Shown piece after piece: positions 1 through 64,000 of a DNA stretch of 64,000 nucleotides. The DNA comes from Denitrovibrio sp. (GTDB lineage: Bacteria; Chrysiogenota; Deferribacteres; Deferribacterales; Geovibrionaceae): positions 248,001-312,000 of the forward strand of contig PKTN01000005.1 in NCBI GenBank assembly GCA_002869185.1. Direction: 5' to 3'. Numbering within the stretch: position 1 is the stretch's first letter; the number at the start of each line of letters is the position of its first letter. The notes below the pieces were generated by a model. That model worked only from the letters and a program-made list of their open reading frames with translations, made no database searches and was not told the origin of the DNA. The translations under genes were made by a program, and so were the position numbers.

Positions 1-1
1 A

Positions 2-559
2 GACGCCAATGGAATGCTCGTAATAACAGAGTTGATGGATCCTAGAGATATGGATCTCATATGTGAATACACTGATATAATACAACTAGGTGCTAGAAAC
101 ATGCAAAATTTCAGACTTTTGCGTGACCTAGGGACTGTTAAAACACCTGTGATGCTCAAGCGTGGACTTTGTGCCACACTCAAAGAGTTCCTTATGGCTG
201 CTGAATATGTAGCATCTGGAGGAAACGGGAATATAATCATGTGCGAAAGGGGTATAAGGACTTTCGAAACAGAGACAAGAAACACTCTAGATTTGTCTGC
301 TGTACCTGTGCTTCAATCTCTTACTCACTTGCCTGTTGTCGCTGACCCAAGTCACGGTACAGGACGAAGAGACTGCATCCTCCCTATGTCGCAGGCTTCT
401 GTAGCCGCTGGTGCTGACGGCATTATGGTCGAAGTACACAACTGCCCAGAGGACGCGATGAGTGATGGAGATCAGTCTATACTCCCAAATGATTTTGACA
501 TACTTATGGACAGACTTGATATCATTGCAAATGCAATTGGAAAAACACTAAACAGATGA
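2..559 (+). CDS. aroF: 3-deoxy-7-phosphoheptulonate (DAHP) synthase, C-terminal part, truncated by window start
   Basis: Frame open from window edge; motifs [42 protein letters not shown] typical of AroF/KDPG-type DAHP synthase. Confidence 0.9.
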
Positions 560-1383
560 TGTTTAAACATATAGCATTCGCTGGACTTGGACTTATTGGC
601 GGTTCGCTAGCTCTATCCTTTGCAGAACAAGGGATAAAATTATCTGCGTTCGATAAGGACACAGAGACAATAGCGAAGGCCGCTTCTACTGGTCTTTTCG
701 AATATACTACTGAAGACTTAGACACACTACTATCATTGGATTTTGATGTCTTATATATATGCCTACCAGTAAAGACCGCATGTGATCTAGTGCTGGAACT
801 AGGTAAAAGAGGGTTTAAGAGACCAGTCACTGATGCAGGCAGCACTAAAGCTGACATGGCAAAAGTTGCAGAAGAAGCAGGTATAATATTCTGTGGTGGT
901 CACCCAATTGCAGGAAAAGAAGTTTCTGGTTTCGCTAACGCTAAATCTGGAATATTCAGTGGTGCGTATCACATCCTAACACCGACCTGCCCTGATTTCG
1001 ACATCGAACCGTTTATTGAAATCCATAAAGCTATTGGTATGGACGTACACATCATGACGCCAGAAAGACATGACATTGTCTTTGGACTTGTAAGCCACCT
1101 ACCCCATATCACTGCGTTTTCAATGGTACAAACGGTATCTGCTGTTGATCTGGATGCACTCAACTATACTGGAGCTGGATTCAAGGATTTCTCAAGGATC
1201 GCAGCAAGTGACCCTAGGATGTGGACAGACATTTTTTTAGAAAATAAAGACAATATGGTAAGCCTCATAGACAGCTATGTTGCAGAGATGCAAAAGTGGA
1301 AAGAGGCTATAGAAAATGCAGACGAAAAAGAAATATATAGCATGATAGAACATGCCGCTAGAGTCAGGAGAACACTTTCATGA
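556..1383 (+). CDS. tyrA: prephenate dehydrogenase
   Basis: N-terminal [10 protein letters not shown] Rossmann motif, [14 protein letters not shown]; overlaps aroF stop by 4 nt. Confidence 0.9.
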
Positions 1384-2663
1384 CAAGTTTTGAAAAAGTA
1401 AAAAACCTTAAAGGGACAGTGAGAGTTCCATCAGATAAATCAATCAGCCACAGATCATTTATGTTTCTCGCTATGGCTAAAGGTCAGGGGCGAGTGATAG
1501 ACCCACTCCTTTCAGCAGACACTAAGGCAACAATGGCGGCAATGCACGCTGTTGGTGTTGAGTTCACTGAAACAGTTAATGGGTTCATCGTAAAATCTAA
1601 CGGCTATAAAGGCTTTAAAGAGCCAACAGATGTTATCGACTGCATGAACTCCGGTACATCAGCGAGACTTCTCACAGGTGTTTTTGCACCTACTAATAAA
1701 TATTTTGTTCTAACAGGTGACGAATCTCTTAGAAAAAGACCTATGGATAGGGTTATCGACCCACTCACAGCTATGGGTGCTAAGTTTGTGGCAAGAGATG
1801 GTAACCATCTCCTTCCTATGACTATCCTCCCGTCAGTAACTAAACCTGTATATATGGAAGCAACAACGAAATCCGCTCAAGTTAAATCAGCCGTTCTTTT
1901 GGCTGGTGTTCAGACCGAAGGGATCACAACATACATAGAAAAAGCTGTTACCAGAAACCACACTGAGATTATGCTATCAGCACTCGGTGCAAAGGTTCAA
2001 ACGGACGGGCTCAAGATCACTATAGAGGGTGCGGCTGACCTTCGTTCCATGGATATAGTTGTTCCTGGAGATTTTTCTTCTGCTGCCTTCTTCCTTGGAG
2101 CGGCACTAATGTTCGAAAACTCAGAGCTTATGCTTGAAAATGTCGGACTAAACCCTACTAGAAGCGGAATGCTTCAAGTCCTCAAAGAAATGGGCGTAAA
2201 GTACGAAATAGATAACGAGCGTGGCGGAGCTGAAAAACTAGGTGACATCTTTATTCAATCACAATCGATCAAAGGGGTAACTGTCGAAGGGGACATCATA
2301 GCTAATATGATCGACGAGCTTCCTCTAGTTGCAACACTTGGACTTTTTGCTGATTCACCTATTATCATCAAAGGGGCGAAAGAGCTTCGTGTAAAAGAAT
2401 CAGACAGGATCGAGACAACTCTATACAACATTAAGCAACTTGGTGCTCAGGTAGAAGAATACGAAGATGGAATGAAAGTTTATCCAATGACTGAGATTAA
2501 CGATAAAGCACAACTAAAATCATTTGGCGACCACCGAATAGCAATGATAGCTATCATGCTAGCCAAACGTTTTGGTGGTGACATCACAGTAGATGACGTT
2601 AAATGTGTTGATGTATCATTCCCAACTTTTATGGAAACATTTGCAACACTGGAGCAAAAATGA
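1380..2663 (+). CDS. aroA: 3-phosphoshikimate 1-carboxyvinyltransferase (EPSP synthase)
   Basis: [31 protein letters not shown] motifs. Confidence 0.95.
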
Positions 2664-3307
2664 TAATCGCAGTCGACGGACCAGCAGGAAGCGGGAAGAG
2701 CACAGTTAGTAAAGAGGTCGCAAAAAGGCTTGGAATACTATTCTTAGATTCCGGCGCACTCTACCGCACATGTGCATATATTGGACTCAAGCATGAAATT
2801 TCTTGACAAGAACTAATAGATACGGCTAGACAGTCAGACATTTTCTTTGGCAAGACTGGCGAGTTGTTCCTAACAATAAACGGCAAAACTGAAGATGTTA
2901 GCAAAAAGATTCGTACCCCTCAAATAGCAGAGGAAGTTCCGAAGGTTGCATCCATTGGCGAGATTCGTGAAATAGTAACAGAAAAACTTCGCAAAATGGC
3001 AGAATCAGATGACGTCATCATGGATGGTAGAGATATAGGCACCCACGTTTTTCCAAATGCTGAGTTAAAATTCTTCCTGAAGGCTAGCACAATGGAACGA
3101 GCTAGACGCAGATTAAAAGATTATGAAGATCAGGGGATCAGCATAACTGTGGAAGAAATTGCCGAAGAAATCGACGATCGAGACAAAAAAGATAGCGAAA
3201 GAGAGCACGCACCACTAAGAAAAGCGGAAAATGCCATAGAAATCGACACTACACACTTGACAATAGAAGAAGTTATATCAATAATAGCCTCTAAAGCAAA
3301 TAATTAG
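2660..3307 (+). pseudogene. cmk: cytidylate kinase, interrupted by one in-frame TGA (2804-2806)
   Basis: ATG at 2660 gives [57 protein letters not shown]...; the same frame continues to 3307 with MDGRDIGTHVFPNAELKFFLKAS and REHAPLRKAENAI. Confidence 0.85.
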
Positions 3308-3355
3308 AGTCGAGTGGCTCTAATGCCCATAAATTTTTTTATGGTAGGAGCAACT

Positions 3356-4195
3356 GTGGAAATTTTCATCGCTGACCACGCCGGATTTTGTTTCGGAGTG
3401 GAAAGAGCCGTTAGCCTCGTTGAGGACACATCTAAACAGGATACAGGGGTCTTTACCTTAGGACCTATAATCCATAATCCGCAGATAGTAAGTAAATTTG
3501 CTCAAAATGGCGTTGGCGTCTGTGATACACCCGAAGAGATGAATAAAGACAATACTGTTGTCATACGATCTCATGGTGTAACTAAAGAAACCTACAAAAA
3601 GCTTGATGAACGTCAGGTTAAAGTTGTTGACGCTACTTGCCCATTTGTAAAAAAAGCTCAGACAAGTGCTAAAAAACTTGGCGATAATAATTCTATAGTC
3701 GTAGTTTATGGCGAAAAGGATCATCCTGAGGTTAAAAGCATTGTCAGTTTTATAGATTCTGAATACATTATTGTCTCTGATGTCGAGGAAGTAAACGATC
3801 TCCCATATAGCAAAAGCTATTCACTTGTGGCACAGACCACACAGAACTCGGAATCATTTGACAAAATAGCTGAAATACTTAAAACTAAATGTGATGAGCT
3901 TCAGATAAACAATACTATATGCAATGCCACAAGCCTTAGACAAGCTTCCGCTATAGAACTAGCCAATAAGGTCGATACTATGATCGTTATTGGTGGAAAG
4001 AACAGTGGCAACACAACCCGTCTTTATAAAATATGTAGCGACATATGTCCGAACGTATACCACATAGAGACGAGTGAAGAACTTAATAAAGAGATTTTTG
4101 AGGATAGTCGGAAGGTTGGTATCACAGCAGGAGCCAGTACCCCCGGTTATCTAGTAGAAGAAGTTATAGAATTTTTAAAAGAGGTCAGTAAATGA
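3356..4195 (+). CDS. ispH: 4-hydroxy-3-methylbut-2-enyl diphosphate reductase
   Basis: GTG start after TAGGAG; MEIFIADHAGFCFGVERAV, VIRSHGV, DATCPFVKKAQ, TAGASTP. Confidence 0.93.
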   Translation: MEIFIADHAGFCFGVERAVSLVEDTSKQDTGVFTLGPIIHNPQIVSKFAQNGVGVCDTPEEMNKDNTVVIRSHGVTKETYKKLDERQVKVVDATCPFVKKAQTSAKKLGDNNSIVVVYGEKDHPEVKSIVSFIDSEYIIVSDVEEVNDLPYSKSYSLVAQTTQNSESFDKIAEILKTKCDELQINNTICNATSLRQASAIELANKVDTMIVIGGKNSGNTTRLYKICSDICPNVYHIETSEELNKEIFEDSRKVGITAGASTPGYLVEEVIEFLKEVSK

Positions 4196-5895
4196 GTAGT
4201 ATTAACAACAATGACGGAGACAACATGGGAATGGAAGACTTTGAGGCAATGCTCGAAGAATCTTTCCAGCAACCAGAGAAGAACTCAGTCGTAAAAGGAA
4301 CAGTAGCACAGATTAACGAAAACGACGTTCTCGTTAACATCGGTTTTAAGACAGAAGGTGTCGTACCGAAAGCTGAGTTTTTGAAAGACGGTGAAGTAAG
4401 CATCCAAGTAGGTGACGAAGTTGACGTTCTCTTCATCGGTATAGCTGGAGGTGGCGGTTACGTCAAGCTCTCTAGAAAAGCTATTGAAAAAGAAGCAGAC
4501 TGGATCGAAGTTGAAAAGGCTCTTGAAGAAGAGATCCCTCTTGAAGTTAAGATCACAGCTGTTGTGGACAAAGGTTTCACAGGTAAAAACGGCGAAATCG
4601 AGTGCTTCATCCCAGAAAATCACATCGATTTCAAAAACAGCACTATGGAGCCAACCGATTACGTTGGTGAGACTTTCCTCTGTAAAGTGCTTAAAGCAAA
4701 CAAAAAACAAAGATCTTTCCTCGCTTCTCGTAAGCTCCAGATGATTCAGAGCATCGAGAAAGAGAAGAAAGAATTCTTTACTGGAATAGAAGAAGGACAG
4801 ATCCTTAAGGGGACTGTTAAAACTATCAAGCATTACGGTGCATTTATGAACTTCGGTGCTGTAGATGGTTTCCTTCGTAAAAATAACATCGCATGGGGAG
4901 TTGTAAAACACCCTAACCAATACCTTGAAGAGGGCGATGAGCTAGAAGTTAAAATCCTCAACATCGACTTTGATGATGAGAAGCTCGAAGTTGGTCTTAA
5001 GCAGATGCAAGAAGACCCATGGGAAACAACTGCAGACAAGTACCCTGAAGGTGCTTCAGTTAGTGGTACTGTTGTAGCAAGAAAGAACAAGGGATTTGTT
5101 ATGGAAATCGAGCAGGGTATCGACGGATTTATCCCTCTCGAAGAAATCTCTTGGCTTAAAAATGCAAGAATATCAATCGAACCTAAAGACGCTGTCGAAG
5201 GTAAGATTATAGGTATAGATGACGAAAAGAAGAAAATTATCATTTCTCTTAAGTCACTTCAGGAAAACCCTTGGGTAACTCTTAAGGCTAAACATCCTGA
5301 AGGATCAGCAATCAAAGGAACTATCAAGTCTATCACTGACTTCGGTATTTTCATTGATTTCGGTGAGTTCCTTGACGGACTTATCCGTAAAAAAGATATC
5401 TCATGGACAGACGAACCTGAGAACCTCGAGACTATATACAAAGAGGGCGAAGAAATTGATGCTAAGATCCTTAAGATCGATGCAGATAAAGAGCGTATCA
5501 GCCTCGGTGTAAAACAACTCGAGACAAACCCTTGGAGAGAAGTTGGAAAGCTTCTTCCTAATGGTAAAGTAGTAGAAGTTAAAGCTACTGCTGTAACTAA
5601 AGAGGGTGTTGAAGTAGAACTCCCTAGAGATCTCGTAGGTTTCATCCCTGATAACGAGCTAGATGTTGAAAAAGTAGATCCTACTACTAAATTCAACGTA
5701 GGCGACACTATCAAGGCTGTTGTTTTCCGTAATGATGCAAGAGAGAAGAAAATCCTTCTTTCTGTTAAAAGATACATGCAAGACTCAGAGAAGCGTGAAG
5801 TAAAAGAATACCTCAAAAAGCTTTCTCAGTCTGATGACAGTACTTTTAGCCTCGGAAACATCCTTAGAGGAAAACTCGAGCAATCTGACAAATAA
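4192..5895 (+). CDS. rpsA: 30S ribosomal protein S1 (multiple S1 repeats)
   Basis: Six S1-like repeats (e.g. GTVKTIKHYGAFMNFGAVDGFL, GTIKSITDFGIFIDFGEFLDGLI). Confidence 0.93.
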   Translation: MSSINNNDGDNMGMEDFEAMLEESFQQPEKNSVVKGTVAQINENDVLVNIGFKTEGVVPKAEFLKDGEVSIQVGDEVDVLFIGIAGGGGYVKLSRKAIEKEADWIEVEKALEEEIPLEVKITAVVDKGFTGKNGEIECFIPENHIDFKNSTMEPTDYVGETFLCKVLKANKKQRSFLASRKLQMIQSIEKEKKEFFTGIEEGQILKGTVKTIKHYGAFMNFGAVDGFLRKNNIAWGVVKHPNQYLEEGDELEVKILNIDFDDEKLEVGLKQMQEDPWETTADKYPEGASVSGTVVARKNKGFVMEIEQGIDGFIPLEEISWLKNARISIEPKDAVEGKIIGIDDEKKKIIISLKSLQENPWVTLKAKHPEGSAIKGTIKSITDFGIFIDFGEFLDGLIRKKDISWTDEPENLETIYKEGEEIDAKILKIDADKERISLGVKQLETNPWREVGKLLPNGKVVEVKATAVTKEGVEVELPRDLVGFIPDNELDVEKVDPTTKFNVGDTIKAVVFRNDAREKKILLSVKRYMQDSEKREVKEYLKKLSQSDDSTFSLGNILRGKLEQSDK

Positions 5896-5901
5896 TATTC
5901 A

Positions 5902-5927
5902 GTGCAGTTTTTTGCTGCACCTCTTTT
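5902..5927 (+). terminator. rho-independent terminator candidate after rpsA
   Basis: GTGCAG-TTTTTTG-CTGCAC stem followed by CTCTTTT. Confidence 0.6.
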
Positions 5928-5943
5928 AAATAGGGACAATTAA

Positions 5944-6909
5944 TTGGATTATATCCTTTTCCTGCTATCCGCAATAATTGTAGTCGGCGCTGGGGTAAAG
6001 CTATCAGAGTATGGCGATGCCCTAGCTGCCGTTACTGGTATTGGTCGTAGCTTCATCGGTATCACACTGCTGGCATTATTTACGTCATTACCAGAACTGA
6101 TATCTACAATTGGCGCACTCACACTCGTTGACAACCCTGACCTTGCGTTTGGTAATGTTTACGGCTCTAACATGTTTAACATGCTGACCATATTTCTCCT
6201 TGATGCATATTTTCGTAAAACAGACATATATAATGGGATAAGTGAGTCAAACATACTCACAGCTCTTTACGCTTCTTTAGTAACAGCATTTTCTGTTCTC
6301 GGTTTTTATATCAAGGTATATATTGGCTCTGTTTCTGTCGTTACACTCATAATCGTTGTACTCTTCTTTTATTCATCTTATGTCTCTTATAAGGTGCTTG
6401 AGAAAGACGAGGACGAAGAGGAAGAGACTGATATGACACTTAAAGGGGTTATCTTCAGAATGGGGATTGCAGCACTCGCTATTGTTTTTGCGGGTCTTAT
6501 GCTCAGTAAGACTGCTGACTCTATTGCAGTACTCACTGGACTCGGTGGAAGTTTTGTTGGTTCATTCTTCTTGGCTGTAGTAACATCGCTCCCAGAAGTT
6601 GCGACTTGCTATGGTGCGATCAGAGTCGGCTCAGTAAACATGGCACTCGGTAACCTTTTTGGATCGAACCTCTTTAATATAGCTATAATACCTTTCGCTG
6701 ATTTTGTGTACATAAAGGGACCTATATTTAACTACGTATCAAAAGGGCACATAACTGGCGCAATCTTTGCCACTATTGCCATACTCATACCTATCATTGG
6801 GATAAGGGAGAGGAACTTCCGTCTGAAAGTGTTCGGCGTATCTTTCCATTCTTACTCTTTGGTGGTACTATATGTGATCTACAGTGCATACTTTTACTTG
6901 GTGAGATAA
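5944..6909 (+). CDS. sodium/calcium exchanger family (CaCA) cation antiporter
   Basis: Two alpha-repeats: TSLPELISTIGAL...GNVYGSNMFN and TSLPEVATCYGA...GNLFGSNLFN. Confidence 0.85.
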   Translation: MDYILFLLSAIIVVGAGVKLSEYGDALAAVTGIGRSFIGITLLALFTSLPELISTIGALTLVDNPDLAFGNVYGSNMFNMLTIFLLDAYFRKTDIYNGISESNILTALYASLVTAFSVLGFYIKVYIGSVSVVTLIIVVLFFYSSYVSYKVLEKDEDEEEETDMTLKGVIFRMGIAALAIVFAGLMLSKTADSIAVLTGLGGSFVGSFFLAVVTSLPEVATCYGAIRVGSVNMALGNLFGSNLFNIAIIPFADFVYIKGPIFNYVSKGHITGAIFATIAILIPIIGIRERNFRLKVFGVSFHSYSLVVLYVIYSAYFYLVR

Positions 6910-6910
6910 T

Positions 6911-7777
6911 ATGAAAAAGTTTTTAAAATACCTAGCTAAGGCTCTTGTCATACTTGTTGTTGTTGCGATCGTTGCAAGAATTGTAATGGTCATGTCTGGA
7001 GATAGTGACGATGTCGTTATCAAAGACAGTATTGCTGTCGTCAGGCTAGAAGGAGTCATCCTGGACACCAGAGAACTGGATAAAAAACTTAAAAAACTAG
7101 ACGAAAATGACAAGATCAAAGGTGTAATCCTTGAGATCAACTCACCAGGCGGAATTATCTCCCCTACTCAGGTTATCTACCTCCGTATAATGAAAATGAA
7201 AAAACCCGTCTATGCTGTAATGGAATCTATCGCCGCATCAGGTGGCTACTACATAGCTGTCGCTGCGGATAAGATATATGCACTAGATAGTACAACAACA
7301 GGCAGTATTGGCGTAATTATGCAGTACTCTAATGTTGAAGCTCTTTTTGAAAAGATTGGTATCAAAAGTGTCGTCTTCAAAAGTGGAAAAATGAAGGATG
7401 TCCCATCTACTACACGCGACCTTGATAAAGATGAAATGTCATACATGCAAGATAGCATTAATGAATTTTACGACCAATTCCTTCGAGATGTCTTAAAACG
7501 CAGAAATATTAGTGAGGCTAAACTCAGAAAGCTTGCTGATGGACGTGTTTTTAGCGGTCGTAAAGCTTTAGAGAATAAGCTTATAGACAGGATAGGTACT
7601 CGTGAAGAAGCAATCGTTGATATGAAGGATGAGATCGGTATCCAAGCTCTTGAGATTAAAGAGTTCTATGATAAAGATGAAAATATCATTCAGCAGTTTA
7701 TGTCTAAAGCATCATCTCTTACTGAAGCTTATGTACCAAATGGTGGTTTCTACTACCTTTATAAACCTGGCTTATAA
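6911..7777 (+). CDS. sppA: signal peptide peptidase SppA
   Basis: INSPGG, MESIAASGGYYIA, STTTGSIGVI, DGRVFSGRKA motifs. Confidence 0.9.
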   Translation: MKKFLKYLAKALVILVVVAIVARIVMVMSGDSDDVVIKDSIAVVRLEGVILDTRELDKKLKKLDENDKIKGVILEINSPGGIISPTQVIYLRIMKMKKPVYAVMESIAASGGYYIAVAADKIYALDSTTTGSIGVIMQYSNVEALFEKIGIKSVVFKSGKMKDVPSTTRDLDKDEMSYMQDSINEFYDQFLRDVLKRRNISEAKLRKLADGRVFSGRKALENKLIDRIGTREEAIVDMKDEIGIQALEIKEFYDKDENIIQQFMSKASSLTEAYVPNGGFYYLYKPGL

Positions 7778-8563
7778 GCCTTTAGAAATATATTTTTTAA
7801 AGAGAGCTCTATCTCCACTAATCGAAACTGGTTTTAGTCTGGCACTACCTAGAGGAAACTTTAGCTCTAGCCTCATAATGACCCCTGTCTGCTCATCTAT
7901 ATAAATACGCCACACCCCTGTTGGTGTAACTAGGCTAGATGTAGACACTGGCACTTTAAAATCAATCACACTACACCTAAATATATCACCTTCAAACGAA
8001 ATATCTTTTTGCCCTATCTGGTTATAGGTGATATCAACATACTTACCTTCAAAGAAGCTAGTCAGTTTACCTTCAACTGATGGCAAATCCTGAAGCTGAA
8101 TAAATAAGACTGCCGCTGTTGGGTCTAAAACATCTTTTCGATCAAAAAGCTTATTTTTAGATTTATATCTTTTATTTTTATATCTATAACTATTGCTTGT
8201 GTACTTGATCTGTTTATCAAAGAAGTAATGATGAGTAATCGTTTTATGCTCATTCTTTTCATAAAAGAATAGATACTTACTTTCAAATGGTTTCAAAGAA
8301 ACTTCTGCACTCACCTTTTGCTCTAAATGATGGAGAAGGTCAATCATACCTGTAGTCTGTTGTCTACTCTCTACAGTCATAGCATTATCATCAGTAATCT
8401 TATAAGTTATACAAGATTCACCAATTTTGAATAAAAATGATGCATCATAACAAACAGTAAGTTCACCTGAATGCCCACTTGCCGAAAAGCTAAGTAACAA
8501 AGCAAAGTAGAGTAAACTAAGACTCCAATTTTTTCTTTTGTTCATCGTAAGTCTCAGTATCAA
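7772..8563 (-). CDS. DUF3108-like exported protein
   Basis: Signal peptide, beta-rich sequence, YIDEQTGVIMRLELKFPLGSARLKPV near the C-terminus; true start probably the ATG at about 8545. Confidence 0.6.
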   Translation of the reverse strand: MILRLTMNKRKNWSLSLLYFALLLSFSASGHSGELTVCYDASFLFKIGESCITYKITDDNAMTVESRQQTTGMIDLLHHLEQKVSAEVSLKPFESKYLFFYEKNEHKTITHHYFFDKQIKYTSNSYRYKNKRYKSKNKLFDRKDVLDPTAAVLFIQLQDLPSVEGKLTSFFEGKYVDITYNQIGQKDISFEGDIFRCSVIDFKVPVSTSSLVTPTGVWRIYIDEQTGVIMRLELKFPLGSARLKPVSISGDRALFKKYISKGL

Positions 8564-8723
8564 TTTCTCCTTTAGCGTATCTCTCGTCCAAAATTTCTCT
8601 CGGAGACATTTTGCCGTTCTTATCTTCTGGCAGACCTTTTATTAGGCGATAAGCAACGATCCCCAATACGATAAAAACCATTAGTCCAGATAAACCACCG
8701 AAAGGAAAGTGAGTTCCATACAT
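8517..8723 (-). CDS. small SHOCT-domain membrane protein
   Basis: One TM segment plus SPREILDERYAKGEIDTETYDEQKKKL. Confidence 0.8.
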   Translation of the reverse strand: MYGTHFPFGGLSGLMVFIVLGIVAYRLIKGLPEDKNGKMSPREILDERYAKGEIDTETYDEQKKKLES

Positions 8724-8763
8724 AATCGACTCCTTATGAGTTACAAATATACCACTTTAATCA

Positions 8764-8800
8764 AAAAAAGCCGAAGAATATTCTCTCCGGCTCTTTCTTA
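8764..8800 (-). terminator. rho-independent terminator for the 8823-9242 gene
   Basis: Minus strand AGCCGGAGAGAATATTCTTCGGCTTTTTTT. Confidence 0.75.
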
Positions 8801-8822
8801 GTTACAGCTAGGGGCTGATAGT

Positions 8823-9242
8823 TTACTTATTTGCTTTAAATGCACTTGCTGGTACCGGACCTCTTACCTGACCCCATGGGTTAACCATAAGAAGGAACTC
8901 GTTACCGTTAGTATCTTTTACAGAATATCTGTACATTGTGCCTCTTGGCATATCTAACTTTTCAGTAGCTTGTACTTCGAATCCTTTAAGGTTTTCTGCT
9001 ATGTAAGCATCTACCTTAGCTTTTGCTCCTGCTTCATCAACTGGCTCAGCATTTTGCTGTTGGAATCCGCCACCTCTATGAAAGCCTCTGCCCATTCCAG
9101 GACCGAATCCCGCTTTCCCTTGCCCTTGACCATAACATGGACCACCTTGTCCACCTGCGCCACCGAAACCGCCTACTGGGTATGCGAATGCTGTTGTTGC
9201 TGCGAGAGCTGCTATTGCTACTATTGTTAATACTTTTTTCAT
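8823..9242 (-). CDS. exported Gly/Gln-rich small protein of unknown function
   Basis: Signal peptide (MKKVLTIVAIAALAATTAFA), GGFGGAGGQGG low-complexity region, compact C-terminal domain (YRYSVKDTNGNEFLLMVNPWGQVRGP). Confidence 0.75.
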   Translation of the reverse strand: MKKVLTIVAIAALAATTAFAYPVGGFGGAGGQGGPCYGQGQGKAGFGPGMGRGFHRGGGFQQQNAEPVDEAGAKAKVDAYIAENLKGFEVQATEKLDMPRGTMYRYSVKDTNGNEFLLMVNPWGQVRGPVPASAFKANK

Positions 9243-9474
9243 TTTGATCCTCCGTTGTTGATCGTTTGATGCTTTTATATATGCATACGCCGTGCCAAAA
9301 TTGTTCTAACAGCTTAAGTATCTAGTAACGCTAAATATCACTTCTTTATACGTTTTAGTATACTGTGCAACTGTTTCTGATCATTGTGAAAAAATTGCTC
9401 ATTTTTTTCTATAATTGATTTCATTTATAATTTTTGTTTTTCATTGTGATTTTTTTGATTTATAATTAATTATT

Positions 9475-11235
9475 ATGTTAAAATACTTTTTTATTCTATT
9501 TACGTTCAGTAGTTTATTATTTGCGACAATATCTTTTGCTCATGATTTTTCACATGACCACCCTACCACAATCAGTAAACCTAAGATTAACTTCAGTCAG
9601 GAAGAGCGAGACTATATTGAGAAAAAGAAAACCATCGTCATGTGCACAGACCCTAACTGGATGCCATATGAAAAGTTCGATAAGAATGGAGTATACACAG
9701 GTATTGCTGCTGATTATCACGATATAATTAGTCACTACACTGGATTGGACTATATCATTGTTCATACTAAAACTTGGCCAGAAACCTTAGCTCTCGCCAA
9801 AGCCGGAGATTGTGATCTACTCTCAATCCTAAATTCTACTCCAGAAAGGACTAAATATCTTAATTTTACTGATGAATTCATTGATTCACCTTCTATATTT
9901 GTTACTCGAGAGCGTGACAAGTTCATAAATGGTATCGATGATCTAAAAGGTAAAACACTCGCCATAGTTAAGGGTTACATGATAGATGAGCTAATAAAAG
10001 CAAACCACCCAAGCATAAAAAGAATATACGCAGATAACATCCCTGAAGCTCTAAAAATGGTAAGTGAAGGTAAAGCATTTGCGACAGCGGGGTCATTACT
10101 TGAAATGTCTTATAATATTAGTACATCAGGAATGCTTAACCTCAAAATAACTGGTGATGCAAAGTATGATTACAAGCTAAAAGTAGGTGTTAAGAAATCA
10201 GATCTTATTCTGTTGTCTATTATGCAAAAGACCCTGGCTAGCATCTCAAAAGTGCAACGTGGGCAAATTCTTAACAACTGGGTTTCAATCAACTATCAAC
10301 AAAATCAGAACCACAAGTACCTTTGGAAGATTATAATTATATTCTCAATCATTCTTGTAATAATAGGTGCTAAGAACATAGTCACAGCAAAATATAACAA
10401 TAAACTTATTAATCTAAATAAAAAGCTAGAGCTAAAAGTAGTCGAAGAAGCTACTAAGCGTATTGAAAACGAACGGTTACTGATGCAGCAATCTAAACAT
10501 GCTGCCATGGGAGATATGATTGGTGCAATAGCCCACCAGTGGAGACAGCCCCTAAATGCAGTAGGGCTTATTGTTCAGGACACAGAGGATGCATATGAAA
10601 CAGGAACTCTATCTAAAGATCTATTGAAAGATAATGTTGCAAAGACTATGGCACTCATTTTACAGATGTCTAACACTATAGATGACTTCAGTAATTTTTT
10701 TAAACCAAATAAGGACTTAGAGAATTTCCGTATTTGTATGATAATATCTGAAGTTTCTAATATGTTTCTTCCACAGATGAAAAGTCACGGCATAAAGCTA
10801 TTGCTAAGCTGTACAGACATGAAGCTTGATAATAACGTCTACAACTCAAATTCTAATTTTGATTGTTGCCACTCTGTAGTTGTTGAAGGTTATCCTAATG
10901 AGTTTAAGCATGTGGTACTTAACATACTTAAAAACGCTATGGACGCTTTTGATGAATCTACTAAAAAAGACAAGACTATAAATGTCTATATAGACATTGC
11001 AAACGATGGCTTTGCAGTATTAAAAATAAGTGACAATGGTGGCGGCATCAGGGAAGAAATTAAACATCGCATATTCGAACCTTACTTTACAACAAAGGCT
11101 GATAACAAAGGCGTTGGGATAGGTTTATACATGTCAAAACAGATCATACAAAACATGGGTGGCGATATGTGGTTTGAAAATATTGATGATGGTGCTGCAT
11201 TCTTCATAAAGCTAAAAGTTATTCCTAAGTTATAG
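9475..11235 (+). CDS. sensor histidine kinase with N-terminal periplasmic SBP_bac_3-type domain
   Basis: Signal peptide, CTDPNWMPYEKFDKNGVYTGIAADY (family 3 solute-binding), TM segment, HQWRQPLNAV H-box, HATPase motifs (DNGGGI, GVGIGLYMSK). Confidence 0.9.
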   Translation: MLKYFFILFTFSSLLFATISFAHDFSHDHPTTISKPKINFSQEERDYIEKKKTIVMCTDPNWMPYEKFDKNGVYTGIAADYHDIISHYTGLDYIIVHTKTWPETLALAKAGDCDLLSILNSTPERTKYLNFTDEFIDSPSIFVTRERDKFINGIDDLKGKTLAIVKGYMIDELIKANHPSIKRIYADNIPEALKMVSEGKAFATAGSLLEMSYNISTSGMLNLKITGDAKYDYKLKVGVKKSDLILLSIMQKTLASISKVQRGQILNNWVSINYQQNQNHKYLWKIIIIFSIILVIIGAKNIVTAKYNNKLINLNKKLELKVVEEATKRIENERLLMQQSKHAAMGDMIGAIAHQWRQPLNAVGLIVQDTEDAYETGTLSKDLLKDNVAKTMALILQMSNTIDDFSNFFKPNKDLENFRICMIISEVSNMFLPQMKSHGIKLLLSCTDMKLDNNVYNSNSNFDCCHSVVVEGYPNEFKHVVLNILKNAMDAFDESTKKDKTINVYIDIANDGFAVLKISDNGGGIREEIKHRIFEPYFTTKADNKGVGIGLYMSKQIIQNMGGDMWFENIDDGAAFFIKLKVIPKL

Positions 11236-11254
11236 ATAACCAAAAATAGGCATT

Positions 11255-11637
11255 AGAAAAGCCCTACAGTAAGAATAACTGAAGGGCCTTTCAAGAAAAC
11301 AATTCCGAATCTTCTTCTAAACCCATTGGACTATCTCCTGCTGCGGTTTATCGAGTCCATCACTTGAAGATCCTTTAAATCCTCCGATCTGAAATCTCTA
11401 AATCTAAAATCCTTTGAATCTCTGAATCTCTAAAATCTTTCGAAACTCTGAAACTGTGAAACTCTAAATCTGCGAGACATAGAAACTTGAACTCTCGGGT
11501 CTTTCTCTGAAATCCTGAGCCTTTGAAACTCTTCAACGAGTCTTTGATACTCTAGGGGATTCTGCGTCTACTGAGACTTTGATACTCTCGGGACTCTGCG
11601 ATATTTTGAAACTTTGAAACATTGGCACCGCAGCCAT
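11255..11637. repeat. non-coding repeat element, copy A
   Basis: 5' block AGAAAAGCCCTACAGTAAGAATAACTGAAGGGCCTTTC...TTCTTCTAAACCCATTGGACTATCTCCTGCTGCGG; degenerate GAAACTCT/GAATCTCT array; 3' block CCGCAGCCAT. Confidence 0.8.
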
Positions 11638-11817
11638 ACATTTAATATGGTTAGCCTATACTTATTTGCAATAGTTTTTTATTATTTTTCGAATATATTC
11701 TTCGACGCATAAGATAAAGGTCTCAGATGAGTTATTTAATGTCGAAAGAAAATTTTTCATTGGATTGCTGATTGGGATCTAAATGAGCAGAGAGGTCGCG
11801 ATTCAAGCCTATAAAGT

Positions 11818-12420
11818 AGAAAAGCCCCCTCAGTAAAAATAACCGAAGAGGCTTTTCAAAAAATTGACTCTAAGTCTTCTACTGAACCCATTAGACTATC
11901 TCCTGCTGCGGACTGGTTTCTGGAGCGGTCGGGTTCTGAAACTGAATCTGATCTGAATCTGTTCTGAAACTTGAAACTGAATCTGAGTCTAAATCTCTTT
12001 CGGAAACTTGAAACCGGATCTGAGTCTGAATCTCTTCGGAAACTGAAATCGGATCTGAGTCTAAATCTCTTTGGAAACTGAAACTGGATCTGAGTCTGAA
12101 TCTCTTCGGAAACTGAAACCGGATCTGAGTCTGAATCTCTTTGGAAACTGAAACTTGTTCTAAGTCTGAATCTCTTCGGAAACTGAAACTGGATCTGAGT
12201 CTGAATCTCTTCGGAAACTGAAATCGGATCTGAGTCTAAATCTCTTTGGAAACTGAAATCGGATCTGAGTCTAAATCTCTTTGGAAACTGAAACTAGGAT
12301 CTGAGTCTAAAATCTCGGTCGGAAACTGAAACTAGGATCTGAGTCTAAAATCTCTACTGGATCTAAATCGGAAACTGAATCGGGCCGAATCTCCTTTTCA
12401 AAAGATCTCTCCGCAGCCAT
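11818..12420. repeat. non-coding repeat element, copy B, containing tandem ~35-bp units
   Basis: 5' block closely matches copy A (AGAAAAGCCCCCTCAGTAAAAATAACCGAAGAGGCTTTTC...ACCCATTAGACTATCTCCTGCTGCGG); units such as GGATCTGAGTCTGAATCTCTTCGGAAACTGAAATC; 3' block CCGCAGCCAT. Confidence 0.88.
12016..12295. repeat. eight contiguous 35-bp tandem repeat units inside copy B
   Basis: Unit starts at 12016, 12051, 12086, 12121, 12156, 12191, 12226, 12261; less regular units flank both sides. Confidence 0.92.
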
Positions 12421-12546
12421 TTCTTTATATAAGACATGAACTAAAAAAATGCAACAACTAATTTTGGAATTCACGAAAATTACTACAATACATTTACTTA
12501 TCCTATTCGTTAACTTATAATCTTTAAAAAGTTTAATGGATGTAAA

Positions 12547-14055
12547 ATGTTTTCAAAAGTCTTTAGCGCACATGTTAATGGTGTTGATGCCGAAGTTGTC
12601 GAAGTTGAAACAGATATAGCCTCTATGGGATTACCTGCCTTCAACATGGTGGGTCTTGCTGACGCAGCTGTCAGAGAGAGCCGAGACCGTGTACGATCTG
12701 CGTTAAAAAATATAAACATGAATGTCTTTGCAAAACCTATCACCATAAACCTTGCTCCAGCTGACTTTAAAAAGGATGGAACTCATTTTGATCTACCTCT
12801 TGCGGTTGGTCTAGCGATATCAGGAGGCTTCATCTCCGGAGACTCTGACGACACTATATATGCTGGCGAGCTATCCTTAGATGGCAAGCTAAGAGGTGTT
12901 AGCGGTATACTACCTATAACAATCGCAGCCAAAGAAGCAGGATTTAAAAAGATAGTTTTACCTAGCCAAAATGCTGACGAGGCGGCTATCGTTGAAGGTA
13001 TAGATGTCTTCTCTATGACATCACTAGACGAAGCTCTCAGTTTTGCTAATGGCTCCTCAAGCTTTTCTCCTCATAAAGTTGACGCTATGGCTCTCTTTAG
13101 TAAGAACAGCTTTTACAAAGATGACTTTTCTGAAGTTAAAGGTCAACAAACGGCAAGACGCTGTGCTGAGATTGCGGCGGCTGGAATGCATAATTTACTT
13201 ATGATCGGTTCTCCAGGTAGCGGTAAGACTATGATCGCTCGCAGACTACCTAGTATTATGCCTGAGATGACCCTGTCGGAAGCCATCGAAACAACTAAAA
13301 TCCATTCTGTTGCTGGTTTTGTAAAATCTGCTAAAGACCTTAAAAGCTCAAGACCATTTTTTGCTCCCCACCACACAAGCAGCAATGTCTCTCTAATTGG
13401 TGGAACATCGAAAGCTGTCCCCGGTCAGGTAAGCTTGGCGACTAACGGAGTGCTCTTTTTGGACGAGCTATTGGAGTTCAACAGGAGCGTACTTGAGACC
13501 CTTAGGCAACCACTTGAAGATGGCGAAGTGACCATAGCAAGAGCTGCCAGAACTGTCACCTACCCTGCTAAGTTTATGCTAACAGCAGCGGCCAACCCAT
13601 GTCCATGTGGATATATGGGGGATAACAAAAAGCAGTGTTCATGCACCCAAGCACAAATCCAAAAATATAGGTCAAGACTTTCAGGTCCCCTGATGGACAG
13701 AATAGATCTTCACGTGGAGGTTCAGTCTGTCGACATATCTGACCTCTCTTCTATGAACGAAGGGGAGGCATCAGAGACAATAAGAGATAGGGTGAAGCTA
13801 GCTCATAATATCCAATTAGAGCGCTCAGGAACTTTCAACAGTAGACTGAGTGAAAAAGAATTAAAAAAATTCTGCAAGCTAGATGAGAAAGGGAAGAAGA
13901 TCATAGAGATGGCTTCTAAAAAATATTCTCTATCTGCAAGAGCTTATTCAAAAATATTAAAGACATCACGGACAATTGCAGACCTCGAAGGGGTAAAAGA
14001 TATCCAATCTAAACATCTACTAGAATCACTACAATACCGCATGCTTACAGACTGA
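12547..14055 (+). CDS. comM: YifB/ComM family Mg-chelatase-like AAA+ ATPase
   Basis: GLPAFNMVGLADAAVRESRDRVRSA, GSPGSGKTMIARRLPSIMP, AANPCPCGYMGD, LSGPLMDRIDLHVEV. Confidence 0.93.
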   Translation: MFSKVFSAHVNGVDAEVVEVETDIASMGLPAFNMVGLADAAVRESRDRVRSALKNINMNVFAKPITINLAPADFKKDGTHFDLPLAVGLAISGGFISGDSDDTIYAGELSLDGKLRGVSGILPITIAAKEAGFKKIVLPSQNADEAAIVEGIDVFSMTSLDEALSFANGSSSFSPHKVDAMALFSKNSFYKDDFSEVKGQQTARRCAEIAAAGMHNLLMIGSPGSGKTMIARRLPSIMPEMTLSEAIETTKIHSVAGFVKSAKDLKSSRPFFAPHHTSSNVSLIGGTSKAVPGQVSLATNGVLFLDELLEFNRSVLETLRQPLEDGEVTIARAARTVTYPAKFMLTAAANPCPCGYMGDNKKQCSCTQAQIQKYRSRLSGPLMDRIDLHVEVQSVDISDLSSMNEGEASETIRDRVKLAHNIQLERSGTFNSRLSEKELKKFCKLDEKGKKIIEMASKKYSLSARAYSKILKTSRTIADLEGVKDIQSKHLLESLQYRMLTD

Positions 14056-14331
14056 TTGCATACATGACTAAAATGTCTACTTCATAGTTATTTTCAATAG
14101 CACATATCCTTTCGCATATTTTTACAACCATCAAAATTTAAAACAGTGAATCATTTGCTAACATTATTGAAATAAATAATGAGCATATGCCTACTTTACT
14201 TAGTAATATATAGTTAAATTTTCCACTTTATATACAAAATGCGATAAAATAACACACCCGGCAATATGGTTATTATCGGCATAATAGAACACACTGTATA
14301 AATTATATACCTGATAAATATGGACTATATA

Positions 14332-14349
14332 TTAGAACGTGTGTTCTAA
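14332..14349. promoter_or_regulatory. perfect palindrome TTAGAAC-GTGT-GTTCTAA; candidate operator
   Basis: 7-bp perfect arms with a 4-nt spacer, ~160 bp upstream of the 14512 gene; contains GAAC-N4-GTTC. Confidence 0.45.
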
Positions 14350-14511
14350 TTCTGCAAAACGGAAACACCCTGTTGCTTTTTAGTAAAACACCGTACTAAA
14401 ATCACTAAAATACCATTTGCTTTGAACATCTCAGTTATGTATCATTAATCATAATACATTCATATGCCCAGAAAATTTTTGGACATAAGTCAACAATGAA
14501 CGGAGATAATC

Positions 14512-15507
14512 ATGCCTGATTTAAGAACTAGCTATATGGGGCTTCAGTTGAAAAATCCTATAATAATAGGTAGCAGCACATTGACAGACACCCCTGAAAA
14601 GATAAAAGCTCTCGAAGATAATGGTGCAGCTGCGGTTGTACTTAAATCACTCTTTGAAGAAGAGGTCAGAAATGTCTCCGACTCATCTCAATGCTGCAAC
14701 TATCACCCAGAGGCGTATTATTACGACATGAGTGACGCTGGAATGCTATACGGCATATCCGAGTATCTAGAGCTTATTAAAGAAGCTAAAAAAATTGTTG
14801 ATATCCCTATTATTGCAAGTATCTGCTGTGAAAATGCTGAATGGTGGTCAACCTATCCTAAGAAGCTTGAAAAAGCGGGTGCAGACGCTATAGAACTTAA
14901 CCTCAATCTGCTTTCACTCGATGCGAATGAAGATCCAGTACAAAATTATCTTAAAACTATCGAAATAATTGACACAGTAAAAAAGAATATCTCTATACCT
15001 TTCTCTGTAAAGATCTCTCCTTACTGCTGCTCTATCCCTTATCTTGTAAATATGTTTAAAACTAATGGTGCCTCTGGCGTTGTTATGTTCTCTAGGCTTT
15101 TCAGAGTTGGAATTAACTTAGAGACAATTGAGTGTGAACCTGCTGACTACTACAGCTCTCCAAATGAAACCTATAAAGTTCTCAGGTGGATTAATATCGT
15201 TTCCGAGCAACTGGATGTTGAGCTATGTGGAAACACAGGCATCCACTCCTCTAAAGAGGTTCTTCAGCACCTTTTAGCTGGAGCATCAGCTGTTCAAATG
15301 GTTTCAAGTATATACAAGAATGGACCAGAAATTATCAAGCAGACCATAGAAGAGATTGAGCAATATATGTTTGAAAGACAGTTCAACAACCTTAAAGAGA
15401 TGAAAGGATTTCTTCGTAGTGACGAAAAAGATTTCGACCTTATGTACTTTAATTCTCTAACCCACGACAGGTTCCAACTCGCAGATGGTATGGAACTAGG
15501 CTCCTAA
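14512..15507 (+). CDS. dihydroorotate dehydrogenase-like protein
   Basis: TSYMGLQLKNPIIIGSSTLT, GADAIELNLN, PFSVKISPYC, GNTGIHSSKEVLQHLLAGASAVQMVSSIYKNG. Confidence 0.85.
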   Translation: MPDLRTSYMGLQLKNPIIIGSSTLTDTPEKIKALEDNGAAAVVLKSLFEEEVRNVSDSSQCCNYHPEAYYYDMSDAGMLYGISEYLELIKEAKKIVDIPIIASICCENAEWWSTYPKKLEKAGADAIELNLNLLSLDANEDPVQNYLKTIEIIDTVKKNISIPFSVKISPYCCSIPYLVNMFKTNGASGVVMFSRLFRVGINLETIECEPADYYSSPNETYKVLRWINIVSEQLDVELCGNTGIHSSKEVLQHLLAGASAVQMVSSIYKNGPEIIKQTIEEIEQYMFERQFNNLKEMKGFLRSDEKDFDLMYFNSLTHDRFQLADGMELGS

Positions 15508-15520
15508 GTAACTAAATAGC

Positions 15521-15550
15521 AAGGCATGTTAACTTACGTGCCTTTTTTTT
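15521..15550 (+). terminator. rho-independent terminator candidate
   Basis: AAGGCATGTTAACTTACGTGCCTTTTTTTT. Confidence 0.8.
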
Positions 15551-15559
15551 GAGGACTCT

Positions 15560-15748
15560 ATGCGGCTACTTCTTTTATTTTGTTTTTCAATGATCCTCTT
15601 TGCTGGATGCTACGCAAGAAGTACTTATGATATCCTTAGAATGACTCAAGAATTTAATTGTTCAAAATATGATGGGGTTCAAAAACGAAAATGCCTCGAA
15701 GGTTCTAAAACAAGTTATCAGCAATATAAGGCAAACAGAACTAATTAA
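15560..15748 (+). CDS. small lipoprotein of unknown function
   Basis: Signal peptide with lipobox LFAGC; 62 aa. Confidence 0.55.
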   Translation: MRLLLLFCFSMILFAGCYARSTYDILRMTQEFNCSKYDGVQKRKCLEGSKTSYQQYKANRTN

Positions 15749-15751
15749 AGA

Positions 15752-16174
15752 CTACTTCCCAAATTTCCAAACAAAAATACTAATCAGCTCACGCATATCC
15801 TTCTTACTAACTTTTTTTAACGCCTTTTCAGGGCTCATCCAAGCCCTTTTACGGAAATCACTCTCCATCCAATCATCATAAACCTTAGTGACCTTCATCG
15901 CATACACTGTAACAGTGCAAACACCGCCCCACTTCTCCACTTCGTATATACAGACAGGAGAATCAGCAATCTTGCCTCTCACCCCTGCCTCTTCATAAGC
16001 CTCTTGCAAAGCAGACTCCTGAGGGGTCATATAAGGTTCTATCACACCTTTTGGTATGATCCATTTACCCTTCTTTCTCGAAGTGATCAACAACACCTCA
16101 AGCTCACCCTTGTGGATTCTGTATGGTATGACACCTGATTGCTTAAAGAAATAATCGGGGACTGTTTCAAACAT
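15752..16174 (-). CDS. NUDIX hydrolase
   Basis: KGVIEPYMTPQESALQEAYEEAGVRGKI Nudix box. Confidence 0.88.
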   Translation of the reverse strand: MFETVPDYFFKQSGVIPYRIHKGELEVLLITSRKKGKWIIPKGVIEPYMTPQESALQEAYEEAGVRGKIADSPVCIYEVEKWGGVCTVTVYAMKVTKVYDDWMESDFRKRAWMSPEKALKKVSKKDMRELISIFVWKFGK

Positions 16175-16224
16175 TATTTAATCACCTTTCTACGACTTGT
16201 GTTTATTTGTTATATCTCTTCTAA

Positions 16225-17067
16225 CTACTCAGTTGCAAATGCTTTCACTATATAGTCTTCTAAAGTATTACGAATGTTATCATCCTTGACCGCTTGCTTA
16301 TGCAAAGTGATAGGGATATGTGGTAGCTCAGGGAAGCCCTCATTTGTTCCCACAACATTAAATTCATCTGTTTTGACTCTCCATAAAACAGGAGCAACAG
16401 CTCGTCCAGATTGTACAGCAGCCTTAATAAGCTGACTACTTTCACTCTCATACGCTATCCTATGTTTCAGCCCAGCATTTGTCAGGCTCTTTAACGCTGA
16501 GTTTCTTGCAACACAATAACCAGGATAAACAGCTAGGGCAATCTCTTTATTATCATTCACATACGACTTAGACGCTAGCCACACAATCGACTCATATTTA
16601 AGGAGACGTCCACCCGGTTCATGCTCAGCTAAAATAGCAATATCTAACAGACCATCATCCAGCATCTCTTTCAAAGCGTGGCTAGGACCACATATCAACC
16701 CAACCCTAACATTAGGATACTTCTCTGCGAACTCATCCAAAATTGGCGGTAATAAAGTATCCGCATAATCCTCTGATGCTCCCAACTGGATAGCCCCCGT
16801 CAGATCCGACTCAACCAAGGCGGCACAAGCCTCATCATGCACTTTCAACATTTTGACTGCATGGATAAGCAATGTTTCTCCCGTTGCTGTCAGAGAAAGT
16901 TTTTTACCTTTTTGTAAAAATAGAGGTTTACCAATTTCCTCTGATAGCCTTTTCATCTGAAGGCTAATAGCGGACTGTGTCTTATAAAGCCTTGATGCCG
17001 CTTTTGTAAAGTTCATAGTCTCAGTGACAACGATAAATGCTTGGAGTAGCTCTAGTGATAAATTCAT
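16225..17067 (-). CDS. LysR family transcriptional regulator
   Basis: LELLQAFIVVTETMNFTKAASRLYKTQSAISLQMKRLSEEIGKPLF HTH; LysR substrate-binding domain. Confidence 0.9.
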   Translation of the reverse strand: MNLSLELLQAFIVVTETMNFTKAASRLYKTQSAISLQMKRLSEEIGKPLFLQKGKKLSLTATGETLLIHAVKMLKVHDEACAALVESDLTGAIQLGASEDYADTLLPPILDEFAEKYPNVRVGLICGPSHALKEMLDDGLLDIAILAEHEPGGRLLKYESIVWLASKSYVNDNKEIALAVYPGYCVARNSALKSLTNAGLKHRIAYESESSQLIKAAVQSGRAVAPVLWRVKTDEFNVVGTNEGFPELPHIPITLHKQAVKDDNIRNTLEDYIVKAFATE

Positions 17068-17171
17068 AATTAACCATAAATTATTTTTATCATTATATCA
17101 AGAATCATTCGTTAGACTTATTGATTTTTTATGGTTACTCTTTATATAAGAATTACAAAACGGAGGATTAC

Positions 17172-17510
17172 ATGTACACAGAAAAAGAACACGACAAAAT
17201 AAGAGATAACTTTTTTGATCTATTAAATGCCACAGGAAAAATAGGCGAAACCTTCTTAAAGCACTATGAACTGACATATGAAGATGGTGCCTTCGACGCA
17301 AAGACAAAAAGGATAATGGCGATGGTTGGTGCTCTTGCCGCAGGATGTGATGGATGTATAATCGGTCAAGCTAAAAGAGCCATAGACCTCGGAGCAACTA
17401 AAGAAGAGATAATAGAAGCCTGCATGATAGCAGCATCCATAGGAGGCACTATGGCAACATCCAAAGCCGCTGGTGTAGTTCAGCTTTTAAAAGATAAAGG
17501 TATGTTTTAA
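17172..17510 (+). CDS. carboxymuconolactone decarboxylase (AhpD-like) family protein
   Basis: AALAAGCDGCIIGQAKRAIDLGATKEEIIEACMIAASIGG; divergent from the LysR gene; ATG after CGGAGG. Confidence 0.85.
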   Translation: MYTEKEHDKIRDNFFDLLNATGKIGETFLKHYELTYEDGAFDAKTKRIMAMVGALAAGCDGCIIGQAKRAIDLGATKEEIIEACMIAASIGGTMATSKAAGVVQLLKDKGMF

Positions 17511-17518
17511 CGACCACA

Positions 17519-17556
17519 GGGGCACTTTGCAATACAGAGTGCCTCTTCTTTCTCTT
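17519..17556 (+). terminator. rho-independent terminator candidate
   Basis: GGCACT-TTGCAATACAG-AGTGCC followed by TCTTCTTTCTC. Confidence 0.55.
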
Positions 17557-17587
17557 GCATTTTAAAGGAAGAAGCAGATAATACGCC

Positions 17588-18493
17588 ATGGCATTCTTTA
17601 TACTACTGAAGCAGTCCATACTGCCTATATTAATCATTTTTCTAATAGCAAACATCTATTACCGGAAGTTCAAGCCCGACATCAAACAGCTAGTCAATAT
17701 TTCTTTATATGTTTTTGGTCCATCAGTTGTTTTCCACGCACTTGTAAAGGAGAGCATCGGGTTTGTGGAATTAGGAAAGTATCTGACTCTAATGGTTTTA
17801 GTGACTGGAGCACTCATGATTGTTGGTCGTATTGCTGGTGGGATGCTAAGGTTATCTAAGAGCGATATGACTCTCTTTATCTTAAGTGTATCAATGATCA
17901 ATATCGGAAATTTTGGTGTACCACTAATCTATTTCACCTATGGCGATGCTGGCATATACAACTCTATAATGACATTTATAGCTTTCAATCTACCTCTTGT
18001 AACGATAGGGATATACTTAGCAAGTGACGAAACGAGTATAAAGGGGAGTTTGAAGGATGTTTTTAGTATACCAATCTTCCATGCATCAATACTTGCACTC
18101 TTACTGAACACTTTCCATGTTCCTGTACCAGAAACAATACTCAAGCTGACAGGTTTTCTTGGGCAAGCTACATTTCCATTTCTGATATTCGTTCTAGGAC
18201 TACAACTCAGCACTATCAAGATGAATAAAAGCTTACTCAAGGTTTCTTGTATTGCGGTAGCTATAAAGCTTGTCGTAGCACCGTTTATCATTGTAGGAAT
18301 GCTTATGCTTTTATCATTTAAAGGGCTCGCCTATTCTGTATCATTAGTTCAGCTTTCAGGTCCAACAGCCCTCTTCCCTCTTATGTTCGCCATAAAATTT
18401 GGCAAGAACGCTGACCTGTTAGCGGCAGCGATACTAATCGGCACCGCACTTTCAGCTATAACCCTTCCAATAGTTATATCTTTCGCTGGTTAA
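17588..18493 (+). CDS. AEC family (auxin efflux carrier-like) transporter
   Basis: Multi-TM protein; NIGNFGVPLIYFTYGDAG, LSGPTALFPLMFAIKFG. Confidence 0.85.
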   Translation: MAFFILLKQSILPILIIFLIANIYYRKFKPDIKQLVNISLYVFGPSVVFHALVKESIGFVELGKYLTLMVLVTGALMIVGRIAGGMLRLSKSDMTLFILSVSMINIGNFGVPLIYFTYGDAGIYNSIMTFIAFNLPLVTIGIYLASDETSIKGSLKDVFSIPIFHASILALLLNTFHVPVPETILKLTGFLGQATFPFLIFVLGLQLSTIKMNKSLLKVSCIAVAIKLVVAPFIIVGMLMLLSFKGLAYSVSLVQLSGPTALFPLMFAIKFGKNADLLAAAILIGTALSAITLPIVISFAG

Positions 18494-18494
18494 T

Positions 18495-18899
18495 CTAAAC
18501 TTTAAATCTACTAAGAAGCTCTTTAAGCTCCTCTGCACCACGACTAAGCTCTGTCGTAGACATAGATATCTCAGCAACAGTTGTGGTACTCTCTTCCACA
18601 CCAGATGAAATCGCCTGAGCATTTATACTAACATCCTGCACAGTCGTAACCTGTTCTTAAACAGACATAGACACAGAATCATTAGCCATTATCATTTCAT
18701 CTACGATCTTCACCAGTTCACTAAAGACCAAACCTGTATCACTCATTGTCTGGACACCCTCTTCAACTTTTAAATTAGCGTCTTCCATGTTTTTAGAGGT
18801 CTTTTCTGTCTCAGTCTTAAGCTCAACAAGCTCTCCTCGACCACCGAAATCGAGTTGTTTTGTAGAAAAAAAAATTATCTCTGTAGGCAATCCATACAA
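18495..18899 (-). pseudogene. C-terminal remnant of a methyl-accepting chemotaxis protein with in-frame TAA (18657-18659)
   Basis: ELKTETEKTSKNMEDANLKVEEGVQTMSDTGLVFSELVKIVDEM...SMSV*EQVTTVQDVSINAQAISSGVEESTTTVAEISMSTTELSRGAEELKELLSRFKV; no signalling core or N-terminus. Confidence 0.8.
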
Positions 18900-19210
18900 A
18901 CTGTACTCTCTGGGGCTATCTTTAGTCTTTTATCAGATATATCCTCTTCACATACAGAACATATACCAAAATTGCCACGATTAAGACGCAAAAGAGCTTC
19001 TTCTAATCGTTGTTGTCTCATCTTTTTACTACGTAGGTTTGACTGTGCGATACTCTGAGCTTGGATAGCCTCCATGCGACTCAGACGACCAATCGCAGTA
19101 TCAGTAGAGATAGGTTTTACAGACTCGGTCAAAGAGGTAATAGTTAATTTCAGACTGGCAATCTCATCTTCGATTATCTGCTTATACTCTTCAAACTGGG
19201 CATCTGTCAT
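18875..19210 (-). CDS. TraR/DksA-type C4 zinc-finger protein
   Basis: CSVCEEDISDKRLKIAPESTVCMDC zinc finger behind coiled-coil. Confidence 0.85.
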   Translation of the reverse strand: MTDAQFEEYKQIIEDEIASLKLTITSLTESVKPISTDTAIGRLSRMEAIQAQSIAQSNLRSKKMRQQRLEEALLRLNRGNFGICSVCEEDISDKRLKIAPESTVCMDCLQR

Positions 19211-19863
19211 ACTTGCATCCTTTTTGATGTGTCTAAAGAACTCTTAAAACTAGTCAAAAGGTGTCTAGGCTTACGGTTTATCTTTTCTGCCAATGCTGTA
19301 GCAAGCTTATCCATCTCTTCGCTATTATCTGCTATACCAGTAAGAAACCCCGCCTCATACATGAACGATGCAGGAGCAACCTCACCTGAAAAGAAGAATC
19401 GATTTGCATAACCACTCTTCATCTGCCTTGTCACTGACTGGGTTCCGCCAAAACCAGTAATTATCCCTAGTTTTGATCCTGGGTGTGCAAATTTGCTCCT
19501 GGCTGTCGCAAACCTGAAATCGCAAGCGGACGAAAAATCGACTCCGCCACCCATGCAAAAGCCATCTATCTCTGCGATAATTATCTGTGGCATTGATCTC
19601 ATAAGACCAAACAAGGTGTTACCTAGTCTTGAAAACCATTTTGCATCGAAACCACTATAGATATTTAATGTCTTCAGATCTGCACCCACGGCGAAACAAC
19701 CACCATGCCCATGTATACGCATAACCTTCGCTGGACTATCCTCAAGCTTACGAAGCGCGAATATAATCTGTTTTAGATTCTCTGCATCAAGCAGGGTAAA
19801 TTGCCCCTCAGCAGGGACAAGATCAACATAGGCTACAAGCCCTTCAACTCTAGTTTTTATCAT
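19207..19863 (-). CDS. enoyl-CoA hydratase/isomerase family protein
   Basis: GHGGCFAVGADLK, AEIDGFCMGGGVDFSSACDFRFATARSKFAHPGSKLGIITGFGGTQ; probable start MIKTRVEGL at 19863. Confidence 0.88.
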   Translation of the reverse strand: MIKTRVEGLVAYVDLVPAEGQFTLLDAENLKQIIFALRKLEDSPAKVMRIHGHGGCFAVGADLKTLNIYSGFDAKWFSRLGNTLFGLMRSMPQIIIAEIDGFCMGGGVDFSSACDFRFATARSKFAHPGSKLGIITGFGGTQSVTRQMKSGYANRFFFSGEVAPASFMYEAGFLTGIADNSEEMDKLATALAEKINRKPRHLLTSFKSSLDTSKRMQV

Positions 19864-19864
19864 A

Positions 19865-20665
19865 TCAAAACCTGTAATCTTCCCATCTATCAGTAAATTC
19901 AGGATCACGCTTCTCTATAAATGCCTTAGTTCCTTCGTTTTTGTCATTTGTGGTAAAGCAAAAGCTGAAAGCGTTCTGTTCGAGCAGCAGAGCTTTATCA
20001 AAGTCCATATCTATAGAATTATTTATAGTCTCTTTAGCGAGCCCTATAGCAAAAGCGCTCCTCTTAGATATCATCTCTGAAAACTTTTCCACTTTTTCAG
20101 TCATTAGCGTATTATCGCTAAATATCTTTGTTACAATCCCTTTATCGTAAAGCTCATTCGGAGCTACTTTATCACCTGTAAAAACAAGATATTTTACAAA
20201 TGTCTCGTAGATTTTCCTGTGTGCGAGCTGTGTCCCACCGAAGCCCGGCATAAAACCATACTCTGTCTCATTAAAACAAAAACGACTCCTTTCAGTAGCA
20301 AAGACTAAATCGCAGGCCAAAGCCATTTCAAATGCAGGTCCGAAGCAGTCTCCATCTATTTGCATAAGCACAGGTTTCTTCATAGACCTGATTAGCTGTA
20401 TTATACGTTGCCCACGCATATTGTAATGTTTAGTCTCAACATCATCTAGCTCTTGCAATCTCTCAATATTATGCCCACGAGAAAATACATCTTGCTGACC
20501 ACTCTTGACGATAACAATATCAGCATCCCTGAGACCCTCGGCCTCAAGAAGTGCGCTATAAATTCCATCCATCATGTCAGAGCAGAAAAGATTCCCTTCT
20601 ACAGTGCAGTTAAGTGTCAAATGGTAAGCTCTTTCATTCAATTCAGTAGCTAATGTCTTATTCAT
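19865..20665 (-). CDS. enoyl-CoA hydratase/isomerase family protein
   Basis: QDVFSRGHNIERL, MQIDGDCFGPAFEMALACDLVFATERSRFCFNETEYGFMPGFGGTQ. Confidence 0.88.
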   Translation of the reverse strand: MNKTLATELNERAYHLTLNCTVEGNLFCSDMMDGIYSALLEAEGLRDADIVIVKSGQQDVFSRGHNIERLQELDDVETKHYNMRGQRIIQLIRSMKKPVLMQIDGDCFGPAFEMALACDLVFATERSRFCFNETEYGFMPGFGGTQLAHRKIYETFVKYLVFTGDKVAPNELYDKGIVTKIFSDNTLMTEKVEKFSEMISKRSAFAIGLAKETINNSIDMDFDKALLLEQNAFSFCFTTNDKNEGTKAFIEKRDPEFTDRWEDYRF

Positions 20666-20669
20666 AAAT

Positions 20670-20993
20670 CTAAACCCTCACAGAAACAACAATAATTAGA
20701 ACCAGTATAATAGATAAGCAATATACTGAATATTTCTTAGTATTACTAAACAAATAATAGAAAAAAAGAAAAAAAAGTACAGCCATAGGCGTGAGTATTA
20801 TTGAAAGAGTACCTAAATACATCAAGCCTGCACCATCAACAAATAGGGATCCATCAAGCATGTTAGCAATAGACAGGTTAATCTCCTCATGATATCGACC
20901 CGTCACACTAAATATGCCCCCTATCAACATAAATATAAGCCCAATCGCCAGGCCTGTACGCATTATCTTAGATATAGATATCTCTGGCATCAT
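20670..20993 (-). CDS. DUF1634 membrane protein
   Basis: Three-TM small protein overlapping a TauE/SafE gene by 4 nt; this pairing is common for DUF1634. Confidence 0.7.
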   Translation of the reverse strand: MMPEISISKIMRTGLAIGLIFMLIGGIFSVTGRYHEEINLSIANMLDGSLFVDGAGLMYLGTLSIILTPMAVLFFLFFYYLFSNTKKYSVYCLSIILVLIIVVSVRV

Positions 20994-21814
20994 CCAAACA
21001 CCGCCTTATAAGCCATCTGAGATGCAACCAGAAGCACAAAAAGTATAAACAACATTTTTATATTTTTATTCTGCACTTTCGACAATCGGCCAGTTGCAAA
21101 TTTAGAACCTGCAAAAACACCTATAACCATAGTTCCAGCAGCGCCAGGGTGTAAATACCCGTTCAAAAGATATGGCACAGACCCAGCAGCAGCAGTGAAG
21201 CATATCATAAAATTACTAGTGGCAGTCGCCGCTTTGATAGGAACTTTTGAGATTATATTCATAGCAGGGACTTTAAACACGCCCCCACCTAGACCAAGCA
21301 TACCTGATGTGATCCCTGCCAAAAAAGCCACCAAGGTAGTCTTGCCAGCTGATTTTACTTTATAATATTTAAGCTCTCCAGCTTGTAAATCCATAAATGA
21401 TCTGTCTAGTTCGCCCATCTCTTCTGGTTTCTCGTTTGTTGATGTTTCAACCTCGGATTTTTTCCACATTATGAATGCAGTAATAAACATAATGGTTGCA
21501 AAAGTAGTTGAAAGAACTTTTTCGCTCAGATTGATGCTAGCCATTCCACCAGAGACAGCACCCACTATAGCGGCAAACTCCATTGAAACCCCTAGTTTAA
21601 CATTCACTTGATTTCTAAGTAGGTTTACAGATGTAATGCTTAAACTAGAAGCGATTATCACCACCAAGGAGACGGCAACAGCCTCATGAACAGGGTAATT
21701 AAAAAAGACGACAAGGATAGGGACGATAAGTGCACCACCACCAACCCCAAGGAGGTAGGCGACAATTGCTGAAATAAAACCTAAAATAAGTAGACCTAAA
21801 AATTCAAGCCCCAT
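20990..21814 (-). CDS. sulfite exporter TauE/SafE family protein
   Basis: GVGGGALIVPILVVFF, GITSGMLGLGGGVFKVPAMN duplicated motif. Confidence 0.9.
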   Translation of the reverse strand: MGLEFLGLLILGFISAIVAYLLGVGGGALIVPILVVFFNYPVHEAVAVSLVVIIASSLSITSVNLLRNQVNVKLGVSMEFAAIVGAVSGGMASINLSEKVLSTTFATIMFITAFIMWKKSEVETSTNEKPEEMGELDRSFMDLQAGELKYYKVKSAGKTTLVAFLAGITSGMLGLGGGVFKVPAMNIISKVPIKAATATSNFMICFTAAAGSVPYLLNGYLHPGAAGTMVIGVFAGSKFATGRLSKVQNKNIKMLFILFVLLVASQMAYKAVFG

Positions 21815-21845
21815 CTATCAATCACCTCTCGACAAGAAAACAATA

Positions 21846-22712
21846 CTACTTCTTCCCGGTAAGATAAACACCAAATCCTACTGCGAGCATACTAAATATA
21901 TCTATTATTGTAATAGCTTCACCTAGTAAAATGAAACCCAAAAAGCCTGTGAAAATAGGAATACTATAATACACAGCACCTGTTTTTGCCGCACCTATCA
22001 TGCCTATCGCTCTGTTCCAAAACATGAATGAAACGAACGAGGCAAAGACTCCTATATATAAAAAGACACCTATCTGCTGAACTCCAAGAAGCGTAGGCGT
22101 AAACCAAATCTCCTGAATTATATAAAGTGGCAGAAGCATTATAAAGCCAGCTACAAAGGTTGTAAATATGAGCGCATTCACGCTGATCTTCGCTGGCTTC
22201 TTCCTTACGAGCACTGAATATGAAGCGAATACACCAGCAGCAATTAGCATTATTAAATCACCGATAGCAACCTTAAGCTCTAATATCCTCACTGGATGAC
22301 CATCCGTTATAAGGCTCAAAAGACCTAATGTCGCCATTAAAAAACCAAAAAGACCAAGTCTACTCAGTCTCTCCCCTGCAAAAAAGAATGAAAACACCAA
22401 AATAAACACTGGGACAGCTGTAGATATAACTGCGATATTGAATGCTGATGTTGTATGTGCAGCCGTATAAAGGAGAGTATTAAAGAGTGTAATCCCTAGA
22501 AACGCCAGAATTATAAGGTATCGCCAATGTTTCTTTACAAGTGGTAAATCCTTGCGAAATGATGCATATGTCCAAGGGACACATATAAGAAGTGCCACAA
22601 ACCATCGCCAGAATGACACACCTATAGGCGGAACCGACTCAGCAAGAAATCTCGCAGCGACAGCATTACCCGACCACAAAATCGTCGCAAACAAAGCGTA
22701 TAAGTATCCCAT
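21846..22712 (-). CDS. EamA/DMT family transporter
   Basis: Ten-TM pattern; LWSGNAVAARFLAESVPPIGVSFWRWFVALL. Confidence 0.88.
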   Translation of the reverse strand: MGYLYALFATILWSGNAVAARFLAESVPPIGVSFWRWFVALLICVPWTYASFRKDLPLVKKHWRYLIILAFLGITLFNTLLYTAAHTTSAFNIAVISTAVPVFILVFSFFFAGERLSRLGLFGFLMATLGLLSLITDGHPVRILELKVAIGDLIMLIAAGVFASYSVLVRKKPAKISVNALIFTTFVAGFIMLLPLYIIQEIWFTPTLLGVQQIGVFLYIGVFASFVSFMFWNRAIGMIGAAKTGAVYYSIPIFTGFLGFILLGEAITIIDIFSMLAVGFGVYLTGKK

Positions 22713-22811
22713 TTTTTCTCCATCACCAGCATAACGTCATATTTGACAGACTTTACTTGCACAAAGTAGCATAGATGGTTATATTCGCATAAAAGAATAA
22801 GGATAGCGACA

Positions 22812-23861
22812 TTGAAAAAGATATTAATATTTAATCCATCATATATGGGTGACTCTATACTGACCACCCCACTCATCAAAGCTCTAAAACTCAAACTTCC
22901 AGAGAGCTATATCGCTTTTTGTGTTAGACCAGAGAATGTTGACCTTTTTGAGGGTGTAGACTTCATTGACGAAGTTATCGCATTTGACAAAAGAGGTGCT
23001 GACAGTGGGCTTGGCGGAGCAATCTCTTTTGCTAAAAAGCTTCGTGAAAAAAACTTCGACCTAGTTATATCCCCTCATATGTCATTCAGAACAAGTTTAG
23101 TACTTGCTCTTTCTAAAATACCTGAGAGACTCGGCTTTGTTGAATCAAAGATGTCTTTCATATACACCATGAGCTGTGCGAAAGATCTCACTTACCACGA
23201 GGTAGAGAGATACATCCTCTTATATGATCGCCTCTTTAGCGAATACCCTAAAGATAGGATAAAACCTTCAGTCTTTCACGATGAAAAACTTTCTGACAAA
23301 TTCAGAGCAGAACTTGGCGACAAGCTGGTAGGTATTAATCCTGGTAGCGTTTGGGAAACAAAAAAATGGCCGGCGGAGAATTTTGCCGCTGTAGCTGACA
23401 TGCTTAAAGACAAAGGATACACTCCTGTGATTATCGGCTCAGAGGCTGACAGACCAGAGGTGGACAAACTCCTAGAAGCAGCTAAATACGACCATATAAA
23501 TTTCTGTGGCAAATCTCCACTCAGAGAACTGCCATCACTAATATCTACATTCGAATATCTAGTCACAAACGACAGCGGACCTATGCATATTGCTGTTTCT
23601 ACTGGTGTTCCTTGCGTTGCGATCTTCGGTCCAACAGTTAGAAGTCTCGGTTTTTACCCATACGATGACGAATCTAAGATTGCTGAGATAGAGGGACTAC
23701 CTTGCCGTCCATGCGGAAAACATGGAAGCAAAAAATGCCCAGAGAAACACTTTAAATGTATGCTTGAGATACTCCCTGAAAATGTTGTAACTCTCTTTGA
23801 TGTTGTGTCTCATATTGAAGTAGCTAGAGTCCCTAAGTTTAAAACCGAAAAGGTAGACTAG
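22812..23861 (+). CDS. waaF: lipopolysaccharide heptosyltransferase II-like (GT9)
   Basis: NPSYMGDSILTTPL, GINPGSVWETKKWPAENFA, TNDSGPMHIAVSTGVPCVAIFGPT. Confidence 0.88.
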   Translation: MKKILIFNPSYMGDSILTTPLIKALKLKLPESYIAFCVRPENVDLFEGVDFIDEVIAFDKRGADSGLGGAISFAKKLREKNFDLVISPHMSFRTSLVLALSKIPERLGFVESKMSFIYTMSCAKDLTYHEVERYILLYDRLFSEYPKDRIKPSVFHDEKLSDKFRAELGDKLVGINPGSVWETKKWPAENFAAVADMLKDKGYTPVIIGSEADRPEVDKLLEAAKYDHINFCGKSPLRELPSLISTFEYLVTNDSGPMHIAVSTGVPCVAIFGPTVRSLGFYPYDDESKIAEIEGLPCRPCGKHGSKKCPEKHFKCMLEILPENVVTLFDVVSHIEVARVPKFKTEKVD

Positions 23862-24812
23862 ATGAAAATTCTCTTTGTCCGCTTCAGTTCACTGGGGGAC
23901 GTTGCCCTTACAACTGGGGTGATGCAATATGTTAGCCAAATGTTGCCAGACGCTGAGATCGATGTTCTCACCTATGCTGAATACACTCCTATATTTGCAA
24001 ACCTTCCGTTTGTGCAAAATGTATTCGGATATGAGAAATCCAGAGGGATATCCGAATATTTTTATATCGTTCAGAATGAGTTCGAAGAGCATGACTATAT
24101 ATTCGATCTTCATGGGAAGATTCGTTCGAAGTTTCTGAAGTTTCACTCAAAAGCCAGCTATCACTGCTATAAAAAGGACTCCAAAGCTAGACGTGCTTTT
24201 GTTAAAAACAGAAAGCTTAACGATCGTCTTGATATGCATGTGGTTGAGAAATACTTCGAATCCGTAATAAAACCTCTAGGTATACCTATGCCTGAGCTTG
24301 AGGCACTTAGACCTGTGCTTGTCAGACATGTCGAAACTATAAACAAAAAAGTATTTGTACATACATTCGCTAGCAAGACGACCAAAGCTTATCCATATGC
24401 TAAAGAGCTAGCCGAAAAGCTGATAGAAAATGGCTATACACATATTTTTGGTGGTGTTGGTAACGCTCCGCAGGTTGAGGGCATTATAGACAACACAGGT
24501 AAGATAGACCTTAACGAGATGCTGGACATTATCGCCTCGTGCGAATTCGCCATATCAACAGATTCTGGACCGATGCATTTAGCAATTGGGCTGAATAAAC
24601 CCACTATAGGAATTTTCGGTTCAACAACAAAACATTTCGGTTTTTACCCATCTTTTAAAGATTGTTACGTTTTAGAAGATAATAGTGTGGAATGTCGCCC
24701 GTGTGATGTACACGGTCTTGATAAGTGCCCGAAGGAACACTTTAAATGCATGAACTCTTTGAAGCCAAAGCTTGTAATTGACCTTCTAGCTCAGATGAAG
24801 GTATCAGAATAA
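23862..24812 (+). CDS. glycosyltransferase family 9 (heptosyltransferase-like)
   Basis: ILFVRFSSLGDVALTTGV, STDSGPMHLAIGLNKPTIGIFGST. Confidence 0.88.
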   Translation: MKILFVRFSSLGDVALTTGVMQYVSQMLPDAEIDVLTYAEYTPIFANLPFVQNVFGYEKSRGISEYFYIVQNEFEEHDYIFDLHGKIRSKFLKFHSKASYHCYKKDSKARRAFVKNRKLNDRLDMHVVEKYFESVIKPLGIPMPELEALRPVLVRHVETINKKVFVHTFASKTTKAYPYAKELAEKLIENGYTHIFGGVGNAPQVEGIIDNTGKIDLNEMLDIIASCEFAISTDSGPMHLAIGLNKPTIGIFGSTTKHFGFYPSFKDCYVLEDNSVECRPCDVHGLDKCPKEHFKCMNSLKPKLVIDLLAQMKVSE

Positions 24813-26052
24813 TATAGACATCGTTAATGTTAGTCCCTGTCAAACCTGTTTTCATCAGTGCGTCATTCTTTGCAAAAAACTCATAAGCATTATTATTAAG
24901 AGCAAAGACCTCAGCGTCATCCTTATCCACTAGTTCATCAACATAGGCTCCAGCAGCATCTGTATTACCGTCCATACCATCAGTAGAGGCACAAAGAGCG
25001 TATGTCTCCGCAGGTTTATCTATCAGAAGATACTCAATAGCTAGTTGCTGACACCTGCCACCCTTCCCTTCACCACGCACATTAACAGTAACCTCACCAC
25101 CAAATACCATACATATCGGTTTATTGTCAGAGTATGTCATAAGGTTTTCACCAATCTGAGAAGCCATCTCTTCTGCGGCGTCAACAGCATCACTCTCAAG
25201 CTGACCATATATCTTTGTCCGATATCCCATCTCATAGGCCTTCTCGCCAGCAGCCTGTATGCCACCCATATTTGTCCCTATATTATGGAAATTGTAATCG
25301 CTATCCTGACCTTTGACAGTATCTGGAAATTTTCCATTTTATCCACTTATCAACACATCTATAACTTTTTTGGGGAGTTTATCCTTAAGCTGATATCTCT
25401 CGATAACCTCAATAGCGTCAGACCAAGTTGTCTCGTCATAATATGTCGCACCAGATGCGATAGCGTTCCGAGCACCCGATAGTACGTCGGATATGGCGAG
25501 TGTAACGCTCTTAGCAGGGCTTGCCATCTCAGCAAGTCGACCACCCTTTATACTAGAAATATGCCTTCTGACGGTGTTTATCTCTTCGATATCTGCACCA
25601 GATTTAATGAGTATATCAAAGGTTTTCATCTTTTCGTCTAAGGATATCCCAAAAGCGGGCGAGCATAAAATAGCTGATCCACCACCAGAAACTAGAAAAA
25701 CACACAAGGTCTCCTCATCAGCCTGCGAAGCGAGTGAAAGCATCTTTTCAGCAGCGACCACACTCCCTTCATTCGGAAGAGGATGTCCAGCTTTTATAAC
25801 TTCAATGTTTTCAGGGAACTGACAGACAGGAGATTCATTAGAGACAACAATACCTTTATCCACCTGACAAACAGATAAAAAGCCTCTAGCCATTCCGCAT
25901 GCGGCTTTACCAAAGGCAAACATATATATTTTTTCTGGGGTATATTCGAAATCTGGATTATCCATGACAGCTTCACGAACCAGACGCTCAGGATCGGCAT
26001 ATTCCACAGCAGCAGTAAATATGTCTCGCAGGTCTGCTCGATAGTCTTTCAT
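24742..26052 (-). pseudogene. glycerate 2-kinase (DUF4147/MOFRL family) interrupted by in-frame TAA (25339-25341)
   Basis: N-part FAFGKAACGMARGF, SGGGSAILCSP, VRRHISSIKGGRLAE; C-part MVFGGEVTVNVRGEGKGGRCQQLAIEYL, STDGMDGNTDAAGAYVD; same frame. Confidence 0.85.
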
Positions 26053-26714
26053 CGTCCTGTTTTCTTCCTTAGCTTTGCTAGGCTAGCCATATTATCTATT
26101 ATAAGTTGGAAATTAGCGATCTCATCGCCCATGCCAAAGTATTTCTCTGCTAGATCGTAATCCATACGGATATTCATCGCTATGACACCAAGGTTATTTA
26201 TAGCAAAAAAGTTAGAAGGATCTTTCTCTATCCCTTCCAGATAAAGCTTTTCTGCCTCATCATACTTTTTGTCAGCCATCAGTTTGTCTGCCTCCGCAAA
26301 GGTCTCCACTGCGGCTAATGCTTCTTTAAAGCTCTTTTCGCTAGCACAAACACCCATCTTCTTTGTCATTAGATTTTTTTCTTTATCTGACATAGCAAGG
26401 TTTTTTGCTAGTTTAAAAAACCTAGATGCACTCTCTTGATCTTTTTTAGACCAATAGATATCACCTAGAGCCCTACATAACTCATAAGAATCACCAAGCC
26501 TTGCTCGTTCAAGCTCGACATACTTTTCAGCCTCGTCATAATTCTCCATGGCGTAGTTTACCATCCCTAGATTATAACACGTTCCAGTTCTATCTGGTTC
26601 GATAGCGAGAATTTTTCGGAAATATTTGTCCGCTTTAATAAATTTAGATAAGGTGTAGCTCTTAAAAGCGACCCTTTCATATGTACTTACAAAGAATTTA
26701 TCAATTATATTCAT
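26049..26714 (-). CDS. tetratricopeptide repeat protein
   Basis: TPR repeats (GTCYNLGMVNYAMENYDEAEKYVE, FFAINNLGVIAMNIRMDYDLAEKYF). Confidence 0.8.
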   Translation of the reverse strand: MNIIDKFFVSTYERVAFKSYTLSKFIKADKYFRKILAIEPDRTGTCYNLGMVNYAMENYDEAEKYVELERARLGDSYELCRALGDIYWSKKDQESASRFFKLAKNLAMSDKEKNLMTKKMGVCASEKSFKEALAAVETFAEADKLMADKKYDEAEKLYLEGIEKDPSNFFAINNLGVIAMNIRMDYDLAEKYFGMGDEIANFQLIIDNMASLAKLRKKTGR

Positions 26715-26830
26715 ACAATATAAATACCCCTTGTTTCGCTGTGGGTCAAATGAATTGACACATGATCTTATCCATTATATAACCCGATAGCGAAAAATAA
26801 TAAAAATCATAATATATAGAGGTAACTCAA

Positions 26831-28735
26831 ATGACTTTCGATAAGGCTTTCACTCAGGAAGATAAAAAAGAACTCGAACAACTAGCATCCCTCAGTAGAG
26901 GCGACATACTCAAAGCGACTTCACTAGCGGCAAGCGGGCACCCAGGTGGCTCTATGTCAACTATCGACATGCTACTCACTGTTTATAAATTTGCTAACAT
27001 CTCACCAGAAAACTGGGGAGAGAGCACAAGAGACAGAATATACGTTTCACACGGTCACACATCCCCAGCTGTTTACTCAGCTCTCGCACGTAACGGTTTC
27101 TTCGACATAGACGAAGCTATTGGTCAGTTCAGGCTGGCGGGTAGCATCTACGAAGGGCACATCGAGCGTATGGTTAAGGGTGTTGAGTGGACTACAGGTA
27201 ACCTCGGGCAGGGACTCTCTGCTGCATGTGGTGCGGCAATCGCTGGTAAGATCAGAGATGAAGAATTCGACGTTTACTGCTTTATGGGTGACGGTGAACA
27301 GCAAAAAGGTCAGCAAGCAGAAGCTAGAAGATTCGCTGCACAACACGATCTTTCAAACATCACAGCATTCATCGACTACAACAAACTCCAGATCAGTGGA
27401 AACATCGAAGAAGTTATGTACCAGAACATAGTTGACGATTACTCAGCTGACGGCTGGCACGTTATCGTTGTTGATGGTCACGACTTCGAAAAACTTTATA
27501 CTGCTATCAGCTACGGCAAGACTGTCGATCAGCCAGTACTAATACTCGCAGAGACTGTAATGGGTAAAGGCGTATCATTCATGGAAAACATCCACGGATA
27601 TCACGGTAAGCCACTCACTGAAGAGCAACTCGCTACAGCACTCACTGAGCTTAACCTTGAAAATGACTTCGATAAATATAAAGAGATCAGAAAAGCTTTT
27701 GTTTACGATCATTCAGACCACGAGCTTGACTCTCCAGAGGTTGTAGTAAAATACGACTCTAAAGAGTACGGACTCGATGAGAAGACTGATTGTCGTTCAG
27801 CTTTTGGTGACGCGATTTATAGTCTAGTTAAAAACTCTCAAGATGAAGGCATGACACCTTTTGCAGTATTCGACTGTGACCTAGCTGGCTCTGTTAAGAC
27901 CGACAAGGTAGAGAAAGAATTCCCAGTAAATTTTGTTCAATCTGGTATTCAGGAACACCACACAACTGTTGCCGCTGGTGCTGCTAGCTGTAACGGCGTT
28001 GTAAGCTTCTTCGCTGATTTTGGTGTTTTTGGTGTAGACGAAGTTTACAACCAGCAGAGACTTAACGACCTTAACGGTGCTGGACTCAAAACTGTAACAA
28101 CACACGTTGGTATGGATGTGTGTGAAGACGGAAAGACCCACCAGTGTCTCGACTATGTAGGTGCTATGAGAAACATCTTCGGCTTCCGTGTTATCACACC
28201 TGCTGACCCTAACCAAACATACAAAGCAGTATGCTACGCTGCTGAAAACCCTGGTAACTTCCTTGTTGCTATGGGACGTTCTAAACTTGACACTATCGCT
28301 AATATAGATGGAACCAAACCAGCTTTCGGCGATGACTATACATTCGAATACGGTAAGGTTGACCTGCTTCGTGATGGTGATTTCGCTATCGCTACATACG
28401 GAACAATGACAAACAGAGCTCTCAAAGTTGCTGAGCTTCTCAAAGAGGCTGGACTTAACGCTGCAGTACTTAACTGCTCTTGTCCACTTCACCCTGATAT
28501 GGGCGCATTCGAAAAATTTACTGACAAGCCAGTATTCGTTTATGAAGATCATAACGAATTCACAGGTCTTGCCGCATCACTAGCTAATAGATTCTCTGAT
28601 GTTGGCACTGGAACAAAGATTGTACGTTTCGGAGCTAGAGGATATGCATACTCAGGAAAACCTGACGATATCTTCAAGATGATAGGACTTGATCCTGAAT
28701 CTGTAGCTGAATCAATCAAAGAAGAACTTGCATGA
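26831..28735 (+). CDS. tkt: transketolase
   Basis: GDILKATSLAASGHPGGSMS, GNLGQGLSAACGAAIA, MGDGEQQKGQQAEA TPP motif, SGIQEHHTTVAAGAASCNG. Confidence 0.92.
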   Translation: MTFDKAFTQEDKKELEQLASLSRGDILKATSLAASGHPGGSMSTIDMLLTVYKFANISPENWGESTRDRIYVSHGHTSPAVYSALARNGFFDIDEAIGQFRLAGSIYEGHIERMVKGVEWTTGNLGQGLSAACGAAIAGKIRDEEFDVYCFMGDGEQQKGQQAEARRFAAQHDLSNITAFIDYNKLQISGNIEEVMYQNIVDDYSADGWHVIVVDGHDFEKLYTAISYGKTVDQPVLILAETVMGKGVSFMENIHGYHGKPLTEEQLATALTELNLENDFDKYKEIRKAFVYDHSDHELDSPEVVVKYDSKEYGLDEKTDCRSAFGDAIYSLVKNSQDEGMTPFAVFDCDLAGSVKTDKVEKEFPVNFVQSGIQEHHTTVAAGAASCNGVVSFFADFGVFGVDEVYNQQRLNDLNGAGLKTVTTHVGMDVCEDGKTHQCLDYVGAMRNIFGFRVITPADPNQTYKAVCYAAENPGNFLVAMGRSKLDTIANIDGTKPAFGDDYTFEYGKVDLLRDGDFAIATYGTMTNRALKVAELLKEAGLNAAVLNCSCPLHPDMGAFEKFTDKPVFVYEDHNEFTGLAASLANRFSDVGTGTKIVRFGARGYAYSGKPDDIFKMIGLDPESVAESIKEELA

Positions 28736-29409
28736 TTATTCACGGTAGAAACACAGTCGTAGAAGCTCTCAAACTGGGGATAGTCAAACTCCTATTTGTT
28801 AAAGTTAATTCGACTTTTGACGTAACAGAATACGACGTGGAGACACGTACTTACGGACCTAAAGAATTCGAACACTACTATGGTAAAGAGTCTCAGGGGA
28901 TCGCCGCTGAGATCAAAGATATATTACCTAAAAAGTTCGACAAAGCATTCGATGAGCTTGTAGATAGTGGACCTATTGTCCTTCTCGACAGGATATTCGA
29001 CCCTATGAACTACGGAGCTATCATCAGAGCTGCAAACTGCTTTGGCGTAAAAAACATACTCGTTGGCTTCGATAGGCAAGCACCTATCACACCTGCTGTT
29101 TGTAAAGCTTCAAGTGGAACTATATTCCACACAAACATCGTTGGTGCAGTTAATACTGCTACTGCTCTGAAGAAGCTTCAGGAGAATGGCTATACCGCTT
29201 ATGCTGCTGACGTTAACGGAACAATAGAATTAAAAAATACTCAGTTCGATGAGAAAGCTATCATCATTATGGGTTCTGAAGGGAAAGGGATTCGTCCTGC
29301 TCTTTTAGACTCTTCTGATGTACACCTTAAAATACCTATGAGTGGTGATATAGACTCTCTGAATGTTTCACAAAGTGCGGCAGTAATTCTTTACGAATTT
29401 GCTAAGTGA
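28732..29409 (+). CDS. rlmB: TrmH/RlmB family 23S rRNA 2'-O-methyltransferase
   Basis: GRNTVVEAL, LLDRIFDPMNYGAIIRAANCFG, IIMGSEGKGIRPALL, IPMSGDIDSLNVSQSAAVILYE. Confidence 0.9.
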   Translation: MIIHGRNTVVEALKLGIVKLLFVKVNSTFDVTEYDVETRTYGPKEFEHYYGKESQGIAAEIKDILPKKFDKAFDELVDSGPIVLLDRIFDPMNYGAIIRAANCFGVKNILVGFDRQAPITPAVCKASSGTIFHTNIVGAVNTATALKKLQENGYTAYAADVNGTIELKNTQFDEKAIIIMGSEGKGIRPALLDSSDVHLKIPMSGDIDSLNVSQSAAVILYEFAK

Positions 29410-29518
29410 TTTTGTTAACTAGTTTTTAATAAAAGTTAACATATTGAGGTTTATACGAGAATTTTTACAAAAAGAGTTGACATAACAACAGCTTTTTTAT
29501 ATTTTACGAGCAAACTAG

Positions 29519-29929
29519 ATGCTACTAAAGATTTTAATGGGTTCCAAATTAAAGGAACCAGAGATAAAAAACCTGACTGACCGATACGTCAAAATGGCAT
29601 CAGGCTTTATGCCTGTCCAAGTCGTAGAAGACACAGGGAAGAAGAAACAAAGCTTTGGTAAAGGGCTTTTGGTTGGAATGGATCCCGAAGGGAAACAGTT
29701 TACCAGCGAAGAGTTTGCTAGATGGATTGAAAAGAGAGTTGAGACCTACGGCGATATAACATTTTATATAGGTGAAGCAGAAGGTTTACCAAAAGATGTT
29801 CGCGCAGAGGCTAAAGAATTTATTTCACTCTCTGGTATGGTTATGGCGCATAGAATCAGCTTAGTTGTACTAGCTGAACAAATATACAGGGCACTGACTA
29901 TCATTAATGGTCACCCCTACCACAAGTAG
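29519..29929 (+). CDS. rlmH: 23S rRNA (pseudouridine1915-N3)-methyltransferase
   Basis: GLLVGMDPEGKQFTSEEFA, FYIGEAEGLP, AHRISLVVLAEQIYRALTIINGHPYHK. Confidence 0.88.
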   Translation: MLLKILMGSKLKEPEIKNLTDRYVKMASGFMPVQVVEDTGKKKQSFGKGLLVGMDPEGKQFTSEEFARWIEKRVETYGDITFYIGEAEGLPKDVRAEAKEFISLSGMVMAHRISLVVLAEQIYRALTIINGHPYHK

Positions 29930-29988
29930 TCGTATTGGCTACACCGCGGATGTAATAAAACTTCTGCACTCTTTAAGGAGGGGTGGTG

Positions 29989-30351
29989 ATGGACAAAGAG
30001 AAACTGAACTACCACAGAACTAAACTGCTGGAAATGAGACGTGATCTCATAGAAAAATTGAACGCAAAATACAATGAAGCTATGGGGCTTGGTGGAGACG
30101 GTACGCAAGATTCTGCTGACGAAGCGTATAACCTCTATAACAAGAACCTAATGCTAGGTCGTGTTGAAACTGACGCTCTCAAGCTCAGGCTCATCGAACA
30201 AGCACTTCAGCGTATTGATGCTGCTACTTATGGCGTATGTATCGAATGTGAAGAGGATATCGAGCCAAAGAGACTCGAATATGTTCCTTTCGCTAGATAC
30301 TGCACTGACTGTAAGTCTGAACTGGAAAAGAAAGGTCTTATAAAAATGTAA
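29989..30351 (+). CDS. TraR/DksA family zinc-finger transcriptional regulator
   Basis: GTQDSADEAYNLYNKNL, CIECEEDIEPKRLEYVPFARYCTDC. Confidence 0.88.
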   Translation: MDKEKLNYHRTKLLEMRRDLIEKLNAKYNEAMGLGGDGTQDSADEAYNLYNKNLMLGRVETDALKLRLIEQALQRIDAATYGVCIECEEDIEPKRLEYVPFARYCTDCKSELEKKGLIKM

Positions 30352-30354
30352 TAC

Positions 30355-30383
30355 TAAGCCGGCAAATTTGTCGGCTTTTTTTA
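30355..30383 (+). terminator. rho-independent terminator
   Basis: AAGCCGGCAAATTTGTCGGCTTTTTTT. Confidence 0.8.
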
Positions 30384-30479
30384 TATCTAATATCAGCTAT
30401 TCTGCCCTTGTCTGCCCTTTACTCTTGCCTAAAATAACTGCGATGATAAAATATCAGTACTAAACTAAAGGTTATAATA

Positions 30480-32000
30480 ATGTCTAATCAAAAATTAATA
30501 CTACTAATACTCGATGGCTGGGGTCTCAGTCACGAAAAAGAGAATAACGCCATATATATGAGTGGTGCTTCTAACTTTAATAAACTCATAGCAACATGTC
30601 CTAATACCAAACTGAATGCCAGTGAGGAAGATGTTGGACTTCCAAAAGGTCAAATGGGAAATTCAGAAGTTGGTCATACCAACATCGGAGCAGGTCGTAC
30701 AGTCTATCAGGATTTTCTTAAAATCACGAAATCAGTTGAATCTGGCGAAATAGAGCAAAACAAAAATCTAAATGAATTCTTCAACAAAATAAAAAATGAG
30801 AATGGAGATGTTCACCTCTTTGGACTTCTCTCTGATGGTGGCGTCCATTCACATATAAAACACCTAAAAGGTTTCCTCAAAATGGCCAAGAAATCAGGTG
30901 TAAATAATGCATATGTCCACGCTTTTATGGACGGACGAGACACACCTCCAATGAGTGGCAAAGGATACATGGAAGAGCTCGTTGCCTTTATGGATGAGCT
31001 TGGATTTGGCGAAGTTGCCACAGTTGCTGGTCGTTTTTACCCTATGGATAGAGACCAAAGATGGGAGAGAACGTCCCTCGCTTATGACGCACTCAGAAAT
31101 GGCAAAGGACTAGTATCTAAATCTGCTGTGGACGCAGTTCAAGAGTCCTACGACAGGGGCGAAAATGACGAATTCATAAAGCCTACTATAATAGATGGCG
31201 TTAACGGATCTGTTAAAGACAAGGACGGAATCTTCTTCTATAACTTCCGTGCAGATAGAGCAAGACAGCTCACCAGAGCTTTCACTATAGCTGACTTCGA
31301 TGGTTTCGACAGAGGCGCCATGCCTGACGTACATTTCATAACTCTCACATTTTATGATAGTCAATTCGACTCACCTATGGCATTTGAACCACAGGTATTA
31401 AAAAATATTTTAGGCGAAGTGCTCAGCAAAAATGGTCTTAAACAACTCCGCATAGCAGAGACAGAAAAATATGCACATGTCACTTATTTCTTTAATGGTG
31501 GCGAAGAGAAGGTATTCGATGGTGAAGAGCGAGCTCTTATCGAATCACCTAAAGAAGTTTCTACATATGATGAGAAACCATCTATGAGCGTCGCTAAAGT
31601 GACAGCAAGATTCAAAGAAGAGATCGATAAGGTTGATGTGGTTATTATGAACTTTGCTAACCCTGACATTGTGGGACATACAGGAATAATTCAAGCGGCT
31701 GTCGATGCATGCAAGGCTGTCGATGATTGCCTTGGTGAAGTTATCAAAACTGCTGATGAACACAATGCGATTTTAGCTGTAACAGCAGACCACGGTAATG
31801 CTGAGCAGATGCGTGATAAGATTACTGGTCAGCCACACACTGCACATACTCTCAACCCTGTTCCGTTTGTTATCTATAACAAAGAGTGTGAATTAACAGA
31901 TAAAACAGGAAAGCTTGCAGATATAGCACCAACGATACTTGAACTATTAGGCATAGACCAACCTGAAGAGATGACAGGGACCAGTCTGCTTAAGAAATAA
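30480..32000 (+). CDS. gpmI: 2,3-bisphosphoglycerate-independent phosphoglycerate mutase
   Basis: LLILDGWGLSHEKENNAIYMS, GNSEVGHTNIGAGR, FMDGRDTPP, TADHGNAEQM. Confidence 0.95.
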   Translation: MSNQKLILLILDGWGLSHEKENNAIYMSGASNFNKLIATCPNTKLNASEEDVGLPKGQMGNSEVGHTNIGAGRTVYQDFLKITKSVESGEIEQNKNLNEFFNKIKNENGDVHLFGLLSDGGVHSHIKHLKGFLKMAKKSGVNNAYVHAFMDGRDTPPMSGKGYMEELVAFMDELGFGEVATVAGRFYPMDRDQRWERTSLAYDALRNGKGLVSKSAVDAVQESYDRGENDEFIKPTIIDGVNGSVKDKDGIFFYNFRADRARQLTRAFTIADFDGFDRGAMPDVHFITLTFYDSQFDSPMAFEPQVLKNILGEVLSKNGLKQLRIAETEKYAHVTYFFNGGEEKVFDGEERALIESPKEVSTYDEKPSMSVAKVTARFKEEIDKVDVVIMNFANPDIVGHTGIIQAAVDACKAVDDCLGEVIKTADEHNAILAVTADHGNAEQMRDKITGQPHTAHTLNPVPFVIYNKECELTDKTGKLADIAPTILELLGIDQPEEMTGTSLLKK

Positions 32001-32662
32001 TGCTTAATGAAATCTTTTACCAAAAATGCTTAGGTTGTGGACTTAGATCTGACAACAATAGCCCAGTATGCATAGACTGTATGCAAGATATTGAAAAGCA
32101 CCCTTATGCATGCGAAAGCTGTGGTTATCCATCCAGCCTTCAGGTAAAAATATGTGGAAAATGCTCCTCCGCTATTTTCAGAGATAGAATATTTATACCT
32201 TATAAATACCAAGGGCCTATAAAGAAGCTTATCAAAGAGATAAAGTTTTTATACAGAGCAAGTGGAAGGTCAATATTACACGAGTTAATTGATACTAACA
32301 CATTAATAGGATATGATGTAATTACTGATGTACCGTCACACTTTACAAGGAAGATACGGCGACTCAAGCATCCAGCCACTGACATTGCTAAAAGTATAGC
32401 AAGTTCAACTGGTGCGAGATATGATGTATTACTCGCAAGGGTAAAAAAAACTGAATATCAGTACAAACTAAAGAGGCGCCAGAGGGCTTTTAATGTAAAA
32501 GGTGCTTTTACCATTAAAACTGATGTTACAGGTTTGAAAATATTGCTTGTGGATGATATCATTACAACAGGCTCTACTATAGAGGAGTGCTCCCGTACAC
32601 TAAAGCGATCAGGCGCGTCAATAGTTGATGTTTTTGCACTGACAGGCGGAAGTACTAAATAA
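32000..32662 (+). CDS. comF: ComF family phosphoribosyltransferase-like protein
   Basis: N-terminal CLGC..C..C zinc motifs; LLVDDIITTGSTIEECSRTLKRSGA PRPP loop. Confidence 0.88.
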   Translation: MLNEIFYQKCLGCGLRSDNNSPVCIDCMQDIEKHPYACESCGYPSSLQVKICGKCSSAIFRDRIFIPYKYQGPIKKLIKEIKFLYRASGRSILHELIDTNTLIGYDVITDVPSHFTRKIRRLKHPATDIAKSIASSTGARYDVLLARVKKTEYQYKLKRRQRAFNVKGAFTIKTDVTGLKILLVDDIITTGSTIEECSRTLKRSGASIVDVFALTGGSTK

Positions 32663-32682
32663 ATTATTATTGAGGCACACAA

Positions 32683-33897
32683 ATGGATACTGCGATATCA
32701 AAAATCGCGCATATTTTTAGTGAGTGCAATTTTCCTGTCTATATTTATCTGCCCGGAAGCAGTGAATTTTATCAGTTGATCTCTGACCATCCAGAACCGA
32801 AACCAGCCCCTGCTAATATGATAGAGCATCTTAATGATGAATCAATCTTCTTTCAGTCCTTTAAAAAGGGCGATGCATACATGTATTTCTATTTCTTAAG
32901 ACTTAGCATGGGTGACGAGAAGTTCGTTGTAATGCTTAATTCTGACAAGGATAGAACTAGCCTAAACTGCATCACTTTCTCTATGTTTAATAAGCTAAAA
33001 GAGATGGAAGTGACTATTCAGGAAGAGTTAAACGAAGCGAATGAGTCAGTGCAGATTCTTAGAAAATCTCGCCAGAAAATGCTTAAACTACTTGATGGTC
33101 TTGTTATGCCACTGTTTAGTATCACACCTGAATATAACGTTCTTAACGTAAACAAGGAGCTCTCTGAGCTAATTAATGAATCACATATACCATCAATTCT
33201 TAATAAAAAATGCTATGAAGTTATCCACGGATTTTCCGAACCCTGTAGCTTTTGTAGAATGTCTGAGATAGTTGCTGGCGAAGAAGTGAGTGGTCAGACC
33301 ATAGAGCTTGACTTTGGTGGCAAACACTATTATTTCGAGCACCATATGTTCCCTATCTATGCTTCAACAGGCGAGATGGACGAAATTGGTGAGTTTATGA
33401 TTGATGTTACAGAAAATTACCAAAACCTAGAGCATATCGAAAAATATAAAGAAAAAGTTAAAAGTATCCAAATGGCAGAAGTAGATAAGATGAACGAGAT
33501 GGGTGAGCTTAAAAGAGCCTATAAAGACCTATCTAAAAGCTATGACGACATGTTTTCTAAAAATAATAAAATGAGTAAAGCTCTATCCAGCCTGATGGAA
33601 AATAATAATGTAAACGAAATTGTGAAGATGAGACAGGAGACCAGAGAGGTTAAGAATAAATTAATTCGCTCTGCTACTGCTCTTAAAAACTTTCAAACAG
33701 CACTCGACATGCAACAAGATAAATATACCGAGCTGAGCAAAAAGACTATTTATCAACTCGAAAGGCTTATTAACACTGTAAATAAAAAGAGTATGATCAC
33801 TGACAATGATGTTAAAATTCTCCTCAAAACAGTAACCGAAGATGTTAAAGAATTAAGGACAACCCTAAAAGTACCACCACCGCCTGAATCTTCATAA
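32683..33897 (+). CDS. PAS-domain protein with long C-terminal coiled coil and no recognised output domain
   Basis: LLDGLVMPLFSITPEYNVLNVNKELSELIN...KKCYEVIHGFSEPCSFCRMSEIV...FMIDVTE PAS signature; heptad-rich tail. Confidence 0.7.
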   Translation: MDTAISKIAHIFSECNFPVYIYLPGSSEFYQLISDHPEPKPAPANMIEHLNDESIFFQSFKKGDAYMYFYFLRLSMGDEKFVVMLNSDKDRTSLNCITFSMFNKLKEMEVTIQEELNEANESVQILRKSRQKMLKLLDGLVMPLFSITPEYNVLNVNKELSELINESHIPSILNKKCYEVIHGFSEPCSFCRMSEIVAGEEVSGQTIELDFGGKHYYFEHHMFPIYASTGEMDEIGEFMIDVTENYQNLEHIEKYKEKVKSIQMAEVDKMNEMGELKRAYKDLSKSYDDMFSKNNKMSKALSSLMENNNVNEIVKMRQETREVKNKLIRSATALKNFQTALDMQQDKYTELSKKTIYQLERLINTVNKKSMITDNDVKILLKTVTEDVKELRTTLKVPPPPESS

Positions 33898-33972
33898 ATG
33901 TTTGATAGAATCAAGCTGACATTAAAGCTATAATAGCTATTAGATGAATATATATTTACTAGGAGGTACTAA

Positions 33973-34971
33973 ATGTCTGTAAAAGTTGGAATCAACGGCT
34001 TTGGACGTATTGGACGCTGTACTTTACGTGCGATCGTGCAAAGAGGCTTAGATGTTGACATTGTTGGTATTAATGACCTTACCGATACAAAAACACTAGC
34101 ACACCTTTTAAAGTATGACTCTGTACATGGTATTGCTCCATTCGATGTTGAAGCTACTGAAGGCGGCATCATCGTAAATGGTAAAAAAATAGTGATCACA
34201 GCTGAGAGAGATCCGTCCAAACTCCCATGGGGCGAGATCGGTGCTGAGGTTGTTATAGAATCCACAGGACTTTTTAGTAAACGTGAGAAGGCTGCACTCC
34301 ACCTTGAGGCTGGAGCAAAAAAAGTTATTATCTCTGCGCCTGGTGAAGATGCTGATATAACTCTTGTTCTTGGTGTTAACGATAACGAACTCGATGTGTC
34401 TAAACACTCTATCATCTCTAATGCATCTTGTACTACAAACTGTCTCGCACCTGTTGCTAAAGTTCTTAACGATAATTTTGGCATCGCTCAGGGGATAATG
34501 ACAACCATCCACTCTTATACAAATGATCAAGCTGTTCTTGACCAGCCACATAAAGACCTCAGAAGAGCTAGAGCTTGTGCAACGAGTATGATACCTACAT
34601 CTACTTGTGCTGCTAAAGCTGTTGGGCTTGTTCTGCCTGAACTAAAAGGTAAGCTTACAGGGTATGCTGTACGTGTTCCGACACCAAACGTATCTCTCGT
34701 AGACCTTACTGTAAACTTGAAAAAAGATACTACTAAAGAAGAGATTAATGCTGCGATTAAAGCCGCAGCAGAGGGTCCTATGAAGGGCTATCTTGCATAT
34801 ACCGAAGATCCTGTTGTCTCTATAGATTTAAACGGTAACCCTGCATCATCCACCTTTGACTCGCTCCTTACGCTGGTTACAGATGGAAAATTTGCAAAAA
34901 TTGTTACATGGTATGATAACGAATGGGGCTACTCCAACAGAGTGGCTGAATTAATAACTAAGGTGCTCTAA
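33973..34971 (+). CDS. gap: glyceraldehyde-3-phosphate dehydrogenase, type I
   Basis: [48 protein letters not shown]. Confidence 0.97.
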
Positions 34972-34974
34972 AAA

Positions 34975-36141
34975 ATGGCGAAAAGTATCAAAGAACTGAA
35001 CCTTAAAGGTAAAAAACTCTTTATAAGAGTAGATTTTAATGTCCCTGTTAAAGATGGCGTTGTCAAAGACGACACTCGTATTGTAGAAGCTCTGAAATCT
35101 ATCAGATATGCAAAAAACGAAGGAGCAAAGGTAATACTAGCTTCTCACCTTGGCAGACCAAAGGGCGAAAAAGTGACAGAAATGAGCTTAGAGCCTGTTG
35201 CAAAATATATCACTGATAACTTTTTTCCTTGTACTTTTGCTACTGATTGCATAGGTGACGTTGCAAAAACAGCTATTGATAAGCTTAATGATGGTGACGT
35301 GATCCTCCTTGAAAACCTCCGCTACCACAAGGGTGAAGAGAAGAATTTTCCTGAATTTGCAGCCGAACTTGCATCACTTGCTGATGTGTATGTTAATGAT
35401 GCTTTTGGCACTTGCCACAGAAAACACGCATCAACATACGGCATGGCTGAGATCATGGTAGAAAAAGGTGCTGGTTTTCTCGTCGAGAAGGAAATCAAGT
35501 ACTTTGAAGGACTTCTACAACAGCCAGCAAGACCTTTTGGCGCTATTGTTGGGGGAGCTAAAGTCTCTGACAAGATTGGCGTTATAAAGTCTCTCATGGA
35601 ACTTGCTGATAAGATATTTGTAGGTGGAGCTATGGCTTACACCTTTCTTAAATATAACGGCAAGACTATAGGTACATCTATGGTCGAAGCTGACCAGATG
35701 GACATAGTTGCTGAAGTATATGCTGCTGCTAAACAGAAGCAGGTTCAAATCTTCCTTCCGCTTGATCACACTATCGCTAGCGAGTTCAACGGTGCTCCAT
35801 TAGACTGTACAGAAGAAGATATCCCTGACGGATTTATGGGACTTGATATAGGTTCAAAGACCATAGATCTATATGTTGGCGAGCTAAACAAATGCAAAAC
35901 AGTACTTTGGAACGGACCTATGGGAGTTTTCGAAAACCCAGACTATGCTAAAGGTACATTTGCAATAGCTGATGCTCTTGGTGCTGGTGAAGCAATTGTT
36001 GTTGTTGGTGGTGGAGACTCTGTCGCTGCTGTTAACCAAGCAGGCGTTTCAGATAATATTGACCACATCTCTACAGGTGGTGGTGCTTCTCTCGAGTATA
36101 TCGAGTTTGGTAAACTTCCTGGTATAGAGATTCTCGGATAA
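34975..36141 (+). CDS. pgk: phosphoglycerate kinase
   Basis: LFIRVDFNVPVKDG, SHLGRPKGE, ENLRYHKGEE, WNGPMGVFE, VVVGGGDSVAA. Confidence 0.97.
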   Translation: MAKSIKELNLKGKKLFIRVDFNVPVKDGVVKDDTRIVEALKSIRYAKNEGAKVILASHLGRPKGEKVTEMSLEPVAKYITDNFFPCTFATDCIGDVAKTAIDKLNDGDVILLENLRYHKGEEKNFPEFAAELASLADVYVNDAFGTCHRKHASTYGMAEIMVEKGAGFLVEKEIKYFEGLLQQPARPFGAIVGGAKVSDKIGVIKSLMELADKIFVGGAMAYTFLKYNGKTIGTSMVEADQMDIVAEVYAAAKQKQVQIFLPLDHTIASEFNGAPLDCTEEDIPDGFMGLDIGSKTIDLYVGELNKCKTVLWNGPMGVFENPDYAKGTFAIADALGAGEAIVVVGGGDSVAAVNQAGVSDNIDHISTGGGASLEYIEFGKLPGIEILG

Positions 36142-36164
36142 GTTTCCAATGAAATGAATATTTT

Positions 36165-36200
36165 AAAGCCAGTATAGCTATCTGTTATGCTGGCTTTTTT
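36165..36200 (+). terminator. rho-independent terminator
   Basis: AAAGCCAGTATAGCTATCTGTTATGCTGGCTTTTTT. Confidence 0.85.
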
Positions 36201-36214
36201 ATTTGGAGGTTATT

Positions 36215-36598
36215 ATCAAAAAACTAGATGTTGTTGCCGCTGTAATAAAAGAAAATGACAGATACTTTGTAGCGAAAAGACCAGACTCCTCGCACCTCGG
36301 CGGCAAGTGGGAATTCCCAGGTGGCAAGATCGAAGATGGCGAAACCCATCAAGAAGCTATAAAACGGGAGATGATGGAAGAATTTTGCGTAGAAATTGAC
36401 CCGACTAATCTTATCGGTGATATACTCCATCAATACCCTGACAAGCTTATTCATCTCTTTTTTTATAATGCTCGGATATCAAATGGAGAGATAACACCTA
36501 CGGAGCATCCCCAGATTTGCTGGGCGGATACTGATAAATTACTAGATATAGGTTTAGCTGAAGGAGATTTTGTATTTACTAAAAATTTTCTAGCATGA
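36215..36598 (+). CDS. MutT-like NUDIX hydrolase, likely non-AUG (ATC/ATT) start
   Basis: Nudix box GGKIEDGETHQEAIKREMMEEFCVEI; SD GGAGG at 36205-36209, next in-frame codons ATT (36212) and ATC (36215) then KKLDVVAAVIKENDRYFVAKRP. Confidence 0.8.
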   Translation: MKKLDVVAAVIKENDRYFVAKRPDSSHLGGKWEFPGGKIEDGETHQEAIKREMMEEFCVEIDPTNLIGDILHQYPDKLIHLFFYNARISNGEITPTEHPQICWADTDKLLDIGLAEGDFVFTKNFLA

Positions 36599-36725
36599 CA
36601 CAACATTCATATAAGCCATTTGTGTCTCAACGTATTCTTATTAATAGAAATTATTTCCATCAATTGAATTTGCTACATAATTATTTGCATGCTACTTTTT
36701 GTTAATAATAATACACAAGGTTACC

Positions 36726-38582
36726 ATGAAACTTTTAAATATGATTCATGCATCTAAATATGCCAAAAAAGTAGCGATTCTATACACCCCTATACTTATC
36801 ATTTCCATTATAATATTGTTTTCTTTCCTAACTTTATATAAAAAGTACGATCTCGATCAGATGATAAAGAACCAAGCTATCCTTTTAAACTTACAAAATG
36901 CTAAAACACAAAATATCTTTCAAGGGATTTTTTCTGATATACGCTTCTTGAAAGAAAATAGGTTAATTAAAAGCTATCTAGATGATATGACTGCTGGCAA
37001 TAAAGATTTTGGAAACATTCTTGTCACATTTTCAAAAAACAAAAAAATTTACGACCAGATAAGAGTCCTAGACATGAACGGTAAAGAAGCTCTTCGGGTT
37101 AACTATAATGATGGAGAACCTTCACTAGTACCTAATGACCAATTAACTGATAAATCTCTGAGATCATATTTTCTTAAAACTATCTATCTTCCAAAGGAAT
37201 ATTTATACATATCAAGATTCGACTTAAATATAGAAAACGGTATCATCGAAGAGCCGTATAAGCCTACGATACGTATGTGCTTACCCCTTTATAACAGCGC
37301 AGGCGAAAAGACCGCTATCCTTGTCCTTAACTATTCAGCAATAAACCTTATAGAAGATTTACAACAGTACCTTCCATTCTCCATTGGTGAGCTTTTCCTA
37401 CTTGATATAGAGTCAAACTGGCTCATGACACCAAACAAAAATGATGAATTCGCTTTTATGTTTAAACGAGAGAATAACTTTAAAATACGATACCCTAAAG
37501 CATGGAAAAAGATATATATCGATGAGCACGCAGTAACTGTTGACGGAGAAGACCTCTTTATACACACAACAATTCGTCCAGTTCCTACTTTTGCTACAGA
37601 AGACTCTGAATCTATATACTTATCATTTTCTAATGAAATGAAATTTAGACCTGCTGGCTATGAATGGAAGCTAGTCTCTCATATCAATCAGAATCACATT
37701 ATTAATCGCTACAAACATGCTACAGCACTATCTTACACTATCTTTTTTGCAATAAATCTTGCTCTTCTTATTGCTAGCATCATAATAAGCACTATAAAAG
37801 TCAGAGCTGAACTAGCGGAGCAACGACACAGAGAACTACAAGAAAACTATTTTCAACAACTCCATAAAAGTAGTGAGAGCCTTAAAGCTCAGGTCACAGA
37901 GACTAAAGAGCTGGTTCATATCCTCTGTCACGATCTTACTAACCCTATCGGAAGTGTCTCCAGCATGATAGATATCATAAGGGAAGAATCAGAAGAGTTT
38001 GACAATTATGAAGACTTGATTTCTAAATCACTAAAGCAAGCAATCAACATAATTGAAATGGTAAGAACCATGCGAGCCTTAGAAGAGAAAAATCAGGCAC
38101 TTGAGCTATCACCTATAAACCTTAGCACGGCACTTAATATCTCATTAAATATACTCGGAAATAGGCTTAATGATAAAAACATAACTATAAATTCAGATAT
38201 AGCCCCACAAGCAACTGTAATGGCAGAAGAGGTCTCACTTATCAACTCTGTAATAAACAATATTCTAACTAATGCTATTAAATTCTCACCTAGAAACAAC
38301 ACTATAGATATTTATACAAAGGCACAAAATGATACATTAAGCTTATATATTAAGGATTATGGTAGGGGTATCCCTAAAGAACTACTTGCGAGAATTTTTG
38401 ATACTAATATACCAACATCGAGAAAAGGTACTGAAGGAGAAACAGGTACGGGATTCGGAATGCCATTAGTATTGAAATTCATGACAGCATACGGTGGCGA
38501 AATAAATGTAAGCTCAGTCGACAAAGAAGTTGATAAGGATAATCACGGAACAGAAGTTCAACTCATCTTTAAAATGACATAA
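36726..38582 (+). CDS. sensor histidine kinase with extracytoplasmic Cache-like sensor
   Basis: Two TM segments, LVHILCHDLTNPIGSVSSMI H-box, HATPase_c motifs DYGRGIP, GTGFGMPLV. Confidence 0.88.
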   Translation: MKLLNMIHASKYAKKVAILYTPILIISIIILFSFLTLYKKYDLDQMIKNQAILLNLQNAKTQNIFQGIFSDIRFLKENRLIKSYLDDMTAGNKDFGNILVTFSKNKKIYDQIRVLDMNGKEALRVNYNDGEPSLVPNDQLTDKSLRSYFLKTIYLPKEYLYISRFDLNIENGIIEEPYKPTIRMCLPLYNSAGEKTAILVLNYSAINLIEDLQQYLPFSIGELFLLDIESNWLMTPNKNDEFAFMFKRENNFKIRYPKAWKKIYIDEHAVTVDGEDLFIHTTIRPVPTFATEDSESIYLSFSNEMKFRPAGYEWKLVSHINQNHIINRYKHATALSYTIFFAINLALLIASIIISTIKVRAELAEQRHRELQENYFQQLHKSSESLKAQVTETKELVHILCHDLTNPIGSVSSMIDIIREESEEFDNYEDLISKSLKQAINIIEMVRTMRALEEKNQALELSPINLSTALNISLNILGNRLNDKNITINSDIAPQATVMAEEVSLINSVINNILTNAIKFSPRNNTIDIYTKAQNDTLSLYIKDYGRGIPKELLARIFDTNIPTSRKGTEGETGTGFGMPLVLKFMTAYGGEINVSSVDKEVDKDNHGTEVQLIFKMT

Positions 38583-38593
38583 GAGTTTTTATT

Positions 38594-39328
38594 CTACTTA
38601 TATATACCTTTGAAGACAGCAAACTGTTTTGCGATTCGTCCGCTACGTCCACCTCTGTCCATAGCATAGTTTTCTGCCTCTTGCTCCCATCTATCGAATA
38701 AAGGTATCTCAAATACGTTTAAATAGTTCTCAACTATTTTAAGGTAGTCCTTCTTCTGGATAGGATAAAAACCTATTGCCAAACCAAACCTAGCAAAGAG
38801 TGATGTCTTCTCATTGGCATCGTCCCTGTCGTATAGATCACCAGAATCAGCCGCCGTTTCTGTTATCATGTGCCGTTTATTGGAGGTAGCTACGAATATA
38901 CAGTTCTTCGGCACTTCTTCCAATCCACCCTCAAGAACTGACTTAAACATGCGATAGAGTGTGTCGCCTGTGTCAAAAGAGATATCATCCAGATAGATCA
39001 TCACATAACGACCTGTCATTTTTCGGATATCAGCATATAAATCATAAAGTGAAAGCACATCATCATTGCGGAACTCAATAGCCGCAAGACCTTGCTTCGA
39101 ATATTCGTGCAGCAACATCTTTACTATTGTCGATTTACCAAGCCCACGTTCTCCCCAAAGGAGCATATTTAAGGCTGGTTTACCGCTTACAAATGCCTGA
39201 ATATTTTTCTCAGCCAAACCTATCTGACGGTCTATAGATATTAGAGAAGATCTTTCGATACAATCAACATCTTCTATCTTAACAAGACCATTATTCGTCC
39301 ATCTGTACGCATGTGCTTTAGTTAGCAT
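38594..39328 (-). CDS. DUF815-type AAA ATPase
   Basis: LLWGERGLGKSTIVKMLL Walker A, VMIYLDDISFD Walker B, FVATSNKRHM. Confidence 0.82.
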   Translation of the reverse strand: MLTKAHAYRWTNNGLVKIEDVDCIERSSLISIDRQIGLAEKNIQAFVSGKPALNMLLWGERGLGKSTIVKMLLHEYSKQGLAAIEFRNDDVLSLYDLYADIRKMTGRYVMIYLDDISFDTGDTLYRMFKSVLEGGLEEVPKNCIFVATSNKRHMITETAADSGDLYDRDDANEKTSLFARFGLAIGFYPIQKKDYLKIVENYLNVFEIPLFDRWEQEAENYAMDRGGRSGRIAKQFAVFKGIYK

Positions 39329-40306
39329 TTATCCCTCTTTAATAGCTTTCGCTGCCTCTTTCGCATAGTAAGTGATGATGATATCTGCGCCCGCTCTTTT
39401 TATAGAGGTGAGAGATTCCATCATAGCTTTGTGTCCATCCAGCCAGCCCATTTTGTCCGCAGCGATTATCATAGAATACTCGCCACTAACATGATATGCG
39501 ACAACTGGTCTATCAAAGTTCTGTTTGAGATCACTGATAAGATCAAGGTAAGGTAGAGCTGGCTTAACCATAATGAAGTCTGCTCCCTCAAGAACATCCT
39601 GCTCTGCCTCTTTGAGACCTTCTAGTCTATTTCCTGGATCCATCTGATAAGTCTTTCTATCTCCAAATGTTGGAGCGGATTCTGCTGCTTCACGGAAAGG
39701 GCCGTAGAATGCGGAGCAGTATTTAACAGAGTAGCTCATGATAGGGATGTCTTCAAACCCGTTATCGTCAAGCGCTTCACGAATTACATCGACACGTCCA
39801 TCCATCATATCACTAGGAGCAACTATATCAGCACCAGCCTTCGCGTGGGTTACAGCCTCAAGTGCTAAGTGCTTCAAAGTTTCGTCGTTATCTACGTCTT
39901 CGCCCTTAATGATACCGCAATGTCCGTGGTCGGTGTATTCGCACATACAAACATCAGTAACTACAAGGAGGTTTTTAGTATTGTCCTTAATAGCTCGCAC
40001 AGCTTTTTGGACGATACCGTCTTCGTTATATGCCTCGGAGCCTTCAGCGTCTTTGAATGCTGGGATACCAAACAGTATAACCGCTGGAATACCAAGCGAT
40101 TCGACATCCTGACACTCTTTAACAATAACATCAACAGACATCTGATAAACATCAGGCATAGAGCCGATAGGTTTTTTGATGTTTTCGCCTTCGCATGCAA
40201 AGAGTGGGTATATAAAATCGTTAGCACTGAGAGTTGTCTCTCGCACCATACGTCTCATTGTTTCACTTGATCTGAGTCTTCTAGGTCTATCAACTGGGAA
40301 TGCAAT
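39329..40306 (-). CDS. hemB: delta-aminolevulinic acid dehydratase (porphobilinogen synthase), likely ATT start
   Basis: (I/M)[60 protein letters not shown] at 40304-40306 with GGAG 6 nt upstream. Confidence 0.92.
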
Positions 40307-40318
40307 ATATGTCTCCTT

Positions 40319-41002
40319 TCAGCTAAGTTCTTTTATTAATTTTACCATCCAGTCGAGTGAAAAATCTTGTGGATGTCTACTATCGTATCCTATTAACCTT
40401 ACTGCATCTGATGTTCTCTTGCCTATGCAAACTATTTGTTGCGTCATCCCTTCGATAGCGCCTAACATCGCCTCGGCAGCAGATGGTGAAGCGAACGTAA
40501 CAATATTTATTCGGTTATCTTTTAGAAATTTTTCTATATACCCTACAGGGTACAGAACCTTTTCTGTTCGATAGGTTGTGACCATAACGACCACCGCGCC
40601 CCTATCTTTCAGATCAGTATGAAAATCACCCGCTCTCGTCTCTGCACCAGCGAATAAGAATTTTTTATCTGTGACATCTATTGATGCAAATATATCTTTT
40701 AAACCATCTGACGAAAACTCACTCGGAACAATATCAGCCTTCAGCCCTATTTCCAAGAGCTCTGCAGCAGTAGCCGAACCAACAGCAACCACTTTATCAA
40801 AGGCGACTTTCCCGACATAAGGTACAAAATACTTCACAGCATTTGGGCTAGTAAAAACGCCATAATCATATCGACCTGCAATAATAGCTGGAACAGGAAC
40901 ACACTCAATCATAGGTATGCTATAAGGTGTCAGCCCAACCTTCTCCAGTTTTTCAGCAAAAGCGTTATACTTCTCTTTCTCTCTGGTTATAAGTACGTTC
41001 AT
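40319..41002 (-). CDS. hemD: uroporphyrinogen-III synthase
   Basis: Located between hemB and hemC; VFTSPNAVKYF, ASPSAAEAML. Confidence 0.87.
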   Translation of the reverse strand: MNVLITREKEKYNAFAEKLEKVGLTPYSIPMIECVPVPAIIAGRYDYGVFTSPNAVKYFVPYVGKVAFDKVVAVGSATAAELLEIGLKADIVPSEFSSDGLKDIFASIDVTDKKFLFAGAETRAGDFHTDLKDRGAVVVMVTTYRTEKVLYPVGYIEKFLKDNRINIVTFASPSAAEAMLGAIEGMTQQIVCIGKRTSDAVRLIGYDSRHPQDFSLDWMVKLIKELS

Positions 41003-41034
41003 CTTAACCGCCCATATTGCTCAGTAATTCTAAA

Positions 41035-41961
41035 CTATTCGGCTGCGTTATATATCTCTTCAAGTATCTCTTTTGCGCCTGCATCAAGAATCTTTTCTGC
41101 AAGTTCAAGACCTAGTTTTTCTGCGTCCACTGCTTTACCTTCGATGATACGTTCTATAAAAACTTCACCTTCAAGGTTAGCGACGATCCCCTTCATACAT
41201 ATCTTATCACCTGTAAGGACTGAATGACCTGCGATAGGAGCTTGGCAACCACCCTCTAATCTACGGAGGAATGCTCTCTCCATAGTGACACGTGTCTCAG
41301 TTTCATCATGGCGAAGGAAATCTAACATCTTCTTTATACGATCGTCATTATCTCTGATCTGTATACCTAAAATCCCCTGACAGCAAGATGGTAGCATTTG
41401 GTCAGTAGTGAATGTCTCTTTAACGTAGCCATCAAGCTCAAGACGAACCAGCCCAGCCTTCGCAAGGATAATACCGTCATACTCACCAGCCTCAAGCTTT
41501 GCGAGTCTTGTATTTACGTTACCTCGCAGATCTTTAATCTGTAGGTCAGGTCTCAATTTTGAAAGTTGAAGCTTACGGCGGAGACTACTAGTACCAACAA
41601 CGGCACCATTAGGTAGTTCTGCCACTTCATTGTATTTAGTAGAAACGAAGCAATCATAAGGTGTTTCTCCCTCTGGAGAAGCATAAAGGGCTAAACCTTC
41701 AGGCATTTCCATAGGGACGTCCTTCATGCTATGTACAGCGATATCAGCTTTATCATCTATAAGAGCCTGCTCAATCTCTTTAACAAACAGACCTTTACCG
41801 CCAATTTTTGCCAAAGGAACATCAAGTATTTTGTCCCCTTTGGTCTTAATGATATTTAGCTCTACCTCAACTCCATGCTCTTTCTCTAGAAGCGCTTTGA
41901 TGTGGTACGCCTGCCATAGAGCAAGATTGCTCCCTCTGGTTGCTATAGTTACTTTTTCCAT
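41035..41961 (-). CDS. hemC: hydroxymethylbilane synthase
   Basis: IATRGSNLALWQA, AVHSMKDVPM, GTSSLRRKLQL, RGNVNTRLAKL, GGCQAPIAGHS. Confidence 0.96.
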   Translation of the reverse strand: MEKVTIATRGSNLALWQAYHIKALLEKEHGVEVELNIIKTKGDKILDVPLAKIGGKGLFVKEIEQALIDDKADIAVHSMKDVPMEMPEGLALYASPEGETPYDCFVSTKYNEVAELPNGAVVGTSSLRRKLQLSKLRPDLQIKDLRGNVNTRLAKLEAGEYDGIILAKAGLVRLELDGYVKETFTTDQMLPSCCQGILGIQIRDNDDRIKKMLDFLRHDETETRVTMERAFLRRLEGGCQAPIAGHSVLTGDKICMKGIVANLEGEVFIERIIEGKAVDAEKLGLELAEKILDAGAKEILEEIYNAAE

Positions 41962-41963
41962 AT

Positions 41964-43229
41964 TTAATCCTCTAGCTCAAATAGAATTTTCATCGCTTCG
42001 TCTAGCGTATATTTTCCACCACTGTTAGTTTTATTTTTAAGGTTACTCAGTGGCGTGTGTAATACTTTGTTCATATAAGAATTAAGGAGATGCTCCATTT
42101 TGGCTAGCTCATCCTTATCTGTTACTTTGTTCTTAGAGGCAAATCTGTTAAGTTCAACCTCTTTTAGCTCTTCAAAAGATTGGCGGAATGATTTAATAAC
42201 TGGGATGATCTTCATAGACTCCAGCCAACCGTAAAATCCCTCTATACCATACTCAATATATTCTTCAGCCTTAACAGCCTCTTTCTCTCTCTGTTTCCTA
42301 TTGGCATCAACAACAGCCTTAAGGTCATCTATGTCATAAACATAAACATTCTCAATCTCATTAATATCTGGGTCTATATCCCTTGGAACTGCTATATCTA
42401 TAAAAAACATTGGACGTTTTTTACGACCACCCATAGCTGTTTTAACATCATCTTTTGTTACAAGAAGCTCTGTGGCACCTGTCGAACTAATCACTATGTC
42501 ATAGTCCTCAAGTTTTTCACGATACTTATCAAACGGAAGAACATCACCATTAACTTCGGAAGCCAAAGACTCAGCTTTAGCTATTGTCCTGTTAGTAACG
42601 CTTATCCCACCTATATCTGATGTCACAAGGTGTTTCGCTGCCAGCTCACACATTTCACCAGCTCCTACAATCAGAGCTTTTTGTTTTTTCAAACTGCCGA
42701 ATATCTTAGAGGCCAACTCTACAGCTGCGTAGCTCACAGATACTGGATTCTCACCTATACCTGTATGTGTTCTGACCTTCTTAGTTGTTTTGATAGTGTG
42801 CTCTTCTAGTTTTCTTATGAATGTGCCCGCTCCACCATACTCACGGCTAGCTTCGAACCCATCTTTTATCTGACCGAAGATTTGAGGTTCACCCATTACA
42901 AGCGAATCAAGCCCAGAAGCAACACGAAAGATATGCTTAACTGAGTCCTCACCGCAATGGATGTAGGTATATTTACGAAGTTCCATCCGATCCATATCGC
43001 AATGCCCAGAGACAATCTCTAGTACACTTTCGATATTACAGAGGAAATCATCCGTGACAATATAGTACTCCACCCTGTTGCAGGTAGAGACTATCATCGC
43101 TTCGTATATACGGTCATTATGCATGATCTCTGTATATATACCTGCGAGTTCTTCCCCATCCACGGCAAGTTTCTCTCTCACCTCAATAGGGGCAGAATTA
43201 TGATTTAAACCAAGTACTGCTAATTGCAT
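41964..43229 (-). CDS. hemA: glutamyl-tRNA reductase
   Basis: GLNHNSAPIEVREKLA, STCNRVEYY, GEPQIFGQIKD, VGAGEMCELAAKHL. Confidence 0.96.
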   Translation of the reverse strand: MQLAVLGLNHNSAPIEVREKLAVDGEELAGIYTEIMHNDRIYEAMIVSTCNRVEYYIVTDDFLCNIESVLEIVSGHCDMDRMELRKYTYIHCGEDSVKHIFRVASGLDSLVMGEPQIFGQIKDGFEASREYGGAGTFIRKLEEHTIKTTKKVRTHTGIGENPVSVSYAAVELASKIFGSLKKQKALIVGAGEMCELAAKHLVTSDIGGISVTNRTIAKAESLASEVNGDVLPFDKYREKLEDYDIVISSTGATELLVTKDDVKTAMGGRKKRPMFFIDIAVPRDIDPDINEIENVYVYDIDDLKAVVDANRKQREKEAVKAEEYIEYGIEGFYGWLESMKIIPVIKSFRQSFEELKEVELNRFASKNKVTDKDELAKMEHLLNSYMNKVLHTPLSNLKNKTNSGGKYTLDEAMKILFELED

Positions 43230-43232
43230 TTG

Positions 43233-44021
43233 TTATCCCATTACAAAGAATGCCACACCAACATAAGTGATGAGCACTGAAATAAAACCTATTATTGTTG
43301 AGAGAGCTGTATCCTTTGGTGACATCCCTCTGAACTGTTTATAAAAAGTGATACTGCTGTAAATTATCCAAGTTATCAAAGCAAAGACAAGCTTTGCGCT
43401 GAAAATATTAATAGTTCCACTAGAGTATATCATCCATACAAAACCAGCCAAAAGACCAATTGTAAATGTATAAAAACCTAGGTAAAGAGTTGTATTAACA
43501 AGCCTATTTATAGTATCGAGAGGCGGGAACCTGTGAAAGATTATGCCAAACTTCTTCTGCTTAAGCTGACGCTCCTGAATGAAATACATCACCCCAGCAA
43601 ATGTCGAAAGCATAAAGAATGCTGTCCCCATAATAGTGAATGGTAATTGTATATAAAGCCACGTTGTAACCACAACACCTTCGTGAGCAATCTCTACATT
43701 TGACGAGAATCTTGATATAAGAACAAATAAGACTGTCAATGGAAATACAAAAAGCCCTATAGATGGACGTTTGTACTTAAAATACATACCGAAATAACCC
43801 ATAAAAAGTGCTATCGTCAACAGAAGTAATATACCGCTAAAGCTAGCATATGGAGGTGCTGGCATCTTATATAGTGTAACGTATTGACCAATAGTAAAGA
43901 GAAATCCAAGTATAGCGAAACCGTTAGTTACCAGCTCCAGCCTCTTATGTCCCATAAAGAAAAAAAGCGTAACGTGCAGCAAAGAAAGCACACACGCGAG
44001 CAATGCTAAATCAAAGTACAT
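43233..44021 (-). CDS. CcsA/HemX-like cytochrome c assembly membrane protein
   Basis: Multi-TM protein directly upstream of hemA; LGFYTFTIGLLAGFVW, ALITWIIYSS. Confidence 0.78.
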   Translation of the reverse strand: MYFDLALLACVLSLLHVTLFFFMGHKRLELVTNGFAILGFLFTIGQYVTLYKMPAPPYASFSGILLLLTIALFMGYFGMYFKYKRPSIGLFVFPLTVLFVLISRFSSNVEIAHEGVVVTTWLYIQLPFTIMGTAFFMLSTFAGVMYFIQERQLKQKKFGIIFHRFPPLDTINRLVNTTLYLGFYTFTIGLLAGFVWMIYSSGTINIFSAKLVFALITWIIYSSITFYKQFRGMSPKDTALSTIIGFISVLITYVGVAFFVMG

Positions 44022-44198
44022 TTTATCTCCGTTTAGTAGATAAAAACAAATTATGTATGACCCACAATATATATCCCATCTCTACTTTATCAAGTATATA
44101 TAACCAAAGCTTTTTTTTGAAGATAAATTTTGTAAAAACAATTCATATTAGATATAGAATTGGACTTATATACAAAATTCGTGTAATTATACATTTAC

Positions 44199-45053
44199 AT
44201 GAGCTATGAACAAATTTCATTAGAACATAAAAACTTGCTGAAGGACCGTCTAAAATCTGTCAGTGTGCCTATATCAGAATTTAGCTTTCCTAACCTTTAC
44301 CTTTTCAGAAATTCTCACAACTACGAAGTATTTGAGTTTGAAAATGAATTTTTTGTCCGTGGAGTTTCGTATGATGGGTACACATATGTTATGCCTACTA
44401 AAGATATCTCTACTTGCTGTATAGACACACTTAGAAAGCTACAAACTCAGTGTGATTTCTTTTTCCCTATCCACGAGAGCTGGATTGAACACTTCAAACA
44501 GTATAATATTGAATATAGCTTTAGCGATGGTGACACAGACTATATTTATACATCTGACAAGATGCAAAATTATCCTGGTCGCAAACTGCATAAAAAACGT
44601 AACCTTCTAAAACAGTTTAACGAAAACTACAATGCTGTCGCATTTGAGATGAATAAAGACAATCTAAAAGATGCAAAGGCTATTCTTGAGGAATGGCTTG
44701 AAATGTCTGGAATGACAAAAGAAGAGACTGACTATTACGCATGTTGTGAAGCACTCAATAAGTATAACGACCTTTGCGTATGTGGCGGAATCTACTATGT
44801 AGATGAGAAACCTATCGGCTTCGTACTAGGTGAAGAACTTACAGAAAATACTTATGTCCTTCATTTTGCCAAAGGGCTCACAAGCTATAAGGGCATATAT
44901 CAATATTTATACAATAATTTTGCTAACATCCTTCCTAAAAGATACGAGTTCATAAATTTTGAACAAGACCTCGGCAAGATGGCTCTCCGAATGGCAAAAA
45001 CAAGCTACATTCCCGACCGCCTCGAAAAGAAATACCGCATGATATTGAAGTAA
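44199..45053 (+). CDS. DUF2156 / phosphatidylglycerol lysyltransferase-like acyltransferase domain protein
   Basis: YPGRKLHKKRNLLKQFNENY, FVLGEELTENTYVLHFAKGLTSYKGIYQYLYNNF, FINFEQDLGKMALRMAKTSY. Confidence 0.78.
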   Translation: MSYEQISLEHKNLLKDRLKSVSVPISEFSFPNLYLFRNSHNYEVFEFENEFFVRGVSYDGYTYVMPTKDISTCCIDTLRKLQTQCDFFFPIHESWIEHFKQYNIEYSFSDGDTDYIYTSDKMQNYPGRKLHKKRNLLKQFNENYNAVAFEMNKDNLKDAKAILEEWLEMSGMTKEETDYYACCEALNKYNDLCVCGGIYYVDEKPIGFVLGEELTENTYVLHFAKGLTSYKGIYQYLYNNFANILPKRYEFINFEQDLGKMALRMAKTSYIPDRLEKKYRMILK

Positions 45054-45761
45054 CTAGCTTGTATAGTTTATTAATCTTGCCCCACTGATTTCATACACTC
45101 CATTTATTTTTTTTCCGTCCCAAACATACTTTAAATTCTTCATCTCTCGACAATTTGAACAACTTTTTGGCTTAAATATTGCAACATTTTCACCATTTAT
45201 ATACCGTACACTATTATATACTAACCCTGCCTTACCTAACCTCTTTAATTCTTTAGCTAGTTTTTGTGATTCCGTATAGTTGCTTTTATGATATATTGCT
45301 AATGATTCAAAGACATCTTCCCGTATATCAACCAATTTAGTATCAATATCCACATTATAAACTCTCATTTCTATCTCACATTTTGGTTCATTAGATATCT
45401 TAAAAAACTGACTTCTATGATATGCAGTTTCATACACAGCACATTCTAAGCTATTAGAAGCATAAAATACACCATATGTGCCATCAGTGAATCGATCACC
45501 ATTTACATTTGGGTGTGTAAACGCTCCCATGATACATGTTGCTCCATGCCCATAAACACGATCTTCTATGGGAACTAATTCTACATCACCAAGCATGCTA
45601 TCCACGTCATCCATCCTAGGATTTGTCATATTCTCCAACTCATAGAGAAATTCAAACTCCTCCTGACTAGCAACATCCTCAAAAAGAAAAAGAGGCGGAT
45701 AACAAGTTGGTATGATCATATATGCGGGTTTCCAAACAATATTTATTTCCTCCACTACCAA
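45054..45761 (-). CDS. RES-domain toxin (NAD+-targeting family by homology)
   Basis: RFTDGTYGVFYASNSLECAVYETAYHR RES signature; overlaps upstream Xre-type antitoxin by 7 nt. Confidence 0.82.
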   Translation of the reverse strand: MVVEEINIVWKPAYMIIPTCYPPLFLFEDVASQEEFEFLYELENMTNPRMDDVDSMLGDVELVPIEDRVYGHGATCIMGAFTHPNVNGDRFTDGTYGVFYASNSLECAVYETAYHRSQFFKISNEPKCEIEMRVYNVDIDTKLVDIREDVFESLAIYHKSNYTESQKLAKELKRLGKAGLVYNSVRYINGENVAIFKPKSCSNCREMKNLKYVWDGKKINGVYEISGARLINYTS

Positions 45762-46156
45762 CCCCTATAACCATCAAGATACCTTCTCACTTTATAAATA
45801 TCTATAAAACCACCATTTAACATTATTTCTAAGGCACTTTTCCCCATAAAAAGGTCATTGCCTATAGGACGACGTACCCAATTATAAACAGACTCTCCTT
45901 TTAGCAATATTCGAAGATTTTTATGAATGCCAAGTATGCATGATATCCTTTCCAAATGATTCCTATCAAGATTTGGAGAACCTTCTTTAAGCCATTTGTA
46001 AAATGTAGACTCAGACACTCCACCTAGCAATATTATTTGTTCCTGCCTCTTAAGTCCCCATTTATTTGTAATATTTATAAACGCATTGAATCCTGCTTTT
46101 GCCATCTCAATAGTATTAAACTGTTTTTTTTTGTCTTGTTGTACTAATGTAGCCAC
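45755..46156 (-). CDS. Xre/MbcA/ParS-type antitoxin (DUF2384 C-terminal domain)
   Basis: SESTFYKWLKEGSPNLDRNHLERISCILGIHKNLRILLKGESVYNWVRRPIGNDLFMGKSALEIMLNGGFIDIYKVRRYLDGYRGW; GTG start at 46154-46156 after GGGAGG. Confidence 0.85.
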   Translation of the reverse strand: MATLVQQDKKKQFNTIEMAKAGFNAFINITNKWGLKRQEQIILLGGVSESTFYKWLKEGSPNLDRNHLERISCILGIHKNLRILLKGESVYNWVRRPIGNDLFMGKSALEIMLNGGFIDIYKVRRYLDGYRGW

Positions 46157-46176
46157 AGCTAACCTCCCAAACAAAT

Positions 46177-46193
46177 GTATATTAATAATATAC
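46177..46193. promoter_or_regulatory. palindromic operator candidate upstream of the antitoxin gene
   Basis: GTATATT-AAT-AATATAC, perfect 7-bp arms; overlaps a -10-like TATATT with TTGCAA 16 nt upstream on the minus strand. Confidence 0.55.
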
Positions 46194-46259
46194 TATAAAA
46201 TCGGAGTTTTGCAAATATACTTAACTTATTTTTGAGATTCGTACCTGTCTAAACCACGC

Positions 46260-46294
46260 AAAAAAAAAGGAGCCTCAAATGAAGCCCCTTTCTA
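46260..46294 (-). terminator. rho-independent terminator candidate downstream of fabI
   Basis: Minus strand GGGGCTTCATTTGAGGCTCCTTTTTTTT. Confidence 0.6.
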
Positions 46295-46428
46295 TCGTCG
46301 TATTCAATTTTTTATAACATTTCATGTGAATGCAATGAGCCGACCAAAGTGGCAGTACAAAGCATCCTCTCGAGGTAAGCTAGAAGGTGCTGACCGACAA
46401 AGCTGGAAATTTTTTCTTAAACTAAGGA

Positions 46429-46489
46429 AGGATTTTTAAACGGGGAGCGAGCATACATAAAAGTATGTGAGCTTTCCTGATAAAATCCT
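46429..46489. repeat. long imperfect hairpin element between fabI and its terminator
   Basis: AGGATTTT...GGGGAGC...CATAC-ATAAAA-GTATG...GCTTTCC...AAAATCCT; three nested stems, two G-U pairs if read on the plus strand. Confidence 0.6.
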
Positions 46490-46518
46490 AACTACAAGGA
46501 TAAGGAAAAAGATTCGCT

Positions 46519-47286
46519 TTACAGACCCATGATAGAGTAGCCACAGTCAACGTGGATAACTTCACCAGTAACAGCTGACGAAAGGTCACTAGCAAGGTAA
46601 ACAGCAGTTCTGCCTACATCTTCCTGTGTGCAGTTGTCACGAAGCGGTGCGTTGTCAGCGATGTGGTTGAAAATCTTTTTAAAGTCAGATATTCCAGCCG
46701 CAGCGAGTGTCTTAATAGGACCTGCTGATATAGCGTTCACTTTTATCTTTCTCTCGCCTAGGTCATAAGCAAGGTATTGTGTTGTTGATTCGAGAGCTGC
46801 TTTAGCAACGCCCATTACGTTATAGTTTTTGATAACTTTCTCTGCGCCAAGGTAAGACATGCAGATGATGCTACCGCCATCATTAAGGAGAGGCTCTGCC
46901 GCCTTTGAAATAGCAACAAGTGAAAAAGCACTGATATCAAGAGCCATAGCAAAATGGTCTCTCTGAGTATCTATGTATCTACCTTTAAGAGCTTCGCTAG
47001 GAGCATAAGCTACTGAGTGAACTAGGATATCGAATGTTCCCCACTCCTCTTTAACCTGCTCAAAGCACTTTTCAATCTCTTCGTCACTTACAACGTTACA
47101 AGGAACGAGGAATTTTCCACCAAGCTCATCTGAAACTTTTTCTACTCTAGTTCTGAGTTTTTCTGCTGCATAGCTGAATGCAACTTCTGCACCCTGCTCT
47201 ATGAAATTACGCGCGATTGCGTAAGCTATACTCTTGTTATTTGCAACGCCAAAAATAAGCGCTTTCTTTCCATCAAGAAGTCCCAT
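46519..47286 (-). CDS. fabI: enoyl-[acyl-carrier-protein] reductase (NADH)
   Basis: KKALIFGVANNKSIAYAIA, SYLGAEKVIKNYNVMGVAKAALE, ISAGPIKTLAA. Confidence 0.95.
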   Translation of the reverse strand: MGLLDGKKALIFGVANNKSIAYAIARNFIEQGAEVAFSYAAEKLRTRVEKVSDELGGKFLVPCNVVSDEEIEKCFEQVKEEWGTFDILVHSVAYAPSEALKGRYIDTQRDHFAMALDISAFSLVAISKAAEPLLNDGGSIICMSYLGAEKVIKNYNVMGVAKAALESTTQYLAYDLGERKIKVNAISAGPIKTLAAAGISDFKKIFNHIADNAPLRDNCTQEDVGRTAVYLASDLSSAVTGEVIHVDCGYSIMGL

Positions 47287-47335
47287 TATATAAAATCCTC
47301 CATAACTGTTAAAAAACAGCTAGTAAATTACTCTC

Positions 47336-48673
47336 TTAAAATCTATCCAGAAATTGTGATATGTTAATAGATAAACTAGTTTCTATGCTTTTGTCAAACT
47401 CCAGTTTCTCTGGAACGTAATATTTTCTTATTCCCATCTTATAACTCTCTGCCATTCGGCTCCCCATATTAGAGACTGGTCGGATAACACCAGTAAGTCC
47501 AACCTCGCCTATAAAGGTGCTTTCAGTAGGGATTGGTCTATCTCTGAAGGATGAAATAATTGCCGCACAAATAGCTAGATCTGCACTCGTTTCGGTAATT
47601 TTCATACCGCCAGCAACATTTATATATATGTCACTCCCAGCTAGGTTGATACCACCCTTCTTTTCAAGGACAGCAAGGAGCATATTTAGCCTATTCAGAT
47701 CAAAGCACATGCAGTTACGTTTAGGAAACTGATAAAATGTAGGCGCAACAAGTGCCTGCACCTCTATGAGAAAAGCTCTGGTACCCTCCATAACAGGTAC
47801 AAAAACTCGACCAGCTGAATTATCCTTCTTGTCTTCGACAAAAGAATAGCTTGATAGTTCTACCAAGCCTTTATCTGTCATCTCGAAAATTCCAACTTCG
47901 TTCGTAGGACCAAATCTATTTTTAACAGAGCGGAGTATCCTCACACCTCTGCTATAGTCACATTCAAAATACAAAACGGTATCGACTAAATGTTCGAGAA
48001 CTTTTGGTCCTGCGATGTAGCCATCTTTTGTCACCTGACCAACTATCATAACAGTTATACCACGGCTCTTAGCAAGCTCGACCAAGCGATAAGTGACATG
48101 TTTAACTTGACCAACAGTCCCTGCGGCGGAGTTAAGATCGTCAGATGCGACTGTCTGGATATAGTCTAAAATTATATAGTCTGGTCTTTCATGCTCGCAC
48201 GCCTGAAGAACGTCTTCTAATGAATTAGTAGATAATATGTCTATTTCGTTATCAGAAACACCTAATCTATCGCCACGAAGTTTAAGTTGTGCAGCAGATT
48301 CCTCACCTGAAACATATAGCACTTTTAGCCTGTCTCTCGAGAGTATTCCAGCACACTGAAGCATGATAGTAGATTTACCTATCCCAGGCTCACCACCGAC
48401 GAGAAGGACAGATCCTTTAACAAGCCCACCTCCCAGCACCTGATCAAGCTCATCCATACCAGTAGGTGTTCGCTCAGTCTCCAGACCTTTCACGTCTTTC
48501 AGCGATATCGGTTTCATCTTTGGGATTCGTTTGCTTATTGCTGTGGTCTTCTCATCCGCTTCAATCTCTTCTACAAATGTGCTCCAACCAGAGCATTCAG
48601 GGCATTTGCCTACCCAAGCTGGAGAAATATATCCACAGGACTGACAAACGTATTTAGATTTTTTCTTAGCCAA
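47336..48673 (-). CDS. radA: DNA repair protein RadA
   Basis: CQSCGYISPAWVGKCPECSGWSTF, GGEPGIGKSTIMLQ, KNRFGPTNEVGIFEM. Confidence 0.96.
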   Translation of the reverse strand: MAKKKSKYVCQSCGYISPAWVGKCPECSGWSTFVEEIEADEKTTAISKRIPKMKPISLKDVKGLETERTPTGMDELDQVLGGGLVKGSVLLVGGEPGIGKSTIMLQCAGILSRDRLKVLYVSGEESAAQLKLRGDRLGVSDNEIDILSTNSLEDVLQACEHERPDYIILDYIQTVASDDLNSAAGTVGQVKHVTYRLVELAKSRGITVMIVGQVTKDGYIAGPKVLEHLVDTVLYFECDYSRGVRILRSVKNRFGPTNEVGIFEMTDKGLVELSSYSFVEDKKDNSAGRVFVPVMEGTRAFLIEVQALVAPTFYQFPKRNCMCFDLNRLNMLLAVLEKKGGINLAGSDIYINVAGGMKITETSADLAICAAIISSFRDRPIPTESTFIGEVGLTGVIRPVSNMGSRMAESYKMGIRKYYVPEKLEFDKSIETSLSINISQFLDRF

Positions 48674-48674
48674 G

Positions 48675-49709
48675 TTATTTATCCTCGTCTAGAAGGTCAG
48701 CGACTGTTAAACGCCCAGGAACGGACATTTTAAGGTGTTGGTACGCCATAGCTGTTGCCATACGACCTCTAGGAGTCTTCCTTACGAAGCCTCTATATAT
48801 TAAGTAAGGTTCTATAACATCCTCTATGGTATCACGTTCCTCACTCATAGTGGCGGCGAGTGTATCGACTCCCACAGGACCACCGTCATATTTTTCTATT
48901 ATAGAAAGGAGCAGGGTTCTATCTGATGCATCTAGCCCTTCTGTGTCTATCTCAAGCTTATCTAGTGACTCTCTGGCAAGTTCAAGTGAGATGTGTCCAT
49001 CATTTAGTACATCAGCGAAATCTCGAACACGGCGAAGTATACGGTGAGCGATACGAGGAGTACCACGACTTCTGCCTGCGATCTCTAAAGCGGCAGATTC
49101 TTCTATGTGCGCCTCAAGTATCTCAGCACCACGAAGTAAAATCTGCTGTAGTTCATCAACATCATAAAACTCTAGCCTAAGAATCATACCGAATCTGTCA
49201 CGAAGCGGAGCGGTTAGAAGTCCTGCCCTAGTGGTTGCACCTATAAGGGTGAAGGGGGGTAAATCGATTTTTACTGTTCTGGCGGCAGGTCCCTGACCTA
49301 TGAGGATATCTAGTTTATAATCCTCCATAGCAGGGTAGAGAATCTCTTCCACATTAGAGTGGAGTCTATGTATTTCGTCTATGAAGAGGACGTCCCCTTC
49401 CTGGATATTCGTAAGTATAGCGGCAAGGTCACCAGCTTTGTCGATGACTGGTCCACTGGTGGAATTGATATTTACACCAAGTTCATGGGATATAATGTTT
49501 GCAAGTGTTGTTTTGCCAAGCCCCGGAGGTCCATGAAAAAGACAGTGATCAAGGGATTCTCCACGTTTTTTTGCAGCTTGAACGAATACCTTCAGGTTCT
49601 CTTTGACCTTACGCTGACCAACATAATCATCAAAGCCTTGCGGTCTTATAGAAACTGTCTGAAAATCCTCTGGTTGCCTATCAGCGGCGAAAATATCTTC
49701 CATGCACAT
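48675..49709 (-). CDS. ruvB: Holliday junction branch migration DNA helicase RuvB
   Basis: [61 protein letters not shown]. Confidence 0.96.
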
Positions 49710-49881
49710 CCCTTAATAAACTGATTAAAAACATCATACCAGTTTATATATTTTCAAGCAATATTTCTGTCACGCATCTAAACATGGCTTAATTAATTTT
49801 GTTTTTGTTAAATCTTTGTAAGAAATATAATTATCATTATGTATAATATAAATATACATACAAAAGTACTGGGGGTATATA

Positions 49882-52305
49882 ATGCGTACAAACATCAAAA
49901 TAAAGATCTTCGGAGTTGCTTTATTTGGTATTATTCTAATCACTCTATTTAATTCTTTCTTAGACTATAGGTCATTTAAGTCAACCTTATCCAAAACCAC
50001 AAAAGTGACTTTCAGCCAAGCAGAAAATAATCTTAAAAATGTTCTCGAGAGCGCATTTAAAAATTTATCTCTAACAGTTCATACTATTGCTACAGACCCT
50101 GAGATAACTCAGCTCTTTGCTGATGGTGACAGAGAAGGATTATCAAAGGCACTTGTGCCATACTACAAGTCTATCAAAGAGAAGTACGAAATTAGACAAT
50201 TTCAATTTCATCTACCTCCAGCAACAAGCTTTTTGCGTCTACATAAACCTAGTAAATTCGGTGATGACCTATCTGGTTTCAGAGCAACTGTAATCGAGAC
50301 GAATAAAACTAAAAAACCTATTACAGGGCTTGAAGTCGGTCGTGGCGGTCCCGGACTTAGAGTAGTATATCCAGTTTTTAATAAAGGTGTTCACGTTGGT
50401 AGTATCGAGTTTGGCGGTTCTATAAATAACATCGTTAAGCAGACTGCATCACTTTATGACATGCAGTACTCGATTGGTATCTTTGATGAGGTCTTCAAAA
50501 AGGCTCGTAGATTTGACACAAAACCAACAGACGTAATCAAAGATAATGTTGTTTACTACCTTCACTCTTATGATCATATGTCAACATTCCTAAGTCATGA
50601 CAAAAACGAAATATCTGTAAATGGTGATACATATGAGCTTTACTTTGTCGATCTGACTGACTTCACTGGAGCTACAGTTGGGAAGTTGCTCCTTGTGAAA
50701 AATGTACAAGAATCCATAACATCAGCGTGGAAATCACTAACTATAAAATTAGTAACCAATCTTGTTTTAGCAGTTATACTTTCTGTTATACTGCTTGTGA
50801 TTATTATCATTGTCCTCAAGCCACTTAGTAATTTCGCTCAGATGGCAAAAGAGTTAGCAAGTGGAAAGGGCGATCTATCGCAAAATGTACCAATAAGACT
50901 TCCTAATGCAACCAAGATAATGAAAACTGATTCTAGTGCTTTTAATAGTCACTCAGAATCTACACCTTGCTGGTACTACATGGGGGATTATGGAGACAAA
51001 TCCTGCCCTGCTCTTAAGAATGAAGCAACAACTTGCGAATTATGTAAGGTTTTTAAAACAGCTACTTCGGATGAGATTTCTGAAATGTCTGTCTACGTGA
51101 ACGTCTTTCTCAGAAATATTGAGAAGGATTTTGCACAGGCACTATATACTCTCTCCAATGCTAGTGAAGCAACTGTGCCTATATCAAATGGTATAGTGAG
51201 CGTTACCAGTAAGAGTGACGAAAATGTTACCCTCTCTTCACAAGTTGCCACTGCTAGTGAGGAGATGAGTGCAACTATCACAGAGATCGCTCAGAACAGT
51301 ACTGAATCTGCACATAAAGCTGAAAACACTGTTGAGCTTGCAGAAGAGGGCGGGAATGCCATTACGCATGCTGCTGAACTTTCATCTGAGGCGACATCAG
51401 TCCTTAATGCTCTAAAAGAAGAGATAGAAGGGCTTAAGACTAACGCAGAATCTATTGGTCAGGTTATTAATGTTATTGATGATATATCTGAGCAGACTAA
51501 TCTACTCGCACTTAATGCTGCAATAGAAGCCGCTAGGGCTGGTGAGCATGGGCGAGGGTTTGCTGTAGTTGCTGACGAGGTTAGGAAACTCGCTGAAAAG
51601 ACTCAAACCTCTACCAAAGAGATAGAAGGAATGGTTAACAGAATTCAGAGTGACGTTAACCACGTTATAGCATCGACTGACACAGTATCTGTCTCTGTCA
51701 TAAAACAGCAAGAGGTTGCATCAGGGTTATCAGATAATTTTACTAATATAGTCTCTGCAATTAGAGAGCTGAGTGATCTTGTAACAGGAATATCAGCAGC
51801 AGTTGAGGAGCAGTCTAGTGCTACTGGCGAAATAGCAAGTAGTGTAGAAAACGTTGCTCATCTTTCAAGCTCATCTAAAGATGTTGTTCACTCATTCGTG
51901 CAGGAGATCGATAGACTTCTTGAAAATATGGATAAACTCTCAGCTATGTTCAGCAGATTTAAGCTGAGCAGAAAAGGTACTATCTTTGCAAAGGCTAAGT
52001 TGGAATACCTCGGACTTACAAAGAAGGTATTTAACTGTTACCTTTCAAATTATTGTGATGGCTCATTCCCTAGTCAGTCAGCAACAGAGTTTGGTAGATA
52101 CCTCTCTACTGAATTCAGCTCACAGTTTCCATCTGAGAGCTCTGACCAGATAAGCCGTGCACTAAGTAACTATCACTCTGCATGTGAAAACTCTCTAAGA
52201 AGAGTAAGCGATGCAGTTGCGGATGGATCATCACTTGAGAATGTGGTCTCCAGCACACAAGAGCTGTGTGGGGTCTTTGACAATTTAATGGAAAAATACA
52301 TCTAA
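49882..52305 (+). CDS. methyl-accepting chemotaxis protein with Cache-like sensor, HAMP-linked Cys motif and degenerate CZB-like C-terminus
   Basis: Two TM segments, signalling core [74 protein letters not shown]-terminal [13 protein letters not shown]...[11 protein letters not shown]...[10 protein letters not shown]. Confidence 0.92.
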
Positions 52306-52306
52306 T

Positions 52307-52340
52307 AAAAAAAGGGCGGTCAACTGACCGCCCTTTCTCT
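52307..52340 (+). terminator. rho-independent terminator
   Basis: AAAGGGCGGTCAACTGACCGCCCTTTCTCTTTT. Confidence 0.85.
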
Positions 52341-52467
52341 TTTCTATTATAAACTAGAAACCTCTGCCAATAGAAATTATTAATTTTCTATACTATTAAC
52401 TAACATAAATTAATGCTTATTCTCTTTCTTCTTGCTATACTCTTCTCAATAATGCTAAAATTGATTA

Positions 52468-53136
52468 ATGCAATTGATTCTTAAAGGTGAAACAGTGCTT
52501 TATTTTGTTATTTGCTTCATAATTATATCATTTTTCTTATTCTTGAAATATTCATCAAACAACAAACTCAATAAGCTAGAGTATAAGATAGATCAATTTT
52601 GCAAAAGAGTAGGGAAAGACATTATAAGATTAAACCAGAACAGTGCCCCTAGTCTTGATATTGAAATAGACAGTGCAATATCCTTGAGAATCACTGCTTT
52701 TTTAGGAACTTTTAGAGAGGCTTATGGGGTTCAAATTTCACATGGATCTTTTGCTGATCATTACATGAATGCTGTCGAAGCAAATGACTTCTATTATTTA
52801 AGAAAAGCTCATCTTCATATTATCAATGAATTCAATATTTCAAAAAATGATTTTGCATTAGTACTTCTTGATCGCTTTATAAAAACTCAGCCTCCAAATG
52901 TTTTATTTTTTCAAGAGATTACAAATGATGAGTTCCCAGATTATGAAAACTATTATTCAACTTTCATCGAAACTATGAAGGAGCTAGATAAAGATTCAGT
53001 TTCTAGCAATCTTCACTGGATAGAATTAACCGATGATCAGTTTGTCAAGGATGCATTTAAAGATCTAATTGCCCCTAGAGTGCTTGCACGCCACGTCTAC
53101 AATAACCGGGTATCTATATTAAAAAACATTAAGTAG
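52468..53136 (+). CDS. hypothetical protein with one N-terminal TM segment
   Basis: Open frame bounded by terminators; alternative GTG start at 52495 after AAGGTG; no family recognised. Confidence 0.65.
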   Translation: MQLILKGETVLYFVICFIIISFFLFLKYSSNNKLNKLEYKIDQFCKRVGKDIIRLNQNSAPSLDIEIDSAISLRITAFLGTFREAYGVQISHGSFADHYMNAVEANDFYYLRKAHLHIINEFNISKNDFALVLLDRFIKTQPPNVLFFQEITNDEFPDYENYYSTFIETMKELDKDSVSSNLHWIELTDDQFVKDAFKDLIAPRVLARHVYNNRVSILKNIK

Positions 53137-53200
53137 TTTTATAAGTAAAATGGGCAATCAATTGTCTACCCTTTCTATTTTCAATCTTATAAAACCGATA

Positions 53201-53230
53201 CTAAAAAAAGGGCGGCTAAAAGCCACCCCC
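53201..53230 (-). terminator. rho-independent terminator of pta-ackA
   Basis: Minus strand GGGGGTGGCTTTTAGCCGCCCTTTTTTT. Confidence 0.8.
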
Positions 53231-53263
53231 TATATTATTAATTTGCCTATTGGCTCTTACTTA

Positions 53264-54514
53264 TTATTTAAGGAATGAGTAAGGATGCTCTGTGTGAGGC
53301 AAGTAATTATCATTAAGGATAGCCACAACGTCCTCCACAAAAACAAGCTCTTCGTTTGTAGGAATCACAAACACCTTAACCTTAGATTCTGGTGTAGAAA
53401 TCTCTGTCTCACCGTGCTTTGAAAAAGTACTTAGGTTCTTCTCTTTATCAACGATGATTCCCATATTCTCAAGTCCTTCAACAGCCATCTGGCGGATTGC
53501 ACCAGCGTTTTCACCAACACCAGCAGTAAAAACGATTGCGTCTACTCTTCCGAGTACTGCATAGTAGGAACCAATATATTTGCGAAGCCTATAACCCTCT
53601 ACATCAGTCGAGAGGGAGCAACGGTGCTTAAATTCATCATCTTCACATGCAAGGACATCACGACTGTCTGTATATCTACCTGTGATACCAAGTACACCTG
53701 ATTTTTTGTTAAGGATGTTATCCATTGTCTTAGCATCAACATCGAGTTGTTGTTGCATAAAGAGTGGGATAGCTGGGTCGATGTCACCACATCTTGTTCC
53801 CATCATAGCTCCCTCAAGTGGAGTCAGCCCCATAGATGTATCTACTGACACACCATTTTTGATCGCTGCGTGAGAAACACCATTACCAATATGCATAGTG
53901 ATGATGTTACAATCTTTCGCATCCTTACCGAGAAGGCAAGCTGCACGCTTAGAAACGTAAAGGTGACTTGTTCCGTGGAAACCGTAGCGTCTAACACCAT
54001 ATTCTTCGTACCACTCATAAGGGACTGGATAGATGAAAGCTTCCTCAGGCATTGTCTGGTGGAAAGCTGTATCGAAGATAGCAACATGCGGGATATTAGG
54101 CATAACCTTTTGAGCCGCTCTGATACCTGCAAGGTTTGGTGGGTTATGCAGTGGAGCGAGGTGTTGAACATCTTCTATCGTTTTAATTACTTCTTCTGTA
54201 AGGAGAACGCTACTTGCGAACTTATCTCCACCATGAACAACTCTGTGTCCAACAGCGGATATCTTATCCATACTCTCAACAACAGCAGACTCGCCTTTAG
54301 TAAGTGTTTTTACTATGAGACTGATCGCTGTTGAGTGATCGTGACACTCATACTCTTCTCTATAATTATCTTTACCTTCTGGTTCATGAACGATGAAAGA
54401 ATCACCAATACCGATTCTCTCCACAACACCTTTCGCTATAACAGCTTTATTTGTCCAATCGTATAGCTGATACTTAACGGAAGAACTTCCGCAGTTAAGT
54501 GCTAATATATCCAT
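53264..54514 (-). CDS. ackA: acetate kinase
   Basis: LALNCGSSSVKYQLYD, GHRVVHGGDKF, FDTAFHQTMP, GFHGTSH, FTAGVGENAG. Confidence 0.97.
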   Translation of the reverse strand: MDILALNCGSSSVKYQLYDWTNKAVIAKGVVERIGIGDSFIVHEPEGKDNYREEYECHDHSTAISLIVKTLTKGESAVVESMDKISAVGHRVVHGGDKFASSVLLTEEVIKTIEDVQHLAPLHNPPNLAGIRAAQKVMPNIPHVAIFDTAFHQTMPEEAFIYPVPYEWYEEYGVRRYGFHGTSHLYVSKRAACLLGKDAKDCNIITMHIGNGVSHAAIKNGVSVDTSMGLTPLEGAMMGTRCGDIDPAIPLFMQQQLDVDAKTMDNILNKKSGVLGITGRYTDSRDVLACEDDEFKHRCSLSTDVEGYRLRKYIGSYYAVLGRVDAIVFTAGVGENAGAIRQMAVEGLENMGIIVDKEKNLSTFSKHGETEISTPESKVKVFVIPTNEELVFVEDVVAILNDNYLPHTEHPYSFLK

Positions 54515-54528
54515 TATTTTTTTACCCC

Positions 54529-55518
54529 TTAGTCAGCCTGAAGAGCTGTAATAGCTGCAACATTGACTATATCCATATATTTACATCCTCTTGAGAGGTC
54601 GTTTACAGGTTTAGCGAGACCCTGAATAACAGGTCCGATCTCCTCTGCACCAGCGATTCTCTCCACAAGTTTGTAGCCGATGTTACCAGCGTCTAGTGTA
54701 GGGAATACAAGTACGTTTGCTTTACCAGCCACTTCGCTACTAGGAGCCTTCTTAGCACCAACAGCCTCAAGAAGGGCTGCATCAGCCTGGAGCTCACCGT
54801 CGATAGCGAGATCAGGAGCAAGCTCTTTAGCTATAGCAAGAGCTTCGATAACCTTGTCTGCGTCAGGGTGTGAAGCAGATCCTTTTGTTGAGAAAGAGAG
54901 CATAGCCACCTTCGGCTCAACCTCAAGGAATGACTTACAGCTTGCCGCTGATGAAACTGCGATCTCTGCAAGCGTCTTCGCATCTGGGTTAGGGTTAACA
55001 GCACAGTCAGCAAAAAGGACAGCACCATTCTCTCCAAACTCAGGCTTAGGCGTTACCATAATGAATGAGCTAGAGACTGTCTTCATCCCTTTCATTGTAC
55101 CGATAACACGGATAGCAGCACGAAGAACATCACCTGTTGTGTGACATGCACCAGTTACGGCACCGTCTGCAATCCCTTTCTGAACGAGCATACAACCGAA
55201 ATAAAGAACGTCTTTCATAGACTCGGAAGCCTCTTCCATAGACATTCCTTTAGCTTTTCTGCTGTCAAAATATGTATTTGTAAAATCTTCTAGATATTCG
55301 CTTTTTGCAGGCTCGATAATAGTACATCTAACTTCATAGCCTTTTGCATCGAATGCTTTTTTGATCTCTGCTTCGTTTCCAAGAAGGATAACTTTGCAAA
55401 GTCCGTTCTCTGCGAGAGCATTGGCTGCATCAATAGTTCTTTCGTCTTCGCCCTCAGGCAGGACTATAGTCTTGTTTCTGGTTTTTGCAATTCCCCAGAA
55501 TTTGTCCATCAGTGACAT
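54529..55518 (-). CDS. pta: phosphate acetyltransferase
   Basis: [57 protein letters not shown]. Confidence 0.95.
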
Positions 55519-55794
55519 GACATACCTCCGAAATTATAAATCGTATCTATGTTACTACCCTGTATTATCAAAAAACTCAATACTCTTTTTCTTGTTACTG
55601 AATAATACTGGTATTTTTTTCTTTACTATTATAAATGACTAACGAAATCAGCACACTCCAAAATAAAACATGCTGATTCTTTTTATAAACAATTCTAGAA
55701 CAACTTTTTACTAATTATCTCGTATATTAATAACAGGAACTTAAAAATATTGCAAGTTGCCATAAGTTTTTTTTAGATATAAAATACCTGATAT

Positions 55795-57171
55795 ATGAAC
55801 AAGTCAACCTACCTATGCACTACAGAAATTCAAGCAGATGCTCACTCAGCATTCGAGTGGCACGAAAGAGAAGGTGCACTTTTACGTCTCACTCCTCCTT
55901 GGGAATCTATTGAGTTGCTAGAAAAAAACGACGGTATAGATGTCGGCGCCACATGTACACTGAATGTAGGTACAGGCTTTTTTAGCATCCCATGGCAAGC
56001 CGAACACATAGAATACTATAAAGACAAGCACTTTAAAGACAGGCAAAACTCTGGACCCTTCTCACTTTGGGAACATTCACACGATTTTGATGAAAACGAT
56101 AACAAAACAACAATCACAGATACAGTGGAATATAAATTACCACTCCATTTCATATCGAAGTATGTAGCAGGATGGTTTGTCAGGACAAAACTTGAACGTA
56201 TGTTTGCATATAGACAAAATGTCTCGAAAAACGACATTGAAATTCTTAATGAATACAAACAGGAACCACAAACCATCGTAGTCTCTGGCTCAACAGGGGC
56301 TGTAGGTTCAGCACTTATACCTTATCTTCAGACTCAAGGGCACAATGTTGTACGTTTGGTAAGGAATGAAAGACAGCTTTGCATTGGTGATGTCTGCTGG
56401 AATCCAAATGCCGATGTTATAGAAGATATGTTCGAAGAGGCTGACGTGATGATACATCTGGCTGGCGAGCCTATCGGTGACGAAAACTGGACCAATGATA
56501 AAAAACTATCAATAGTAGACAGCAGGGTTCGTAGCACTAGCTTACTTGCTAAAACTATATCTAATATGAAAAAACCACCTAAACTCCTTATATGTGCGTC
56601 CGCTATTGGATACTATGGAGATGGTGGCAAAGAATAACTTGATGAAAACTCTCCAAACGGAAAAGACTTCATCTCTCATGTTTGCCTTCAATGGGAAAGA
56701 GCGGCCAAAGCAGCAGAAGAAAAAGGTATAAGAGTTGTCTACTTAAGAATAGGCGTTGCACTCACACCAGCTGGCGGAGCACTTCAACGTACACACAAAC
56801 TTTTTTCTTACGGGCTAGGAACAATACTAGGGAGTGGAAAACAATACCTAAGTTGGGTTAGCATGGATGATGTCCTCTACGCAATCACTCATATAATGAA
56901 TACAGAGTCATTAAGTGGCCCAGTTAATCTCACTTCACCTAATGCTGTAAGGTGGTCTGATTTTGCCAACACCTTGGCAAGCGTACTAAAAAGACCAAGG
57001 TTCTTGAGAATTCCCGAATGGCTCATAAGAATGGTTTATGGTCAAATGGGTCAAGAGGTTTTGCTTTCAAGTGTTAATGTCAAACCTAAAAAGCTGCTTG
57101 AAAGCGGTTTCAGATTTAGATATCCTCTATTAAGGGATGCACTCAACCATTTGTTAGGGAGAAAACTATGA
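55795..57171 (+). pseudogene. SRPBCC domain fused to TIGR01777-type SDR epimerase, interrupted by in-frame TAA (56635-56637)
   Basis: VVSGSTGAVGSALIPYL...HLAGEPIGDENW...LLICASAIGYYGDGGKE*LDENSPNGKDFISHVCLQWERAAKAAEEKGIRVVYLRIGVAL...; same frame on both sides. Confidence 0.87.
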
Positions 57172-58265
57172 GTAAATCACTCCGTCTCACCTTTATGACA
57201 ACAATGACTATAGCCCTATCCTTTGGTTTTATGCATCACTTCATACCTAACTATAATTTCGAACGTCTTCATATATTCCTATTTAACCTTTGTACAGGCG
57301 GAACAATCATCCTTTATTTCACAATGGATAAAGGACGAATGACTAAAAGGCTCTATCTTTTCTTTGTGTTATCTTTTGCATACGCATTTCTAGCTTTCTT
57401 TGAATACTACATGCTTGCAATACTTGTATCTCTCGTTCTTTTTGTTATTGTTGAATCAGTAAGGAATATGAAATTTAATTTCTTTCCGTCAGATTTTTTT
57501 ACTTTAAAAGTCCCTTCTGCAAAGAAGTTTCATCACGCTTCACTACTATGCTTATCAATTGGTCTTCTTATATCAATAGTGGCAATTATCAATCAGGAGT
57601 ACTACACTTTTATACATTCAGAAAAACTCACTCTGAACACTTTCTTTCTAGGTTTCTCTTTTCCTGTGTCACTCATCTCACTTAGTGTCATGTTCACCAC
57701 TATGCATAAGGCTAATAATAATATCTTTAGGTTACTAAAAGTAATCTGCTTTTGGACTATCACATTTGGTGTTGTTATATTTTTTGTCTTCATCCTATTT
57801 GAAGCGATCTTCTTAGAGCTTACCATATCTATTATTCTCTTCTTTGCTGTATCATGTGTTTTATACCTATATATAAAGCTCGGTATAAAAGAACAACAGA
57901 AAGCATACCTAACTTCAGGTATATTCTTCTTGTTGATGACTTCTGTCTCAGGGGTTATCTACATACTTATATATGCCTACGGATACACTGACCCTATATA
58001 TAAGGATATGACTATCGTTTATCACAGGACACTTGCTCTTTACGGATGGAATATAAGTGGTCTAGCTGTCATCTGCAGATTTAAAGATTTTCCTATCATG
58101 TTACATTCTGGCCCAGCAATAATTTTGCACTGGTTAATAGTTGCCATTTTGGCGCAAATATCATTTTTTAATTCTAATTTTGTGCTAATAACAATAGCAA
58201 TCTATTTATTGTTCCTTTTCGCTATCTTCTTCTCCAAAGGTACACACAAGATGAAAGATTTTTAA
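57168..58265 (+). CDS. polytopic integral membrane protein of unknown function
   Basis: Many predicted TM helices with conserved-looking His residues (MHHFIPNY, YHRTLALYGWN); overlaps preceding gene end by 4 nt. Confidence 0.7.
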   Translation: MSKSLRLTFMTTMTIALSFGFMHHFIPNYNFERLHIFLFNLCTGGTIILYFTMDKGRMTKRLYLFFVLSFAYAFLAFFEYYMLAILVSLVLFVIVESVRNMKFNFFPSDFFTLKVPSAKKFHHASLLCLSIGLLISIVAIINQEYYTFIHSEKLTLNTFFLGFSFPVSLISLSVMFTTMHKANNNIFRLLKVICFWTITFGVVIFFVFILFEAIFLELTISIILFFAVSCVLYLYIKLGIKEQQKAYLTSGIFFLLMTSVSGVIYILIYAYGYTDPIYKDMTIVYHRTLALYGWNISGLAVICRFKDFPIMLHSGPAIILHWLIVAILAQISFFNSNFVLITIAIYLLFLFAIFFSKGTHKMKDF

Positions 58266-58321
58266 AGAAATATTGAACGAATGTACACCCAGTGATATAG
58301 TTAAGTTGAGGTATATTATTT

Positions 58322-59428
58322 ATGATGCGTGGTTTTACAAAGTCTATAACATTCATTACTGTCTTTTTAGTGGCAACGATCTGCCATCAATTTGACACAT
58401 CAGGTTATATCACTATTGATAAGTACCTAGATGACCATCAAGAACAAAAGCTTCTAATGAAATCTTTTTCAGATATCGTCTCATCATACGCAATACCAAT
58501 TGGCTTTCATATGAACAGAAACGTCAAAATCGCCGCTGTTTACCCTTGTATACAAAAGTCTAATTATTGGCGAGACAGTGTTACCTCTATGGAAAAGCGC
58601 CTCGATGAACTTGGAATTAGATATGAAACAGCTCGTTTCTTTAGCAAACCTTCAGGTGATTTTAGACTTCAGGTAAAGCAGTTCGCAGATGCTATTAAAG
58701 CTGGCTCGGATTATATAACCATCTCAGTTGATAATGAAAATATGAAACGTTTAGTATCCACTGTTCTAGCTAAGAAAAAACCTAAGATATTTATACAAAA
58801 CCTAACAACTCCGACCAAAGAATGGCAAAGTAATCCTCCATATATGTATGTAGGGTTCGACCACGTGGAAGGAGCAAAAATCATCGCAGATCAGTACAGC
58901 AAAATATTCCCAAAAGGTGCCAGCTATATTTTGCTTTATGGTCCAAAAGGTACAGTTAGTTCCCTGCGTGGTGGTGGTTTTGAAAGCTATGCTCTTGCAA
59001 AAGGGTTCACTCCAGCAGCTAAATTCTACACAGATTTTGATGCTGACAAAGCATACAATGCCGTAAATGATGCCTTGAAGAGATTCCCAAATATCTCTTT
59101 TATCTACGCTTGCTCAACAGACATTGCCATCGGAGCATCAAGAGCACTAGAAGAGCTTGGACTACTCAACAAAGTTATTGTAAATGGCTGGGGTGGCACT
59201 CTCAAAGAACTAAACCTAATAAAGCAAAATAAACTAGACTTTACTGTAATGAGAATGAATGACGATAACGGCGTAGCAATAGCAGAAGCTATTAAGCTCG
59301 ACTTAATAAATAATGCAGATATGGCTCCACAGATATTTAGCGGTGAGTTCGTGACCGTTACTAAAGAGATGACTAATGAAGCTATAGATAGTTTGATAGA
59401 GAGGGCATTAAGATACTCAAAAAAATAA
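58322..59428 (+). CDS. luxP: LuxP-like periplasmic autoinducer-2 binding protein
   Basis: YITIDKYLDDHQEQ, VYPCIQKSNYW, IQNLTTPTKEW, YVGFDHVEGAK, FIYACSTDIAIGA, VNGWGG, FTVMRMNDDNGVAIAEAIK; closely resembles Vibrio LuxP as recalled. Confidence 0.88.
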   Translation: MMRGFTKSITFITVFLVATICHQFDTSGYITIDKYLDDHQEQKLLMKSFSDIVSSYAIPIGFHMNRNVKIAAVYPCIQKSNYWRDSVTSMEKRLDELGIRYETARFFSKPSGDFRLQVKQFADAIKAGSDYITISVDNENMKRLVSTVLAKKKPKIFIQNLTTPTKEWQSNPPYMYVGFDHVEGAKIIADQYSKIFPKGASYILLYGPKGTVSSLRGGGFESYALAKGFTPAAKFYTDFDADKAYNAVNDALKRFPNISFIYACSTDIAIGASRALEELGLLNKVIVNGWGGTLKELNLIKQNKLDFTVMRMNDDNGVAIAEAIKLDLINNADMAPQIFSGEFVTVTKEMTNEAIDSLIERALRYSKK

Positions 59429-62400
59429 GTAATCCCCATGGGCTAAGACTATATTCATTTTTTATCGTCTCTATTATCTCTATGGCAGTAATACTATCTG
59501 TTGCTATGTTCTTAATGAATGACAAATTCCTTACGAAGACATTCGCTAAGAAGTCTTCTGAGATAACAAGCATTAACACTAATATAGCTAGCATGATCAT
59601 TGGTAAACAATCTTCTTTGCTTTCAAATTCTATTAAAGATATGGGTTTTTTGCTCTCGTCTAAAGCTTCTTTATACTTAAATGGCAATATCGATGCATTC
59701 GAGAATGCTATGCTAGCTCTTTATGATGAATCCTTTGCAAAAGACATAGACGTTTTCTTCTTTCAATCTGCAAATGGCAAGTATGTATTTAATGCTAGTT
59801 CCCCATTTTATGACACAAGCAGAATAATTAACTACATGATGGCAAACAGTCGCTTTCTCCAAGAGGGGACAAGGATTATACAGTCAGAATCAACAGATGG
59901 AACGCTCATAGCTCTATAAGGATCCTCAGAGGTCGTTAGCGAAGTAACAGGGGAGCTGATTGGTTATTTTTATGCAGGAATTTTAATTAATAATTCTTCT
60001 GAGATCATCGGAGAGATATTAGATTCAACAAATTTGTCTGAAGCAGCCATCATATACGGTGACAATATTATTTCTGGTGAGACAGTCAAGGATAGAGATA
60101 CCATAATTTCACTATGCTATAACCAAAAAAATATCCAAATCATCAATAATGAGGTTGTTCACTGTTCTGACGTACAACTCGGCAACAACGGATTAACTCT
60201 TAAATTTTATCAGTCATTACCAGACTCATTTGTCTCCAACATCAATCAACAAAACAAAAAGATGCTGTATGCTGCCATATCAATCGTCTTTTTAGTAACA
60301 ATCATAGCTGGCTATATCGTAAACTTGCTAACAGTAAATTCGCTATATAGGTTAGTTGATTTTACTAAAGAAGTACTCTCAAGTAATGAAGCTATACATT
60401 ATAAACAATCTATAATATTTGAGTTCAATCTTCTCGCTGAGCAGATTTCTATTGTTAGCAAAGACCTAACAGAGACTCAAACTTATTTAAAAAACCTTAT
60501 AACCAATGCAGAGGCACCTATATCAATATGGGACAACAAAGGCAACATCGCACTTTTTAACAGTTCATTAGAAAGACTCTCAGGCCTAGACAGCGCTAGT
60601 GTTGTAGGTAAGCACCTCAGTCATATTTATAATATTTTTCCTGATGCTAATGTAGCTGTAACTGGCTCATCTAAACAAAAAGCCACCAAGTTTGAATCGG
60701 CCGTAACTAATTCTAAAACTAACGTTACAAAATACATAATCTGGAATCTTACTGACATATTCACTGACAATAACTATGTGGGTACAATCCTGCAAGGTAT
60801 TGATATTACTGAGCGTAAAGAGTCCGAAGCTAAATTACTTCTAGCTTCAAAAGTCTTTGAAAACACCCTCGATGGCATGCTCATTATTGACGCTAAAGGG
60901 AACATTATCTCTTCAAACTCTGCCTATTCTTCAATAACAGGTTTTAAAGAGGATGAAGTTAAGGGCAAGAATGTAATGTCATTACGAACATATAAGCATG
61001 ACCATATATTCTACAAAAATGTATGGAAGAGCCTGTATAGGTATGGCAGATGGAGCGGTGAAGCATGGCAGATAAAAAAGGATGGTCCACCTTTTCCATC
61101 TATCTTAACCATATCATGCATTAGAGACTCAAAAGGGAAGATTACAAATTACATAACTGTTATACACGACATCACCGAAAGAAAAAGTTATGAAGACCAC
61201 ATTAGACATCAGGCTACACATGACCTCTTAACTGGGCTTCCTAACAGGCTTCACTTTAATAATGTCTTAGATAAAGCTATTCAAGAAGATGATAAATCAT
61301 ACAAAATTGCCGTCCTATTTTTGGACCTAGATAGATTTAAAAACCTCAATGATACTCTCGGCCACACCACAGGTGATAGAGTTCTTGAAATTATCGCAGA
61401 GAGGATCAAAAACAAGACAAAGGATTCAACCACTGTTGCTCGCTTTGGTGGTGACGAATTCAGTATCCTTTTTACTGATCTCAAAAACAGAGAAGAAGCA
61501 GTACTTAGGGCTCAAAATATTATCAATAAGGTATCTGAACCAATTACAATTCAAGGCTATGAGCTTTTCATACAATTAAGCGCTGGTCTTAGCTTTTATC
61601 CTGAGAATGGTGACAGCACCTCAGAGCTCATAAAAAACTCTGAAATAGCTATGTACCAAGCAAAACAGAAAGGACGTAACAATCTCCAGCACTTCACGGG
61701 CGGTCTAGATACTCTCCTTCGCGACAGACTCATCATGGAATCTAAGCTAAACAGAGCTATCGAAAATAATGAACTAACACTCTTTTATCAACCTAAGATT
61801 TCTATAGGAGACATGAAAGTAATGGGAATGGAAGCTTTACTCCGCTGGAATAATCCAGAGCTAGGTAATGTCCCACCAGATGTTTTTATACCTATAGCAG
61901 AAGAGAATGGTCTTATACTCCCAATAGGCGAATGGGTTATTACTCAAGCATTAAAAGACACCACAGCACTCCACAAAGAGGGCTTTGACTCTCTTAAAAT
62001 AGCAGTGAACCTTAGTCTCAGACAATTTATGAAAAAGGACCTTGTCCCTTTTGTTAATAAATCAATTGCTGAATCCGGAATCAAAGATATGGGTTTTGAG
62101 TTTGAAATCACAGAGAGCATCTTCACTGAAGACCTCTCCACTATCTCTAAAATAATGGCTGATATTAGTGACTTAAATATAAAATTTGCTATTGATGATT
62201 TTGGTACTGGTTACAGCTCGATAGGTTATTTGAAAAAGATGCCTATTAGCACACTAAAAATTGATAGAAGCTATATCAACTCTATAGACCACGACCAAGA
62301 GAACGAATCTATAGTCTCTTCTGTCATCCTAATGGCTAAAAGCCTAGGACTAACAGTTGTCGCAGAGGGAGCAGAGAAGAAAGAACAGGTTGATCTGCTT

Positions 62401-62493
62401 AAGGCGATGGGTTGCAATATCGTTCAGGGATACTACTTTGGCAAACCTCTTCCAATAGAACATTTTAGGCAATTCCTTAAAGATTGGGAATAA
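59407..62493 (+). pseudogene. LuxQ-like periplasmic sensor + PAS-PAS-GGDEF-EAL cyclic-di-GMP protein; in-frame TAA (59917-59919) in the sensor region
   Basis: (I)KILKKISNPHGLRLYSFF TM; DVFFFQSANGKYVF; SEVTGELIGYFYAGILINN; PAS; RFGGDEFSIL; EALLRWNNPELG; DDFGTGYSSIGYLK; VAEGAE; frame intact across stop. Confidence 0.85.
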
Positions 62494-62559
62494 TCATATC
62501 TTGCAGATTTGTCTTATCAAGGCTATTCTTCCGTCTTAGAATTTAATGAGGGTACAATT

Positions 62560-63330
62560 TTGGCGATCGGAATTTTTGACTCAGGAGTAGGTGGACTTAC
62601 AGTTTATCAAAAGATTGCAGACCACTTCCCTAATCTTGACATACACTACCTCGGAGACACAGCGAGAGTTCCATACGGCAGCAGATCGAAAGAGACTGTA
62701 ATCAACTATAGCCTTCAATGTGCTGGTTTCTTAATTGAAAACTTTGATATAGATACGATTGTTGTTGCCTGTAATACTGCTTCATCTTATGCAATTGACC
62801 AGATCAAAGAGAAATATGGAGTTAACGTTATTGGGGTTGTGGAGCCTGGAGCAAAACTGGCTATTCAGACTACCTCTAATAACAGTATAGGCGTAATAGG
62901 TACCAGAGCTACTGTAAGAAGTGAATCATACGTAACAGCATTAAAAAACATATATAATGAAATAACTGTTGAGCAGGTTGCTTGCCCCTTATTCGTTCCA
63001 ATCGTTGAAGAGATGCTTGTTGATACCGACATTGCAAAACAGGTAGTTAAGCACTATATAGACGGGCTATCGGCAACAGGCATAGACACACTAATATTAG
63101 GGTGCACTCATTATCCTCTTCTGAAAGAGACAATATCTAAAAGTTATCCAAATCTCAAAATCGTCGACTCGTCAGAGGCGATAATCGAATGTATAAATAA
63201 ATTAAACATAGATACCAACCAAAATGGAGTTAGAGAAATTTACCTAACAGATGAGTCACCTGCATTCGAAACACTTAAAAATGTTCTTGCTGGTGGTCTA
63301 ACATCAAAGAAAGCCATACTCTCTTGTTAA
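62560..63330 (+). CDS. murI: glutamate racemase
   Basis: TTG start: AIGIFDSGVGGLTVYQKI, YLGDTARVPYGSRSKE, VVACNTASSYA, LGCTHYPLL. Confidence 0.95.
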   Translation: MAIGIFDSGVGGLTVYQKIADHFPNLDIHYLGDTARVPYGSRSKETVINYSLQCAGFLIENFDIDTIVVACNTASSYAIDQIKEKYGVNVIGVVEPGAKLAIQTTSNNSIGVIGTRATVRSESYVTALKNIYNEITVEQVACPLFVPIVEEMLVDTDIAKQVVKHYIDGLSATGIDTLILGCTHYPLLKETISKSYPNLKIVDSSEAIIECINKLNIDTNQNGVREIYLTDESPAFETLKNVLAGGLTSKKAILSC

Positions 63331-64000
63331 ATATACTCCGCACAAAGCTCACCTAGCTTCTTAATAGCTCCCTCTATACGCGCATCCACAGGGTACCCAC
63401 AATTTAATCTCATACAGTTATTGTATTTATCTTGGGTCGTAAATATAGACCCTGGTGAAAATGATATCTTATTGGCCAAAGCTTTTCCAAGTAGGCTATA
63501 TGTATCAACCTGCTCAGGCAACTCAATCCACAGTACAAATCCACCCATAGGTGTTGAAACTTTGGTACCTTCTGGAAAATATTTTAAAACCTTAAGCGTA
63601 TAATTAGTAACTTGGTTCTTTATGGCGTTATTAAGCTTTCGAAGATGTCTAGGATATTTTCCTGATGCTAAGTAGTGTGCGATGGTTAGCTGAGAGACCT
63701 CATTTGAACCTAGCGAGCATGCCATTTTTTGCTTAATTATTTTATCATAATATCTACCCGGCTCGACCCAGCCTATACGAACACCAGATGAAAGTGTTTT
63801 CGAAAAAGATGATACATGGATGACATTTCCATCTTTGTCATATTTCTTGAGATTACTACCCCGCTTGCCATTAAATGCAAAATCACCATTTATGTCATCT
63901 TCTATTATTGGCACGTTAAACTTACTGCAAATCTCGACGATCTCCTTCTTTACATCTTCTGGGTAGCTATGCCCTAGAGGATTTACAAAATTTGGCTGAG
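63327..64000 (-). CDS. PLP-dependent aminotransferase (MocR/GntR or class I/II type), truncated by window end
   Basis: QPNFVNPLGHSYPEDVKKEIVEICSKFNVPIIEDDINGDFAFNGKR...VSSFSKTLSSGVRIGWV (PLP lysine); open to window edge. Confidence 0.85.
   Translation of the reverse strand, partial: QPNFVNPLGHSYPEDVKKEIVEICSKFNVPIIEDDINGDFAFNGKRGSNLKKYDKDGNVIHVSSFSKTLSSGVRIGWVEPGRYYDKIIKQKMACSLGSNEVSQLTIAHYLASGKYPRHLRKLNNAIKNQVTNYTLKVLKYFPEGTKVSTPMGGFVLWIELPEQVDTYSLLGKALANKISFSPGSIFTTQDKYNNCMRLNCGYPVDARIEGAIKKLGELCAEYI

Follow-up and report, generated by a model that had tools for sequence, protein, structure and literature searches.

What are the two repeat-filled stretches that lie between a sensor histidine kinase gene and comM in Denitrovibrio sp.? 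The window, that is, the whole stretch of DNA that was analysed, comprises 64,000 nucleotides (contig PKTN01000005.1, positions 248,001 to 312,000), and positions are given from its first letter. A sequence-only reading had described two elements, A (11255-11637) and B (11818-12420), with common borders and differing interior arrays, and both were found at these positions. Their shared "5' block" (11818-11911 versus 11255-11346) is 81% identical over 94 bp (E 4e-17), and the "3' block", CCGCAGCCAT, is present in each. That the stretch is free of open reading frames holds in the sense that no ORF of at least 80 aa overlaps either element. In the array of element B, a 35-bp unit is repeated 11.5 times (89% matches, score 566), and the units are not identical to one another. 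The array of element A is looser: its top self-match is at lag 8, as the degenerate 8-nt words of the earlier description would have it, with weaker lags at 35 and 26 in addition. Elsewhere in the genome, no good match to the 94-bp shared block and no match to the array of element B was found.

The orientation of the elements had to be reversed. On the minus strand, the supposed 5' block, with a terminator and a ribosome-site-like motif, forms the 3' end of a unit, and the supposed 3' block is its start (ATGGCTGCGG), directly after promoter boxes. In both elements, GGCTGCGG begins about 8 nt after the ATATTA/TATATA box on this strand. Each element thus looks, from its sequence signals, like a short minus-strand transcription unit, with the same order of parts in A and B: promoter boxes, the 5' strand of a stem (P1), an insert, CCGCAGC, AGGAG, a short ORF and a terminator. 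Together, GCTGCGG and CCGCAGC make up a single stem. The features are as follows.

9475-11235, plus strand: sensor histidine kinase; convergent neighbour in Denitrovibrio, outside the RNA
11255-11291, minus strand: element A, predicted intrinsic terminator; stem kept in all copies
11291-11326, minus strand: element A, putative micro-ORF MGLEEDSELFS*, predicted from sequence
11335-11339, minus strand: element A, AGGAG, Shine-Dalgarno-like; invariant in nine copies
11340-11347, minus strand: element A, 3' strand of stem P1 (ACCGCAGC); pairs with 11627-11634
11348-11626, minus strand: element A, repeat array in the P1 loop, period 8 nt, weaker 26/35; distantly similar to the B array
11627-11634, minus strand: element A, 5' strand of stem P1 (GCTGCGGT); pairs with 11340-11347
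11643-11671, minus strand: element A, promoter boxes TTGCAA (11666-11671), 17 nt, ATATTA (11643-11648); sequence signals
11818-11856, minus strand: element B, predicted intrinsic terminator, listed by the scan
11856-11891, minus strand: element B, putative micro-ORF MGSVEDLESIF*, predicted from sequence
11900-11904, minus strand: element B, AGGAG, Shine-Dalgarno-like; invariant in nine copies
11905-11912, minus strand: element B, 3' strand of stem P1 (TCCGCAGC); pairs with 12410-12417
11913-12409, minus strand: element B, repeat array in the P1 loop, 35-nt unit with nested 6-nt period; orthologous to the array of genome G001, 80% identity
12410-12417, minus strand: element B, 5' strand of stem P1 (GCTGCGGA); pairs with 11905-11912, two compensatory pairs among four copies
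12426-12454, minus strand: element B, promoter boxes TTGCAT (12449-12454), 17 nt, TATATA (12426-12431); boxes kept in nine copies
12547-14055, plus strand: comM (Mg-chelatase-like ATPase); divergent neighbour, outside the RNA

The promoter, a TTGC box, 17 nt and an ATATTA-like box, is kept in all nine copies that we identified in two genera, with a spacer of variable sequence. The boxes match the sigma-70 consensus only weakly, and a scan with a generic consensus did not pick them up. At the other end, a hairpin followed by a T run is predicted in all copies, and that of element B was called on the minus strand by the scan. The terminator of element A may also end the convergent histidine kinase transcript. 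As the kinase is convergent and comM divergent, no gene follows in the same direction, which rules out an attenuator or riboswitch leader.

To which genomes does the unit belong? The two further Denitrovibrio genomes that were compared (G001 and G002, the latter probably D. acetiphilus) have one copy each, again between comM and the histidine kinase. We read the region upstream of comM in 12 genomes of the family. In the sister genus, an array-free homologue that BLAST had missed lies upstream of comM in five of five genomes, with the same promoter boxes, a leading hairpin, AGGAG...AATGGGT, a 10-codon ORF and a terminator. The stem at the P1 position is a different one there, CCCGAAC...GTTCGGG in four of the five, with G009 deviating. 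In the family's two remaining genera (L028-L031), no element was found at comM. A covariance model built on the 3' part recovered exactly these nine copies among 52 genomes of the phylum (E 8.7e-20 to 1.2e-12), with the best further hit at E 7e-4; outside the two genera, the element was not detected in these genomes. The six best hits at E 7e-4 or worse were inspected and rejected as homologues, being coding sequence, bare terminators or an unproven lookalike. The expectation that copies would exist in related genomes was therefore borne out, but not the notion of a dispersed modular element: the copies occupy one syntenic locus next to comM, flanked by the kinase and comM in the Denitrovibrio relatives, and are tandemly duplicated, as two adjacent copies, only in the present genome.

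The lookalike itself (L040:1501-1586, in G051, of another family of the same phylum) scored E 7e-4 and shows AGAGAAAGTCCAGCAATGGG followed by a terminator, away from comM and among other neighbours. It is possibly a distant relative, or a chance match.

Structured RNA had been suggested for these elements, with a conserved frame around an expandable core, and the P1 stem and the homologues agree with it. Among the four Denitrovibrio copies, eight pairs of P1 are kept with two compensatory changes: one gives GCTACGG/CCGTAGC in G001, and the other is at the eighth pair, in A versus B and G001, while G002 lacks the eighth pair. A short second helix, UCC/GGA, becomes UCU/AGA in B, adding one compensatory pair among the four. 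When the helix partners were slid against each other as a control, no compensatory pair remained in these copies. Since only four close and five more distant copies are available, the covariation rests on single changes. The predicted helices of the sister genus pair almost fully but show hardly any variation, and therefore speak neither for nor against the fold. A wobble test of the strand (18 G-U versus 2 A-C cells) favoured the minus strand, weakly so because the structures had been folded on that strand.

That the parts keep the same order in all nine copies, at a single syntenic site in both genera, speaks for a small-RNA gene, and the presence of a short RNA gene is the most secure component of our interpretation and very probable. 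The sequence itself shows the synteny, the conservation of the signals, the compensatory changes in the stem, the variation in length and an array that is orthologous and evolves slowly; transcription, folding in the cell, multivalent binding and translation are inferred. We favour, by a modest balance of probability, a tandem pair of small-RNA genes on the minus strand in which the closed loop would have turned into a multivalent domain of AGUUUC/YAG repeats and a micro-ORF is possible. One such gene would have been duplicated in tandem to give A and B, each copy having a promoter of its own, from which it would be read in the direction of the histidine kinase, and a terminator of its own at which transcription would stop. 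In the RNA, the stem GCUGCGG/CCGCAGC would enclose the repeat domain, and the ribosome-site-like AGGAG...AUGGGU would lie exposed between this stem and the terminator hairpin. The original RNA may have measured about 150-200 nt and had a loop of about 50-65 nt, a state still seen in the sister genus and in G002. Growth of the loop by tandem 6- or 8-nt words (AGUUUC, YAG), with 35-nt nesting in B, would then have taken place in two Denitrovibrio species. Held by its stem, the loop could be presented as a largely unstructured platform for a putative RNA-binding protein or partner RNA, and the copy number of the repeats would set its binding capacity. The AGGAG-AUG segment could be the start of a 10-11-aa peptide or a mimic of a ribosome site.

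Is the peptide, then, the purpose of the RNA? In this alternative the transcript would be a tiny messenger for a peptide of 10-11 aa (MGxE...), and the stem and array would be a 5' untranslated region that tunes its translation. The elements had been called non-coding, which stands as far as ORFs of at least 80 aa are concerned and is uncertain beyond that, as a 10-11-codon ORF with a strong Shine-Dalgarno sequence is present in all nine homologues. In A and B, the gap between AGGAG and ATG is 8 nt, and 11 codons and a stop lead into the terminator hairpin and T run. AGGAG and AATGGGT are invariant in the nine copies, together with parts of the terminator, while the spacer in between varies in sequence and length, and in nine of nine the base of the terminator is where the frame ends. 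AGGAG-N5-9-ATG is also rare: both strands of the window hold nine such sites; two are those of A and B, and five begin frames of 68-427 codons. Against the messenger, the peptide is weakly conserved and differs between the genera beyond MG, variation by codon position (2/5/7 in one genus, 3/2/2 in the other) has no clear coding signature and is not decisive, and a motif of the AGGAG-ATG type arises in 4% of shuffles of the G002 RNA. We lean slightly against translation of the micro-ORF on this sequence evidence, and consider it rather unlikely that the peptide is what the RNA is for. A long reading frame through the array was rejected: the 145-codon open stretch on the minus strand of B has its only methionine at the micro-ORF, the G001 orthologue has no comparable frame, and most indels between B and G001 are not multiples of three.

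The small-RNA reading leaves the repeats to be accounted for. The insert measures 46 nt in G002, 216 nt in G001, 281 nt in A and 499 nt in B, and 54-66 nt in the sister genus. The core thus varies in length and unit as had been proposed, but the compact homologues show the array to be derived, having expanded within a smaller RNA gene that is conserved. Slippage is the usual explanation for repeat arrays in non-coding DNA, and here too the array could be neutral slippage tolerated in a permissive loop of an RNA whose conserved part is the functional one. Homologues that do without it, the wide length differences between copies and the different periods of A and B (8 nt in A, 6 nt nested in about 35 nt in both B and G001) fit such an account. 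The G001 insert, however, is the orthologue of that of B, co-linear over about 190 nt, with an alignment score of 138 against 23.5 ± 3.5 for shuffles (A versus B: 40 against 25 ± 3.6). Over these 190 nt the two arrays are 80% identical with gaps not counted and 74% with gaps counted, values that are somewhat inflated because repeat units align in several registers, shuffled arrays already reaching 70% of aligned columns and 52% with gaps. Fourfold-degenerate sites of the same species pair are saturated (31% identical in comM, 37% in the histidine kinase), so that the species are far apart, the region has not been recently exchanged, and the array is probably constrained. Moreover, a single 6-mer, AGTTTC, is the commonest in the arrays of A, B and G001. 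This comparison suggests that selection has probably maintained the array, or at the least that its rate of change is far below that of neutral sites, and we regard neutral slippage as quite unlikely.

What the constraint could serve is a more tentative matter. The constraint, the repeated words, the weak structure and the position in a closed loop suggest that the array could be a multivalent binding platform; the array-free G002 and sister genus count against it, and we hold it possible, with the balance tilted the other way. Its more specific form, a length-tunable scaffold in which a partner RNA or an RNA-binding protein is captured by the stem-closed AGUUUC/YAG array and the capacity shifts over evolutionary time as 35-nt units are gained or lost, is rather unlikely. 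The insert did not fold convincingly better than shuffles, and a long hairpin formed by the repeats was discarded (z -2.5 for the minus strand of B, -1.2 for A, -1.0 for G001, with the plus strand of G001 similar). A search for the repeat word as a target motif across the genome gave scattered two-mismatch hits and nothing clear. Of RNA-binding proteins, Hfq, including a two-domain form, and CsrA are encoded in all genomes of the family.

The least probable account, by far, is an artefact of the assembly or a DNA element, be it mobile, an origin-like iteron array or a set of repeats that bind protein: 35-bp direct repeats and two adjacent copies would suit it, but the copies are only these two in the genome and none lies at an unrelated site, their position is fixed in three species and the sister genus, what is conserved outside the array consists of signals for transcription and of RNA, viral contigs hold no match to the core pattern, the units differ, and an orthologous array occurs in an independent assembly.

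How does the small-RNA reading compare with known systems? Bacterial intergenic sRNAs have their own promoter and intrinsic terminator, and tandem sibling sRNAs exist. By its sequence signals, the predicted unit is of this broad kind, which it resembles in the short intergenic transcription unit, the terminator hairpin, the lineage restriction and the tandem duplication. It differs in a loop expanded 5-10 fold by tandem repeats that are not the same in the two siblings, and in a ribosome-site-like segment in every copy. SgrS-type dual-function sRNAs also carry a short ORF; the likeness is an sRNA with a possible short ORF and Shine-Dalgarno sequence, but the ORF here has just 10-11 codons, directly precedes the terminator and is weakly conserved. 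The compact members share the size range of 6S RNA (RF00013), which was rejected because genuine 6S RNA is found once, elsewhere, in 12 of 12 family genomes and has no match at the locus. The sponge RNAs CsrB, CsrC and RsmY are comparable, by analogy, in repeated short words whose number varies between relatives and in the idea of multivalent sequestration. CsrB and CsrC hold 22 and 14 GGA motifs (PMC11882849). The repeated word here is AGUUUC/YAG and not GGA, which occurs twice in the 513 nt of the minus-strand B insert region. Plus-strand GGA counts are 23 in B, 2 in A and 4 in G001 (ANGGA: 0, 0 and 1), and a CsrA sponge was rejected as the motif is conserved on neither strand. The RNA may work like a repeat-bearing sponge, yet, with the defining motif tested and not found conserved, not as one of the Csr kind.

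No match near the gathering threshold of any Rfam family was found at elements A and B, nor for the compact form of the sister genus, in line with the proposal of a new family. Literature searches returned no report of this RNA and no sRNA study for the Deferribacterota-type bacteria around Denitrovibrio, for which the locus offers a candidate RNA gene with exact coordinates. The compact relatives would represent the ancestral RNA, and the expanded ones mark where the array was inserted. If transcribed, the inserts of 46, 216, 281 and 499 nt would form a natural series for the gain of valency of a regulatory RNA by repeat expansion.

Three further observations were made. A protein with two Hfq domains, an unusual form on which a literature search found nothing, is encoded besides ordinary Hfq in 12 of 12 family genomes; here it lies outside the window (G000:C11:343866-344297, L071) and has 171 aa from the first ATG. 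In G002 (L072:276-784), a 252-nt direct repeat, its two copies 91% identical, is located between the element and the histidine kinase. Finally, the comM leader (12455-12546 of the window) has 76% identity to the G001 leader against a background of saturated fourfold sites, and this stretch is probably a conserved comM promoter or regulatory site.
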